Shown: piece after piece, positions 1 to 53,425 of the stretch
Layout of the letters: every line of letters begins with the position of its first letter
Numbering within the stretch: the stretch's first letter is position 1
Assembly (NCBI GenBank): GCA_035533075.1
Contig: DATLUO010000092.1
Location: 1-53,425, forward strand
From: Pirellulales bacterium
Lineage (GTDB): Bacteria; Planctomycetota; Planctomycetia; Pirellulales; JAICIG01
Direction: 5' to 3'
Length of the DNA stretch: 53,425 bases
Program-made: the position numbers and the translations under genes
Notes under the pieces: generated by a model
Databases searched by the model: none
Told to the model about the DNA's origin: nothing
The model's input: only the letters and a program-made list of their open reading frames with translations

Positions 1-1507
1 CGTAAAGCGGCGTCAATTTCGCCCGCAGATGGGCCAGCAGCGGCTCGTGCGACAGAGGCGCGCCGGTCACTAGCTCGACCAACTCGGCCGCGCTGTAACG
101 CTGGCCGTGCAGGTGGATCTTTGACGCCAGCCAATCTCGCAGCGGCTGGAACTCGCCGGCGGCAAACTGCTCCGCCAACCCTCCCAACTCGCGGTCGGCC
201 TGAGCAAAAAACTGCGCGGCATAGAGGTTGCCCAGCGAATACGTGGGAAAATAGCCGAACAGCCCCGCCGACCAATGAATGTCCTGCAAAGCGCCGTCGG
301 CGTCGTTCGGCGGCGACACGCCCAGATACGACGCATATTTTTGCGTCCACGCGCCGGGCAAGTCCGCAACGGTCAGCGAACCGCCCAACAGATCCTGCTC
401 CAACTCGAAGCGGATCAGAATGTGCAGATTGTAGGTCGCTTCGTCCGACTCGATGCGGATCAACGATGGCCGCACGGCGTTGATCGCGAAGTGAAAATCG
501 TCCAACGGCACGTCGCCCAGCGCGTCGGCAAACGTCGCTTGGGCCGCCGGGTAAAAATAGTCCCAGAAGCTGCGGTGCCGGCCGACCAGGTTTTCCCACA
601 TCCGCGATTGCGATTCGTGAATGCCCATCGACACCGCCTCGCCGGGCGGAAGTCCGAACAAGCCGGCCGGCAGTCCTTGATCGTAAATGCCGTGCCCGGC
701 CTCGTGCAGCGTGCCGAAAAAAGCGCAACCGAAATTGTGCTCTTCATACCGCGTGGTGATGCGGCAGTCGTGCGGACCCGGCGCGGTGCAGAAAGGATGG
801 GCGGTCACATCCAGCCGTCCCCGCGAGAAATCGAAGCCGATCCGCGCGGCCGCCTCGCGCGAGAACTTCTGCTGGCCTTCCACGGGGTAATGGCGGTGCA
901 GCAGGGCCAAGTCGGGCGAGCGGCGGCTGTCGCGGATCTCGGCCACCAGCGGCACCAACTCTTCGCGCAAAGCGCCGAGCACGCGGGTGAGATTGCTGGT
1001 CCGCTCGTCGGGTTCGTAATCGTCGAGCAGCGCGTCGTAAAGCGACTCCTGGTAGCCGATGGCCTGAGCTTGCTCGCGCTTCAGCTCGATCGTCTTTTGC
1101 AGCAGCGGAGCGAAGGAGGCAAAGTCGTCGTGTTGCCGCGCGGTTTGCCACACTTGCTGGCCCAGCACGCTGGTGCGGGTCAGTTCTTCCACCAAGCTCT
1201 GCGGCAGCTTCGTCTTCTTATCGTATTGCCGCTTCAACTGCCGGATCGTGGTGCCGGTTTCGCTGGTGGGGTCGGCGGCCAGCGGGCTATCGACGAGCTC
1301 GGCCAGCCAATCGCCCACGCGGCGATCGGTCTGCCGGCGATGTATGAGGCCGGAGAGCAAGGTCATCTGCTCGGCGCGATAATCGGCCGCGGCCGGCGGC
1401 AGCAAGCACCGCTCGTCCCAGCCCAGCAGGGCCTCGATCGACTGCAAGAGCGCCGTCTCGTGGACGAAGTGGCAGAGATTGTCGTAAGTCGCGTGTGGTG
1501 ATGACAT
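1..1507 (-). CDS. M32 family metallocarboxypeptidase (carboxypeptidase Taq type), 3' end outside window
   Basis: Zinc carboxypeptidase that removes C-terminal residues from peptides, probably cytoplasmic because no signal peptide is visible. The protein starts MSSPHATYDN at an ATG ending at 1507 and stays open to the left edge, so the last few residues and the stop are missing; about 502 residues are seen, close to the usual family length of around 500. The HEAGH metal-binding motif sits near residue 266, and the following GIYDQGLPA and GIHESQSRMWEN segments are typical of M32. It lies 11 bases downstream of a small unknown gene, which itself lies directly behind superoxide dismutase, so the three probably form one leftward operon. 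The family call is strong; the physiological substrate is unknown. Confidence 0.9.
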   Translation of the reverse strand, partial: MSSPHATYDNLCHFVHETALLQSIEALLGWDERCLLPPAAADYRAEQMTLLSGLIHRRQTDRRVGDWLAELVDSPLAADPTSETGTTIRQLKRQYDKKTKLPQSLVEELTRTSVLGQQVWQTARQHDDFASFAPLLQKTIELKREQAQAIGYQESLYDALLDDYEPDERTSNLTRVLGALREELVPLVAEIRDSRRSPDLALLHRHYPVEGQQKFSREAAARIGFDFSRGRLDVTAHPFCTAPGPHDCRITTRYEEHNFGCAFFGTLHEAGHGIYDQGLPAGLFGLPPGEAVSMGIHESQSRMWENLVGRHRSFWDYFYPAAQATFADALGDVPLDDFHFAINAVRPSLIRIESDEATYNLHILIRFELEQDLLGGSLTVADLPGAWTQKYASYLGVSPPNDADGALQDIHWSAGLFGYFPTYSLGNLYAAQFFAQADRELGGLAEQFAAGEFQPLRDWLASKIHLHGQRYSAAELVELVTGAPLSHEPLLAHLRAKLTPLY

Positions 1508-1518
1508 GGCGGCACGCA

Positions 1519-1806
1519 TCAACGGCTCGCATCAGCCGGCAACGTCGAGCTACCTGACACCGAAATCGTCGGACCGATTGGTGGCGGTTGATCCGAAATG
1601 CCTTGCAGCCGTGCCAACAGCTCTTCGCGATGACGTACCATCACGCCCATTAGCTCGTCATCGTCGATATAGCCGAGGCCGTGCCCGAAGTAGTTCTCGC
1701 CGAGCAGCCCGAGGTGCGACATCAACTGCCCCAGCCGCACGTCGGGCGACCGTTCCCAAAGCTCGGCCAACAACGCAATCGCCGATCGCTGGTTATCGGA
1801 TGGCAT
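1519..1806 (-). CDS. Small unknown protein, paralogue of the gene at 46276
   Basis: A 95-residue protein of unknown function. Its core (RLGQLMSHLGLLGENYF followed by an acidic IDDDELMGVM segment) closely resembles the 82-residue product encoded at 46276-46524 (RFGQILATVGLLAEDE followed by VEDSDLLAAL), so both belong to one small family: an amphipathic helix, the R-[LF]-GQ-[LI] motif, then an acidic D/E-D-[DS]-[ED]-L turn and a C-terminal helix. No signal peptide, membrane segment or Cys is present. Its ATG lies one base after the superoxide dismutase stop codon and its stop is 11 bases before the M32 peptidase start, so it is probably co-translated with both. I do not know a function for this family. 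Confidence 0.7.
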   Translation of the reverse strand: MPSDNQRSAIALLAELWERSPDVRLGQLMSHLGLLGENYFGHGLGYIDDDELMGVMVRHREELLARLQGISDQPPPIGPTISVSGSSTLPADASR

Positions 1807-1807
1807 G

Positions 1808-2419
1808 CTACTTTTTCGCCGCCGCGTACCGTTCCGCCACCGCGGACCAATTCACCACGTTCCACCAAGCGGCCAGATAATCCGCGCGGCGGTTCTGGTA
1901 CTTCAGGTAATAGGCATGCTCCCAGACGTCGCAGCCGACGATCGGCGTATGGCCGTGCATCAGCGGATTGTCCTGGTTGGGGGTGCTCTCCACCACCAGC
2001 TTCTTGTTCTTGTCGAGACTCAGCCAGGCCCAGCCGCTGCCGAAGCGGCCCATGCCGGCTTTGCTGAAGGCGTCTTTGAAAGCGTCGAAGCCGCCCAACT
2101 CGCTTTTGATGGCGTCGCCCAGCGGGCCGGTCGGTGTGCCGCCCGCCTTCGGCCCCATGATCGTCCAGAACAGCGAGTGGTTGGCGTGCCCGCCGCCGTT
2201 GTTCCGCACCGCCTGACGGATGTTTTCGGGCACCTTGTCGATGTTCGCGCACAGCGACTCGACGCTCTGGCTGCCCAGGTCGGTGTTGGCGATGGCGTTG
2301 TTGACGTTCGTCACGTAGGCCGCATGGTGCTTGTCGTGGTGAATCTCCATCGTCTTGGCGTCGATGTGGGGTTCAAGCGCGTCGAAGGCATACGGCAGAG
2401 GCGGTACGGTAAAAGCCAT
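1808..2419 (-). CDS. sodA: Superoxide dismutase, Mn/Fe family (Mn-type residues)
   Basis: Converts superoxide to hydrogen peroxide and oxygen. The 203-residue length fits the family. Metal ligands are visible as H27 (EIHHDKHH), H81 ([10 protein letters not shown]), D164 and H168 (GCDVWEHAY). The second-sphere glutamine is in the C-terminal half (PNQDNP, Q149) and the N-terminal position carries Gly-Gly-His, which is the pattern of manganese rather than iron enzymes; the sodA symbol rests on that reading. No signal peptide, so cytoplasmic. An AGGAG sits about ten bases before the ATG. First gene of a probable three-gene operon with the small protein and the M32 peptidase. Confidence 0.95.
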
Positions 2420-2491
2420 GGCATAGGTCTCCTGTCAATGCGTGCTGGCCCCAATTGGCAAATGCTTGCGCCCGCAGCATAGCGGATCGGC

Positions 2492-2527
2492 GAAAAACTG
2501 GGTAGGGGCCTGGTCGCTCGACCCTAC
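2492..2527 (-). terminator. Rho-independent terminator of the 2-hydroxyacid dehydrogenase gene
   Basis: On the minus strand a 7-bp perfect stem (GGTAGGG / CCCTACC, 14-base loop) overlaps the stop codon of the dehydrogenase gene and is followed by CAGTTTTTCG. The run of five T supports an intrinsic terminator for leftward transcription, separating this gene from sodA. Confidence 0.5.
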
Positions 2528-3513
2528 CACTTCCAGCCCGGCCGCAGCTCTGCGTTCACGACACAGCCTTCGGGCCAGCGGCCTTGATAAAGATCGGCGA
2601 TGCATTGGGCCGCCATCGTGCTCATGTCGCGCTGGCTTTCGAAGTCGAGGCCGCCCATGTGCGGCGAGAGGAGCACGTTGTCGAGCTTCAGCAGCGGGCT
2701 GTCGAGCGGCAATGGCTCGGTCTTGAACACGTCCAGTCCGGCCGCCATCAGTTTTCCGCCGGCCAAGGCCTCAGCCAAAGCATTTTCATCGACCAGGCCG
2801 CCGCGCGACGTATTGATTAGCACAGCACCTTGCTTCATGCGGGCCAACGTGCGGGCGTCGATCAGGTCGGTCGTTTCGGGCGTGCAGGGCAGGTGCAGGC
2901 TGACGATGTCGGCATCGGCCAACAACTCGTCGAGCGACATCAGTTTCACACCGTGCAGCCCGGCAAAGGCTTCGTTCGGTTGCGGGTCGTAGGCGATGAC
3001 TTTCAATCCCAGGCCGATGGCCCGCGGCACCACCGCCTGGCCGATCCGGCCGAGGCCGACCAGGCCGAGAGTGCGGCCCGCCAATCGCGGCAATGCCTGC
3101 CGCCGCCAGACACCGCCGCGCACCTCCCGGTCGCGGCCGGGAAAACCTCGGAACACGCCCAGCAGCAGAACCAGCGTGGTTTCGGCGACCGAGTGGTGGT
3201 TGGTGCCGGGCACAATCGTCACCAGCGTGCCCGCCCGGCTGGCCGCCGCCACGTCGATGGCGTCGTAACCCACGCCCATTCGCGCAATCACGCGCAGACC
3301 CGCTTTTTCCAGCACCTCGCGGTCATAGAGCTCGCTGCCCGCCAAGACGGCGGAAGCGCCTTGAAGCTGCTCCATGAGCAAGCCGGCGTCGGGGACCGAT
3401 TCGGAGAGCTTGACGCTGGGATAAGCGACCTCAAAACCAGCGGTTTCCAGGACGTTGCGATAGGGACCGGGCTGGTTCTTGATGACGGTGGGAGTGACGA
3501 GTACGCGGGGCAT
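2524..3513 (-). CDS. D-isomer-specific 2-hydroxyacid dehydrogenase (phosphoglycerate dehydrogenase-like)
   Basis: NAD-dependent dehydrogenase of 329 residues, probably oxidising or reducing a 2-hydroxy acid such as 3-phosphoglycerate. The start is the ATG of MPRVLVTPTV; the frame continues upstream, but that extension has no family character. The Rossmann fingerprint GLGRIGQ is at 153-159, and the catalytic Arg, Glu and His are R237 (NTSRGG), E266 (KTEP) and H285 (LSPHMGG). It lacks the ACT regulatory domain of full-length SerA, so substrate assignment is uncertain. It is transcribed away from scpB. Glyoxylate/hydroxypyruvate reductase is an alternative role. Confidence 0.88.
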   Translation of the reverse strand: MPRVLVTPTVIKNQPGPYRNVLETAGFEVAYPSVKLSESVPDAGLLMEQLQGASAVLAGSELYDREVLEKAGLRVIARMGVGYDAIDVAAASRAGTLVTIVPGTNHHSVAETTLVLLLGVFRGFPGRDREVRGGVWRRQALPRLAGRTLGLVGLGRIGQAVVPRAIGLGLKVIAYDPQPNEAFAGLHGVKLMSLDELLADADIVSLHLPCTPETTDLIDARTLARMKQGAVLINTSRGGLVDENALAEALAGGKLMAAGLDVFKTEPLPLDSPLLKLDNVLLSPHMGGLDFESQRDMSTMAAQCIADLYQGRWPEGCVVNAELRPGWKW

Positions 3514-3651
3514 GGTCGAAGGCGGCTGGTTGGCGGTCAGTGACGGGCTGGAAGTCCAGGGACCAGTGTCGGATTTTCTTCGGCCGGCTTCAAGCGCTAA
3601 TGGCGATTTCAGGGCTTGCCAGAACGGCCCGATGGGCTTACGTTGGTCGGC

Positions 3652-4749
3652 ATGTTGTACCGTCCCTCCGGCCCTGCGCGGCAACTGCACAGCGTGGCAT
3701 TGCGCCACCGCCATCCGCTCGCGCGCGGCGCTGCGCCCGGCGCACGGGGGCGGTTCTGGAGTTCGGCGGGTCAGCCGGGCGAAGCGACTCACCGCCGCCA
3801 GGAAAGCCCCTGCCAACGCGACGACCACCTGGCGCGCGTCGAAGCGGTTTTGTTCGTGGCCCACGAGCCGCTGACGACGCGCAAAATTGCCCGCCTGGCC
3901 GGCTTGGCGGACGGCACCGAAGCACGTACACTGATTCGCCGGCTGAACCGGTTTTATGATTCGCAGGCCAGCGCCTTTCGGGTCGAGCAGGTGGCGGGCG
4001 GCTTTCAGCTTTTGACGAGGCCCAAGTTCGGCGGTTGGTTGCGCCGGCTGCATCCCTCGCCCGTCGAGACGCGGCTCTCGGCGCCGGCGCTGGAGACGCT
4101 GGCGGTGGTGGCCTATCGCCAGCCGGTGGTGCGGGCGGAAATCGAATCGATTCGCGGGGTGCAGTGCGGCGAAATGCTGCGACAGTTGATCGAGCGCGAT
4201 CTGGTCCGCATCGCCGGCCGGTCGCACGAGTTGGGGCGTCCCTTTTTATATGGCACGACCCGACGGTTCCTTCAATGGCTCGGCCTGCAAAGCATCGACG
4301 ATTTGCCGCGGGCAGAGTTGTTGCGGGCCAAGCCGGCAGGTACGCTAGACAACTCACCAGAGAACACACCCGTCGCGCGGCGGGACAACGAACCAACCCC
4401 GAGGAATGATTTGAACGAGGAGTCTGAAGTGAAGACGGAAATGAGCGTGGAGTCTGCCTACGAGGAACCCTGGAAGTTTGCCGCCGAGACGCTGGTGCTG
4501 CCGCGCGCCGCGGCCGACGAAAAGGCCGAGGACGTCGACGAAGACGACTTTGGCGATGAAGACGACGACGACGATGAAGACGACGACTTGGATGAAGACG
4601 ACGATCTCGATGACGACGATCTCGAGGATGACGAGTGGGAGGAAGTCGACGACGACGATGACGACTGGGACGACGAAGACGAAGATGAAGACTGGGACGA
4701 GGAAGACGAGGACGACGAAGACGAAGACGAGGACTGGGAAGACGACTAA
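3652..4749 (+). CDS. scpB: Segregation and condensation protein B with very acidic C-terminal tail
   Basis: Subunit of the SMC-ScpAB complex that organises and separates the chromosome. The ScpB core runs from about residue 62 (LARVEAVLFVAHEPLT) to about 220, with two winged-helix domains (ALETLAVVAYRQPVVRAEIESIRG and LGRPFLYGTTRRFLQWLGL). I chose ATG 3652; an in-frame TTG at 3616 would add 12 residues. The region before residue 60 is basic and low in conservation. The last ~75 residues are almost pure Asp/Glu interrupted by a few Trp, Leu and Val, an unusual extension roughly as long as half the ScpB core. No scpA lies next to it. The ScpB call is firm; the role of the tail is unknown. Confidence 0.88.
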   Translation: MLYRPSGPARQLHSVALRHRHPLARGAAPGARGRFWSSAGQPGEATHRRQESPCQRDDHLARVEAVLFVAHEPLTTRKIARLAGLADGTEARTLIRRLNRFYDSQASAFRVEQVAGGFQLLTRPKFGGWLRRLHPSPVETRLSAPALETLAVVAYRQPVVRAEIESIRGVQCGEMLRQLIERDLVRIAGRSHELGRPFLYGTTRRFLQWLGLQSIDDLPRAELLRAKPAGTLDNSPENTPVARRDNEPTPRNDLNEESEVKTEMSVESAYEEPWKFAAETLVLPRAAADEKAEDVDEDDFGDEDDDDDEDDDLDEDDDLDDDDLEDDEWEEVDDDDDDWDDEDEDEDWDEEDEDDEDEDEDWEDD

Positions 4750-4769
4750 GAGGCCCGTCGGCCCTGAAA

Positions 4770-5095
4770 AAGTTCCACGCTCCATTCCGCTTGCCACGTG
4801 GCCCGCTTGCGCCGGCGGGGTCGGGAGTACGGTTGAGAATCCGCTGATAGAGCGCGGGCAGCCACGATTGCGGTGTACCGCCGGCCGAGTTATAAAACTC
4901 CGGGCTGTCGGCAAAACCGGCCTTGATCTGCTCCGGTCCGCCCGTGGCGTGCCAGATGCCCTTCCAGTACGTCAGCCCGTTCGCGTCCAGCGGCCGCAAC
5001 AGGTACTGCTCGTAGTACTTGCCCAACACCTTGTCGAGCAGCTCGTCGCTCTCGAAGAAGCCGTAGGCCATGTCGCCCGTGTTGCCGCCGGTGTT
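4770..5095 (-). pseudogene. Remnant of a DUF4214-domain protein
   Basis: Reading leftward, the peptide contains YYEQYLLRPLDANGLTYW, GFADSPEFY and then a second start of the same repeat (LPALYQRILNRTPDPAG), the signature of DUF4214 repeats found in large secreted planctomycete proteins. The second repeat breaks off after PDPAG and the frame then runs antisense through scpB with no further homology. At its 5' side it merges within a few bases into an oppositely oriented remnant. I see it as a decayed fragment of a much larger gene, not a functional CDS. Confidence 0.6.
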
Positions 5096-5245
5096 GAAAT
5101 AGACGGCGAAGTTTATGAAATGCGACACCCCGAAAGCGCGATCTTGATGAAGAGCGATCTAATGCTCGTCTATCCCGAAAAAGACAGATGCGTGATTGCG
5201 GCAACGGCGCAGGTATCGAAGGTGCAGCCGCCTCAACCCGCATAG
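5096..5245 (+). pseudogene. 5'-truncated remnant of a small planctomycete protein
   Basis: On the plus strand the frame reads DGEVYEMRHPESAILMKSD and continues through VYPEKDRCVIAATAQVSKVQPP to a TAG. This resembles the C-terminal part of short planctomycete proteins with a D-G-x-x-[YF]-x-[IV]-x-HPE core; that family likeness is from memory and is unverified. No start codon or N-terminal half is present: upstream sequence in this frame is the antisense of the DUF4214 remnant. It probably marks an old recombination joint at about 5095. Confidence 0.4.
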
Positions 5246-5311
5246 CTCTTTCTCCCGTGCGCCATCCCGCACTCGATTTGCCGCAAGACTTCTTTGGGCG
5301 GCAGCCCGGAA

Positions 5312-6376
5312 TCAAGTCACAGGCAAATTGCTGGCCCGCAGCACGGTTTCTTGCACGGACAAGTCGTGATCGTAGGAAAAATCGGCCTGTTTCTCGCCGC
5401 GAAGAATCGCCGCCATGTCGGACGCGTCGGCCACGTAGCGTTCGTATTTCGCCACGCGGACCTCCTGATAGCCGGCCCGATAGTCGCCGCGGGCCTGGGA
5501 AAACGCCACCCGTGCGGCGGGCGGTTCCAGCGGCTGAATATGGAACGTCCCTTCGCTGCCGCAGACCGTCAATTGCCGCCGCGCAAAACCGTCGACTTCC
5601 AAAGCGCTGGCCCGCACCGTCGCCGTGGCTTTGGGATATTCAAGCACGGCCAGCATGTTGTCCATCAGTCCATCGTCGAGCCGAGACGTATGGCGCGGAA
5701 ACGGCGTCACCCGTTCGGGCTTGCCCAGCACCGCGATCACCAAGTCGATCACGTGGCAGCCGAGCTCGAACATCATGCCGCCCGGATAGTTGGCCAGCTC
5801 GCGCCGAACGTCGGGCGCGACGACCTTGCTCATGATCGCCGAGACCTCGAAGGGCTCGCCCAGCCAACCACGGGCGAGCAGTTCGCCCAGCAGCACGACG
5901 GCCGGATTGTACCGCAGCATATAGCCCATTTGCACAAGCAGCTTTTGTTTGGCGGCAGCCTGCAGGATCCGCCGATACCGCGGCAGCGATTCGCCGGCCG
6001 GCTTGTCGAGGTGAACGTGTTTGCCGGCGGCGACGCAGGTTTCGGCGGCCGGCAGCAGGTCGCGGACGCGGGTCTCGACCAGCACCGCTTCGAGGCCCGG
6101 CACGTTCAGCAGTTGCTCCGGGGTCATCCAAGGCAACCCCTGAAACGCGGCCTGGTTCGCGGCCCGCAGGCGCAAATCGTCGTCAGGCTCGACGAGGCCC
6201 ACGACTTCATAGTCGGGCGACCGGCGATAGACGGCGAGTTTGCCGGCGTGGGCATGGCCGACGCCGATCTGGCCGATCTTGATCTTCGTTCTTTTGGTCG
6301 GTCCGGCGGCGCGGGCCATGTCGGTCAAGGCGAGCGTCGAACCGGCCAGGAATGTGCGGCGAGAGAAGCTGTGCAT
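5312..6376 (-). CDS. Tat-exported Gfo/Idh/MocA family oxidoreductase
   Basis: NAD(P)-dependent oxidoreductase, likely acting on a sugar or sugar derivative outside the cytoplasmic membrane. The 354-residue protein begins with a twin-arginine signal (SRRTFLAGS, residues 5-13). The Rossmann motif IGQIGVGHAHAG follows at about 34, and the usual EKP motif appears as DKP (HVHLDKPAGES), a conservative variant. YMLRYNPAV and GGMMFELGCHVIDL match the substrate-binding half. Such genes are very numerous in planctomycetes, so substrate cannot be inferred. It is divergent from the dioxygenase gene at 6595; a perfect inverted repeat lies 50 bases before its start. Confidence 0.88.
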   Translation of the reverse strand: MHSFSRRTFLAGSTLALTDMARAAGPTKRTKIKIGQIGVGHAHAGKLAVYRRSPDYEVVGLVEPDDDLRLRAANQAAFQGLPWMTPEQLLNVPGLEAVLVETRVRDLLPAAETCVAAGKHVHLDKPAGESLPRYRRILQAAAKQKLLVQMGYMLRYNPAVVLLGELLARGWLGEPFEVSAIMSKVVAPDVRRELANYPGGMMFELGCHVIDLVIAVLGKPERVTPFPRHTSRLDDGLMDNMLAVLEYPKATATVRASALEVDGFARRQLTVCGSEGTFHIQPLEPPAARVAFSQARGDYRAGYQEVRVAKYERYVADASDMAAILRGEKQADFSYDHDLSVQETVLRASNLPVT

Positions 6377-6425
6377 AGCTCGTGTTTTCGCGTTCGGAGC
6401 TTGATGGCGGCGGCTGGGAGTATCC

Positions 6426-6481
6426 TATACTTCACGCGGCCGACCACCGCCAATGTCTCATTCTCGGCCGCGTGAAGTATA
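6426..6481. repeat. Perfect 18-bp inverted repeat between divergent genes
   Basis: The arms TATACTTCACGCGGCCGA (6426-6443) and its exact reverse complement (6464-6481) flank a 20-base spacer. Both arms carry a TATACT hexamer resembling a -10 element; TTGATG at 6401-6406 lies 19 bases before the left one. Because both neighbouring genes start here, a transcription terminator for either is unlikely. It may be an operator, a 5'-UTR hairpin, or a footprint of a miniature element. Confidence 0.75.
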
Positions 6482-6594
6482 TCGAGGCCATGCCCATCGC
6501 GGAAAGCCCGGACCTTCCGCCGGGTAGTGGGCCGCCGCTTGCGATTGCGTCGCGAGAACCTGTCCACTACAATAGGCACAAAAGGTAGAGGGAC

Positions 6595-7350
6595 ATGAAT
6601 TTATTCCCAATCGTTTGGGACAACGGACTCAGCGTCCTCGAAGTGGGGCGGCTCTTGCAAGAAAAAGGCATCGCCCTGATCAAGGCGGCGCCGGGCGACG
6701 CGGAAGGCCGTGAGTTGCGCCACATCGTCGGACGTCTGGGGACGGCTGAGGAGCACGACCGACTCGGCCGAGTTGTCTGGGACATCCGCTATGATGCTCT
6801 GGCCGCGGCACAAGGGGCGACGGCGTCGCTGACGATGGAGCCGTTGCCGTTTCACACCGACGGCGCCTTCCAAAATCCCTCGCCTCGCTTCTTGGCGCAG
6901 TACGTCGTGCGCGAAGACCGCTTCGGGGGCGGCAAAACGCTGCTCGTCGAGGTCGCGTCGGTTCTGCGCCGACTTTCGGCAGATACGCTCGGCATTTTGA
7001 GATCGAAACATTTCCGCTTCTATGCTCCCGCCGAATATGCCAACGGCATCCCGCACCACGACGCGCCCATTCTCTTTGGAGACGGGCTGCTGCGCTATCG
7101 CCGCGCGATCATCGACGAAGACGCGCACGGGGGTGCCAAAGCGGTCCTGGACGAGCTCGACGCCGCCATCAGCGCCGTCGAGCCGACGGCTCTGCCGTTG
7201 CGGTCCGGCGACATTCTGCTGCTGGACAACGCGCGGTTCCTGCACGCCCGCACCGAGTTGCGCGATCCCGAGCGCCACCTGTTGCGGATGCGTTTTTCCC
7301 GCCCAACTCGCGGTCCCACGGCCATCGGTGCGGATTCTCCGTCGAATTGA
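6595..7350 (+). CDS. TauD/TfdA-like Fe(II)/2-oxoglutarate dioxygenase
   Basis: Predicted non-haem iron dioxygenase that couples 2-oxoglutarate decarboxylation to hydroxylation of an unknown substrate. The iron facial triad is visible: H87 and D89 (PFHTDGAF) and H217 (NARFLHART); R231 (LLRMRF) is placed to bind 2-oxoglutarate. Length 251 residues, slightly short for the family. No signal peptide. It is transcribed away from the Gfo/Idh/MocA gene, and the perfect inverted repeat at 6426-6481 lies in its leader. Its substrate could be a modified amino acid or a natural product; nothing nearby decides this. Confidence 0.8.
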   Translation: MNLFPIVWDNGLSVLEVGRLLQEKGIALIKAAPGDAEGRELRHIVGRLGTAEEHDRLGRVVWDIRYDALAAAQGATASLTMEPLPFHTDGAFQNPSPRFLAQYVVREDRFGGGKTLLVEVASVLRRLSADTLGILRSKHFRFYAPAEYANGIPHHDAPILFGDGLLRYRRAIIDEDAHGGAKAVLDELDAAISAVEPTALPLRSGDILLLDNARFLHARTELRDPERHLLRMRFSRPTRGPTAIGADSPSN

Positions 7351-7364
7351 GTCTTCTTGCTGAC

Positions 7365-7945
7365 AGGCATTTTCTTTGCCGCGCGGCATGGATAGACCCG
7401 CGGCTCAACCGCACCAGTTTCACCTGGACGTCGGGCCTGATGACGCACGCGTCGAGCCGTCCAACGCCGCCTTGCGCGTACTGTGATACCACAGCAGCCG
7501 ATAACCATCGCTCGTCACGGTTTCGTCGTTGCACACGGAGAGCCGGTCGAGCACTTCGCCCGCCTCGTCGGCCACGTCGTAGACCCACTGCCAAGCGACG
7601 GCGACGCCTTCCCGCAAACGCGAACGGAACGATTCGTCCTCCTTGCGCGTGCGCGGCAACACCGTCGCGAACCGTCCGCCCCGCGCCGCGATGTGGGCCA
7701 GATTCTCCTTGCTGGCCAGCTTGCAGTCCGCCACGTAGAGAAAGTCGCGCTTGCCTGTCAACTGGCAGACGCGTTCCCAGGTGTCGATGTGCGTGGTGTC
7801 GTCCGTCACGTTGCCGCTGGAGGTGGTGAAAAACACCGGCACGCTGCCGTCTTCGTTGATCGTCAGCGTATGCGGCAATCGCGTCGGGCGATGCCAGTTC
7901 GGCGACATCGCGAGGCGTCAGGTCTAATTCCGTGGCGTGCGGCAC
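7365..7945 (-). pseudogene. Degenerate IS1634-type (IS4 superfamily) transposase fragment
   Basis: The frame from 7908 to 7420 contains DGSVPVFFTTSSGNVTDDTT, WERVCQLTGKRDFLYVADCK, ASKENLAHIAARGGRF and PRTRKED, the central DDE region of IS1634-like transposases including the conserved Asp of YVADCKL. The N-terminal part is present only in another frame (MPHATELDLTPRDVAELA from 7945), and the C-terminal catalytic part is missing after YHSTRKAALD. Both ends and the reading frame are broken, and I find no terminal inverted repeats. A dead insertion sequence left between two host genes. The sequence from 7946 to 8070 shows no gene. Confidence 0.7.
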
Positions 7946-8070
7946 CAGGTGCTCCCCATGACGTTAAGGCCATATCCGTACTGGCATTAGCCTAACAAAC
8001 CCGCGGGGGAAGTTCACCTTCCTGCTGTGCGGCATGCTGGTAGCGGCCTATTTCTGAGTTGGGCGAAGCG

Positions 8071-8100
8071 TTGCCAAGACGGGCAGCCACCCGCTATGAT
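8071..8100 (+). promoter_or_regulatory. Candidate sigma-70 promoter for the redoxin fusion gene
   Basis: TTGCCA (8071-8076) and TATGAT (8095-8100) are separated by 18 bases and lie 48 bases before the start codon. GGAG at 8137-8140 then gives a ribosome binding site seven bases before the ATG. Sequence match only. Confidence 0.45.
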
Positions 8101-8147
8101 GCTAAGGAAATTTCTGCCCGACCCATCTGTTTTATCGGAGCCGAACG

Positions 8148-10190
8148 ATGCGAGCGCTGGTTGTGTCTTTCTTGGTACTTTTCGCGGCGACGACGGCGAG
8201 CTCCGCCGAAAAGCCGGCGTCGCCCGTCGGCAAGCAGATCGAAGACTTCAAGCTGCAAGACTATCTTGGCACGGGGCACCGGCTCGCCGACTTGAAAGAC
8301 AAGCAGGCGGTCGTCGTCGCGTTCCTCGGCACCGAATGCCCGCTCTGCCTGCATTATGGTCCACGATTGGCGGAGCTGGCCAAGGAATACGAACCCAAGG
8401 GCGTGGCGTTTGTCGGCATCGACTCGAATCAGCAAGACTCGCTCGAAGAGATCGCCCATTACGTCCGCGTCCACAAGATCGACTTCACACTGTTGAAAGA
8501 CCCCGGCAATGCCGTGGCCGACCAGTTCGGCGCGGTGCGTACGCCGGAGGTTTTTCTGCTCGACGGCCAGCGGACCGTGCGTTATTGGGGCCGCATCGAC
8601 GACCAGTTCGGCGTCGGCTATGCCCGGCCTGCGCCCGAGCATCGCGAGCTGGCCGAGGCGATCGACGCCGTGCTGGCGGGAAAAGAAGTCGCCAGCCCCG
8701 TCACGAAGGCGGTCGGCTGTCACGTTGGCCGCGTCCGCCGAAAGCCGCCCACCGGCGACATCACCTACGCCAAGCACGTCGCGCCGATTCTCAACGCCCA
8801 CTGCGTGCGCTGCCATCGTCAGGGCGAGATCGGCCCCTTCACGCTCACCAAGTATGAAGACGTCGTCGGCTGGACCGAAACGATCCGCGAAGTGATCGCC
8901 GAGCGGCGCATGCCTCCCTGGCACGCCAATCCCCAATTCGGCCATTTTCGCAATGACGCCAGTTTGTCGGAAGCCGACCAGAAGCTGATCTTCCAATGGC
9001 TCGATAACGGCGCTCCCGAAGGCGATCCGGCCGACCTGCCTCCGCCGCCGGAGTTTGTCGAAGGCTGGCGGATTCCGCGGCCCGATCTCGTGCTGTCGAT
9101 GCCCAAGCCGTTTACCGTGCCGGCCAAAGGCGTGGTGCAATATCAGCATTTCGTGACCGACGCGAGCTTTGACGAAGACAAGTGGGTCCGGGCGGCGGAA
9201 GTGCGGCCGGGCAACCGGGCCGTGGTCCATCATTTGGTGTTGTATTTTGTTCCACCGGGAACCGAGAAGATGCGTGGTGAGGCGGTGATTTTCAATTCGC
9301 TGGCCGGCTACGCGCCGGGCATGCCCGCCACGGTCTTGCCGCCCGGCCTCGCCAAGCGAGTTCCCAAAGGCTCGAAGCTCATCATCCAATGCCACTATAC
9401 GCCCAATGGCAGCGAGCAGACCGACCAGAGCACGGCGGGTATCGTGTTCGCCGACCCGGCCACCGTCAAGCAGCAGTTGAACACGGAAATGTGCCTGAAC
9501 TTCAAGCTGAACATCCCGCCGGGCGAAAAGAACTACCGGGCCGAGGCCGAGCATCGCTTCGACCAGGACACCTACCTCTATTCGCTGTTGCCGCACATGC
9601 ACCTGCGCGGCAAGTCGTTCCGCTTCGAAGCCCGTTACCCTGACGGCCGCAACGAAACGCTCGTCGATGTTCCGCGTTACGACTTCAACTGGCAGAACTC
9701 ATACGTGCTGGCCGAGCGGAAGCGGATGCCCGAAGGGACGGTGATGCACGGCACGGCGATCTTCGACAACTCGGCCGACAATCTGACGAACCCCGACCCG
9801 ACGGCCACCGTGCGGTGGGGCGATCAGACCTGGGAAGAGATGATGGTCGGCACGTTCGAAACCACCCGTGCCGACCAGGATCTTTCGCTCGGCACGCCTA
9901 CGGCGAAGCGACTCGATAGCGGCGACTACGAAGTGAGTTTCGCCTATCGCCCGAATGTGGAAGCCCGCGAGGTCTATCTGGCCGGCGAGTTCAATGAGTG
10001 GCAGCCGACCGGCCATAAGATGGACGGCCCCGACGCCGAAGGTCGCTACACGACCACGCTCGTCCTCAAGCCCGGCATGCACGAGTACAAGTACGTCATC
10101 GACGGCAGCCGCTGGCGCGCCGATCCGGGCAACCCGAACCAGAACGGCCTATACCACAACAGCGTGCTGCGGCTGGGCGAGGGGCGATAG
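8148..10190 (+). CDS. Secreted four-part redoxin / haem-binding / copper monooxygenase-like / CBM48 fusion
   Basis: A 680-residue exported redox protein. A signal peptide covers residues 1-20. Residues 25-185 form a thioredoxin-like redoxin domain with a CPLC motif (C64, C67). A CVRCH haem-binding motif (219-223) follows in a planctomycete cytochrome-type segment (MPPWHANP near 256). Residues 310-585 resemble copper type II ascorbate-dependent monooxygenases, with VVHHLVLYF (H361, H362), QCHY (H416) and PHMHLRG (H483, H485) as probable copper ligands. Residues 592-675 form a CBM48/AMPK-beta glycogen-binding-like domain (VYLAGEFNEWQPTGHKM ... HEYKYVIDG). The substrate is unknown. Redoxin-cytochrome-monooxygenase fusions occur in planctomycetes; the CBM48 end is the unusual part. 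Confidence 0.85.
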   Translation: MRALVVSFLVLFAATTASSAEKPASPVGKQIEDFKLQDYLGTGHRLADLKDKQAVVVAFLGTECPLCLHYGPRLAELAKEYEPKGVAFVGIDSNQQDSLEEIAHYVRVHKIDFTLLKDPGNAVADQFGAVRTPEVFLLDGQRTVRYWGRIDDQFGVGYARPAPEHRELAEAIDAVLAGKEVASPVTKAVGCHVGRVRRKPPTGDITYAKHVAPILNAHCVRCHRQGEIGPFTLTKYEDVVGWTETIREVIAERRMPPWHANPQFGHFRNDASLSEADQKLIFQWLDNGAPEGDPADLPPPPEFVEGWRIPRPDLVLSMPKPFTVPAKGVVQYQHFVTDASFDEDKWVRAAEVRPGNRAVVHHLVLYFVPPGTEKMRGEAVIFNSLAGYAPGMPATVLPPGLAKRVPKGSKLIIQCHYTPNGSEQTDQSTAGIVFADPATVKQQLNTEMCLNFKLNIPPGEKNYRAEAEHRFDQDTYLYSLLPHMHLRGKSFRFEARYPDGRNETLVDVPRYDFNWQNSYVLAERKRMPEGTVMHGTAIFDNSADNLTNPDPTATVRWGDQTWEEMMVGTFETTRADQDLSLGTPTAKRLDSGDYEVSFAYRPNVEAREVYLAGEFNEWQPTGHKMDGPDAEGRYTTTLVLKPGMHEYKYVIDGSRWRADPGNPNQNGLYHNSVLRLGEGR

Positions 10191-10232
10191 GGCCGCGCAG
10201 CGAGGATGCCAACGGCCCGCAGCCAAACAAAG

Positions 10233-10265
10233 GCGGCGTCGGCCAGAGGCTCTGGCCGACGCCGC
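10233..10265. terminator. Strong hairpin between convergent genes
   Basis: A 15-bp perfect stem (GCGGCGTCGGCCAGA with its complement, 3-base loop) lies 43 bases after the redoxin fusion stop. Rightward it is followed by TCAAAATAA with no T run; leftward by CTTTGTTTGG. It may act as a weak bidirectional terminator or a REP-like palindrome. Confidence 0.5.
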
Positions 10266-10418
10266 TCAAAATAATCACAAAGCCAAAAAGCGACTGCCAC
10301 ATCGAAAACCGGGGCATCGCCGCGGCACAACGTTTTCGGTCGTATCGAGACGATACTCGCCGCGGCTCTGCCCCAGCCACCGAGTTCAGCCGTTACTGCA
10401 CGACTTACAGGGAAACCG

Positions 10419-12116
10419 CTACCGCCCGCCGGCGCCACCGGCACGCAGCCCGCTGCCCAAGCTCGTGCCCAACAGCTTGTTGACCCCCTCTTCGGCCTCG
10501 ATGCGATAGCGGACGCCGTTTTCGATGTTCTCCAACGTGATGCTCACGTGGTCCTTGCCGCCCTTCAGACTCTCCGCCAGCATGGCCGCCATCGGATTGC
10601 CGTTCTGCGACGAAACCAACTTCAACACCGGTGCCAACGCCAGCGTAATCCGCATCGGCGCCGGATCTTTTTCCGCGCCCTCGGCCGATTTGTCGATCAC
10701 CCGCTTGATGGTCGCCGGGCCCTCTTCGCCGACGGCGATGTAAAACGTGTCTTCGCCGAAGGCCATCACGATTCTCACCGGATCGCCCAGGGCCTGCTTC
10801 AACTGCTCGGCATTTTCGGCGTCGTCGTCGACCGGCACCGAAAGAGCATGGAAACGGTGCCCCTTGTATTTCTCGACGTTGAACTTCGGCTTCGGCAGCT
10901 CGGCGTCTTCGGCCGCCAGGGTGATAAACTCCTTGGCGATTTTCTCCAGTTCGGCGGCATCGGCCACCAGCACGCCCGCCACCAGCGTAAAGGGCTTCTC
11001 GCCCACCAGCGCGATGCCCGCGTTCAAGCGGCCTTCTTCCTCGAGCGTTTCTTCCAACACCTCGAACAGGTCGCCGGCCAGTTCCTTGGCCTTGGCCTTC
11101 TGCTCATCGTCCAGGTCGTCTTCATCATCGATTTCGGAGAAAAGCTGCGTGCGCAGTCCCTCGAGCATACTCTCGATCTGCTCCTCTTGCTCCTCGCCGT
11201 CCGCCACCGGTGTGTTCAGGTGCAGCGAGGCGATGGCATCGGGCAGCAAAAAGCCGGCCATCCGCGAGTCCTCGGCCTCTTCCGACGAGGCGGCAATCTG
11301 CTTGGCCGTGTCCGTCCCTTCCAAGGCCGTCACGGCGATGTCGAGATAGGTGCGGCTCTCCTCACGGTCGATATTCAAGCCAACGGTAATCTGGTCGACC
11401 TCGTTGATGCCCTTGACCAGCGACTCAGCCTGAGTGCGAGCGATCTTGGCTTTCAATTCGGCCTGCTCGTCGTCGCCCAGGTTTTGCTGCAAGCCGGTCT
11501 CCAGGCCCTGCTTGAGGAGGTCGGCGGCCATGTCGCGCAGGGCCTGGGGAATGCTCTGCACATGCACGCTGACGGCCAGATCGTACTGTTTCTCCAGGCC
11601 GCGAAACGGCTTGAGCGGATTGCCGGGCGCGTCTTCCAGCACGCTCTTCTGCTGTGCGATATAGGCCCATTTCCCCTTCTGCGTAATGAATAGCGTGTTG
11701 GTGCCGCGTTTGATCTTGTAGACATCGTCGCCGGCGTCGTCGGCCTCGCCGATGATGGCCGCCAGGGCGTCGAGCAATTCCTTCAGATCGGTGACGGGCA
11801 AGAACGCCAGCAGGGGAAACTGCGAGCCGTCGGGGGTCACGCTGAGCGAGGCGCCCCACGGCCGGCCCTTGTCCAGCCCGGCCAGGCCCTGGTTCTGCGT
11901 GAAGAGCATGAGCAACTGCTCCAGGCCCTTGGCCATGTCGGGATTGCCCGACAATGTTCCCAGGTATTCCAAGTCGCGTTTCAACTCGGCATAACCCGAG
12001 AACGTGGCGACGACGACGGGTTGGGGCGACGATTCATCCTCAGCCTTGGCGGCCGGCGCGTGGAAGGCCAACAGCGCCAGAGCCAGAAAGGGCAAGAGCA
12101 ACTTCTTCACGATCAT
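10419..12116 (-). CDS. Secreted protein of unknown function, acidic, ~565 residues
   Basis: The N-terminus (VKKLLLPFLALALLAFHAPAAKA) is a clear signal peptide. The mature part is acidic and helical with alternating beta segments; an E/D-rich stretch near residues 305-345 (DGEEQEEQIESMLEG, EIDDEDDLDDEQKAKAKE) looks like a coiled linker. Recurrent segments such as LAFLPVTDLKELLDAL and TLVAGVLVADAAELEKI suggest two or more related beta-alpha repeats. It ends in a Gly/Ala/Arg tail (GLRAGGAGGR). I recognise the architecture as a planctomycete secreted family without known role. It is convergent with the redoxin fusion and appears monocistronic. Confidence 0.75.
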   Translation of the reverse strand: MIVKKLLLPFLALALLAFHAPAAKAEDESSPQPVVVATFSGYAELKRDLEYLGTLSGNPDMAKGLEQLLMLFTQNQGLAGLDKGRPWGASLSVTPDGSQFPLLAFLPVTDLKELLDALAAIIGEADDAGDDVYKIKRGTNTLFITQKGKWAYIAQQKSVLEDAPGNPLKPFRGLEKQYDLAVSVHVQSIPQALRDMAADLLKQGLETGLQQNLGDDEQAELKAKIARTQAESLVKGINEVDQITVGLNIDREESRTYLDIAVTALEGTDTAKQIAASSEEAEDSRMAGFLLPDAIASLHLNTPVADGEEQEEQIESMLEGLRTQLFSEIDDEDDLDDEQKAKAKELAGDLFEVLEETLEEEGRLNAGIALVGEKPFTLVAGVLVADAAELEKIAKEFITLAAEDAELPKPKFNVEKYKGHRFHALSVPVDDDAENAEQLKQALGDPVRIVMAFGEDTFYIAVGEEGPATIKRVIDKSAEGAEKDPAPMRITLALAPVLKLVSSQNGNPMAAMLAESLKGGKDHVSITLENIENGVRYRIEAEEGVNKLLGTSLGSGLRAGGAGGR

Positions 12117-12367
12117 TCTCCTTGACAGGTCTCAACAACAGGTTTGGTTCCAGGCGACCGCGGACATCTCCAGTCCCGCCCGCGGGCTATCGAGCGCCGG
12201 GCGGGGCGATTGCGCAGTCCCTACGTTTTATGCCAAACTTGCCGGCAATACCACTGGGCACGCTCCCGCATGTGCGATTCAGACACAAAAGGCTAGGTCG
12301 GGAACCGTCGCGGCGCGTGGCCCGACGATTGCAGCACGCCAGAAAAGCGTGAGAATTGGGCAAGAGT

Positions 12368-12589
12368 TTAGCGTTCGCGGAACGTGATGCGGCCCTTCGA
12401 GAGGTCGTAGGGCGACAACTCGACGCGCACCTTGTCGCCGGGAACAATGCGAATGAAGTTTTTGCGCATTTTGCCGGCGACATGGGCGATCACGGTGTGT
12501 CCACCCTCGATGGTGACGCGGAACCGGGTGTTCGCCAAGGCTTGCGTCACCACGCCTTCGACTTCCAATGCTTCTTCTTTTTGGGCCAT
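12368..12589 (-). CDS. infA: Translation initiation factor IF-1
   Basis: Binds the A site of the 30S subunit during initiation. The 73-residue protein starts [12 protein letters not shown]; an in-frame upstream extension to 12643 is rejected because the family begins at this Met and is 72-73 residues long. The OB-fold sequence is complete ([40 protein letters not shown]). It is divergent from the condensation-thioesterase gene; no ribosomal protein genes are adjacent, so this is a stand-alone copy. Confidence 0.97.
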
Positions 12590-12696
12590 ACTAATCCTGT
12601 GCGGGACGACGATCGAGCGCGGCCGCGAAAAAGCGGCCGACAAGAACTCATCAGTATTGTAATGATTCGGCGGGCTTTGGTCCAGATAGGCTTGAC

Positions 12697-15153
12697 ATGC
12701 TCAAGAACGTAACGGATGTCTTTCCCCTCACCGGCATGCAGCAGATGATGCTGGTGCGGACACTTCGCGATCCGCAATCGTCGCTCTTCGTCGAGCGGCT
12801 CAGTGCCACGATGGAAGGGCGGCTCGACCTGGCGATCATGCGGCAAGCGTGGCAGCGGGCGGCCGAACTGCACCCGGCCCTGCGGACGGCGATCGTCTGG
12901 CAGGGGCTCGACCGGCCGCTGCAAGTCGTGCGCGAACGGGTCGATTTGCCCTTGGTCGAGCACGACGTTCGCGGGCTCTCCGCGACGGAACAGGAACGCC
13001 GCCTGACCGAGCGGTCGGCCGCCGCCGCACAGCCGTTCGATCTCGGTTCCGCGCCTTTGGTGCGGCTCGACGTGTTTCGATTGGCCGACGACCGTTACCG
13101 GTTCTTCTGCCATGCCCATCATCTGCTGTTCGATGGCTGGAGCCTGGCCATTCTTGTAGGCGAGGTTTTAGAGTTCTACCGCCGCCTCGCGACCGGGCAG
13201 CCCGTGACCCTTCGCCCACCGCGGGGATTTCGCGACTACGTAGCCTGGCTGCAAAAGCAGGACGAACGCGCGGCACAGGATTTTTGGCAAAACAAGCTGG
13301 CCGGTTTTCGCGCGCCCACGCCCATCGGCTTTCGGCGGGCCACGGCGAGCAATGCAGAGCGCGGGCAGATTTCGCTCGCCGCGCGGCTTGCGCCGCCCGA
13401 TGCCGCCCAGCTCAAAGACTGGCTCCGGCAGCGGCAACTGACCCTGAGTACGCTGCTGCACGGCGCCTGGGCGATCACGCTGGCCCGGCATAGCGGCCAG
13501 CGCGAGGTGGCGTTTGGCACGACGGTGTCGGGCCGTCCGGCCGACCTGCCGGGCGTCGACGTCATGGTCGGGCCGTTCATCAACAACGTCCCCTTGCGGG
13601 TCCGCTTCGCCGGCCAGAAGGTGCTCGATTGGCTCAAGCAGGTGCAAAGCGGCCTGGGCGAGTTGACCGGCTTTCAGCACACGCCGCTGGTCGACATCGA
13701 ACGCTGGAGCGACTTGGACGGTCACGCGCGGCTGTTCGAGAGCCTGGTCGTGCTGGAGAACTACCCGCGCGCCATCGCGGCCCTGGAATCGCTGCCGGAC
13801 CTGCGCCTCAGCGATTTTCGGGGCACGGCCACGACGACCTATCCGTTGTCGCTGGTGGCGCGGCCCCAAGAGGCTTCGTTCGACCTTTGCTACGATCGCC
13901 GACGGTTCTCGCCCGATGAAGCAGAGGTCTTGCTGCGCGAGTTCGAACACCTGGTCGTGCAGCTTCCGGAGCGCGAAGACGAACTGGTGGACAGCCTTCT
14001 CGCCGGACCACCGCAGGCCGCGGGAGCGGTTTCGCCCGCTCTCTGGGACGCGACTTCGCTGGCGGAAGCCACGGCGGCGACGGCCGAGCGGGCTTCCGCC
14101 GAATACGTCGCGCCGCGCGACGCGGTCGAGCGCACGCTGGCGGCGATGTGGTGCGGCCTGACCGGCCGGGAAAAAGTGGGCGTGCGCGACAACTTCTTTG
14201 AGTTGGGCGGCGACTCGTTGATGGCCGTGCGCTTGATGGCCGAGGTCGAACGGGAGTTCGGCCGCAAGCTGCCGCTGGTATGGCTGTTTCAGGATCCGAC
14301 GATCGAGCGCCTGGCCGACGTGCTGCGTTCGGGCGACCAGCCGGCGATTTGCCTGGTGCCGATTCGGCCGCGCCGCGCCGGCTCACGGCCGCCCTTGTTC
14401 TGCGCGCACCCGGCGGGTGGCACGGTGTTTTGCTATCGCGAGCTGGCCCGGCTGCTGCCCGACGATCGGCCGGTTTACGGTTTGCAGGCCCGCGGCATCG
14501 ACGGCCGCGAGCCGCCTCGTGCCCGGTTGGAGGAGATGGCGGCCGACTACGTGGCCGAGGTCCGCAAGCTTCAGCCCGTCGGTCCCTATTGGCTGCTCGG
14601 TTGGTCGCTGGGCGGCTTGATCGCCTTCGAGATGGGCCGTCAGCTTGCCGCGCAGGGACAGCGGGCGGCGCTGGTGGCGATCATCGACGCGGGCATGATC
14701 CGGCCGGGCGACACGTTCGACGAACACGACTTCGTACCGATGCTGTTGCAGCTTTTTCCCGAAGACCTGCGGCCCACCGAAGAAGAATTCAAGAACCTCA
14801 AGGCCGACGAGCAACTCGACTTTTTCCGCGTGCGGGCCGAGCGGGCCAGGCTGGTGGCTGTGAATGACAGCCCGATCGAAGACCAGCACGTGTTCCAGGT
14901 GTTCCAGGCGAACATGAGCGCGCTTTTGGACTATCGTCCCGAGCCGTTTGCCGGCAAGCTGACGCTGTTTCGCGCCCGGCGGGATGCCACGCCGATGCAT
15001 CGCGAGCAGCTCATGGGTTGGGGGCCGTGGGCCTTGGGCGGCGTCGACGAGCACCGCATCGAGGGCGAGCACGTGAACCTGTTCCGCGAGCCCTACATCA
15101 GCCAGTTGGCCCAGGAAATTCGCATGGCGCTGGATGCGGAACCGTCACCGTAA
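12697..15153 (+). CDS. NRPS-like condensation-carrier-thioesterase protein without adenylation domain
   Basis: An 818-residue single-module protein. Residues 5-430 form a condensation domain with the active-site motif HHLLFDG (H141, H142, D146, G147). Residues 470-545 form a peptidyl/acyl carrier domain with the phosphopantetheine site [11 protein letters not shown] (S507). Residues 565-815 form a type I thioesterase with GWSLGG (nucleophile S637) and a late GEHVNLF histidine. There is no adenylation domain, so the carrier must be loaded by another protein, or the C domain joins two externally supplied substrates. No other NRPS genes are in the window. Product unknown; an amide- or ester-forming enzyme for a lipid or small metabolite is an inference. 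Confidence 0.88.
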
Positions 15154-15195
15154 CGTGGATCCCGCGCATCCACCCATCCGGCCGCGCTTCGGTCG

Positions 15196-15966
15196 CTACG
15201 CTTTCTTTTTTCTCGGTTTGCGGCCGGCGGTCTTCCTGTGTTCCGCTTTTGCCCATTTGCCGAATGCGTGAACCACGTCCTCGGTTGGTTCGTTGGGCAG
15301 CCGGGCGAGAAAGCGGTCAATGTCGTCAGGACTGAGGAATGGATACGAGAGACTCTGGGTGACTTCATGATAATCGCCCTCTCGCAGCGCGAAAAAACGC
15401 GTTATCTTGCCGTCATGCTTCCAAATTTCCGGGATTTGCAATGCCGCATAGATTCGCATGCGGCGCTTCGACGGCCGCCGCAAGTCAACTTCGATGACCA
15501 GGTCAGGCGGCGGATCGCGTTCTGCGTTGAAGTCGAAACGCCCCCGCATGGCCGGCTCGTTGGCAATGAAATAGGTTTCATCTGGTTCGAGGCCCCGACG
15601 CAATGATCGCCGCCGCCTTGTCGCGCTACCGAAGCCCTCCACGCGTATTCCTATCGACCAACTCATTTCCTCGATGAATCGTCCGATCACGTACGAAAGT
15701 TTTTCATGTCTATCCGAGGGTGACATCATCTCGAGGAAGCCTCGATCGTAGGTGTGCCGAAGGCGATGATCAGGCAATGCCTTAAGAAGGGCATCGTATT
15801 GCTCCCAAGTAACACCGCGCATGCGAGAGGGCAAAGACAGCGTTTCCGTGCGGGGATCGTAGCGCAGCCTCTCCGACCCGAATGCGGCTGCGATCCGATC
15901 GTGTGATTTACGCGGCACAAAGTAAATATCCACCCATCGCGTGCCCGCTACCGACGCGTGTCGCAT
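15196..15966 (-). CDS. Uma2 family endonuclease-like protein, copy 1
   Basis: A 256-residue member of the Uma2/DUF820 family, which has a PD-(D/E)XK nuclease fold. I start at MRHASVAGTR (ATG ending at 15966) because AAGGTG sits six bases upstream; the open frame continues to 16041. Family landmarks are LEPDETYFIAN, PPPDLVIEVDLRRPS and RIYAALQIPEIWKHDG. It is a close paralogue of the next gene upstream, with shared blocks such as RMRGVTWEQYD and LLKALPDHRLRHTYDRGFLE, so the two arose by tandem duplication. Both end in a lysine/arginine-rich tail (RKPRKKKA). The cellular role of Uma2 proteins is not established. Confidence 0.8.
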   Translation of the reverse strand: MRHASVAGTRWVDIYFVPRKSHDRIAAAFGSERLRYDPRTETLSLPSRMRGVTWEQYDALLKALPDHRLRHTYDRGFLEMMSPSDRHEKLSYVIGRFIEEMSWSIGIRVEGFGSATRRRRSLRRGLEPDETYFIANEPAMRGRFDFNAERDPPPDLVIEVDLRRPSKRRMRIYAALQIPEIWKHDGKITRFFALREGDYHEVTQSLSYPFLSPDDIDRFLARLPNEPTEDVVHAFGKWAKAEHRKTAGRKPRKKKA

Positions 15967-16059
15967 TGCTTCACCTTTTGGCAACGGCAGGAATTGGGTC
16001 GTACATCTTGGGCGTTCGGCGTCGTTTTTTAGCGATTGCAATCGGTCGACTTCCAGTCG

Positions 16060-16182
16060 TCAAAACGATCCCGAGCGTGATCGAGGAACGCCCTGGTCAA
16101 CGTTTGGAAATGCGGAGGCGATTTGAGCGTATTGGTCTGGCTCGACCATCACGATCTGAATGCGATTTGACAGAATAGCCAT
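16060..16182 (-). CDS. Possible 40-residue ORF between the Uma2 copies
   Basis: The ORF starts MAILSNRIQIVMVEPDQY, has GGGAG nine bases before its ATG, and lies 17 bases downstream of the upstream Uma2 stop. It ends well before the downstream Uma2 start. I recognise no family. It may be a small gene or the N-terminal stub of a decayed gene. Confidence 0.3.
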   Translation of the reverse strand: MAILSNRIQIVMVEPDQYAQIASAFPNVDQGVPRSRSGSF

Positions 16183-16198
16183 TTGAGACGACTCCCAC

Positions 16199-16975
16199 TT
16201 AGGGACCTTTCTTCTTCCGCGGTTTTCGGGCGACGAGTTTCCGATGTTCCGCTTTCGCCCATTTTGTGAAGGCGTGAAACACGTCATTGCTTGGTTCGCT
16301 GGCGAGCCGAGCGAGAAAGCGGTCCAGATCGGCCGGAGCGACGAACGGAAACGAGAGGCTTTGCTCGACTTCCTCGTATTTACCCTTGGCCCCAAGAGCA
16401 AAGAATCGCATCGCCTGACCGTCGTATTTCCAGACCTCCGGGACGCGGAGTGCCGCGTAAATGCGCATGCGTCGGCTCGACGGTCGTCGCAAGTCGACCT
16501 CGACGACCAGGTCCGGCGGCGGGTCGCGCCGCGGGTTGTAGTCGAACTTGCCCTGCATCGCTGATGCGTTCGCGATGTAATACGTTTCATCCGGCTCGAG
16601 GCCGCTTTCCGCGGACCTCCGCCGATAGGTTGCGGATCCGAAGGGCTCGAATAGGATACCGAGCGAAAGGGCCATCTGCTCGATGAACCCCCCAATGACT
16701 CTCTTCAGCTTGTCATGCTTCTGGGATGGCGGCATGATCTCGAGAAACCCTCGGTCGTAGGTATGCCGCAGCCTGTGATCGGGCAGCGCTTTGAGCAAGG
16801 TGTCGTACTGCTCCCATGTCACTCCCCGCATGCGCGAGGGCAGGGCGAGGGTTTCCGTATCGGGGTCGTAGCGCAGCCTCTCGGCGCCAAATTCGGATGC
16901 TATTCTCTCGCCTGACTTGGGCGGCACGTCGAACAGTTTCATCCAACCCGTGGGGGAGTTCGCTTTTCGCAACAT
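16199..16975 (-). CDS. Uma2 family endonuclease-like protein, copy 2
   Basis: A 258-residue paralogue of the gene at 15196. The start at MLRKANSPTG is favoured by GAGGTG about ten bases upstream, over a Met six codons earlier. It shows the same landmarks: LEPDETYYIAN, PPPDLVVEVDLRRPS, RIYAALRVPEVWKYDG, and a basic RKPRKKKGP end. The acidic PDLVVEVD and DE pairs fit a PD-(D/E)XK active site, although the usual third Lys is not obvious. First of a short leftward cluster with the tiny ORF and copy 1. Such duplicated Uma2 genes are typical of planctomycetes and cyanobacteria; function unknown. Confidence 0.8.
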   Translation of the reverse strand: MLRKANSPTGWMKLFDVPPKSGERIASEFGAERLRYDPDTETLALPSRMRGVTWEQYDTLLKALPDHRLRHTYDRGFLEIMPPSQKHDKLKRVIGGFIEQMALSLGILFEPFGSATYRRRSAESGLEPDETYYIANASAMQGKFDYNPRRDPPPDLVVEVDLRRPSSRRMRIYAALRVPEVWKYDGQAMRFFALGAKGKYEEVEQSLSFPFVAPADLDRFLARLASEPSNDVFHAFTKWAKAEHRKLVARKPRKKKGP

Positions 16976-17076
16976 CAAGCACCTCGCGGCCATCGCAAAA
17001 TGGCTTCTCGCTGTTCATTGGTAAGCACCCGAAACGGTCGAACATGGTGCTTAAGAATCAACTCGAATTGTCCCGA

Positions 17077-18324
17077 CTATCGTCGATAATCGCCCATCTT
17101 CGGCAGATTCTTATGCACATCCGGGCCGAAGTAGCGCAGGCTCACCAGCGGCTCGCTGCCGGTGTTCTCGATCTCGACCCCGGCCGTCGCCGCCTCGTAC
17201 GAGATGAAGACTTCGTCTTCAGTCTCTTCGCCGAAGCGGATCATGGCCGGCGTTTGCAAAGCCAACTTGCCGATGCGGCCGCGGCCCTGCACGGTAATCC
17301 AGCCGCTGGCGCAGCCGTCTTTCAAGGTACACTTCGCGCCCGGCTCCAGCGTCAGCTCCTTGGCGCTAAAGAGCTGCTGACCATCGATGGTGCCGTAGAC
17401 GATCCAGCGGTCGGTAGCACCGTTCGCCGAAGCGCTCCGGTCGACGATCGGTTCCAGGTAGTTGTGTTCTTTGAAGTGCGTGTCGACGTTCTTTTCCCAG
17501 TCGAGCTGGTCGATGATGAAGTCGAGGTCGCGGTGTTTCTCCTTGGGCACGTCTTTCACCAATAGCGACCAGGGCACTTCGCGGCCTTCGACCAGCGACT
17601 GGAACATGCCGAACACGTCGGATCCCCATTGCGGCTCGTAGGTGCAAAGCGAGCCGGGAGCGTGCAGCACTCCGGGCGGAATCAGCCAGCCGGTGCCCCG
17701 CTTCAGCCGGTAGGCCCGTGACAGGTCGAGAATGCCGTTGTCGCCCTGGTCCCAGTCTTCCAGGCACTTGCGCACCTGCTGGCGCGTGGTGCCCGGCTCG
17801 AGGCCCATGAAGGTGTAGGCGAAGTTGTTATCGACGTTGTTCAACTGCGGCGGGAAGTAATAGCTTTCGGGCTTGCCCTCTTGCCCGGTGAGCTTGGCGT
17901 GCCGGAAGCTCTGGTGCATGTGGTGGGGGATCGGCCCCATGTTGTCGAAGAACTTGGAGTAGACCGGCCAGCGCTTGTATTTGTCGAACATGGGCTGGCC
18001 GATCAGCCGGCCGCCGGCTTCGGCCACGGCGTCGCGGAGCGTGAAGCGCTGGCCTTCGAAGGCGACGTAGCTGAGTCCCTCGTCGGGCGTGCGGTTCTCG
18101 TTGGCCGCTTCGGTGGCGCTGGCGAACCAGCGTTCGTCGATGCCGCCGCGGTGCGCGCCGTAGGCGTACCAATCGCTGGGCGCCAGCTTGATCCGCTTGC
18201 CGGGGTGCAGAAAGCTGCGCGGCACCCAGGTGGGCGTGAGCCGCAACAGCCCTTGGCCGGCGTCGATGGCCCGGTCCAACAGCTTGCCGATGTTGTCTTT
18301 GCCGACGATCTTCGAGGTAACCAT
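17077..18324 (-). CDS. Cupin-fold protein resembling class I phosphomannose isomerase
   Basis: A 415-residue protein without signal peptide. A metal-binding-like HHMHQ segment (H134-H137) followed by KPESYYF at about 151-157, then GWLIPPGVLHAPGS near 225, follow the order seen in type I phosphomannose isomerases and related cupins. A second beta-rich segment near 345-400 (GCASGWITVQGRGRIG ... DEVFISYEAATAGVEIENTG) looks like a second cupin barrel. It is larger and more divergent than true ManA, so I call only the fold; a sugar-phosphate isomerase or sugar-binding role is an inference. It is divergent from the toxin-antitoxin pair. Confidence 0.6.
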   Translation of the reverse strand: MVTSKIVGKDNIGKLLDRAIDAGQGLLRLTPTWVPRSFLHPGKRIKLAPSDWYAYGAHRGGIDERWFASATEAANENRTPDEGLSYVAFEGQRFTLRDAVAEAGGRLIGQPMFDKYKRWPVYSKFFDNMGPIPHHMHQSFRHAKLTGQEGKPESYYFPPQLNNVDNNFAYTFMGLEPGTTRQQVRKCLEDWDQGDNGILDLSRAYRLKRGTGWLIPPGVLHAPGSLCTYEPQWGSDVFGMFQSLVEGREVPWSLLVKDVPKEKHRDLDFIIDQLDWEKNVDTHFKEHNYLEPIVDRSASANGATDRWIVYGTIDGQQLFSAKELTLEPGAKCTLKDGCASGWITVQGRGRIGKLALQTPAMIRFGEETEDEVFISYEAATAGVEIENTGSEPLVSLRYFGPDVHKNLPKMGDYRR

Positions 18325-18452
18325 AAAGAAAATGAACTCCGCTTTCGGGCGCGCGAGGAAACAGATGGCGGCAACGGGGCCGCTCGAATTGTTTTATTCG
18401 TTGGGAGAGCGACTGGCAAGCGGCGGCCGAGAGCCGTTCACGCCGGAATTGG

Positions 18453-18484
18453 TCTGTAGGGAGCGGCCTCCGTGGCGTTCCGCC
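18453..18484. repeat. REP-like palindrome (TCTGTAGGGA ... GCGTTCCGC type)
   Basis: A TCTGTAGGGAGCGG arm and a CCGTGGCGTTCCGCC arm pair imperfectly. The same two arms occur at 40993-41036 inside the giant alpha-2-macroglobulin gene, showing a dispersed repeat. Confidence 0.5.
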
Positions 18485-18531
18485 GATCGAGAGCGGGATC
18501 ATGACATGTGCAGCCAACGAGCCATTTGGCA

Positions 18532-18537
18532 TATAAT
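18532..18537 (+). promoter_or_regulatory. Candidate -10 element for the toxin-antitoxin operon
   Basis: An exact TATAAT lies 78 bases before the antitoxin start. No convincing -35 hexamer is present at 16-18 bases upstream, so activation or another sigma factor is possible. Confidence 0.35.
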
Positions 18538-18615
18538 GGGGCGATAAACTGCCTCGATGCCCGTATGGGCCACCGACTCGTTTTCCATTTCACCGGTTTT
18601 CCGAGGGATAAGCCC

Positions 18616-18807
18616 ATGGACGTTGATTCAGACGAAAAGTGCGAGATTGGTTGTCTTGTCCGCGATATCGTCGACGATCCGGCCAAATGGATGGATACGC
18701 CGAACGATCAGCTTGGCGGCCGCAAACCCCATGAGTTCGTCGGCACCCCCCAGGAACGCCTGCTCAGAGAACTGTTGAGGTCCATTAAGCATGGAATGCC
18801 CACATGA
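18616..18807 (+). CDS. MbcA/ParS/Xre-type antitoxin, toxin-binding domain only
   Basis: A 63-residue protein. I start at MDVDSDEKCE because GAGGG lies about nine bases upstream; an open frame back to 18508 has no family character. The core DPAKWMDTPNDQLGGRKP then LLRSIKHGMPT is the C-terminal toxin-binding domain of MbcA/ParS/Xre antitoxins (W-x-x-TPN-x-x-LGG-x-x-P motif). The N-terminal helix-turn-helix of longer Xre antitoxins is absent. Its TGA overlaps the toxin ATG in an ATGA arrangement, so the two are translationally coupled. It should neutralise the RES protein; autoregulation through DNA binding would need another factor. Confidence 0.75.
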   Translation: MDVDSDEKCEIGCLVRDIVDDPAKWMDTPNDQLGGRKPHEFVGTPQERLLRELLRSIKHGMPT

Positions 18808-19430
18808 AGCTGGCGAGCTGTGCCTCCCTTGTTCTTGGACCCACGACGGGCACGTGGTACCGCGCCGTCCAGCCCAAGCATTGGCCGACCTCACTCACCA
18901 CGGCACACACGAAGACAATCCCAAGCCGCTTCGGTGCCGGAACCACGGCGCATCCCGGGTTCGAGATTCTTTATCTCGCGGAAGACCAGCAAGTCGCGCT
19001 CTTCGAGGTGCAAGCTCTGCTTGGTTCACCGCTGCCCGGAGCAGCTTACGCTCCGAATCCGGCGCAGACGTGGGTCATCGTCAACGTTAGCGTCGCCCTC
19101 TCGAAGGTGGCCGATCTTTGCCACGTGCCCGAGCGAAAGAAAATCCAGACCAGTGTTCAGGAATTGACGGGCGATTGGCGCGGTTATGGGCTTCGCAGCC
19201 CGAACGCCAGGCTGGCGGCTCCCTATTGGAGCAACGTGCCAACCCAAAAGCTGGGCGCCGAGCTCTATAATGTCCGCGACCTTGAGGCTTTCGTGACGTA
19301 TTCTGCGAAGGTTCCAACTCGCAGAAACCTCGTTGTCTTTCCACAAAAGCTGCTGCCGGGCAGCCGACTGACTCTTCGCTTCTTCAACCCGCACACTCTC
19401 GCGACGCACACCGAGAGAATTGGACCGTGA
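18804..19430 (+). CDS. RES-domain toxin (MbcT/ParT family)
   Basis: RES toxins degrade or transfer NAD+ (phosphorolysis or ADP-ribosylation in characterised members), stopping growth. The 208-residue protein shows WYRAVQP near residue 18, SRFGAGTTAHPG with R42, ILYLAED with Y57 and ALFEV with E68, matching the conserved Arg-Tyr-Glu triad. A beta-rich second half with AAPYWSNVPTQ and a final FFNPHT segment completes the fold. It starts within the antitoxin stop codon (ATGA overlap). The gene looks intact and therefore potentially active. Which chemistry it performs cannot be told from sequence alone. Confidence 0.82.
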   Translation: MKLASCASLVLGPTTGTWYRAVQPKHWPTSLTTAHTKTIPSRFGAGTTAHPGFEILYLAEDQQVALFEVQALLGSPLPGAAYAPNPAQTWVIVNVSVALSKVADLCHVPERKKIQTSVQELTGDWRGYGLRSPNARLAAPYWSNVPTQKLGAELYNVRDLEAFVTYSAKVPTRRNLVVFPQKLLPGSRLTLRFFNPHTLATHTERIGP

Positions 19431-19479
19431 TCCTTGCGGCCGCGCCTTTCAGTGGGACCGCGGAAGAGAGGGCGGCGGC

Positions 19480-19821
19480 TCAGACCTCTTTAAGCAACTC
19501 GTCAATCACACTATCGCCACTTCTGGCCGACAGCCTTGCGTGATCGTAAAGGTCGGTCATCCAATCGACGTCGTCCTCTTGCGGCACAAATTCCTCGACA
19601 ATCTTGCCCTGTTTGTTCAAGAGAGTCGCCTCAAGGTAGCGGACCGATGAGACAGGCGCGTCGTCGGGCATCGGGCGTTCTTTGCGCGCGATAAGCACCG
19701 CCCCGTTGTGAAATTCGGCCAGGAAGGTGTCTTCGTCAGCCGTTTCTTTCCAACTTATCTCTCCGCCAAGCGTCTGCCGCAGCACACGATGCAGAAACTC
19801 GGTCAGCTTATTCGTCGCCAT
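19480..19821 (-). CDS. Small protein of unknown function, 113 residues
   Basis: Starts MATNKLTEFLHRVL, with GGAG about eight bases upstream of the ATG. The sequence alternates beta-like segments (TFLAEFHNGAVLIARKE, SSVRYLEATLLNKQGKIVEEF) with an acidic helix at the end (DVDWMTDLYDHARLSARSG, VIDELLKEV). No signal peptide or membrane segment. I do not recognise a named domain. It is convergent with the RES toxin gene, 49 bases away, and could be an unrelated cargo gene of this accessory patch. Confidence 0.6.
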   Translation of the reverse strand: MATNKLTEFLHRVLRQTLGGEISWKETADEDTFLAEFHNGAVLIARKERPMPDDAPVSSVRYLEATLLNKQGKIVEEFVPQEDDVDWMTDLYDHARLSARSGDSVIDELLKEV

Positions 19822-19891
19822 TCGATTGCTCCATCAACTCCGCATGGTACTGCTGGAATCGCATATTATGCAAGCGTTTCCGTGCCTGCCT

Positions 19892-19953
19892 GCTTGGCGT
19901 GCCTGGACGCCAAGCAAAACGGGCCCTCGCCGCGCGTGCGACGAAGGCCCGTT
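19892..19953 (-). terminator. Double hairpin terminator of the DUF4142 gene
   Basis: Reading leftward, a stem of AACGGGCC with GGCCCGTT (19918-19953) is followed by TTTTGCTTGG, and directly after it a second perfect 9-bp hairpin GCTTGGCGT / ACGCCAAGC with a 6-base loop (19892-19915). The first has the U-rich tail expected of an intrinsic terminator. Confidence 0.6.
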
Positions 19954-19980
19954 GCTTTCACCCCTCGCTGACGACAAACG

Positions 19981-20808
19981 CTACGAGCGGTCCTTCGAGT
20001 CGCCCGAGTCGCTGCCTTCCTTCTCGAGCTGCTTCATGAGTTCTTTGGCACGGTCCAGGTGTTCTTGCGCAATGTGCTCGCTCTCCTCGATCACTTGATC
20101 GAGTTGCGGCGAGGCGTACCGGCTGAATACCTTCAGGCTGGTGAGCATCTCGTGGTGCATGCCCAACTGCATGCCGATGTAGCACTTGTCGAACTCCTCG
20201 CCCTCTTTTTCTTCCAGCTCGTGCTGGGCGGAAGCCACGCACTGCTGACCAAGCTGCTGCTTCAGCCGGATGATGTTCAAACCGCCGGCGGGTTGAAGGC
20301 CACGATTGGCCGCGTAGTCTTGTGGTCCTGGCCTGCCCATCCCGGTAAATCGCTGCAATTGCTCGACGGTCCGAGCGTGGTCGTCGATCAGTTGCTTGGC
20401 GAAGTCCTTAACCTCGTCGCTGGAAGCCCGTTCTTCCGCCAACCGGGCCAACTGAATTTCACCGCGGTCATCGACGAGCAGCCAATTGGCAACCTGCTGA
20501 TCGGTGAGACTGGCGCCCTGCCGTTGGTCCACGGCGCCCTGTGTGTAACTGCGATTGGCCATCCGCGGCTGCCCTTGTTGATACGGTCCCTGCTGATACG
20601 GTCCTTGCTGATACGCTCCCTGCCGATACTGCTCTTGCTGATACGGTCCCTGCTGATACTGTTGGTACTGCGGCTGGGCATATTGGTTTTGATACGCCGG
20701 CTCATAGGTTTGTGAGTAACGACGGCTGCGGCGGAGTTGGGCCGAAGCCACCGAACAGGCCGAAATGAGCACGCTTGCCGCGGCAATGCTGACGATCCAC
20801 TTGCGCAT
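19981..20808 (-). CDS. Secreted DUF4142 (ferritin-like) protein with Gln/Tyr repeat linker
   Basis: A 275-residue exported protein; the start is MRKWIVSIAAASVL, whose first 23 residues are a signal peptide ending ASA. Residues 30-95 are a low-complexity linker with repeated QQGPY units encoded by a 15-base repeat at about 20577-20660. The C-terminal part (from about residue 108) is a DUF4142 four-helix domain, with QVANWLLVDDRGEIQLARLAEERASS, DFAKQLIDDHARTVEQL and MQLGMHHEMLTSLKVF. The family role is not established; stress-related or metal binding roles have been suggested for ferritin-like folds. A double terminator follows. Confidence 0.8.
   Translation of the reverse strand: MRKWIVSIAAASVLISACSVASAQLRRSRRYSQTYEPAYQNQYAQPQYQQYQQGPYQQEQYRQGAYQQGPYQQGPYQQGQPRMANRSYTQGAVDQRQGASLTDQQVANWLLVDDRGEIQLARLAEERASSDEVKDFAKQLIDDHARTVEQLQRFTGMGRPGPQDYAANRGLQPAGGLNIIRLKQQLGQQCVASAQHELEEKEGEEFDKCYIGMQLGMHHEMLTSLKVFSRYASPQLDQVIEESEHIAQEHLDRAKELMKQLEKEGSDSGDSKDRS
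20577..20660 (-). repeat. 15-base coding repeat for QQGPY units
   Basis: Imperfect tandem copies of a 15-base unit (TGATACGGTCCCTGC as read on the plus strand) encode the QQGPY / QQEQY / RQGAY pentapeptides of the DUF4142 protein linker. Confidence 0.7.
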
Positions 20809-20939
20809 GGAGAAACCCTCCCTTTCCTTGGAACAAGAAGCCACGTACACCTCGCAACGCACTTCGCCGCTGAGGCGGACAAAATACCGTGGAGCAGGGG
20901 TGCGAGCACAAGATGTGCCGGCAGGCGCCGAAATGCGGG

Positions 20940-22205
20940 CTAAGGAGCCGAAATCACCATCGCTACCGCCTGCCCCATCACCGAATGGTTGAGCAGCAGG
21001 GCCGTCGGCTTGCAACCGGTCAGCGGACGACCGGCCACGACGTGGACCGGGCAGGCCGGATCCGGTCGTTCGTAGTTCAGCGTGACAGGGACGCGACCGT
21101 TTACCAGGGCCAACACACTGGCCACCGCCTCGACCGCTCCCGTGCCCGACGAGAGGTTGCCGAAATAGCTCTTTGGGGCGGTGACGGGCACGTCGCCCAG
21201 TTCCGCGCGGATCGCTTGGGCCTCCGCGCGGTCGTCGCCGACGGTGCTCAGGCCGTGCGCGTTCACATGGCCGATGTCGCTCGGCCGTAAACCGGCCGAT
21301 CGAAGTGCGGCCACGATCGAGCGTCGCGTGGCGCCGCCCTCCGGCGGGCGACCATCAATCCGGCGCTCGTGCGATGTGCCGTAACCGACAATACGGGCGA
21401 ACATCTTCGCACCGCGTGCCGCCGCGTGTTCGCGACGCTCCAGGACCAGTGCCGCGGCCCCTTCGCCGTTCACAAAACCATCGCGCGAGGAATCGAAGGG
21501 CCGCGAAAGCCTTTCCGGCTCACCGCGGCGCCGCGTCACTTCTTGCAGCTTGCTGCGCACCCACAGCACAGGGTGGATTCGCGAAGCCGTTCCCCCGCCG
21601 ATCATCACATCGGCGTCGCCACGCTCGATCACCCGCACCGCTTCTCCCAGTGCCATCAGACTCGATGCCTCGGCGAGCGAATGGGAGTTGTTCGGTCCGC
21701 GGGCATCATGGGCGATGGCGATGTGGCAGGCCGGCATGTTCGGCAGGTATTTCAGCATCCAGAGGGGGTAGATTTCTTCCATGGCGGCCTTGCCCCACAG
21801 CCGGAAGTCGAAGCGGCCATCGACCATCGAGCGACGGTAGGCGTTGGCAATGTCCTCCGGCTCGCAATGGATCATGTCGGCCCCGAACACCACGCCGAGC
21901 CGCTCCGGATCGACGCCTTGCGGAGCCAGCGCAGCCTCGGAAACGGCCAAACTGGCCGCCACCACCCCCATTTGGATGTCTCGCGACATGACTTTCAGGC
22001 TTTTACGGGGTTTGACGAACTCCTTGGCGTCAAAATCAACCACCTCGGCCCCGAAGTCGGGTCCGATGCCGCTGGTGTCAAATGCCGAAATGCGGCGTAC
22101 GCCGGAGACCTGGCCCTCCAGTGAATTCCAGAATGCGGCCGTGCCGATGCCGATAGGGCTCACGACCCCAAGCCCGGTAATCACGACGTCGGGGACCGGC
22201 GACAT
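20940..22205 (-). CDS. Beta-ketoacyl synthase-fold protein lacking catalytic Cys and one His
   Basis: A 421-residue thiolase-fold protein aligned end to end with FabF-type ketosynthases (VVITGLGVVSPIG at the N-terminus, GDADVMIGGGT, RDGFVNGEGAAALVLE, VNAHGLST, KSYFGN). At the nucleophile position, where FabF has TAC(T/S)SG, the sequence is LAEASS, so Cys is replaced by Glu (E179). The second active-site His (TGH in FabF) is Asn (FGN); the first (NAHG) is kept. It therefore cannot condense normally and may act like a chain-length factor or decarboxylase. The ATG at 22205 is preferred to a TTG seven codons upstream. Divergent from a fatty-acid desaturase gene. Confidence 0.8.
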   Translation of the reverse strand: MSPVPDVVITGLGVVSPIGIGTAAFWNSLEGQVSGVRRISAFDTSGIGPDFGAEVVDFDAKEFVKPRKSLKVMSRDIQMGVVAASLAVSEAALAPQGVDPERLGVVFGADMIHCEPEDIANAYRRSMVDGRFDFRLWGKAAMEEIYPLWMLKYLPNMPACHIAIAHDARGPNNSHSLAEASSLMALGEAVRVIERGDADVMIGGGTASRIHPVLWVRSKLQEVTRRRGEPERLSRPFDSSRDGFVNGEGAAALVLERREHAAARGAKMFARIVGYGTSHERRIDGRPPEGGATRRSIVAALRSAGLRPSDIGHVNAHGLSTVGDDRAEAQAIRAELGDVPVTAPKSYFGNLSSGTGAVEAVASVLALVNGRVPVTLNYERPDPACPVHVVAGRPLTGCKPTALLLNHSVMGQAVAMVISAP

Positions 22206-22443
22206 TTTGGCCTGAGAAAAGAGCAAACTACGGGAGGAGAGGTCACCGACCGGTTGCTAAGAAATTCGTTGTCTCCGAAGTCCTTGCGCACGATTTATGC
22301 TAGCCCACCGGCCGAATCGCCACAAGCGCAATCATCGAGGCTTGCCCAGAACGCTAATATTATCCAGGACTCCCAATTTAGCCGAAGCCGGGCCGAATGC
22401 TCAATCAAACGGCCTTTTTTACCATCAGGTTTGACATCTCGAT

Positions 22444-23565
22444 ATGCCCCAACGGGTTTATTGCAACAGCGACGCCAACTTTTCGATTCGTGAAGCGCGA
22501 TCGATCGTGCGCGATTTGTTCGAGCCGAATCCCGCCATATACTGGGGCGACTTTCTCTCGAGCCTGGCACTGGGCGCCGCATGTTTCTTTGCCTCGCGGC
22601 GGGTCACGCCTTATTCGCCCGGACAGGTTTTGCTCGCGCTGGCGGCCTGCTTGGCCTATTATCGCGCGGCGTTGTTCATTCACGAGTTGACGCACCTGCG
22701 GAAAGAATCGTTTGTGGCGTTCCGCGTTGCTTGGAACGTGCTCTGCGGCATTCCGTTTTTTATGCCCTCATTTCTCTACTACACGCACTTGGCCCATCAC
22801 GCGCGCCAGCATTATGGAACGCCCGATGACGGCGAATACCTGCCGTTGGGCATCCGCCCCCGCGGCGAAACCCTGAAGTACCTTTTGCAGCCGCTCGTAA
22901 TTCCTGTGCTGGCAGTGCTGCGGTTTGTGCTGTTCACGCCGTTGACCTGGGTCAGTCCGCGGCTGAGGCGTTTCGTGCAGCAGCGGGCATCCAGCATGGT
23001 AATGGATCCGAGCTATGTGCGTCCGCTGCCGAAGCCGGTTGAGCTGCGCATTTGGCGTCTCCAAGAGGCGGGCTGTTTTCTGTATGGCCTGGCAGCGGCG
23101 ATCTTGTTCGCAGGTGGCTGGTTGCCGGTCAGCCTGCTCGCGCACGCCTATGTGACCGCGGTGGTCGTGCTGCTGTTGAATCACGTCCGCACGCTGGGAG
23201 CGCACCGCTTTCGCCATCAGGGCGAGCCATTGACGTTTGTCGAGCAACTGCTCGATTCCGTCAACTATCCGCGCTGGCCTTTGACCAGCGAGCTGTGGGC
23301 GCCGGTGGGCCTGCGGTTCCATGCGCTGCACCACCTGTTTCCCTCGCTTCCTTATCACGCCTTGCCCGAAGCGCATCGCCGGCTGATGCGGCAACTCCCC
23401 GGCGAGTCGCCCTATCGACGAACCGAAAGTCGCGGCCTGTGGGCCAGCCTGCGCGAGCTATGGCAGGCCGCGGGCAGCTCTTCCCCAGAAGCCGTATCGC
23501 CCCACGGCGGTGGCACGCGCACCGGCCGCGCTGCCGGCGGGGCCACGATGTCGGGCGCCGCATAA
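22444..23565 (+). CDS. Membrane fatty acid desaturase
   Basis: Di-iron membrane desaturase or hydroxylase of 373 residues. The three histidine boxes are present: HELTH (H80-H84), HLAHH (H115-H119) and HALHH in the C-terminal third (FHALHHLFPSLPYH). Hydrophobic segments flank them (LALGAACFFA, VLLALAACLAYYRAALFI, LVIPVLAVLRFVLF, LYGLAAAILFAGG, AYVTAVVVLLL). It should introduce a double bond into a membrane lipid acyl chain; carotenoid or sterol-like hydroxylation is an alternative. It is divergent from the ketosynthase-like gene, 238 bases apart, suggesting a shared lipid role (inference). The C-terminal ~40 residues are Gly/Arg/Ala-rich and not conserved. Confidence 0.85.
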   Translation: MPQRVYCNSDANFSIREARSIVRDLFEPNPAIYWGDFLSSLALGAACFFASRRVTPYSPGQVLLALAACLAYYRAALFIHELTHLRKESFVAFRVAWNVLCGIPFFMPSFLYYTHLAHHARQHYGTPDDGEYLPLGIRPRGETLKYLLQPLVIPVLAVLRFVLFTPLTWVSPRLRRFVQQRASSMVMDPSYVRPLPKPVELRIWRLQEAGCFLYGLAAAILFAGGWLPVSLLAHAYVTAVVVLLLNHVRTLGAHRFRHQGEPLTFVEQLLDSVNYPRWPLTSELWAPVGLRFHALHHLFPSLPYHALPEAHRRLMRQLPGESPYRRTESRGLWASLRELWQAAGSSSPEAVSPHGGGTRTGRAAGGATMSGAA

Positions 23566-23592
23566 GGTTAAGAGGCGATCCGAACACTTCCG

Positions 23593-23626
23593 TGGGGCGG
23601 CCTTCCCAGGCCGTCGCATGCCACGG
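23593..23626. repeat. REP-like palindrome after the desaturase gene
   Basis: GGCGGCCT and AGGCCGTC flank TCCC, and an outer CGTGG/CCACG pair extends the symmetry. It has no T run, so it is more like a dispersed palindrome than a terminator. Confidence 0.4.
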
Positions 23627-23743
23627 CGGATGAACCGCGGCGGGTGCGAAACTTTTTGGCCGCCGGAGGGTTATATTCACTGCGGTGACCGATCGCTGGT
23701 TCTCGCCGCTTCCGCTCCCTTCCCTCTCAAGGATTCCTCAAAC

Positions 23744-24679
23744 ATGCTCTATCGACGCCTCTCCTTTGTCGCCCTGCTGTTGGCGGGGTCCGCCGTCCAA
23801 GCCGAAGAAAGCGCCAAGCCCGACGCCAACCAGTCCGCACTCTTCAAGCAGATCGATGCCAACGGCGACAACCAGATCAGCGAAGACGAAGTGCCGCAAG
23901 ACAAACGGCGGTTGTTCGCCCGCCTGTTGCGCCGCGGCGATGCCAATGCCGACGGCAAGTTGAGCCAGGAAGAGTTTACCAAGGCGATCGCCGACGAGCG
24001 TCCTCAAGCGCCGGCTGCGGGGCCGGGCGGCGACGGCGGAGATCGGTTTCGGCAGTTCCTGGAAGCCGACCCGGCTGAAGCCTTCAAGCGGCTCGATGCG
24101 AATGGAGACGGCAAAATCGAGTTGAGCGAGGTGCCGGAACAAGGGCAGGGACGGCTGGCACAGTTCCTGGAATACTACGATGCCAACCGCGACAAGGCGC
24201 TGAGCCTCGACGAATTCCGCAAGGGTCACGAGATACTGCGTGCGCAGGCGGGAATCGGCCAGCCGCCGCGGCCCGCAATGCCCGGCGGGCTGCTGAAGGT
24301 TCTGGATACCAATGGCGACGGCGCTCTGTCGAAGGAAGAGATCGCTGCCGCCGCCGATTCGCTCCGCAAACTCGATCGCGACAGCGATGGTTCGCTCAGC
24401 CCGCGCGAATTGCAGGCGGTGCTGCCGCGTCCGCCAGGGCAATCGGCTCCGGCTCCATCCGGTGAAAAGCGGCCCGATGGGAATCCGCGTCCGGAAGCGG
24501 CCAGGTTATTGGAGCGGCTCCGTTCGATGGATGCCAATGGCGACGGCAAGTGGAGCGAGAGCGAGCTGCCGCCTTTCTTACGGCCGCGGTTCAGCAAGAT
24601 CGACGCCAACGGCGATGGGCTGGTCGACGGCGACGAGTTGAAGCAGGCGCTGGCCTCGTTGCGGCAACCGCAGCAGTAG
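23744..24679 (+). CDS. Secreted EF-hand calcium-binding protein with eight loops
   Basis: A 311-residue exported protein; I start at MLYRRLSFVALLLAGSAVQAEE, a signal peptide preceded by AAGGA. An open frame further upstream is not part of it. Eight EF-hand loops are readable: DANGDNQISEDE, DANADGKLSQEE, DANGDGKIELSE, DANRDKALSLDE, DTNGDGALSKEE, DRDSDGSLSPRE, DANGDGKWSESE and DANGDGLVDGDE. All keep Asp at position 1 and an acidic residue at position 12. Pro-rich linkers separate groups of loops. Such proteins are abundant in planctomycetes; calcium binding is well supported, the partner is not known. Confidence 0.88.
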   Translation: MLYRRLSFVALLLAGSAVQAEESAKPDANQSALFKQIDANGDNQISEDEVPQDKRRLFARLLRRGDANADGKLSQEEFTKAIADERPQAPAAGPGGDGGDRFRQFLEADPAEAFKRLDANGDGKIELSEVPEQGQGRLAQFLEYYDANRDKALSLDEFRKGHEILRAQAGIGQPPRPAMPGGLLKVLDTNGDGALSKEEIAAAADSLRKLDRDSDGSLSPRELQAVLPRPPGQSAPAPSGEKRPDGNPRPEAARLLERLRSMDANGDGKWSESELPPFLRPRFSKIDANGDGLVDGDELKQALASLRQPQQ

Positions 24680-25028
24680 CCGCCATCGTAGCGTAAGCGT
24701 CCTCGCTTGCGCCGCAGCCCCGTTGCGGCCGCCGGAGCAACTGCCAAAAAAGCTCGCATCGGCAGCAGCGATTTGATTCATGCCGGTGTCATGCGCGCAA
24801 CGTTGAGCGATACCGCACGTCAAGCATGACGAGTCTTAGCGAGCATGGCCCGGGTTCTCAACGCCATGGCGCATACCGACTTCGGCCGCGCGAACCCGCG
24901 GGCGAGGCTTTGTGTCTGGCCACTTAGTGGCCGCTGGCACGGGAATCGCATAGGTGGAGAGCGACTATCCTGGCTGCCAAACGCCGTGCGAGCAAATGTT
25001 AGCCAGGCACCTTCTGGGAGATGCTGCG
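24680..25028. other. Intergenic stretch without recognisable gene
   Basis: At 24691-24712 there is a short palindrome (GCGTAAGCG, 4-base loop, CGCTTGCGC) just after the EF-hand gene, without a T run. The perfect GGCCAC/GTGGCC pair near 24917 is short. Otherwise I see no family-like peptide in any frame. Confidence 0.5.
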
Positions 25029-25241
25029 ATGAGCCCGGTTCCATCCAAAGGGAAAAAAGGATTCCAACTCGTTTCAGACCACGACGATCGGCTCGGCTTG
25101 CCGGTCGCCGACCAAACGGTTTACGTTCCCTTTGCCGCCTGGTTGGATGAACAGTTGGAAGAGCTCGTCACACGATGGATACACTTGGCGGCACCCAACG
25201 CTTCGCGACGCGAACGGGCAATTCACAGCCGCCGACGATAG
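25029..25241 (+). CDS. Small basic protein of unknown function, 70 residues
   Basis: Starts MSPVPSKGKKGFQL with GGGAG about nine bases upstream. The sequence ends in VPFAAWLDEQLEELVTRWIHLAAPNASRR. The W-x-x-x-x-L-E-x-LV-x-RW-x-H-x-AAP-x-A segment resembles short planctomycete proteins I have seen before, but I cannot name a family. No signal peptide. Its stop is three bases from the stop of the convergent hydrolase gene. It may be a small regulatory or DNA-associated protein; this is a guess from size and charge only. Confidence 0.5.
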   Translation: MSPVPSKGKKGFQLVSDHDDRLGLPVADQTVYVPFAAWLDEQLEELVTRWIHLAAPNASRRERAIHSRRR

Positions 25242-25244
25242 CAG

Positions 25245-27458
25245 CTACTCTTTCAGCAGCCAATTGACCGCTTCCAAAACGGCACTCGATGGTTCGCCAG
25301 CAGACTCCACCAATTTGGCCGGTTGGCCGGCCGCCGCATAACTCTTGCGCACCAGCGCAGCCGCCTCGCCCTTCTCGCCCGCCAACCACAGCGGCCGCGG
25401 CGCCGAAAGGGCCAGCAAGGCCGGGATGTCTCCATACTTCACCGCGCCGGGCAGAAACGCCGGGTCGTCGAAGCTGCTCAGCCGCTGAAAACGGAAACCG
25501 GCGGTGTCGATGGCAACGTGGTCGATGGCCGGGCCTGCCAGAGCGGCGGCCGCCGCGACCCACGGCCCGGCCCCGTTCATGCCCACCAGATCGACCCGTT
25601 CCGGCTTGTGCTCGTTCAGCTTGGCAAAAGCGACCAGTGCCAAAACATCGTGGACCCGCGAGGCAAACAGCGGATGGTTGTAGCCGTAGGTGTAGCCGGC
25701 GAATTCCCGCGGGTTTTTGACGCGGCGGTTCTTCATCGGCGGCTGACCCGCGGCCACAAACTCACCTTGCCCCAGCAAGTCGATGCCGCCGACCGAAGTG
25801 CCCGCCGCCACCAGCTTCATCACCTCCGGCCGAGGCTTGCCGTCCGTAGCGTACAACCCGGCCTTGCCCGAACCGTCGATCCACAGCACGGCCCGCTTGT
25901 TCCAATTCTTGGGCAGCAAGAACGCCACAGGAAGCTCTTGGCCGTGCAGCGGGTTTCGCAGCAGGCCCGCGAATTCCGTGTAGTCGCCGCGATCTTCTTC
26001 CACCGATTTCTCGAATTCCGGCGAGCCGATTTCGGCCAGCGAATGACCCAGGATGGCCTCGACGGCGCCTCCCACCACCTCTCGGTATTTCGTCAGCGTC
26101 GCGGCATCGCGCGGCTGAAGCGCGGCGATCTGCCGCTCGGCGTCCTGCGTCATTTGCTTGATCAGGCTCCGCTCATAATCGTCGCCGCCGGCCGGCTTGG
26201 GATGCGCGTCGTCCCAGACCGTCATCTCCGCGACCGAGAGCGGCACGAAGTCTTCTTCCACGATCGGGTCGGTATAGCCGAGCTTGAGATGCTTGTTGAA
26301 CCACGAGTACATCGCCGCCCGGCTGACGTAATTGTAGTTGTGCGGAAATTGCACCAGCGGCTTTGCCATCACGTTTGCTTCCGCGCCGAGCAGCTTGTAA
26401 AGTTGCTTCAGTTCGGGCAGGCCCTTGGTGGCGATCTCTTTGGTCCAGTCGTCGGCGCCGGTCATTCCCAATGGTTTGGGAGCAAACAGGCCGGCCAGCT
26501 CGATGTTGCCGGTGTCGATCCGCAGCAGGCTGCAGTTCTCGCAGGTACAGCCGCCCTGCATGGCCGTCGAGACCATCACGGCCGGAAAGGCCGCCGCCGG
26601 CCGCGAATCGACCGCGCATAAGATGAATGTCTGTGTGCCACCGCCGCTGGCGCCCGTCACGCCGATGCGCGTGGCGTCGACCTCCGGCAAGCCGCCTATC
26701 CAGTCGAGTGCCCGAACGGAGTTATACGTCTGCAGGCCCATCACCGATTGCAGACGCAACTCGGCCTGAGCGCTGAACAGTCCCCATTGGTCGGCCGATT
26801 CCATCTGCGGACGGATCTTTCCATATCGGTGGGCCAGCTCGTACGAGATTTGCTGGCTGTCGGCGTAGCCCAGCATGTCATAGTGGAACACGAGGCAGCC
26901 CATGCGGGCAAGCTGCACGCAACGGGCCTGCAACGGAAAGCGGCCGCTGCTGACGAACCGCTCCGCTCCATCGGCGATCTGCTGCCGGGCCATCGCCACG
27001 CCCTGATCGACGAAGCGGCCGTTGGCCCAATGTCCGTGCGGGCAGAGCACCGCCGGCAGTTTGCCGTTGCGGCCTTTTGGGCGATAAAGGCTGCCCGTCA
27101 CAAAATGGCCCGGATAGCTTTCGAGGTACACTCGGTCAACCGTGTACTCATTGCGATCGACGCGGCCATGCACGACGGCATTGACCGGCGTCGAGTTGGG
27201 CATGGGCCATATTCCAGTGGCCACTTTGGCTTGCCGCCGCACGCGCTCGGCACGCTTCCGCCACTCTTCAGCCGTGGCCGGCACGTTCAGGGGGAAATAG
27301 CCGTCCAGGTCTTTCGGCTCGGCCAACCGTTTGTCGGCGGGGAGCTTGCCCGGCGGCAGCGCCCGCGGCGCGTCGGCCTGGACCAGCGATGCGTAAGATA
27401 GGATTACGACTGCCAGGAGGGCCTGGGGCGACGGTGGACGGATGTGAGACGGCATCAT
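25245..27458 (-). CDS. Secreted double alpha/beta-hydrolase (acetyl xylan esterase-like), second domain degenerate
   Basis: A 737-residue exported protein; the start is the first of two Met (MMPSHIRPPS), followed by a signal peptide to about residue 29. The first domain resembles acetyl xylan esterase/dienelactone-type hydrolases: SYPGHFVTGSLYRPKG, AVLCPHGHW and a nucleophile elbow GASGGG near residue 270 with Ser. The second domain (from about 510) repeats the fold (LPKNWNKRAVLWIDGSGKAG, ALVAFAKLNEHKPERVDLVG) but the elbow reads GMNGAG near residue 625, so Asn replaces the nucleophile. It probably removes ester groups from polysaccharides outside the cytoplasm. A large planctomycete family of unknown exact substrate. 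Confidence 0.78.
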   Translation of the reverse strand: MMPSHIRPPSPQALLAVVILSYASLVQADAPRALPPGKLPADKRLAEPKDLDGYFPLNVPATAEEWRKRAERVRRQAKVATGIWPMPNSTPVNAVVHGRVDRNEYTVDRVYLESYPGHFVTGSLYRPKGRNGKLPAVLCPHGHWANGRFVDQGVAMARQQIADGAERFVSSGRFPLQARCVQLARMGCLVFHYDMLGYADSQQISYELAHRYGKIRPQMESADQWGLFSAQAELRLQSVMGLQTYNSVRALDWIGGLPEVDATRIGVTGASGGGTQTFILCAVDSRPAAAFPAVMVSTAMQGGCTCENCSLLRIDTGNIELAGLFAPKPLGMTGADDWTKEIATKGLPELKQLYKLLGAEANVMAKPLVQFPHNYNYVSRAAMYSWFNKHLKLGYTDPIVEEDFVPLSVAEMTVWDDAHPKPAGGDDYERSLIKQMTQDAERQIAALQPRDAATLTKYREVVGGAVEAILGHSLAEIGSPEFEKSVEEDRGDYTEFAGLLRNPLHGQELPVAFLLPKNWNKRAVLWIDGSGKAGLYATDGKPRPEVMKLVAAGTSVGGIDLLGQGEFVAAGQPPMKNRRVKNPREFAGYTYGYNHPLFASRVHDVLALVAFAKLNEHKPERVDLVGMNGAGPWVAAAAALAGPAIDHVAIDTAGFRFQRLSSFDDPAFLPGAVKYGDIPALLALSAPRPLWLAGEKGEAAALVRKSYAAAGQPAKLVESAGEPSSAVLEAVNWLLKE

Positions 27459-27669
27459 GGGTGGCAAACTCCCTGTTAGAGCAATCGTTGCGAAACGCGG
27501 CACTGCGCTGCCAATGTAAGCCACGGACCGGCCGATTGCCACTGTTTTGCCGGCGGGTCCAGTCGATTCAATACCGGCCAGAATCGCAAAGAGGAAACCA
27601 GGTGGGGGGTGATCGCGAATTCGTTGGTCATCGCGTCGGGAAGTACCCAGCCACCTCTCGCCCCCGTTC

Positions 27670-29424
27670 TCATCGTGCCGCCCGCGCATCGCGCAACGCT
27701 TTCAGATACTCGACGATCTCGTCGTGCGCCGCCGTGGTTTGCGTGATGACCAAGGCTCCGGCATTGGTAAACCCCTCGATGGCGCCCGGACCACCCACTT
27801 CGTCCCACGTCGTCGGCACCAGATTATTGGTGATATTGTCGATCAGCGCAGGAAAGTCCAACGCGGGCCGGTCGGCCGGCGCATCGGGCGGACGCACCAC
27901 AAGATCAAACACCGGATAGACCCTGGCAAGGAGCATGTTTTCGGCCTCGGTTTTGGAGGTGATCATCAGCACTTCGTTGCGAATCACGTAGGTCAGATCC
28001 AGCTCGTCCAAGGTCAGCCGCAATAGCGCGCGGAGCGTGATGCCCTTGATGCGGCGCGTGATCGGCGTGTCGCTGTTCACGCCCGCGTCGGTGAGGGCCT
28101 TGCTGTCGAGTTGGATATCGATTCCGTGCCTTTGCTTGAGATACTCGATCACGTCGCTGAGCGGCTGCTCGGCAAAGTCGATCTCCGTCAGTTGGCCGAG
28201 CTCTTTCTGGATGCGTGCCTCGCGCGCGCCAGGCTCTGGCTCGGCCATTTGCGGCCAGCCGCCCTTGCTGCCCGCGAGCGAAAGCCGCACGGCAGGATAA
28301 ACGGTGCTGGCTACGCTGCCGGGCAAAAGCCCCTCGATGAGCTTGCCGACGCGGTACTGAATTTCGTCGGTCTGCCGGACGACGACCGTTTCTCCCGCTG
28401 CCCGAATCATGCCTTCGCCCGTGGGTTCCCAGCTTTGCGGCTCAATCATTTCGGGAACCAGCTTGGCGATGGCCTTGGCCCAGGCTTCGAGCTTGGTCGG
28501 CGACGGCGAGTCGGCAGGCGGCGCGGCCACGAGGGCCACGTTGTTTTGCTCTTTCGCCGGGGCCGCGGCCTTCGCGCCGCCCACGGGCTGCTGCCCCGGC
28601 GGAGCGGCTGCTTGCGTCGGCTTTGCCGGCGCCGCCCGTTGGGCGAGGTGGTAGACCTTGATCGGAAGCGGCTCCTTGATTTGAAGCGGTTCGTTCGACG
28701 GCGCCGGCGGACGCCCGGCGAAAGGATCGAGCGGCTTGGCCGCCTCGATCTGCTTGTCCCGCGTGCGGCGCAAGGCGGCGAGCAGCTCGGCGATCTCTTC
28801 GTGGGCCTCTTCGGCCTGGGAGATGGCAAGCGCGTGCGAGTTGCGCACGAATTTGATCGACCCGGGGCCGCCCACCTCGTCCCAGGTCCTCGGCGCCATC
28901 GTGCTGACGATCAGCTCAATCAAGGCGCGGGCATCCTCGGCCTTCTTCTGGCCGGGCCTCAAGGGCGGCCGAAACTCGCTGTCGAGCGTCACCAGGTCTT
29001 CGACCGGATATATCCTGCAAGTCAGGTGGTTTTCGGCTTCGGTCTTGCTGGTAATCAGGAGAAAGCCGTCGCCCACGACGTAGGTCAGGTCGAGCTCGCT
29101 TAAGACCAGCCGCAACAACGAGCGGAGCGTAATGCCCTGGATGGTGTGCGTGATCGGTGTATCGCTTGCCACGCCGGCGTCGGCGAGGGCCTTGTTGTCG
29201 ATCTGGATCTCGATCTCATGCTTTTGCTTGAGAGATTCGATCACGTCGCTGAGCGGCTGTTCGGCAAAGTCGAGCTCGCTCGGCTGATCGAGGGCGGTGA
29301 GGATTGCCGCCTGGCGCGGCGTGGGCAGCGGCCGCGCGGCGGTATCGGGTTCAGCCGCGGACATACTCGGCAGGAGCGACAAGCAGACAAACGCGCTGAA
29401 AACGACGGGGCCGACGCGCAACAT
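27670..29424 (-). CDS. Secreted protein with duplicated STN-like domains
   Basis: A 584-residue exported protein; start MLRVGPVVFSAFVC, signal peptide to about residue 23. Two long copies of one unit are visible: residues ~45-235 and ~405-584. Each has DFAEQPLSDVIE-LKQ-H-I-IQ-D-KAL-DAGV, then GITLR-LLRL-L-ELDLTYV and ITSKTEAEN, as in the STN/secretin N-terminal fold, followed by a [IV]YPV-DLV motif and a TWDEVGGPG-I half. The central part (~325-400) holds a third, degenerate copy of the C-terminal half (SWEPTGEGMIRAAGETVVV). A Pro/Ala-rich linker lies at ~240-320. Periplasmic beta-alpha repeat protein; function unknown. Confidence 0.75.
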   Translation of the reverse strand: MLRVGPVVFSAFVCLSLLPSMSAAEPDTAARPLPTPRQAAILTALDQPSELDFAEQPLSDVIESLKQKHEIEIQIDNKALADAGVASDTPITHTIQGITLRSLLRLVLSELDLTYVVGDGFLLITSKTEAENHLTCRIYPVEDLVTLDSEFRPPLRPGQKKAEDARALIELIVSTMAPRTWDEVGGPGSIKFVRNSHALAISQAEEAHEEIAELLAALRRTRDKQIEAAKPLDPFAGRPPAPSNEPLQIKEPLPIKVYHLAQRAAPAKPTQAAAPPGQQPVGGAKAAAPAKEQNNVALVAAPPADSPSPTKLEAWAKAIAKLVPEMIEPQSWEPTGEGMIRAAGETVVVRQTDEIQYRVGKLIEGLLPGSVASTVYPAVRLSLAGSKGGWPQMAEPEPGAREARIQKELGQLTEIDFAEQPLSDVIEYLKQRHGIDIQLDSKALTDAGVNSDTPITRRIKGITLRALLRLTLDELDLTYVIRNEVLMITSKTEAENMLLARVYPVFDLVVRPPDAPADRPALDFPALIDNITNNLVPTTWDEVGGPGAIEGFTNAGALVITQTTAAHDEIVEYLKALRDARAAR

Positions 29425-29593
29425 GGCGGTTCTCCTTCTCTGTTCTGACCGGAACACGAACTGTGCCAAGAGATGGGCCGGCCGGCATCGCCTTTTATGC
29501 CGAACGGCCGACGCGCTTCCCAACCTACCACCGCCGCCGCCACGAAGCAAGCATCGTCGCAGCTTGTGTCAGCGCGTCGTCGCGTTCCGCTCG

Positions 29594-30490
29594 CTAGGAT
29601 CCGACCGAATACGTCAGCAGCAGCCGGTCCGCCACAACTTCGCTTTCCAGTGTTTGCCCGGCGAGTTGAAAACGACGGAGCATCGAGCGGCCGCAGTTCA
29701 CCATGGCTTCCGTCGCGAACAATCCGTGCGGCAGAGGCACATCGCAGATTTTGTCTCCTGATCGCTTGGTGCCGTCGATGGAAAGTGCCACAAACACGCC
29801 TCGCGATTTGCAGCGGGCAATGGCCTCGAAAAGTTGAGCCAGGCTGAAGCTCTGCGCGCCGTAAAGGATGCCCTGACTGTCGACGTACGGCGGATCGCAA
29901 TAGACTAAGTCTCCTGCTCTTGCGCGGTCCATGACCTCGGCGTAATCGGCCAGAACGAACTGCGTTCCGCGGCAGCGCTGCCGCCATTCGTCGGCGCGCT
30001 TCGCGAACGAGGCGGCCGAGATTGGCTGATGGACCCCGCAGGGCGTCGACATATATCCGTCGGCCTTGCGGAAACGCACGACTCCGCCGTAGCACGCGCG
30101 ACAGAGGAAAACCAGGTCACCACCGTTCGGCTGCGCGTTGTAAGACGCTTTAACCTGCTCATAAACGGTTTCTTTCGACTCGCGTCGCAGACGTTCCCGA
30201 CGTTCGGTGTACCACGCTTTGAGTTGGTCGGGGTCGTTTTGCAACGCCCGCCAGATTTCCGTCAGCGGCCTGAACGCGTCCGAGCCGGTCCCTGAATCGG
30301 GGGCCAGCGTGGCCAGCACGGCCCCACTGCCCAGGAACGGCTCGTAATAGGTGCCGAATTCTCGCGGGAAGTACGAAACAATCTCATGGGCGAACCGCTG
30401 TTTGTTCCCCACCCATTTCAGAAGTTGGCGGCGAAATGGGCGTACCTCCCGCGGAACCTCTGAAAACAACGGTAATTGTTGAAGTTGCAT
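29594..30490 (-). CDS. D12-class N6-adenine DNA methyltransferase (Dam-like)
   Basis: Transfers a methyl group from S-adenosylmethionine to adenine in a short DNA site. Residues 20-60 hold LLKWVGNKQRFAHEIVSYFP and the SAM-binding EPFLGSGAV; the catalytic motif DPPY (LVYCDPPYVDS) is near residue 198. The 298-residue length is normal for the family. No restriction endonuclease gene lies within reach, and the neighbours are housekeeping or secreted proteins, so it appears to be an orphan methylase, perhaps acquired by transfer. The target site cannot be read from sequence. Confidence 0.85.
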   Translation of the reverse strand: MQLQQLPLFSEVPREVRPFRRQLLKWVGNKQRFAHEIVSYFPREFGTYYEPFLGSGAVLATLAPDSGTGSDAFRPLTEIWRALQNDPDQLKAWYTERRERLRRESKETVYEQVKASYNAQPNGGDLVFLCRACYGGVVRFRKADGYMSTPCGVHQPISAASFAKRADEWRQRCRGTQFVLADYAEVMDRARAGDLVYCDPPYVDSQGILYGAQSFSLAQLFEAIARCKSRGVFVALSIDGTKRSGDKICDVPLPHGLFATEAMVNCGRSMLRRFQLAGQTLESEVVADRLLLTYSVGS

Positions 30491-30667
30491 CCGTTACATC
30501 CTGGCCAATAGGCATTGGTTCATATCAGGCCGTGAAGCATATCCGATGTTGGGATGCAAATACAAAGCGATAACTGCATGAACGGCGTGGATTGCACTCG
30601 ATTGGCAGCACATACTGGAAACCAGCGTGGAAGGGCAACGAAAGCATCCTTTTCTAGGAGTCGGCAA

Positions 30668-31210
30668 ATGAAATCGGTGGTTCAAGGGCGATGGTGCGGC
30701 GCTGCGGTGTTGGTCGTTCTGCTTGCCGCCGGCTGCCAGCGCGGGCCGCGGACGATGACCGGCATCGAAGACGCGGGCAAAGCCGCCGCGGCCAAGCCGA
30801 AGGCCAAGGTGGTCGGTCCGGCGGGCCGCGAGCCGGGGGTCGCCGTGCGCACGGTGCGGGCCTTCCGCGAATGGGGCGTGCGCGAGACGGCCGCCGATGC
30901 CCTGGCGCGCATCGGCGATGCGGCCGTGCCCGCCTTGCTCGACACCTTGGCCGATCCCGATCCGGACGTCCGCGCGCAGGCGGCACACGCCTTGGCGCGG
31001 ATGGGACAGAAAGCGGAGCCGGCCGTGCCCGCCTTGATCCATGCCCTGGACGATCCGAACCAGGACGTGCGACAGGGCGCCGCGCGGGCCCTCGGCCAGA
31101 TTGGTTCGGGCGCCGAAGAAGCCGTGCCGGCCTTAATCAAGGCCATCAAAGATCCACGCAACAAATCGACGCCGAAAGCCGTCGAAGTCGAGACGAAGGT
31201 TGTTGAGTAG
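30668..31210 (+). CDS. HEAT-repeat lipoprotein
   Basis: A 180-residue lipoprotein starting MKSVVQGRWCG; AGGAG lies seven bases upstream. The lipobox LLAAGC ends the signal sequence, with Cys as lipid anchor near residue 23. Three HEAT/PBS-lyase-like repeats follow: RETAADALARIGDAAVPALLDTL, VRAQAAHALARMGQKAEPAVPALIHAL and VRQGAARALGQIGSGAEEAVPALIKAI. Such repeats serve as protein-binding surfaces. A tandem array of GGGTTCA begins within its stop codon, followed by the glycerate kinase gene. Confidence 0.8.
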   Translation: MKSVVQGRWCGAAVLVVLLAAGCQRGPRTMTGIEDAGKAAAAKPKAKVVGPAGREPGVAVRTVRAFREWGVRETAADALARIGDAAVPALLDTLADPDPDVRAQAAHALARMGQKAEPAVPALIHALDDPNQDVRQGAARALGQIGSGAEEAVPALIKAIKDPRNKSTPKAVEVETKVVE

Positions 31211-31268
31211 GGTTCAGGGTTCAGGGTTCGGGGTTCAGGGTTCGGGGTTCAGGGTTCAGGGTTCAGGG
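31210..31268 (+). repeat. Heptanucleotide array (GGGTTCA/G), eight copies
   Basis: Eight 7-base units, six GGGTTCA and two GGGTTCG, plus GGG. The first G is the last base of the HEAT-lipoprotein TAG stop. The same two units occur inverted at 52533-52553, also right after a TAG. Confidence 0.95.
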
Positions 31269-31310
31269 CGCGAGCCTTGCGTCTTGTGCCGTGCGTCGAA
31301 GATATTGGGG

Positions 31311-31345
31311 CATCCCTCATCCCTCATCCCTCATCCCTCATCCCT
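31311..31345 (+). repeat. Heptanucleotide array (CATCCCT), five copies
   Basis: Five perfect CATCCCT units end four bases before the glycerate kinase start codon, so the usual ribosome binding site position is occupied by pyrimidine-rich repeat. Confidence 0.95.
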
Positions 31346-31348
31346 TCC

Positions 31349-32692
31349 ATGGCCAGCCACCTCCGCGGCGATGCACTGCAAATTTGGCGGGCCGGTGTGG
31401 CGGGCGTCGACTCGGCGCGATTGGTGCGAGACGCCGTTCATGCCGAAGGATCGTGTCTGAACGTCGGCGAGGAAACGCTCGACCTTCGTCGTGTCCGCCG
31501 CATTGCCGTCGTCGGGGCCGGCAAAGCGGGTGCGGGAATGGCCGCCGGATTGCTCGACGCACTCGGACCGCAAATGATCGCGCAGAAGAAAGTTGCGGGT
31601 TGGATCAACGTCCCGGCCGATTGCGTCCGACCGCTGCCGCCCTTCGTGCTGCACCCGGCACGTCCCGCGGGCGTCAACGAGCCGACCGAAGCGGGAGTGC
31701 ATGGCGCGAACCAAATCCTCGATCTGGTCGGCTCGTTGACCAACGACGATCTTTGCCTGGCCTTGATTTCCGGCGGCGCCAGCGCTCTCTTGCCCGCACC
31801 CGTCGATGACATCTCTTTGGCCGACAAGCTCGCCGTGACGCGGCACCTCAGCGCCGCAGGAGCCACCATCAACGAGCTGAATGCCGTCCGTAAGCAGATC
31901 AGCCGCATCAAGGGTGGCGGACTTGCCCGTGCCTGCCGGGCCGGCGCGCTGATCAGCCTCATCATTTCCGACGTGCCGGGCGATCCGCTGGACGTGATCG
32001 CGTCTGGCCCGACCGTGCCCGATGCCAGCACGCCTCAAGCCGCGCTGGAGGTGCTCCAGCGGTTCGGCGCCCGGCAGGCCGGAATTTCGCCGCGCGTGTT
32101 TGAGTATCTCCGTGGCAAAACGCAAATCGCCGCGCCGCCGCCCTCGTGTCGCGTCATGAACGTGGTCATTGGCAACAACGCCACCGCCGTCGACGCGGCA
32201 GGTCGCGAGGCGGAGCGACTTGGTTATTCGCACGTCATGGCTTCGGCGCCGGCCAGCGAAGGAGCGGCTGAGGACGTGGGGCGGCACCTGGCCGGCTTGG
32301 CCCTGTCAATGCGGGAGGGCACCGGCCCCGACTGTCTGATCACGGGCGGCGAGCCGGTCGTCAAGTTGCCCGACGCGGCCGAGCGCGGTCTGGGAGGCCG
32401 CAACCAGCAGCTTGCCTTGGCGGCGCTGGAGCGGTTGGCCCCGCAGGGTTGCACGGGCATCACGCTCGTTTCCGGCGGCACCGACGGCGAGGATGGACCG
32501 ACGGACGCGGCCGGAGCGTTCATCGACGCCGAGGTGCTCTCCGCTGCCCGGCGCCAGGGGCTCGACATTTCCGACTATCTCCGCCGGTGCGACGCTTATC
32601 ACTTCTTCGCCGCCACGGGCGGTCTGATTAAAACCGGGCCGACGCACACGAATGTGTGCGATCTGCGTGTGGTGGTGGTCGGTCGCCGGTAG
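31349..32692 (+). CDS. Glycerate 2-kinase (GckA/MOFRL type)
   Basis: Phosphorylates D-glycerate to 2-phosphoglycerate, linking glyoxylate or hydroxypyruvate metabolism to glycolysis. The 447-residue length fits the DUF4147 plus MOFRL architecture: VVGAGKAGAGMAAGL near residue 54, LISGGASALLPAP near 143, IISDVPGDPLDVIASGPT near 208, then the MOFRL half with TGGEPVVKL, GGRNQQLALAAL and SGGTDGEDGPTDAAGA. The ATG at 31349 is directly behind a CATCCCT array and lacks a Shine-Dalgarno sequence; a longer in-frame extension from 31277 would read through the repeat and is rejected. The 2-hydroxyacid dehydrogenase at 2524 could act in the same pathway, but is distant. Confidence 0.9.
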   Translation: MASHLRGDALQIWRAGVAGVDSARLVRDAVHAEGSCLNVGEETLDLRRVRRIAVVGAGKAGAGMAAGLLDALGPQMIAQKKVAGWINVPADCVRPLPPFVLHPARPAGVNEPTEAGVHGANQILDLVGSLTNDDLCLALISGGASALLPAPVDDISLADKLAVTRHLSAAGATINELNAVRKQISRIKGGGLARACRAGALISLIISDVPGDPLDVIASGPTVPDASTPQAALEVLQRFGARQAGISPRVFEYLRGKTQIAAPPPSCRVMNVVIGNNATAVDAAGREAERLGYSHVMASAPASEGAAEDVGRHLAGLALSMREGTGPDCLITGGEPVVKLPDAAERGLGGRNQQLALAALERLAPQGCTGITLVSGGTDGEDGPTDAAGAFIDAEVLSAARRQGLDISDYLRRCDAYHFFAATGGLIKTGPTHTNVCDLRVVVVGRR

Positions 32693-32696
32693 GGTA

Positions 32697-32727
32697 GGGC
32701 CAGCGAGCTTGCGAGCGCCGGCCCACC
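32697..32727. repeat. REP-like palindrome after the glycerate kinase gene
   Basis: GGGCCAGCG pairs with CGCCGGCCC (one mismatch) around AGCTTGCGAG. It follows the gene by a few bases and has no T run. Confidence 0.5.
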
Positions 32728-32736
32728 GAAAGCGAG

Positions 32737-32789
32737 GCGTTAGGCATTGGGCGTTAGGCTCGCTGTACCTAACGCCTAACGCCTAACGC
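32737..32789. repeat. Inverted heptanucleotide array (GCGTTAG and CTAACGC)
   Basis: GCGTTAG, a variant GCATTGG, and GCGTTAG stand in 7-base register; after 11 bases three perfect CTAACGC units follow, the reverse complement of the first. The array can fold into a hairpin. Confidence 0.85.
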
Positions 32790-32897
32790 CTTCCAACTAC
32801 GCAGTACGCAACGGCGCCAGTGGACGAGACCGTGCCCGCGTGCTAGCCTAAGCGCCAAGGCTTACGTCACCCTTATAGTAACCCGGGAGTTTCTGCC

Positions 32898-33431
32898 ATG
32901 ACCATGTATCTTCGCTTGCTGACGACATTGAGTGTTCTCGTTGCCTCGGCCACGTCGCTGACCGCGGCCGACTTGAAGCCGGGCGATCCGGCTCCCGCGT
33001 TTTCGTTGAAAGGCAGCGACGGCAAGACCCACTCGCTGGACGACTTCAAGGGCAAGAAGGTGGTCGTCATCGCCTGGTTTCCCAAGGCCTTTACCGGCGG
33101 CTGCACCAAAGAGTGCAAGTCGATGCGCGACGACGGGAAAGAGTTGCGCAAGTACGAGGTGGCCTATTTTACGGCCAGCGTTGATGAGCCGCAAAAGAAC
33201 AAAGAGTTCGCCGAGTCGTTGGGCCTCGACTTTCCCATCCTCAGCGATCCGGAGAAGGACGTGGCGAAAGAGTACGGAGTGTTGCGGCCCGACGGCGGCG
33301 TGACGAACCGCTGGACGTTCTACATCGGCAAGAACGGCAAAGTGCTCTACGTCGATAAAAGCGTGAACACCGCCGAGCACGGCAAAGACATCGCCAAGAA
33401 ACTCGACGAGCTGGGAGTCGAAAAGAAGTGA
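32898..33431 (+). CDS. Secreted peroxiredoxin (AhpC/TSA, Bcp-like)
   Basis: Thiol peroxidase that reduces hydrogen peroxide or organic peroxides. The 177-residue protein has a signal peptide (to about residue 24), so it acts outside the cytoplasm, unlike classical Bcp. The peroxidatic motif is PKAFTGGC with C69, and a second Cys four residues later (C73) fits an intramolecular resolving cysteine as in Bcp/Prx[26 protein letters not shown] and [13 protein letters not shown] complete the fold. It is convergent with the TPR lipoprotein gene, with one base between stop codons. Confidence 0.9.
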
Positions 33432-33432
33432 G

Positions 33433-34458
33433 CTAATACCGCAGGGTCGGCGAGGGCGGGTCGTCGACCGGGGGCAACGGTTGCAGGTTGTTGCCCGTGG
33501 CGACGGGAAGCGGTACGCCGCGCGGCGCGACGTCGCGGGCGGCAATGCTTTCGCGCCGGCGCGGCTCCTCGCCGACCGTGGCCGAGGAATCCGCATTCGG
33601 CTGCTCAGCGGGCGCGGCCGCGGCAATCATCGGCGCATCGCCTCCCTGCTCCGGGACGTTGCTGAGCGATTCAACCCACTCGCGCGCCTCGTCCATGGCC
33701 GGATTTTCGGCCAGTGCCAGCTTGAAGTGGTCGAGCGCGGCCTGCCGCTGGCCTCGCTTATCGAGCAAGTAGCCGAGGTTGTAATGGGCTTTGGCCGGAC
33801 CGTGGGCGTCGGTCAGATGCGCCAGGGCTTCGTCGTTGCGCCCCTGGGCCACCAGCGCCATGGCGATGTTGTTGCGATAGAGAGCACGGTCGGGGTCCAA
33901 CTCGATGGCGCGGGAGAGCATCACGACCGCATCGTCATATCGCTGCTGCCGGGCGTAGCAGAGGCCGAGATCGTTGAAGGCAACGGGGTCCTTCGGATAG
34001 TGCCGAGTGGCAAGCACATAGTATTCGCTGGCCCGGTCGAGCTGGCCCTGCCGGTCGAAGTGCCGGCCCAAGCCGATGAACGCGGCGAGATTCTGCGGCT
34101 CCAGTTCCAGGGCCTTGTGAAACATGCGTCGGGCGGCCTCGGCATCGCCGTTCTGCTCGAACGTTTCTCCCATGGCGACATAGTCGCTGGCCTTGGTGGG
34201 GGCGATGCCACTGGCCAACGCCGTGGGGTCGGTCGGCGGCACCGGGTTCTTCTTCGATGTCTTAAAAACCTTCGACACCGACTTTCCGAGACTCGACTGG
34301 CTTACCGCACTGGCGATTTGTTTCATCGGGCCGGGTTTGGGAGCCGCCAGCGGCGTGATGGGGGTTCCGCCTCGGAACGAGGGAAAACCCGCGCATCCCA
34401 GCGCGGCCAACGAGATCAAAGCCGTCTGGCCGAGGGCCGCGAAATAGGACTTGCGCAC
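33433..34458 (-). CDS. TPR-repeat lipoprotein
   Basis: A 341-residue protein beginning MRKSYFAALGQTALISLAALGC, a lipoprotein signal with Cys at about residue 22. A basic Ser/Lys linker (residues 45-75) precedes at least four TPR units between about 90 and 255 (YVAMGETFEQNGDAEAARRM, AAFIGLGRHFDRQGQLDRAS, AFNDLGLCYARQQRYDDAVV, YRNNIAMALVAQGRNDEAL). The C-terminus is Pro/Ala-rich. Probably a scaffold at the cell envelope. The Gly-rich secreted gene lies directly upstream on the same strand. Confidence 0.82.
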   Translation of the reverse strand: MRKSYFAALGQTALISLAALGCAGFPSFRGGTPITPLAAPKPGPMKQIASAVSQSSLGKSVSKVFKTSKKNPVPPTDPTALASGIAPTKASDYVAMGETFEQNGDAEAARRMFHKALELEPQNLAAFIGLGRHFDRQGQLDRASEYYVLATRHYPKDPVAFNDLGLCYARQQRYDDAVVMLSRAIELDPDRALYRNNIAMALVAQGRNDEALAHLTDAHGPAKAHYNLGYLLDKRGQRQAALDHFKLALAENPAMDEAREWVESLSNVPEQGGDAPMIAAAAPAEQPNADSSATVGEEPRRRESIAARDVAPRGVPLPVATGNNLQPLPPVDDPPSPTLRY

Positions 34459-34586
34459 AACACGTCTCCGTCAAGCAGCGCGTTCTGTTGCCGGCCGGCC
34501 GCCCGCGCGGCGTTGGCCATTGTCATTTCATCGTCTGTCAGTCAACGCGCGCTGTAACCTTTCAATCAGCCGGCGATTCGTGAGAA

Positions 34587-35174
34587 CTAGAACCCGCCGC
34601 CGCCGCCACCGGCACCACCACCGCCACCGCCGCCACCACCGCCGCCCCCGGTTGAACTGGTGTTGGCGGGCAAGCGCGGGTCGGGAGTGGTCTCGTTGAA
34701 TTTGGTGCCGATGGTATTGATGTATTCGGCCGGCGCGACGCGGGGCCGAATATTCGTTTGGGCCACCAGCGGGCCCTCGGCAAAGACGTTGATGTGGGAG
34801 ACGAGCTCGCTGACCGACTGGTTTCGCGCGGCGGTCGTCTCCTCGTCGCGTGCTTGCAACACGAACACCGTGCGGTGTTCGGGCGGAGAGTAGGTCAGGA
34901 TGTCGCGGACTTTGAGTTCGCCCGCCTCGTTCAGTATGCCCGTCGTCGGATCGAAGTGGTCGTCGCTGAGCGTGTTTTGCGTCCGCCAGCCGTTATTGAT
35001 CATGACGGCGAACGGCGCCCGTGCCGCCATGCGGTCGGGCACCAAGAACGGGGCCGGCCAGCATCTGTTGCGCTGGGCGATTTGCCGGGCACGCTTGAAG
35101 AGCTGTGCGTCGGCTTGCGAGGGGAGCATGCAGAGGGCCACGCCAATTGCCGCCAGAATCGTTCGCCGGAGCAT
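34587..35174 (-). CDS. Secreted protein with poly-glycine C-terminus, unknown function
   Basis: A 195-residue exported protein; start MLRRTILAAIGVALCMLPSQ, signal peptide to about residue 23. The conserved-looking part includes RNRCWPAPFLVPDR, FAVMINNGWRTQNTLSDDHF and LNEAGELKVRDILTYSP, followed by a beta-alpha segment (TVFVLQARDEE, VSELVSHINVFAEG). The last 22 residues are almost only Gly. The nucleotide run behind this is GCC/ACC-rich on the plus strand. I recognise this as a planctomycete secreted protein of unknown role. It probably shares a transcript with the TPR lipoprotein gene downstream. Confidence 0.7.
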   Translation of the reverse strand: MLRRTILAAIGVALCMLPSQADAQLFKRARQIAQRNRCWPAPFLVPDRMAARAPFAVMINNGWRTQNTLSDDHFDPTTGILNEAGELKVRDILTYSPPEHRTVFVLQARDEETTAARNQSVSELVSHINVFAEGPLVAQTNIRPRVAPAEYINTIGTKFNETTPDPRLPANTSSTGGGGGGGGGGGGAGGGGGGF

Positions 35175-35349
35175 CCGTTTCTCCCTTCGTGAAAAGCCGT
35201 TGGCGGCAACGGGCGCCTGCACGGGCACGCGCCGCGATGTTGCCGCGCCACAAACCGAACATTAGTCAGTATCGGCAAGCGGGGGCGAAGAATGCGAGCC
35301 GCTTCGTGGACCCTTCCAACTCGCCTGATCGGCAAGGTTTGACAACCGA

Positions 35350-37257
35350 TCAAACCGCGTCGCCCGTCCGCTCGGCGGCTTCTTCCCAGTGCTCGTAGAG
35401 CGTTTTCACCGCGGCTTCCTGCTCGGCGATCTCGGTCTGAATCTCCTTGACGCGGCGGCCGTCGCGGACCACTTCCGGCGAAACCAGATCGGCGTGTAAT
35501 TCTGCGATGCGGGTTTCGCGCTCGATGATCTCGGCCTCGACCTCGGCGGGCTTGCGATAGGGAAATCGCCAGATGCGCTTCGTCTTGGCCTCGCTCGGCT
35601 TCTTTGCCGACTTGGCGGCTTCGTCTTTCTTGGCGGCCGTCGTCGCCGGAGCGGCCAGCCCTTTGCGGACGAAGTGCAGATACGTCTCGTAGTTGCCGTC
35701 GATCACGCGAAAGCGGCCTGGTTCGACAATCAGCAAGTGGTCGGCCACACGGTTCAAGAAGTAGCGGTCGTGACTGACGAACAACACCGTGCCGTCAAAG
35801 GTGGTCAGCGAACGCTCCAGCGAGTCGCAGGCCCACAGGTCGAGATGGTTGGTCGGTTCGTCGAGCACCAGAAAGTTGACGTCGCTGGCTGAAAGTTGGG
35901 CCAAGGCCGCCCGGCTCCGCTCACCCCCACTTAAGCTGTCGACGCGCTGAAAGACGGCGTCGCCCGTCAGGCCGAAACGGGCCAGCAGGCCGCGGCGCTG
36001 CGGTTCGTTGAACTCCTTGCCGGCGGGCCGGACCGCCTCGACCACGGGCAGACTCGCGTCGAGTTCCGAAAGCAACTGATCGTAATAGCCGATTCGCACG
36101 CCGCGGCCCAACTGCACCGTGCCGGCGTCGGGCGTAGCCTGGCCGATCAGGCAGCGCAGCAGCGTCGTCTTGCCGGTGCCGTTGGGACCGAGAATCCCCC
36201 AGCGCTCGCCACGCTCGATCTGGAACGTAAGATCGGCGAACAGCGGCCGGTCGTATCCCTTCGCCAGACTTTCGGCCCGCAGCACGATGTCGCCGGTGCG
36301 ATCGGCCGCGGGAAAGCCCATCGCCGGGCCTGCGATCTCGCGCGGCGGCTCGACCCGCTCGATGCGGGCCAGTTTCTTCTCGCGGTCTTTGGCCTGGGCG
36401 CTTTTCTGCCCGTAGAAGTTGCGGCGGATGAACTCCTCGGTCTTGGCGATCTGCTCTTGCTGCTTTTCATAGGTCCGCGCCTGCACCTTCAGCCGCTCGG
36501 CCTTCTGTTTCCAATAAGCGGAAAAGTTGCCGACGTAATCGTCGACCGTGCCCTGAAACAGCTCCAGCGTGCGGTCGGTCACCTTGTCGAGAAAGTAGCG
36601 GTCGTGGCTGACGACGAGAATGGCCTGGTCGGTCTCGCTGAGGAACGATTCAAGCCACTCGGTGGCCTCGATGTCGAGGTGGTTGGACGGTTCGTCGAGC
36701 AGCATCAAGTCAGGCCCGCGCAACAGCAGCTTGGCCAGCATCAGCCGGTTTTGCTGGCCTCCGCTGAGCTGCTCGATCGGCCGCCGGAAACTGGCCCGAT
36801 CGAAGCCCAGACCGTCGAGCACTCGCTCGATTTTGTGATCGAGGTGGTAGGCGTCGCGGTGCTCGAGTTCGTATTGCAGTCGGTCGTAACGCTTGGCGAG
36901 TTGTGCCCGGTCTTGCGGGTCGGTGGCGACGCTCAAGGCATGGGCCACCGCTTCGCCGTCGCGGGACAGCGAGACGAGGTCTTCCAGGGCCGTCATCGCT
37001 TCGTCCCAGAGCGTGCGGCCGGGCGACCATTCGGGCTGCTGCTCCAGATAATCCATGCGGGCAGACTCGTGGACCTCGACCGCGCCCGAATCGGCCTCGT
37101 CCTTTCCGGCCACGATCCGCAACAGCGTCGTCTTGCCGGCGCCGTTGGGCCCAACCAGCCCAGCTTTTTCGCCCGGCCGGATTTCGAACGTCACACCGGC
37201 CAGCACCGGATCGGGACCAAAATGCTTGGTGACTTCGGTGACGGAGAGCAGGATCAT
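35350..37257 (-). CDS. ABC-F family ATPase
   Basis: Cytoplasmic ATPase with two nucleotide-binding domains and no membrane segment; ABC-F proteins act on ribosomes, in translation-stall relief or antibiotic protection. The 635-residue protein has Walker A GPNGAGKTT near residue 40, LSGGQQ and LLDEPSNHLD, a charged interdomain linker (KQKAERLKVQARTYEKQQEQ) and a second set: GPNGTGKTT, LSGGERSR, VLDEPTNHLD. The C-terminal 90 residues form a Lys-rich then coiled-coil extension as in Uup. I use the ATG at 37257; a TTG four codons earlier is less likely. A terminator-like hairpin lies about 85 bases upstream in its leader. Confidence 0.92.
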   Translation of the reverse strand: MILLSVTEVTKHFGPDPVLAGVTFEIRPGEKAGLVGPNGAGKTTLLRIVAGKDEADSGAVEVHESARMDYLEQQPEWSPGRTLWDEAMTALEDLVSLSRDGEAVAHALSVATDPQDRAQLAKRYDRLQYELEHRDAYHLDHKIERVLDGLGFDRASFRRPIEQLSGGQQNRLMLAKLLLRGPDLMLLDEPSNHLDIEATEWLESFLSETDQAILVVSHDRYFLDKVTDRTLELFQGTVDDYVGNFSAYWKQKAERLKVQARTYEKQQEQIAKTEEFIRRNFYGQKSAQAKDREKKLARIERVEPPREIAGPAMGFPAADRTGDIVLRAESLAKGYDRPLFADLTFQIERGERWGILGPNGTGKTTLLRCLIGQATPDAGTVQLGRGVRIGYYDQLLSELDASLPVVEAVRPAGKEFNEPQRRGLLARFGLTGDAVFQRVDSLSGGERSRAALAQLSASDVNFLVLDEPTNHLDLWACDSLERSLTTFDGTVLFVSHDRYFLNRVADHLLIVEPGRFRVIDGNYETYLHFVRKGLAAPATTAAKKDEAAKSAKKPSEAKTKRIWRFPYRKPAEVEAEIIERETRIAELHADLVSPEVVRDGRRVKEIQTEIAEQEAAVKTLYEHWEEAAERTGDAV

Positions 37258-37341
37258 GTGGGGCAACAAGGTTTCGGCGAGGGCAAACTACAAACTTCGA
37301 GCAAGCGGGGCAACAATGCAAGGGGTGGGCATCAACCGCGC

Positions 37342-37381
37342 AAAAAAACGGCCGCGTCGCAAGGGAGTAACGACGCGGACC
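37342..37381 (-). terminator. Terminator-like hairpin in the ABC-F leader (possible attenuator)
   Basis: Reading leftward: GGTCCGCGTCG, an 11-base loop, CGACGCGGCC, then G and seven T (37348-37342). The stem is ten pairs with one bulged T. Only the ABC-F gene lies downstream in this direction, and no gene ends upstream, so premature termination of the ABC-F transcript is the simplest reading. The intervals 37258-37341 and 37382-37604 show no gene. Confidence 0.6.
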
Positions 37382-37620
37382 TCGATTCAACCCGCGTCCG
37401 CTGAAGGCGTGACTCCCCGGTCGCCGTAATGATAGAATCATGGCTGACGCCAAATTCTGGTGAAACTTTTCGGTTGGCTCGGGCGTCAAACATTCGGGGC
37501 AGGCGGCCCTGCCGCCGGCGTGTGCCGGTAATGGCCGGGTGGAGGTCCCATTTCGTTTATCCGGCTGGTGCCGGGCTTCGTTGCGATCGAAACCGTTCGC
37601 CCTTGAGGAGGAGTTGAGGC

Positions 37621-40600
37621 ATGAGATCCCGCACGCATCGCACCCTGTTTGTCGCGTTGGCTTGGTTGAGCAGCATTTCGGCGGCGTCGATTTCGGCCGC
37701 CGATAAGCCCGAAAAGAAGCCCGCCGAACGACCACAAATCGAGCCGGCCGAGCCGACGGTGCCCGACAGCATCAGGGCATTGCTCGAAGACCGCAGATAC
37801 GCCGACGCCGTGGCGGCCATCGACAAGGCGGTGGGCGACAAAACAGCCGACCAGGAATGGCTGGCCTATCTCAAAGCCCGATCACTTTACCTGGCCGGCA
37901 GTTACGACGATTCGATCGCCGCCTACAAGGCCGCCGAGACAAGGTTCCCCGAGAGCCGCTGGCAACGTCGATACCGGTTTGGCCGCGCGCTGGCGCTGGC
38001 CCGCAAAGGCGATTTCCAGGCCGCAGAGCAGATTTATCGTGCCGAGGCCGAGCACCTCTTGTCGGCCGATCGCAAGGAGGAACTGGCCGACATCTATCTG
38101 GAGTTCGCCGACGGCTACTTCAAGCCGGCCGACGAACAGCAGCAGCCCAACTATGCCAAGGCCCTCGAGTTCTACAACAAGGCGCTCGAAGTCGGCCCGA
38201 AGCCCGAAAAACGCGAAGAGATCGAGCTGCGTGTGGCACGCTGCTACCAGGAGTTGGGCAACCATCAGGAGGCTGCCAACCGTTACACGCAGTTCACCAA
38301 AGACCATCCGGATAGCGCCCTCGACCTGGAAGCCCGTTTTCGCCTGGGCGAGGTGCAGTTGACGATGGGCCAACGTGAGGAAGCCCGTCGCACCTGGCAG
38401 GACCTGCTGGCCACCTACGCCGACAACAACAGCGAGCGGATTGCCGAGGCGACGTTCCGGCTTTCGGAGACCTACGGCTTGCCCGCTCCCTCGTCGACGG
38501 AAGACCTGGAACTGGGCGTCGCCTCGTTGGAGACGTTCCTGAAAGAATTCCCCGAGCACAAGCTGGCCGGGCAAGCCTATCTGCGCATCGCCAATGCCTA
38601 CGTCCATTGCGGACGATACGAAGACGCGGTGAAGAGGCTCAAAAAGTTCTTGGGCGACGAGCGGTCCGCCGGTCGCGAAGAGCTGGCCGATGCCCGCGTG
38701 CTATTGGGCCGTTCGTATCAGCTTCAGAAGAAGTTCGACGAGGCGCTGGCCACTTGGCGCGACTACCTGGCCAAGCATCCGGCCCATTCGGCCTGGAGCG
38801 ACGTGCAACGTTCGATCATCGACACCGAGTTTCTCCAAGGCGCCGAGGCGGCCAAAGCCAAACGCTACGATCAGGCCCGCAAGCTGTGGCAAGAGTTCCT
38901 GGTCAAATACCCGCTCGATCCGCGTGCCCCGCGCATCCTGCTCGAATTCGGCCGCATGAAGTTTTTGGAAGAAGATTACGACGCGGCCATCGCCGAGTGG
39001 CGGCGCGTCGTCTCGAAGTATCCCAACACGAATGAATCGTCGCAGGCCCAATACCTGGTGGCCCTCACGCTGGAAGAGAAGCAGGGCAAGCTCGAAGAGG
39101 CCCTCAAGGAATATCGGAAAGTGACGTGGGGCAACTACGCCGCCAAGGCCCAGCAGCGCATCAGCCGACTCACCGCCAAGGAAATGACGGTCGCCACCGA
39201 GCGCGTGTTCCGCTCGAACGAGACGCCCAAGATCAAGCTCACCACCCGCAACATCGAGTCGGTCACGGTTCGGGCCTACACGGTCGATCTGGAAACCTAC
39301 TTTCGCAAGATGCACCTGGCCGGCGGCGTGGAAGGTCTCGACATCGCCCTGATCGACCCCGACAAGACGTTCGAGTTCGATGTGCCGAAATATGCCCAGT
39401 ATCAGCAGCTTGCCAGCGAAGTGGAGATCCCCTTCGAGTTCCGCGTGGCCGGCGTGCCGGGCGGCGTGATGGCCGTCACCGTCAGCGGCAAGACGCTGGA
39501 GGCGACGACGCTGGTCATCCAGAGCGACCTCGACGTGATCGTCAAAAGCTCGCGCGACGAAATCTTTGTGTTTGCCCAGAACATGCGGACCGGCAAGCCG
39601 TGGCCCAAGGTGCGGCTGTTGATTTCCAACGGCCAGCAGGTGTTTGCCGAAGGCGAGGCGGGCGACGATGGCGTGTTCCAGAAATCGTACCAAGAACTGA
39701 AGTCGGCCGGCGACGTGCGGGTGTTCTCGGTGGCTGATTTAAGCGTGGCCTCGAACGTTGTCGGCCTGAACGGCGTCGGCGTCTCCAGCGGTCTCACCGC
39801 GCGCGGCTACATCTATCCCGATCGCCCCGCTTATCGCGCCGGGCAGCTCGTTCACGTTCGTGGCGTCGTTCGCAACGTGGCCGACGACCGTTTTACGATC
39901 GACGAAGGCAAGAAGTTTCATTTTGAGGTTTACGACAGCCGCAGCCGCCTCATTCGGCAAGACGAAGTGACGCTGGGCAAATTCGGCAGCTTCCATGCGC
40001 ACTTTGTGTTGCCCGACAGCAGCGTGGTCGGCGACTATCGCATCCAGGTTTATGACGACGCCGGGCAAAACTACCAGGGCGCCTTCCGCGTTCACGAATA
40101 TCAGCTCGAACCGGTGCGTCTGGCGGTCGATACCGATCGAAAAGTTTTTTATCGAGGCGAAGAGATCGTCGGTAAGATCACTGCCAAATTCTATTACGGC
40201 GCCCCGCTGGCCGACCGCGAGATTCGCTATCAGCTTGCCGGCGGCCGAGTCTACACCGGCACCACCGACGAAAAGGGCGAGCTGGAGTTCAAGCTGCCGA
40301 CGCGCGAATACCGCGAGTCGCAAACGCTGCCGCTGGTGGTCACGCTGGCCGAGCGGAACCTGCGAACGAGCGTCAACTTCTATCTCGCCACGCAGGGCTT
40401 TTCGATCGGCCTGAGCACCGTCCGCAAGGTGTTCGTCTCCGGTGAGACGTTTGAGGTTTCCCTCAACACCCGCGATGCCGAGGGCAAACCGATCAGTGAA
40501 GAACTAACTTTGAACGTACTCAAACGGACGACCGTCGAGGGCAAAGTCGGCGAAACCGAAGCCGAAGAGCACGAAATCGCGACCGACAAGGACGGCAAAG

Positions 40601-43600
40601 GCCGGCTTACGCTGCGACTAGAAGAAGGCGGCCAGTATGCGCTGCGCGCGGAAGGAACCGATCGTTTCGACAACCCGATTTCGGGCACGTCGCTGGTGCA
40701 GATTTCCGATGACAGCGACCGCGTTCGTCTGCGCATCCTGGCGGACCGTCACACATACAAAGTCGGCGATCGCGCCACCGTGCAGTTGCACTGGCGCGAA
40801 GCCCCGGCTTTGGCGCTGGTGACCTTCCAGGGCGGCAAGATTTTGGATTACCAGCTCGTGCAGCTTAAGACCGGCGCCAACGAGCTGGCGATCCCCATGA
40901 CGACGCTCTTGGCGCCGAATTTCGATCTGGCCGTCGCCGTGATGACCGACGCCCGTGAGGCGAAGGAAAAAGACGACGACCCGGAAAACAACTCTGTAGG
41001 GAACGGGGCGCCCCCTGGGCCCCGTGGCGTTCCGCGGCGCTTCCACGAGGCATCCAGCCCCTTCACGGTCGAGCGCGAGCTACGATTGACGATCGCAACC
41101 AAGCCGAAGCAAGGCGACGCTGCCCGGCCGGGCGAAGAGGTTGAGGTAACGATCACGGCCAGCGATCCGCAAGGCAAGCCGGTCGAAGCCGAGCTGAGCC
41201 TGGCGATGATCGAGCAGGCGCTCTGGGAGATGTTCGGTTCGAACGTCGCTGCCATCGCCGACTTCTTCCGCGGCCAACCGCGCGCCTCAGCCGTACGCAC
41301 CGCGTCCAGCGTGGCATTCTCCTACTATCCCGCAACGCAGCCCATCAACCCGCAGTTGTTGGCGGAAAAGGATCGGAGGGAAGTTGAGGCGATGGAGGAA
41401 GAGCGACGCAAGGCGTTGAGTGAACTGACTTCAAGTCAAACGGCCGAGTTGCAACGGCAACAGATCGCGGCGGAGCCACAAGCGAGAGCGAAAGTCAATC
41501 GCGAACTGTCCTTGCGCAACGGCAACATGGACGACGCTCTAGTGGCAGAAGAACTCGGCGAGGTCGAGAGCGTGCTAGGGACCAACGTTTATCCAGTTGG
41601 CGATCTTGTCGGCACGATCGAACATGATGCAAAAACTCAGAGCCGCGCGAGTGGCGACGTCTTTTACGATCAGATTCGCCGTCCAAGGGGATCGATGGTG
41701 GTTGAGGAATCAGCGATTCCATTCGATGATCTTTCAGTTAGTGGCGTGCCGGCCGCCAATGGCCCCGTGGCTGGCGGATTAGGCGGTTTCGCAGGACGGA
41801 GGTCTGGCCTGGCCAGCCGCCAGGCCGGTGCAGAGGCATACGGTTTTGGGGTTAACGACGGAAAGGTAAAGGCTCGACCGTTTTTTGAGCAAGACGAAGC
41901 TAAGTCCGAAGCGGCCAAGTCGGAGTTGGCGGATCGCAATCAGATGTATTTCGCTCCGGCCGATGCCAGCGCGCTGATGATGGGTCGGCTGGCGAAACCG
42001 GAATCCAACCCCACGGTCCTCTTGGCCGATGGAAGCCAGAAAACCTGGCAACTCGGCTTGAACTTCACGATACCCGACGGACAAAAGCTACGTGATGCGG
42101 CTGAAAAAAATGCGAAGCTGCTTGAGGAGGCTGAGGCGATGAGAACAGCGGGGGCCGTAATACTGCCGCCGCAAGCATCCCAAGAAACGGCATACTGGAA
42201 TCCCGCAATCGTCACCGACAAGGACGGTAAGGCCACCGTTACGATCACATTGCCAGAGCGGACAACGGCGTGGAAGCTGCTGGCGAAGGGGATCACCACC
42301 GAGACACTGGCTGGGGAAGCCGAGAGCGAGCTGGTGGTTAAGAAGGAGCTGTTCGGCGAGCTGAAGCTGCCGCTGGCCTTCACCGACGGCGATGAGGCCG
42401 AGATTCTCACGACCATGCACAACGACGCGGTCGAGAAGGGGAAGATCGAGGTCACGCTTAAGACGACCATTGGTGGCAAGGCGGTCGAAGAGAAGAAGAC
42501 GATCGAAGCGAGCAAGGGAATGCAGGAGGTGCCGTTCAGCGTGAAGTTGGAACTGCCCCGAGAGGAAGAACGGCAGAAGGCAGAAGGCAAAGGGCAGAAA
42601 GAGGAAGCAAGCACAGACGCTGTTGAAATCGAGTTGACGATCGTCGCCGGGGAGAAGCGCGATGTGGTGCGGCGGACGGTGCCGATTCGGCCTTATGGGA
42701 TGCCGGTGTTCGCAACGGCCAGCGGCTCGGCCACCAGCGATACCACGGCCTTCGTCGAAGCGCCCGAAGGCATGACGCTCGAATCGCCCAAGCTGGAGGT
42801 GATCGTCGGCCCGACCGTCGAGCAAAGCTTGCTCGACGCACTTCTAGCGCCGGCGCCGTTATGCCAGCTTGGTGCCTTGCGATTGGCTTCGGGCATCGAT
42901 ACCTCGACGAGCGACCTGATGGCGGCCATCGGTTTGCAGCGTCTCGTTGGCGCCACGCGGCAGGCCGGCACGCCGCAGGCCGAAGCGCTTGATGCCCGAG
43001 TGCGCTCGTCGTTGAGCTTGCTGGTTTCGTCGCAGAACGACGATGGCGGCTGGAGTTGGACCGGACGCGGCGGTGCCAGCAATCGCTACACGTCGGCGCG
43101 CGTTGTCTGGGCGCTCAGCCTCGGCAAAGCCGCCGGCTACAAAGTAGCCGACGACAACTTTGAGAAGGCCATCGGATACATTCAGAGCCAGGTGGCGACG
43201 ACGGCGGAGACGGATTATGACAGCAAATCGGTGCTGCTGGCCGCGCTCGCCTCGGCCGGCCGCGGCGACTTTACATTGGCCAACCGGCTCTATCGCAATC
43301 GGCCCGCGCTCTCGACCGGTGCGCTGGTCTACCTGGCGCTGGCCCTGGCCGAGATGGACCGGCAGCCAATGGCCCACGACCTGTTCGAGCTGCTCGCCAA
43401 GCGAAAGCTCGACGGCAGCGTCGAAGAACTCAACACACGGGCAGTGCTGGCCTGGAACGATTCGTCGGCCGAACTGCGGGCACTTTACCTGTTGGCCCTG
43501 GAAAAAGCCGAGCCGGAAAGCACCAAAATCAGGGACCACGTCGATTGGCTGATGGCCCATCGCACCGGGCATCGCTGGTCGCCCGACAAGGCGACCGGCC

Positions 43601-46116
43601 CCGCTATGTTGGCGCTGGGCCAGTGGTTCGCCAAAACGCGTTTCGACACCGAGCATTATCAGCTTACGCTGGTCGTCAACGGTTTTGAGGTGACGAAACT
43701 CGATGTGACGCCCGAGGCCAAGACGCAAACCGTTGCCATCCCGGCGGGCCTGCTCAAGAAAGACAAGCAGCGGATTCAGTTCCAGTTGGCCGGCCGCGGC
43801 CAATACACCTATCAGTGCTTGCTGAGCGGCTTCGTGCCGGCCGGCAAGCTCAAGAGCACCACTAAGAATTGGCTGGTCAAACGTTTCTACGAGCCGGCCC
43901 CGCGCGAGCTGGACGGGCAGACCATTCCCCGCGGGTTCGACGTGTTGCAAGGGGCTTTCACCACGTTCCGCAATCCGCTCACGCAGTTGCCCGTCGGCCA
44001 GCGCGGCCACGTCGAGCTCCATGTCTCGCGCATCAACTTGCGGGCAGACACGGCCGACGAAAAGGTGGAATACCTGGTCGTCAGCGAGCCGCTGCCGGCC
44101 GGTGTGACGGTGATCGAGCAATCGGTCACCGGCGCGTTCGAGCGGTTCGAGCTGACGCCCGGCGAGATCACGTTCTTCATCGGCAGTCAGAAGTGGCCCG
44201 GACCGATCCAGTTCGACGTCCACGGCTATCTGCCGGGCGAGTACCGCGCGGGGCCGACCGCCGTCCGCAACGCCTATCGGCCCGATCAGCTCGCCGTGGC
44301 CGACGCGCGGCAGCTCACGGTGCTGCCGCTGGGGCAAAAGAGCCAGGACGAGTATCGCCTCTCGCCGCGCGAGTTGTTCGAGTTCGGCAAGCGCTACTTC
44401 GAGAAACACGAGTGGCAGGCTGCGGCGGCGCATCTGACCGAGCTGATGAACAAGTGGAACTTGCAGCCGCAGTTCTATCAGGAGTCTGCCCGGATGCTGC
44501 TCGACGTTTATCTGGAGCTGGGCGTCGACGCCGAGATCGTCCGTTGGTTCGAGCTGATCAAGGAAAAGTGGCCCGACGTAGAGTTGCCGTTTGCGAAGAT
44601 CGTGCGGGTCGGCGCCGCTTATGACAAGATCGGCGAATATGAGCGGAGCTTTTTGGTGTTCCGGGCGACGATCGAAGGCAGCTTCTCGCGCGAAAGCAAC
44701 GTGGCCGGCTTCTTGGAGGGCCAGGGAGAATTTTTGCGGAGCGTGGCGGTGATGGGGCGGCTGCTGGCCGAGTATCCGCCGGAGCCCTACGCCGCGGCGG
44801 CCCAGTATGCCTTGGCCCAGCGCGTGTATGCCTATGCTCAGCAGGCGGCGGGCGACCAGAAGCTGCGCGACAAGAAGATCACGCGGGTCGATTTGATCGA
44901 GCACGCCGTCACCATGCTCGACGGCTTTTTGACGGCTTATCCCGAAGACCCGGCGGCCGACCAGGCGAGTTTTTCGCTGGCCAATGCGCTGTTGGAACTG
45001 AAGGCCTACGCCCGAGCGGTCGAACGCTGCCAGCGGTTCGCCGAGCGGTATTCGTCGAGCGACTATCTCGACAGTTTCTGGTACATCGTCGGCTACAGCT
45101 ACTTCGCCCTGGGCGAGCACGAAAGGGCGCTGGAGATGTGCCGCAAGGTGGCCGAAGCGAAGCACGTCGATCGCCAGACGGGCCGCGAGGAAGAAAGCCG
45201 CAACAAGTGGCAGGCGATCTACATTCTGGCCCAGGTCTACAACAGCCTGGGCAAAGCGGCCGAGGCGATCAAGGAGTATACTCGCGTGGAGGAGCGGTTC
45301 GCCGACGCTCGCCGGGCGATCGAGTATTTCACCCGCAAGGCGATCGAGCTGCCCGAGGTGAGCACGTTCGAGCCGGACGAAAAGGTTAAGGTCGATCTGA
45401 AGTTTCGCAACGTCGCCCGTTGCGACACGCGGGTCTACAAGATCGACCTGATGAAGTTCAGCTTGTTGAAGCGAAACCTGTCGCACATCACCGACATCAA
45501 CCTGGCCGGCATCCGCCCCTATCACGAGGCGGCGATCGAGCTGGGCGACGGCAAAGACTATCGCGATCGCACGCGGAAGCTGCCGTTGCCGCTGAAGGAC
45601 GAAGGGGCTTACCTGGTCGTCTGCCGCGGCGACGATCTGCACGCCAGCGGTCTGGTGCTGGTGACGCCGCTCAAGGTTGAGGTGCAGGAAGAGCCTTCAT
45701 CGGGCGAGGTGCGGACGACGGTGAAAGACGTGACGAAGGACCGCTACATCAACGAGGTCCACGTCAAGGTGATCGGTAGCCGCAACGCCGAGTTCATTTC
45801 GGGCGAAACCGACTTGCGGGGCGTGTTTGTGGCCAATGGCGTGCAAGGCACGGCCACGGTGATTGCCGAGGAAGGCGACAACCGCTACGCCTTCTTCCGC
45901 GGACACGCCGAGCTCGGCACACCTCCGCCGCCGGCAGCGACGCCAGCCGAGCAGCAGCCCGCCGGCGCGGCCGGCAAGCCAATGGCCAACGACAGCGAGC
46001 AGTTGCTGCGTCAGTTGCAGGAGAGCAACAGCATGATCCAGCAAATGCAGTGCGAGAACCTGAAGAACATTTATCAGCAGAACAAGCAAGGAGTGCAGTT
46101 GAAGGAGGCGTTTTAA
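37621..46116 (+). CDS. Giant TPR and alpha-2-macroglobulin-like secreted protein without thioester
   Basis: A 2,831-residue exported protein; GAGGAGGAG lies seven bases before the ATG and a signal peptide covers about residues 1-26. Residues ~50-520 are TPR/tetratricopeptide-like repeats. From ~525 macroglobulin (MG) domains follow (RVFRSNETPKIKLTTRN; MG2-type YIYPDRPAYRAGQLVHVRG near 725). A low-complexity bait-like region spans ~1240-1470, then the conserved A2M block ETAYWNPAIVTDKDGKATV near 1522. The thioester motif GCxEQ is absent from the expected place (~1744, APAPLCQLGA). A helical toroid (SSQNDDGGWSW) and MG10-like domain follow, then a second TPR block (~2255-2570) and another MG-like module (~2575-2760). 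A repeat-derived linker lies at ~1125 and ~1650. Likely an envelope protease trap or scaffold. Confidence 0.85.
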   Translation: MRSRTHRTLFVALAWLSSISAASISAADKPEKKPAERPQIEPAEPTVPDSIRALLEDRRYADAVAAIDKAVGDKTADQEWLAYLKARSLYLAGSYDDSIAAYKAAETRFPESRWQRRYRFGRALALARKGDFQAAEQIYRAEAEHLLSADRKEELADIYLEFADGYFKPADEQQQPNYAKALEFYNKALEVGPKPEKREEIELRVARCYQELGNHQEAANRYTQFTKDHPDSALDLEARFRLGEVQLTMGQREEARRTWQDLLATYADNNSERIAEATFRLSETYGLPAPSSTEDLELGVASLETFLKEFPEHKLAGQAYLRIANAYVHCGRYEDAVKRLKKFLGDERSAGREELADARVLLGRSYQLQKKFDEALATWRDYLAKHPAHSAWSDVQRSIIDTEFLQGAEAAKAKRYDQARKLWQEFLVKYPLDPRAPRILLEFGRMKFLEEDYDAAIAEWRRVVSKYPNTNESSQAQYLVALTLEEKQGKLEEALKEYRKVTWGNYAAKAQQRISRLTAKEMTVATERVFRSNETPKIKLTTRNIESVTVRAYTVDLETYFRKMHLAGGVEGLDIALIDPDKTFEFDVPKYAQYQQLASEVEIPFEFRVAGVPGGVMAVTVSGKTLEATTLVIQSDLDVIVKSSRDEIFVFAQNMRTGKPWPKVRLLISNGQQVFAEGEAGDDGVFQKSYQELKSAGDVRVFSVADLSVASNVVGLNGVGVSSGLTARGYIYPDRPAYRAGQLVHVRGVVRNVADDRFTIDEGKKFHFEVYDSRSRLIRQDEVTLGKFGSFHAHFVLPDSSVVGDYRIQVYDDAGQNYQGAFRVHEYQLEPVRLAVDTDRKVFYRGEEIVGKITAKFYYGAPLADREIRYQLAGGRVYTGTTDEKGELEFKLPTREYRESQTLPLVVTLAERNLRTSVNFYLATQGFSIGLSTVRKVFVSGETFEVSLNTRDAEGKPISEELTLNVLKRTTVEGKVGETEAEEHEIATDKDGKGRLTLRLEEGGQYALRAEGTDRFDNPISGTSLVQISDDSDRVRLRILADRHTYKVGDRATVQLHWREAPALALVTFQGGKILDYQLVQLKTGANELAIPMTTLLAPNFDLAVAVMTDAREAKEKDDDPENNSVGNGAPPGPRGVPRRFHEASSPFTVERELRLTIATKPKQGDAARPGEEVEVTITASDPQGKPVEAELSLAMIEQALWEMFGSNVAAIADFFRGQPRASAVRTASSVAFSYYPATQPINPQLLAEKDRREVEAMEEERRKALSELTSSQTAELQRQQIAAEPQARAKVNRELSLRNGNMDDALVAEELGEVESVLGTNVYPVGDLVGTIEHDAKTQSRASGDVFYDQIRRPRGSMVVEESAIPFDDLSVSGVPAANGPVAGGLGGFAGRRSGLASRQAGAEAYGFGVNDGKVKARPFFEQDEAKSEAAKSELADRNQMYFAPADASALMMGRLAKPESNPTVLLADGSQKTWQLGLNFTIPDGQKLRDAAEKNAKLLEEAEAMRTAGAVILPPQASQETAYWNPAIVTDKDGKATVTITLPERTTAWKLLAKGITTETLAGEAESELVVKKELFGELKLPLAFTDGDEAEILTTMHNDAVEKGKIEVTLKTTIGGKAVEEKKTIEASKGMQEVPFSVKLELPREEERQKAEGKGQKEEASTDAVEIELTIVAGEKRDVVRRTVPIRPYGMPVFATASGSATSDTTAFVEAPEGMTLESPKLEVIVGPTVEQSLLDALLAPAPLCQLGALRLASGIDTSTSDLMAAIGLQRLVGATRQAGTPQAEALDARVRSSLSLLVSSQNDDGGWSWTGRGGASNRYTSARVVWALSLGKAAGYKVADDNFEKAIGYIQSQVATTAETDYDSKSVLLAALASAGRGDFTLANRLYRNRPALSTGALVYLALALAEMDRQPMAHDLFELLAKRKLDGSVEELNTRAVLAWNDSSAELRALYLLALEKAEPESTKIRDHVDWLMAHRTGHRWSPDKATGPAMLALGQWFAKTRFDTEHYQLTLVVNGFEVTKLDVTPEAKTQTVAIPAGLLKKDKQRIQFQLAGRGQYTYQCLLSGFVPAGKLKSTTKNWLVKRFYEPAPRELDGQTIPRGFDVLQGAFTTFRNPLTQLPVGQRGHVELHVSRINLRADTADEKVEYLVVSEPLPAGVTVIEQSVTGAFERFELTPGEITFFIGSQKWPGPIQFDVHGYLPGEYRAGPTAVRNAYRPDQLAVADARQLTVLPLGQKSQDEYRLSPRELFEFGKRYFEKHEWQAAAAHLTELMNKWNLQPQFYQESARMLLDVYLELGVDAEIVRWFELIKEKWPDVELPFAKIVRVGAAYDKIGEYERSFLVFRATIEGSFSRESNVAGFLEGQGEFLRSVAVMGRLLAEYPPEPYAAAAQYALAQRVYAYAQQAAGDQKLRDKKITRVDLIEHAVTMLDGFLTAYPEDPAADQASFSLANALLELKAYARAVERCQRFAERYSSSDYLDSFWYIVGYSYFALGEHERALEMCRKVAEAKHVDRQTGREEESRNKWQAIYILAQVYNSLGKAAEAIKEYTRVEERFADARRAIEYFTRKAIELPEVSTFEPDEKVKVDLKFRNVARCDTRVYKIDLMKFSLLKRNLSHITDINLAGIRPYHEAAIELGDGKDYRDRTRKLPLPLKDEGAYLVVCRGDDLHASGLVLVTPLKVEVQEEPSSGEVRTTVKDVTKDRYINEVHVKVIGSRNAEFISGETDLRGVFVANGVQGTATVIAEEGDNRYAFFRGHAELGTPPPPAATPAEQQPAGAAGKPMANDSEQLLRQLQESNSMIQQMQCENLKNIYQQNKQGVQLKEAF
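40993..41036. repeat. REP-like palindrome inside the giant gene
   Basis: TCTGTAGGGAACGG and CCGTGGCGTTCCGC arms match the element at 18453-18484, here with an extra GGGGCGCCCC core. Read in frame it encodes a Gly/Pro/Arg linker (SVGNGAPPGPRGVPRR). Confidence 0.55.
42572..42599 (+). repeat. Heptanucleotide array (GGCAGAA) inside the giant gene
   Basis: Four 7-base units (GGCAGAA, GGCAGAA, GGCAAAG, GGCAGAA) encode RQKAEGKGQKEE. Four units are 28 bases, so the reading frame is kept only together with flanking bases. Confidence 0.8.
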
Positions 46117-46153
46117 GCGATATAACGAGGGCTCCGATGGTATACTGGAGTTG

Positions 46154-46279
46154 GTGGACGGCGTAACCCGTGCGACGAGAGTCGCCAAATTATTGCAGGG
46201 AACGACGGTACGCGTCGAGGTGCTCGGCAAGCTGCGTCAACCGAAGGCCCAGAGTCCCAAGATCGGGGACACGATATGA
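46154..46279 (+). CDS. Possible tiny ORF coupled to the next small gene
   Basis: A 41-residue frame from GTG 46154 (or TTG 46151) reads VDGVTRATRVAKLLQGTTVRVEV and ends SPKIGDTI, with its TGA overlapping the ATG of the following gene (ATGA). There is no ATG and no clear ribosome binding site, and the frame is open back into the giant gene. The overlap geometry is the main support. Confidence 0.3.
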   Translation: MDGVTRATRVAKLLQGTTVRVEVLGKLRQPKAQSPKIGDTI

Positions 46280-46524
46280 AAACCAGTGAGGTAATTGTCG
46301 GGCTGTTGGAGCGAATGGCCGAGGTGCGCGCGCGATGCCCGGAGATGCGATTCGGCCAAATTCTGGCGACGGTAGGTTTGCTGGCAGAGGACGAGACCGG
46401 GCATTCGCTCTGGGAGGTCGAGGATAGCGACCTCCTCGCTGCGCTGGAGCGATTCGCCCGCGACTTGGCGGCGCGTGAGCAGCCGGCCGAAGCAAACGCC
46501 ACAGCCGACTCCAGCGGCAAATAG
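46276..46524 (+). CDS. Small unknown protein, paralogue of the gene at 1519
   Basis: An 82-residue protein: helix VGLLERMAEVRARCPEM, then RFGQILATVGLLAEDE, the acidic VEDSDLLAAL turn and a C-terminal helix. It shares the order and the RxGQ and D/E-D-x-[DE]-L motifs with the 95-residue protein at 1519-1806, which is inserted behind superoxide dismutase. A GGGG about seven bases before the ATG may serve as ribosome binding site. No signal peptide. Function unknown; two copies in different contexts 45 kb apart imply a dispersed family. Confidence 0.65.
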   Translation: MKTSEVIVGLLERMAEVRARCPEMRFGQILATVGLLAEDETGHSLWEVEDSDLLAALERFARDLAAREQPAEANATADSSGK

Positions 46525-46590
46525 CATGGACCGCAGTCAACGCGCCATCTGAAGGGAGCTTGTGTTGCAGCCGTGAGATTGGCCAGCCTC

Positions 46591-47964
46591 CTATCGCTTG
46601 GGCGAAATCTGTCGACGATCGACGCCGGGCGCGGCGACGTCGGGCAGGTCGGCTTCGACGCCGGGCACCGCGCGGCCCGAGACGCCCGGCAAAGTTCGCT
46701 GCCCGACGCCCGGCACTCGCCGTCCGGAGATTCCCGGCAACGATTCCTCCGTCACCGAGGCACGAGGCTGCTCCGTAGCCCGCACTTGAGTCTCTGAATC
46801 GGCAGCGGCGGGAAGGTACAACGTGGCCACGCCGCCCGCGGGCGCGGCGTCGACCGTCGATTCGAACTTTTCGCGCATCACAGCGAGCTGCCGCAAGCCG
46901 TTGGCAGCTTGGGCTGCCTGGCGAAGTATCTCAGGACGAAGCCTGGCCGCGGAGGGCACCGCTTCGTTCGGCCGCGCCAGTGTCGGCCGCCGTTCAGCAT
47001 GCTCGCGGCGGGCCTGATAACGCTCCGCGAGACGCGCCGCCCAGTGGGCGTTCTTGGGCTGGTGCCGCCAACGCTCGTAGGCAAAGTCCGGCTCGGGACG
47101 CCCCGTGGCGTCCGGCTCGTACCAAGGTTTGATGTCGGCAGCGCCAGGCAGGACATCGAAATAGTCGCCGAAATAGAAGTGACCGTACACCGCGCCGACG
47201 AACAATGCCTCGCTCAAGTCGGCAAGGTTGATCGCCAACGCCGGCTTGGGCGAAACGTTCGATTGCGTGCCGGCGGCCATTGGCAGCAGCGCCAGCCCGC
47301 GACGCTCGATCGCGAAATCCCAATAGCCGGGCACGAATACGCTGCCTCGCGGGGTCCAGACCGAGTGCGATGGCATCCACACCCATCCCGCTTTGAACGG
47401 TGCCTGAAAGCCGCGCCGCCAAACGTATTTTTCTCCCTCGTAACTCCAATAACCGGGGACGGCAAAGCGATCGCCGGGGGGCGTCGGTGCGGGCGGTTCG
47501 TTTGCCGGCGGGGGCGGGGGCGGCAGGTATTGCAGCCGTGGCTGATTGCGCGGAAACCAGAAGCCGCGGACCCAGCGCCAACCCTGGTCTGCCACACTCC
47601 AATAGCCCGGCACCCAGCGCATGCCCGGCGGTGGGACGCGCCACACGCCGGGCACCCAAACCAGATCGCCCATCGCCGGCTCCCAGCCCCAGTAGCCGGG
47701 AATCCAAGCGGCCGCTGCGATACCGGGTTTCGTTGCCGGCGGCGTGTGGGCCAGCGGTGGAGGTGGCCGCCCGTCGAAGACCGTGCCCGGTGTTTCGGCG
47801 CCTGAGAGCGGTTGGGCGAACGCCTCGTGAATCGGGCCGCGGACCGGCACCGCTGCTTCTGAAGGCCGTCCCGCGGCTGAAACGGCTCTGGTTGTCGGCA
47901 CCACGGCCGTCATGAACATGAGCGCCGCCAGCCCTCTTAACGGCAATGTTGATTTCCTGTGCAT
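46591..47964 (-). CDS. Secreted YXWGXW/WxPGxW-repeat protein
   Basis: A 457-residue exported protein; start MHRKSTLPLRGLAALMF, signal peptide to about residue 31, AGGAT just upstream. Residues ~85-240 contain repeats of the WxPGxW kind: WIPGYWGW, WVPGVWRV, WVPGYWSV, WVRGFWFP, VPGYWSY, FVPGYWDF. Such YXWGXW repeats are typical of planctomycete envelope proteins. A Pro-rich loop (LPPPPPPAN) breaks the repeats. The C-terminus holds short repeats LPGISGRRVPGV / LPGVSGRAVPGV. Function unknown, presumably structural at the envelope. Confidence 0.82.
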   Translation of the reverse strand: MHRKSTLPLRGLAALMFMTAVVPTTRAVSAAGRPSEAAVPVRGPIHEAFAQPLSGAETPGTVFDGRPPPPLAHTPPATKPGIAAAAWIPGYWGWEPAMGDLVWVPGVWRVPPPGMRWVPGYWSVADQGWRWVRGFWFPRNQPRLQYLPPPPPPANEPPAPTPPGDRFAVPGYWSYEGEKYVWRRGFQAPFKAGWVWMPSHSVWTPRGSVFVPGYWDFAIERRGLALLPMAAGTQSNVSPKPALAINLADLSEALFVGAVYGHFYFGDYFDVLPGAADIKPWYEPDATGRPEPDFAYERWRHQPKNAHWAARLAERYQARREHAERRPTLARPNEAVPSAARLRPEILRQAAQAANGLRQLAVMREKFESTVDAAPAGGVATLYLPAAADSETQVRATEQPRASVTEESLPGISGRRVPGVGQRTLPGVSGRAVPGVEADLPDVAAPGVDRRQISPKR

Positions 47965-48086
47965 CGTATCCTGCCTGAGTTGTGTGGATTGTGTATCGCC
48001 AGCGCGCCCAACTCACCTTGCCCCGCCGCGGCAAAACGCTATGATTCCACCCGCATCTCTTCCTTCATTCTAACGGAGCAAGAACG

Positions 48087-48389
48087 GTGGCCAGCCTGGC
48101 AGCACTCGGCGGCGGTTTCTTTCGGCTTCTGCCGGCATTATGGCTGACTTTGTTGGCGGTCGCACTGGCAAGTTCCGGCGGCTGTCAAAGTAGCCAACGC
48201 AATAGCGAGCTGGCTCACACAAAAAACGGCGTGGGCGGGGCCTTGACGGAGTACTCCGTCGCGGAGCACGCCCAACGCAACGGCATTTCCAACGAAGAGG
48301 CCCGCCGCCAATTGCAGCAGAAAGTGGGCCAGCGCGACGAGGAACAGGCGCTAGACAATATCGACGAGGCTGGCACGCGGACCGAGTAA
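48087..48389 (+). CDS. Small predicted lipoprotein or exported protein
   Basis: A 100-residue protein with GTG start (GGAG about eight bases upstream). The N-terminal 32 residues are hydrophobic and end in SSGGC, a weak lipobox. The rest is polar and helical (VAEHAQRNGISNEEARRQLQQKVGQRDEEQAL). No domain recognised. The alternative that the first residues are not translated cannot be excluded because no ATG is available. Upstream gene is divergent. Confidence 0.5.
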   Translation: MASLAALGGGFFRLLPALWLTLLAVALASSGGCQSSQRNSELAHTKNGVGGALTEYSVAEHAQRNGISNEEARRQLQQKVGQRDEEQALDNIDEAGTRTE

Positions 48390-48444
48390 CCGTGGTATAA
48401 TTGGTCGGTCGGTTTGAATTGGCGAAGGGTTTTGGAGGAGTGAA

Positions 48445-48648
48445 ATGACGCAGCACGAACAGGTCATTAATCAAATGCTTGTAGGCGGCGCCACGCAAAA
48501 GATTCGTCCGTCGCGGGCGGCGGAGGCAATCGCGCTGATCGATCGATGGTTGAATGACGAATCTGATTGCGACGAGAAAACCTGGCCCGAATTGAAGGCC
48601 GCTCTCGACCGCGATCGGCCATCCGATAGAAAGCTGTTCGATGAGTAG
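48445..48648 (+). CDS. Small protein of unknown function, 67 residues
   Basis: Starts MTQHEQVINQML behind a strong GGAGGAG ribosome binding site. Its second half, ALIDRWLNDESDCDEKTWPELKAALDRDRPSDRKLF, matches short proteins with an L-x-x-W-x-x-x-(D/E) ... TW-x-x-LK-x-ALD-x-DR-x-S-x-RKLF pattern that I have seen in planctomycetes and cyanobacteria, usually of unknown role and often near toxin-like genes. No toxin gene is adjacent here. The strong ribosome binding site favours a real gene. Confidence 0.65.
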   Translation: MTQHEQVINQMLVGGATQKIRPSRAAEAIALIDRWLNDESDCDEKTWPELKAALDRDRPSDRKLFDE

Positions 48649-48734
48649 ATTCGATGAGTAGAATCGCACCTGTCGCGATTCGCCCAGGCCAGCTTGTGGG
48701 ACCAGATTATCTAGGCGAGTGCTGACACTTGGCC

Positions 48735-48755
48735 CCTGATGCCTGACGCCTGACG
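48735..48755 (+). repeat. Heptanucleotide array (CCTGACG), three copies
   Basis: Units CCTGATG, CCTGACG, CCTGACG in exact 7-base register, 87 bases after the preceding stop codon. Confidence 0.7.
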
Positions 48756-48890
48756 ACTATCACCAGTCCACTCGCTGCGCCCACTCCATCCCACATCTCT
48801 CATCTTTTTCCGTGGCCCCCGGTGCATCGTTTCGAGTAGAATAGACGATTCATCGAATTCATCGCGGACCTTGGGCCACATTCATCTGTC

Positions 48891-50375
48891 ATGATTTGCG
48901 TCAGTATCGGACGTGGGCGGCACCGGCACGTCATCGCCGAGCATAAGCACCTGGTCGAACAAGGCGCCCAGCTCGTCGAGTTGCGGCTCGACTACATCAA
49001 CGGCCAGATCAACCTGAAGCGCCTGCTTGTCGAACGGCCCGGTCCCGTCATCGTCACCATCCGCCGGCCTCAAGACGGGGGCAAGTACAGCGGCACCGAA
49101 CAGGAGCGCCAGGTGCTGCTGCGGACCGCCATCGCCGACGGCGTCGACTACGTCGACCTGGAGGAAGATGTCGCCGGGGCGATTCCGCGGTACGGCAAGA
49201 CCAAACGCATCGTCAGCCTGCACGACTTCCGCAAGACGCCCGACGACCTGGAAGCCATCCACGCTCGGCTGGCGAAGCTCGATCCCGACATCATCAAAAT
49301 CTCGACGCTGGCCAATCAACCGCACGACAATGTGCGGATGCTGCGGATGGTGAAGGAGAGCAAGGTGCCGACGGTGGGCATCTGCATGGGCGACATCGGC
49401 ACGCCGTCGCGGCTGCTGGTGGGGCGTTGCGGCGCGCCGTTCAGCTATGCCACGTTTCATCACGAGCGGACGCTCGCGCCGGGGCAGCTCAGCTTCCAGC
49501 AAATGAGGGAGATCTACGGCTACGACCAGATCACGGCCGAGACGGAGGTTTACGGGGTCATCGGCGACCCAATCGCCCAGAGCCTCAGCCCGATCATCCA
49601 CAACGCCGCTTTCCGCGAGCTTAAGCTCAACAAAGTTTACATTCCCTTCCGCATTCCGCGCGAAGACCTGAACAGCTTTCTGGACGACGTGCCCGAACTG
49701 GGCATCAAGGGCCTGAGCGTCACCATTCCGCACAAAGAGGCGGTGCTCAAGCGGGTGACGAAGATCGACGGCGCGGTGCGCGGCATCACGGCCGCCAACA
49801 CGCTGGTCTTCGAAGAAGAACAGCTCGCGGGCTATAACACCGACTATCGCGGCGCCATGGACTGCCTCACCGACGCGCTGACCAACGAACGCGGCGACGC
49901 CGACGTCACCAGCAAAGTGGCCCTGGTGCTGGGGGCGGGCGGGGCGGCCAAGGCCATCGCCTTCGGCCTGCAGCGGCGCGGGGCCGAAGTGGTCATCGCC
50001 AGCCGCACCCGCGAGCGGGCCGACAAGCTGGCCGGCGCGCTCAACTGCAAGGCCGTCGATTGGGGCACGCGGCACAACTTCTGGGTCGACCTGCTGGTCA
50101 ACTGCACGCCCGTCGGCATGCACCCGCACGTCGACGAATCGCCTTACGACAAGCACTACCTGAAACCGTCGATGATCGTGTTCGACACCGTTTACAATCC
50201 CGAAAGCACGCTGTTGGTCAAGGACGCACGGGCACGGAGCTGCACGGTCGTGACCGGCGTCGATATGTTCATCCGGCAGGCGGCCCTGCAATTCAAGCTG
50301 TTCACCGGCCAGGACGCCCCCGCCGAACTGATGCGTGAAAGGCTCAAACGGACGATCGGCCCGGCCAAGCAGTAG
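48891..50375 (+). CDS. aroDE: Fused type I 3-dehydroquinate dehydratase and shikimate dehydrogenase
   Basis: Catalyses two consecutive steps of aromatic amino acid synthesis: dehydroquinate to dehydroshikimate, then reduction to shikimate with NADPH. The 494-residue protein has the AroD half in residues 1-210, with Schiff-base Lys K136 (DIIKIS) and H111 (SLHDFRK). The AroE half (218-494) shows GDPIAQSLSPIIHNAAF, SVTIPHKE with K282, NTDYRG with D318 and the NADP site GAGGAAKA (348-354). This fusion is also known from plants and chlamydiae. The aroK gene follows, separated by two heptanucleotide arrays; the first of them starts inside the TAG stop. Confidence 0.95.
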   Translation: MICVSIGRGRHRHVIAEHKHLVEQGAQLVELRLDYINGQINLKRLLVERPGPVIVTIRRPQDGGKYSGTEQERQVLLRTAIADGVDYVDLEEDVAGAIPRYGKTKRIVSLHDFRKTPDDLEAIHARLAKLDPDIIKISTLANQPHDNVRMLRMVKESKVPTVGICMGDIGTPSRLLVGRCGAPFSYATFHHERTLAPGQLSFQQMREIYGYDQITAETEVYGVIGDPIAQSLSPIIHNAAFRELKLNKVYIPFRIPREDLNSFLDDVPELGIKGLSVTIPHKEAVLKRVTKIDGAVRGITAANTLVFEEEQLAGYNTDYRGAMDCLTDALTNERGDADVTSKVALVLGAGGAAKAIAFGLQRRGAEVVIASRTRERADKLAGALNCKAVDWGTRHNFWVDLLVNCTPVGMHPHVDESPYDKHYLKPSMIVFDTVYNPESTLLVKDARARSCTVVTGVDMFIRQAALQFKLFTGQDAPAELMRERLKRTIGPAKQ

Positions 50376-50471
50376 TGGTTAGTGGTTAGTGGTTAGTGGT
50401 TAGTGGTTAGTGGTTAGTGGTTAGTGGTTAGTGGTTAGTGGTTAGTGGTTAGTGGTTAGTGGTTAGTGGTT
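50374..50471 (+). repeat. Heptanucleotide array (AGTGGTT), fourteen perfect copies
   Basis: Fourteen identical AGTGGTT units in register, beginning with the last two bases of the aroDE TAG stop. The perfection of the copies points to recent expansion. Confidence 0.98.
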
Positions 50472-50483
50472 AGGGACGGCGAT

Positions 50484-50532
50484 CCCAAGACCCAAGACCA
50501 AAGACCCCAATCCAAAATCCAAAATCCAAAAT
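50484..50532 (+). repeat. Degenerate heptanucleotide array (CCCAAGA to CCAAAAT)
   Basis: Seven consecutive 7-base units: CCCAAGA twice, CCAAAGA, CCCCAAT, then CCAAAAT three times. It ends 19 bases before the aroK start. Confidence 0.85.
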
Positions 50533-50551
50533 TGCCTCCACCCCGTCCTGC

Positions 50552-51067
50552 ATGAAACTCGTTCTCATCGGCTATCGAGGCACTGGCAAGAGCACGGTTG
50601 CCCGGCATCTCGCCTTGGAACTGGGCTGCGATTGGGTCGACGCCGATGTAGAAATTGAATTGAAGGCGGGCAAGTCGATCGCCGCCCTCTTCACCGATGA
50701 CGGTGAGGGCCGTTTTCGCGACCTGGAAGAGGAAGTGCTGGCGGAACTGGTGTCGAGAGAGAACCTGGTCATTGCGGCCGGCGGCGGCGCCGTGTTGCGT
50801 GAGGCGAACCGGCGGCAGCTTGCCCGCTGCGACCGTGTCGTCTGGTTGCAAGCGTCGCCGGCGACGATTCTCAAGCGGACCGCGCTCGATGCCACGACGG
50901 CCGGCCGGCGACCGAAACTCACCACGGCCGGCGGCGAGGAGGAAGTCGTGCGCCTGTTGACCGAGCGCGGACCGCTTTACAAGCAGTGTGCCGACATGCA
51001 AATTGACACCGACGAAAAATCACCGGGCGAAATCGCCCAAGTAATCATCGAGCAGATTCATCTCTAA
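50552..51067 (+). CDS. aroK: Shikimate kinase
   Basis: Phosphorylates shikimate to shikimate 3-phosphate, the step following the aroDE fusion product. The 171-residue protein has the P-loop GYRGTGKST at residues 7-15, DADVEIE for Mg and shikimate binding (about 31-37), FRDLEEEVL and GGGAVLR (about 77-83). Lengths and motif spacing match the family. No Shine-Dalgarno is evident; its leader consists of heptanucleotide arrays. The stop is 11 bases before the prepilin peptidase gene, so the two may be co-transcribed. Confidence 0.93.
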   Translation: MKLVLIGYRGTGKSTVARHLALELGCDWVDADVEIELKAGKSIAALFTDDGEGRFRDLEEEVLAELVSRENLVIAAGGGAVLREANRRQLARCDRVVWLQASPATILKRTALDATTAGRRPKLTTAGGEEEVVRLLTERGPLYKQCADMQIDTDEKSPGEIAQVIIEQIHL

Positions 51068-51078
51068 AAGGAAATCTC

Positions 51079-52434
51079 GTGATCGAACTGGAGAAAATAC
51101 CGATTTACTACCGGCTGGCGGCCGTCTTTGCCGCCGGTGTGTTGTTGGGACACATCGCCACCCTGCTGGCTTATGGTCTTAGTATGCGGCCGGGCCGCAA
51201 TCCTTGGTCGCGGTTGCACCCTTACGATGGGCGCGGCCGTTGGCGCGATCGGCTGCCGCTCGTCGGCTGGTGGCGGCTGGCCCGCAAAAGCGAAACCTTG
51301 GGCCGCGGTTTTTGGATCTCGCCGCTGCTGGCCGAACTCTTGATGGGTGCTCTCTGTGCGGCACTCTACTGGTGGGAGGTCGAACGGGGCATGCTGGTCT
51401 CGGGGGGCCAAGTGGCGGCCGGCGCCAAGATACCGCCGAGTCCGATCACCTGGGAAATCATGTACGCGATCTTCGCCGCCCACGTGGTGTTGTCGTTCTT
51501 CATGCTTGCCGCGACGCTCATCGACTTCGACGAGCGGATTATTCCCGACGAAATCACGGTGCCGGGCACGCTGATCGGTTTGATGTTGGCGGCCGGGTAT
51601 TCATGGACATTGATGCCCGTCGACGTACACGTGAAGCCGCCCGGAATTCAGTTCGTCGAGTTCATGACGTTGGTGTATCCCGCCCGAAGCTACCCCGACC
51701 AGTGGCCGGCCTGGCTGGAGGCGCCCAAGCAAACCCTGCCGCTGCTCATCGGCCTGGGGGTATTTTGGCTCTGGTGCCTGTCGCTGCTCCCCTGGTTGTG
51801 GCTTCCGCGGCGCGGGTTCGAAAAAGCCGTGCGGATGTTTATCGGCCATGCGGTCCGGTCGCGGAACTTTCCGTCGATCCTCATGATCGCTGTCTGCGGC
51901 GGGGCGGGCATCATGATGGTTTGGTGGTTGGGCGGGCCGGGCTGGGCGGCGCTGTTGACTTCGCTCAGCGGGCTGGCCATGGGCGGCGCCCTGATTTGGT
52001 CGGTGCGGATCATCTTCTCGGCCCTTCTGGGAAAAGAGGCCATGGGATTCGGCGACGTGACGCTGCTGGCAATGATCGGCGCGTACCTGGGCTGGCAGGC
52101 GCCGATTTTCATCTTTTTTGTGGCCCCCTGCATCGGACTTGTCTTCGGCCTCACGCAGTGGGCTTTGGGGATGGGCCGCGAGATTCCTTACGGTCCCTTC
52201 CTTTGTCTGGCGACCGTGATCGTGGTGTTCGCTTGGCGGTGGTTCTGGGAAAGGTTCGTCCAATGGTTCGAGCCCCTGGGCGAGAACGCGCCCCTGCCGG
52301 CGCTCGTGCAGGTCTTGCTGGAGCCGATTCCGGGCCTCGCTTTGCCGCCCATTCTTTCGGCCCTGATGTTCTTCTTCGCAGTCGGCGCCTTGCTCGCCGG
52401 GGTCCGTCATCTGGTGCTGTCACTGCGCGCCTAA
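51079..52434 (+). CDS. Prepilin peptidase (A24 family)
   Basis: Membrane aspartic protease that cleaves type IV prepilin or pseudopilin leaders. Start is GTG with AAGGAA seven bases upstream. The 451-residue protein is longer than typical (~250-290). The two catalytic Asp motifs are ATLIDFDERIIPDEI (near residue 150) and GFGDVTLLAMIGAYLG (near 325). The cytosolic N-terminal segment NPWSRLHPYDGRGRWRDRLPLVGWW corresponds to the methylase-like region but lacks the usual CXXC pairs. About nine hydrophobic segments are visible. A long insertion between the two Asp motifs accounts for the extra length. No pilus genes are adjacent. Confidence 0.85.
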   Translation: MIELEKIPIYYRLAAVFAAGVLLGHIATLLAYGLSMRPGRNPWSRLHPYDGRGRWRDRLPLVGWWRLARKSETLGRGFWISPLLAELLMGALCAALYWWEVERGMLVSGGQVAAGAKIPPSPITWEIMYAIFAAHVVLSFFMLAATLIDFDERIIPDEITVPGTLIGLMLAAGYSWTLMPVDVHVKPPGIQFVEFMTLVYPARSYPDQWPAWLEAPKQTLPLLIGLGVFWLWCLSLLPWLWLPRRGFEKAVRMFIGHAVRSRNFPSILMIAVCGGAGIMMVWWLGGPGWAALLTSLSGLAMGGALIWSVRIIFSALLGKEAMGFGDVTLLAMIGAYLGWQAPIFIFFVAPCIGLVFGLTQWALGMGREIPYGPFLCLATVIVVFAWRWFWERFVQWFEPLGENAPLPALVQVLLEPIPGLALPPILSALMFFFAVGALLAGVRHLVLSLRA

Positions 52435-52532
52435 CGCTTTGTCAGGCATCGATATGAGGGATGGCCGCAGGCCCTGATTTCGAGCGGCCCACGCCAACCC
52501 ATTCGACGACCAGCGGTCGGTCTTCGCTCTGC

Positions 52533-52553
52533 TGAACCCTGAACCCCGAACCC
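52533..52553 (-). repeat. Heptanucleotide array (GGGTTCA/G on minus strand), three copies
   Basis: On the minus strand: GGGTTCG, GGGTTCA, GGGTTCA, directly after the TAG stop of the DUF4236 remnant. Same units as at 31210-31268. Confidence 0.9.
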
Positions 52554-52555
52554 TC

Positions 52556-52786
52556 CTACGCAACCACGAGGCATGCGAGGGTCCAGCCAACAACGGCGAC
52601 CAGGGCCAGCAGGCAGCCGGTCGCTGCCTTGCCGCCGCTCTTGGTGTACCGCAGGCCGCTGCCGGGCACGCTGATCGACGTATAGCGTCGCGCGCATGCA
52701 TTGACGCCCGTGCGGAACCCTTTTCCGCCCATCGAGTCGCCGACGCCCGACTTGCCGACATTGATTCTCCAGCGGCCCGATGCTGG
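52556..52786 (-). pseudogene. 5'-truncated DUF4236 membrane protein remnant
   Basis: On the minus strand the peptide RWRINVGKSGVGDSMGGKGFR ends in VPGSGLRYTKSG, the DUF4236 pattern (KSG-x-G ... G-K-x-x-R ... PG-x-GL-x-Y), followed by one transmembrane helix (GCLLALVAVVGWTLACLVVA) and TAG. The N-terminal ~20 residues typical of DUF4236 are missing: the frame hits a TAA close to the stop of the upstream XRE gene and contains no ATG before the domain. An internal ATG (52732) could give a 58-residue protein. I treat it as a remnant. Confidence 0.5.
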
Positions 52787-52805
52787 CGCTTTTTGGTACG
52801 ATGAA

Positions 52806-53192
52806 TCAGCTCCCCTGCGTTATGCGATCGACCGCGTCGCGAAGCTTCTGGAGTTGTCTTGGGGTCATACCACGCATTGCGCGTACAATCTGCAAGACTT
52901 CGACGGGCGCCTCAGCAATGGTTGCTGACAAATCGTCAGGGGCCCTGCCCGCCAACGCGACCCACTGGTCGGGATCCTCCTCCAGCAGCTCTGCCATCCG
53001 TCTCACACGATCCACAGTTGGCGGCATCACGCTGCACTGTTCGACGCGGCATAGGTACGTGGGGCTAATGCCAGCGAGCTCGGCGAACCGGCGCAGACCG
53101 AGTTTTTTCCCCAGACGCTTTGCGCGGAGGACATGCCCAAATGGCGCAGCGCCGCTGGTGCCGGAAGTCTTCTCTCGGTTGGCGGTTTTCAT
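52806..53192 (-). CDS. XRE-family helix-turn-helix regulator
   Basis: A 128-residue DNA-binding protein. Residues ~18-75 form the XRE domain: FGHVLRAKRLGKKLGLRRFAELAGISPTYLCRVEQ, with recognition helix SPTYLCRVE, followed by PPTVDRVRRMAELLEEDPDQWVALAGR. The C-terminal part (ATIAEAPVEVLQIVRAMRGMTPRQLQKLRDAV) is a helical oligomerisation or sensor segment. Such proteins often regulate phage-like or toxin-antitoxin genes or pair with an ImmA/IrrE peptidase, but none is visible here. A possible small ORF lies 26 bases upstream on the same strand. Confidence 0.82.
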   Translation of the reverse strand: MKTANREKTSGTSGAAPFGHVLRAKRLGKKLGLRRFAELAGISPTYLCRVEQCSVMPPTVDRVRRMAELLEEDPDQWVALAGRAPDDLSATIAEAPVEVLQIVRAMRGMTPRQLQKLRDAVDRITQGS

Positions 53193-53217
53193 ATCAGTGT
53201 CCTAGCAACTCATACCG

Positions 53218-53412
53218 TTACTGAAGGTCCTCTTTTCGCAGCCGCAGCATTCTCGCGGCTTCGCTCCAAGTTTTACCCAGCTTACTGAGTTCAAGTTTCG
53301 CGGTTTTCGCGAGGCAGTTTCGGTCAAATTGAAATCGGCCTCCATGCCAAAAACGGGTAAACCTGTGGTGCATCAAACATCCCAGGCAACCCGCGGCAAG
53401 GAGGCCGAACAT
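53218..53412 (-). CDS. Possible small ORF upstream of the XRE gene
   Basis: Up to 64 residues (MFGLLAAGCLGCLMHHRFTR ... SKLGKTWSEAARMLRLRKEDLQ). The C-terminal half looks like a helix-turn-helix fragment. Start and family are uncertain, and the gene could extend differently beyond the window. Confidence 0.3.
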   Translation of the reverse strand: MFGLLAAGCLGCLMHHRFTRFWHGGRFQFDRNCLAKTAKLELSKLGKTWSEAARMLRLRKEDLQ

Positions 53413-53425
53413 GCAAGTTACTTCA

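What the first reader, a model, noticed from the sequence alone, without database searches (positions are those of the whole stretch)
37621..46116. 2,831-residue TPR-macroglobulin-TPR-macroglobulin protein without thioester
Bacterial alpha-2-macroglobulins usually have about 1,500-1,900 residues and most carry a GCxEQ thioester. Here the A2M core is recognisable (ETAYWNP block) but the thioester site is absent, TPR arrays flank the core on both sides, and a second MG-like module with another beginning similar to the first (VSTFEPDEKVKVDLKFRN against RVFRSNETPKIKLTTRN) is added at the C-terminus. It may be a non-covalent protease trap or an envelope scaffold.
Basis: partly seen in the sequence, partly recalled or inferred. 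Interest (0 to 1): 0.6.

Follow-up and report, generated by a model that had tools for sequence, protein, structure and literature searches.

The report
Double-armed bacterial macroglobulin without thioester
The gene encodes a giant exported cousin of the protease-trapping alpha-2-macroglobulins, carrying the same helical-repeat arm at both ends; its kind is shared by many Planctomycetota and Verrucomicrobiota, and the window's branch has lost the covalent hook and gained a conserved C-terminal tail.

Summary
ORF 37621-46116 (+) encodes 2,831 residues with a secretion signal: TPR array, alpha-2-macroglobulin (A2M) ring with bait-region and thioester-type (TED) domains, second TPR array, second MG pair. 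No C-x-E-Q thioester exists. The MG2-MG3 pair is duplicated (BLASTP E 4e-6; profile-profile E 4e-13), adding an arm to each end of an otherwise standard bacterial A2M. AlphaFold2 models of both halves are confident (pLDDT 88-90). Residues 1640-2236 match native, not activated, A2M/complement (Z about 29, rmsd 3-4 A); 519-1215 match Salmonella A2M.

This is not a one-off. The C-terminal module occurs in 39/197 genomes of the order, 108/392 of the phylum, and in Verrucomicrobiota, nearly always in an ORF of about 2,600-3,000 aa where the contig permits. Some distant members keep PYGCxEQT; window-type members form one thioester-less clade. Every complete member of that clade has a C-terminal tail with a GVxxxxA ending; no thioester member does.

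Most likely it is an exported non-covalent protease snap-trap, working like Pseudomonas MagD (Type II A2M) but with another architecture and without the mag partners tested. Protease binding is inferred. Its domain order also resembles the megadalton CAGE complex; that link was untestable here.

The parts
37621..37701 (+). N-terminal secretion signal (residues 1-27, MRSRTHRTLFVALAWLSSISAASISAA); no lipobox
   Evidence: read directly in the translation; homologues have hydrophobic N-termini; cleavage site inferred by eye
37738..39174 (+). TPR array 1 (residues 40-518), in the place of MG1 of E. coli/Salmonella A2M
   Evidence: Pfam TPR families; all-helical repeat in the model, pLDDT mostly >90; SaA2M aligns only from its residue 157
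39175..39522 (+). MG2-type domain of arm 1 (residues 519-634)
   Evidence: model and SaA2M alignment; homologous to residues 2574-2680
39523..39795 (+). MG3-type domain of arm 1 (residues 635-725), Pfam bMG3
39802..41265 (+). MG4 to MG8 incl. bait-region domain A2M_BRD (residues 728-1215)
   Evidence: Pfam MG2 and A2M_BRD; residues 519-1215 align with SaA2M 157-909
41266..42180 (+). bait-position segment (residues 1216-1520); conservation 0.21-0.30 per 50 residues in its middle against about 0.6 in the flanks
   Evidence: identity as a bait is inferred from its place between A2M_BRD and A2M
42187..42459 (+). A2M (PF00207) domain with the ETAYWNP block (residues 1523-1613)
42817..43635 (+). TED-type alpha/alpha domain (residues 1733-2005), flanked by CUB strands 1667-1712 and 2013-2092
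   Evidence: model m83506dc70935; Z about 29 against native A2M, A2ML1, C5, TEP1
42823..42915 (+). place of the missing thioester (residues 1735-1765); no C-x-E-Q
   Evidence: alignments
43918..44328 (+). MG10 / CTMG (receptor-binding type) domain (residues 2100-2236)
   Evidence: bMG10 found by Pfam in the homologue L134
44353..45339 (+). TPR array 2 (residues 2245-2573)
44581..44592 (+). isolated short strand in TPR 2 (residues 2321-2324, within V-E-L-P-F, 'LxIPF' motif), typical of members with a tail; proposed partner of the tail strand
   Evidence: pairing inferred, model coordinates could not be inspected
45340..45660 (+). MG2-type domain of arm 2 (residues 2574-2680), copy of 519-634
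45667..45915 (+). MG3-type domain of arm 2 (residues 2683-2765)
   Evidence: bMG3 hit in 15 of 30 members tested at E<=1, best 5e-4, and in L134
45916..46116 (+). C-terminal tail (residues 2766-2831 and stop): P/Q-rich linker, long helix, GVxxxxA[FYK] end
   Evidence: helix 2791-2819 and strand 2824-2826 modelled at pLDDT 78-92 for most of the helix and strand

Best explanation
The protein is an exported, thioester-less A2M that most likely works as a non-covalent protease snap-trap in the periplasm-like space of a planctomycete. Shown from sequence or models: a signal-like N-terminus; the complete A2M core (MG2-MG10, bait-region domain, CUB, TED) predicted in the native, pre-activation arrangement; a divergent segment where the bait lies; loss of the thioester; the same TPR-MG2-MG3 arm at each end; and a conserved tail in the thioester-less clade. 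Inferred: a protease cuts the long bait; the core collapses around it as in E. coli A2M; the two TPR arms extend the walls of the enclosure or bind partner proteins; and the tail, perhaps by adding its GVx strand to the LxIPF strand of TPR 2 in the same or a neighbouring subunit, holds the assembly closed so that no covalent bond is needed.
For: Domains: (YfhM/SaA2M best, E about 1e-34 for both halves). Native-like fold: residues 1640-2236 superpose on native A2M, A2ML1, TEP1 and C5 at 3.2-4.0 A over about 510 residues, but on activated forms at 10-15 A. Bait position: conserved flanks, unconserved middle; 113-317 aa in thioester-less and 107-255 aa in thioester members. Thioester members with the same architecture. 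One thioester-less clade (support 0.98) and the tail present in every complete member of it, absent from all 14 thioester members and from L140, which lost its thioester separately. Clade-specific fixed residues are concentrated in arm 2 (44 of 526 positions against 14 of 740 in the core). Precedent: MagD lacks the thioester and traps a protease (PMC5764988).
Against: No protease-binding evidence exists. In monomeric A2ML1 and in Salmonella A2M the thioester is needed for trapping (PMC9156758 abstract; PMC5764988), so its loss could equally mean that trapping was given up. The bait identity rests on position and divergence; such a segment could be a simple disordered linker. No neighbour gene is conserved in more than 5 of the loci compared, so context gives no support. 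The tail-strand pairing is read from secondary structure and conservation, not from coordinates.
Confidence: 0.5

Rival explanations
1. It is a bacterial member or sister of the CAGE family: a homotetrameric hollow container or chaperone of about 1 MDa, in which bait cleavage plays no part.
For: CAGE1 as described in PMC12485934 has the same order of elements: helical N-terminal domains; a run of MG-like sandwiches of which two hit A2M; a split beta domain (1215-1244 and 1565-1598) around a helical domain, as CUB surrounds TED; a beta domain; helical domains 13-14, of which 13 resembles domain 1; and about 200 aa of beta structure at the end. Its bacterial homologues are most common in Planctomycetota and Verrucomicrobiota and have signal peptides, the phyla found here.
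Against: The paper found no Pfam domain in CAGE1 and no PDB match for helical domains 1 and 13, whereas the window protein has clear TPR and A2M hits. No CAGE sequence was available for comparison, and none appears in the PDB listings.
Confidence: 0.25
2. It is an envelope scaffold: the TPR arms bind partner proteins at the envelope, and the A2M core is a spacer that no longer traps anything.
For: The thioester is lost; two long TPR arrays with generic similarity to YbgF/CpoB and BamD TPRs; fixed residues specific to the clade lie in TPR 2 and the terminal MG pair.
Against: Thioester members of the same architecture exist, so the arms are not tied to loss of trapping; the bait-region domain and divergent bait-position segment persist throughout the clade, and the TED fold persists in the window protein; YbgF/BamD hits are the usual cross-hits of TPR repeats.
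Confidence: 0.2
3. It is an ordinary Type II bacterial A2M of the MagD/YfaS lineage with TPR decoration.
For: No C-x-E-Q, bait-region domain retained, Gram-negative envelope protein, as defined for Type II (PMC5764988).
Against: Mag-operon type partners DUF1175 and DUF2138, which flank yfaS in E. coli, are absent from the whole genome. In the tree, YfaS falls outside the thioester-less clade (0.986), next to a thioester member, on a long branch. YfaS and MagD are about 1,500 aa and have no TPR arms.
Confidence: 0.1

Closest known systems
Type I bacterial A2M (E. coli YfhM/ECAM, PDB 4rtd, 5a42; Salmonella Sa-A2M, 4u48)
   Same: MG ring, bait-region domain, CUB, TED and C-terminal MG in the same order; best sequence and fold matches
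   Different: No thioester; no lipobox; MG1 replaced by a TPR array; a second TPR-MG2-MG3 arm and a tail after MG10; 2,831 aa against 1,653; no pbpC-like gene among the neighbours scanned
Type II bacterial A2M (Pseudomonas MagD, E. coli YfaS)
   Same: No C-x-E-Q, bait region retained, exported (PMC5764988)
   Different: MagD is about 1,500 aa, has no TPR arms and works with mag-operon partners; DUF1175 and DUF2138 are absent from this genome; not grouped in the tree
Thioester-bearing double-armed A2M of other Planctomycetota (e.g. L134, L136, L144, L148)
   Same: Same TPR-A2M-TPR-MG2-MG3 architecture, about 2,500-2,900 aa
   Different: They keep PYGCxEQT and end right after the last MG3 domain, without the tail
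CAGE complex (Tetrahymena CAGE1, Dictyostelium AbpF; PMC12485934)
   Same: Same order of helical and beta blocks, A2M-like sandwiches, bacterial homologues mainly in Planctomycetota and Verrucomicrobiota with signal peptides
   Different: CAGE1 is 2,216 aa without Pfam hits; homology not testable here

Membership tests
alpha-2-macroglobulin superfamily | MG domains, A2M_BRD, PF00207 A2M and TED in A2M order | tested here: met
Type I bacterial A2M | C-x-E-Q thioester in TED | tested here: not met
   no C-x-E-Q in the chain; aligned site replaced
Type II bacterial A2M (MagD/YfaS) | no C-x-E-Q but bait region retained | tested here: inconclusive
   no thioester; A2M_BRD present and a divergent segment in bait position, but bait cleavage is not testable
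Type II bacterial A2M (MagD/YfaS) | mag-type operon partners (DUF1175, DUF2138) | tested here: not met
   no match in the whole genome; controls ring in E. coli; none among the neighbours scanned
Type II bacterial A2M (MagD/YfaS) | common descent with YfaS | tested here: inconclusive
   YfaS fragment falls outside the clade on a long branch
A2M protease trap (function) | bait cleavage, conformational collapse, retained protease | not testable with these tools
   needs purified protein
CAGE family | order alpha - MG sandwiches - split beta around alpha - beta - alpha - beta | tested here: inconclusive
   order matches the published domain list; no CAGE model to superpose
CAGE family | sequence homology with CAGE1/AbpF | not testable with these tools
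   no CAGE sequence in the collections; none seen in PDB profile listings, of which only the best 60 are shown
CAGE family | homotetrameric cage | not testable with these tools
   needs cryo-EM or size exclusion
YbgF/CpoB or BamD (TPR envelope proteins) | whole-protein orthology to tol-pal YbgF or BamD | tested here: not met
   NCBIfam scores pass only by summing repeats over a 2,831-aa protein that is otherwise A2M

The most novel reading that the evidence does not exclude
CAGE, an ancient megadalton container of unknown function in protists and bacteria, is a thioester-less double-armed A2M, and the window's family is its bacterial counterpart. If so, CAGE descends from a thioester protease trap: Planctomycetota still hold the covalent relatives, the thioester was lost while a tail latch was gained, and the window protein forms a hollow tetramer of about 1.25 MDa.
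Probability: 0.3. Interest if true: 0.85.

Novelty: new variant of a known kind. Interest (0 to 1): 0.62.

Why it matters
Bacterial A2Ms are known as proteins of about 1,500-1,900 aa in two types. This is a third, much larger architecture with duplicated arms, spread over two phyla, and it includes thioester and thioester-less versions on one tree. The exchange of thioester for tail offers a testable answer to how a macroglobulin might hold a protease without a covalent bond, and the domain order offers a concrete evolutionary origin for the CAGE complex, whose function is unknown.

Tried and rejected
Scan of genome contigs with the single protein gave no relative; an alignment of the C-terminal module gave 197. 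Order-wide search with the whole protein failed on the server and was replaced by the C-terminal module. Conserved operon: rejected, the neighbours tested recur in at most 5 of the ortholog loci. A first regex for the thioester missed PYGCTEQT in the shorter 2,050-aa A2Ms; corrected: those are thioester proteins. CAGE did not appear among the PDB matches shown, but the library may not hold it, so this excludes nothing. YbgF and BamD orthology rejected as TPR cross-hits. Cys1748 as part of a hidden thioester rejected: no E-Q follows and the Cys is not conserved. A phylum search centred on a Verrucomicrobiota locus was not accepted. Literature searches found no description of a TPR-A2M-TPR protein in the held library; the library lacks most subscription papers. 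Fisher tests ignore shared ancestry: loss of the thioester and gain of the tail each look like one event.

Full report
Check of the observation. The reading frame 37621-46116 on the plus strand is open for 2,831 codons and begins with a signal-like hydrophobic stretch without a lipobox. Pfam places TPRs in about 50-520 and again in about 2250-2570, bMG3 at 635-694, MG2 at 728-824, A2M_BRD at 1037-1201 and A2M at 1523-1613. No C-x-E-Q occurs anywhere. In other genomes a search with the C-terminal module also hits the N-terminal module of the same ORF.

Anatomy. Two AlphaFold2 models built on alignments of 63 and 65 homologues are confident: residues 1640-2831, mean pLDDT 88.4, pTM 0.64, and residues 31-1215, mean pLDDT 89.7, pTM 0.76. 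Residues 1640-2236 superpose on the corresponding part of native human A2M, A2ML1, TEP1 and C5 with Z 28-30 at 3.2-4.0 A over about 510 residues, while activated forms fit only at 10-15 A. Residues 519-1215 align with Salmonella A2M 157-909 (Z 19.6; the overall rmsd of 15 A probably reflects domain angles). The part of Salmonella A2M before residue 157, its MG1, has no counterpart; the TPR array stands there. The protein is therefore [TPR-MG2-MG3]-MG4 to MG10 with BRD, CUB and TED-[TPR-MG2'-MG3']-tail. The closest solved A2M sequences are E. coli YfhM and Salmonella A2M, E about 1e-34 for each half.

Family. Orthologs of 36-68% identity and, where complete, 2,763-2,974 aa occur through the order. 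With the C-terminal module as query, 39 of 197 genomes of the order and 108 of 392 of the phylum have a match, nearly always in an ORF of about 2,600-3,000 aa where the contig is long enough. Named genomes include Blastopirellula marina DSM 3645, Rhodopirellula, Stieleria, Planctomicrobium and, in Verrucomicrobiota, Akkermansiaceae and Rubritalea. The window's genome has no other A2M. Related genomes often also carry a shorter thioester-bearing A2M of about 2,050 aa without TPR arms. The genes next to the window protein are not conserved next to its orthologs.

Thioester and tail. Fourteen double-armed members from other lineages of the phylum carry PYGCxEQT or close variants (PYDCVEQT in L150) at the aligned site. 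In a tree of 88 sequences built without the thioester columns, all window-type members fall in one thioester-less clade (support 0.98), and a single further loss, L140, lies among the thioester members. Every member of the thioester-less clade whose C-terminus is present (67; L069 and L073 are cut by contig ends) has a tail after the last MG3 domain: usually a P/Q-rich linker, a helix with N and Q positions, and an ending of the type GVxxxxA[FYK] or a close variant. None of the 14 thioester members, nor L140, has it. Loss of one and gain of the other thus coincide on the tree, but as single events they prove no causal tie. Positions fixed in the tailed clade but not in the others are concentrated in arm 2 (44 of 526 against 14 of 740 in the stretch from MG9 to MG10). 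One such site, LxIPF at 2321-2324, is an isolated short strand in the model, as is the GVQ of the tail at 2824-2826. I infer that they pair; coordinates could not be inspected.

Bait. Between A2M_BRD and the A2M domain lie 305 residues (1216-1520) whose middle has conservation of 0.21-0.30, against about 0.6 on either side. Lengths range from 113 to 317 aa in thioester-less members and from 107 to 255 in thioester members. This is where the bait lies in A2Ms (PMC4498604). That the segment is a bait is an inference from place and divergence.

How it most likely works. Established for relatives: cleavage of the bait lets the freed chain compete with TED for the C-terminal MG domain, and the molecule closes on the protease (PMC4498604); MagD traps a protease without a thioester (PMC5764988). 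For the window protein I infer the same trigger, non-covalent retention, extra walls or partner sites from the two TPR arms, and a latch made by the tail. Confidence 0.5. The main alternatives are a CAGE-type container and a scaffold.

CAGE. The published domain list of CAGE1 (PMC12485934) follows the window protein block by block, including a split beta domain around a helical one, as CUB surrounds TED, and a terminal helical-plus-beta unit of which helical domain 13 resembles domain 1. Bacterial CAGE proteins are commonest in the same two phyla and carry signal peptides. Against it, the authors found no Pfam domain in CAGE1 and no PDB match for helical domains 1 and 13. No CAGE sequence or structure was available here, so membership is untested.

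Verdict. It is a new variant of a known kind; it fails the Type I definition and lacks the tested partners of the mag-type Type II system, but works, most probably, like a Type II trap.

Noticed in passing
window 46591-47964 (-): The convergent neighbour encodes a 457-aa exported-looking protein with WxxGxW/'WVPGxW' repeats (PF12779), followed by 'LPGVSGRxVPGV' repeats near its C-terminus.
   Followed up: no
window 48891-51067 (+): A fused type I 3-dehydroquinase / shikimate dehydrogenase (494 aa) is followed by shikimate kinase: a small shikimate-pathway cluster.
   Followed up: no
L200 and L203 (contig JAAYAY010000016.1): Two to three copies or pieces of the double-armed A2M lie close together (ORFs of 2,950, 1,190 and 1,816 aa), suggesting tandem duplication with decay or a frameshift.
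   Followed up: no
G025:C434:6803-7144 and G025:C193:8451-8792: Two short frames (114 aa) match only the last 113 residues of the protein at 47-49% identity, on separate contigs; contig-end fragments or free-standing C-terminal pieces.
   Followed up: no
L134 residues 1327-1363: In this thioester member a TPR-like helical pair is predicted inside the bait-position segment; L136 looks similar by eye.
   Followed up: no
L140: Member on the thioester side of the tree that has lost the motif (RGGGLETS in place of PYGCxEQT) but has no tail: an independent loss.
   Followed up: partly
L153, L182 (JABMRB01) and L226 (JAIPIM01): Contigs labelled Nealsonbacteria and Paceibacterota carry the family with high similarity to Planctomycetota or Verrucomicrobiota members; probably mis-binned contigs rather than transfers.
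   Followed up: no
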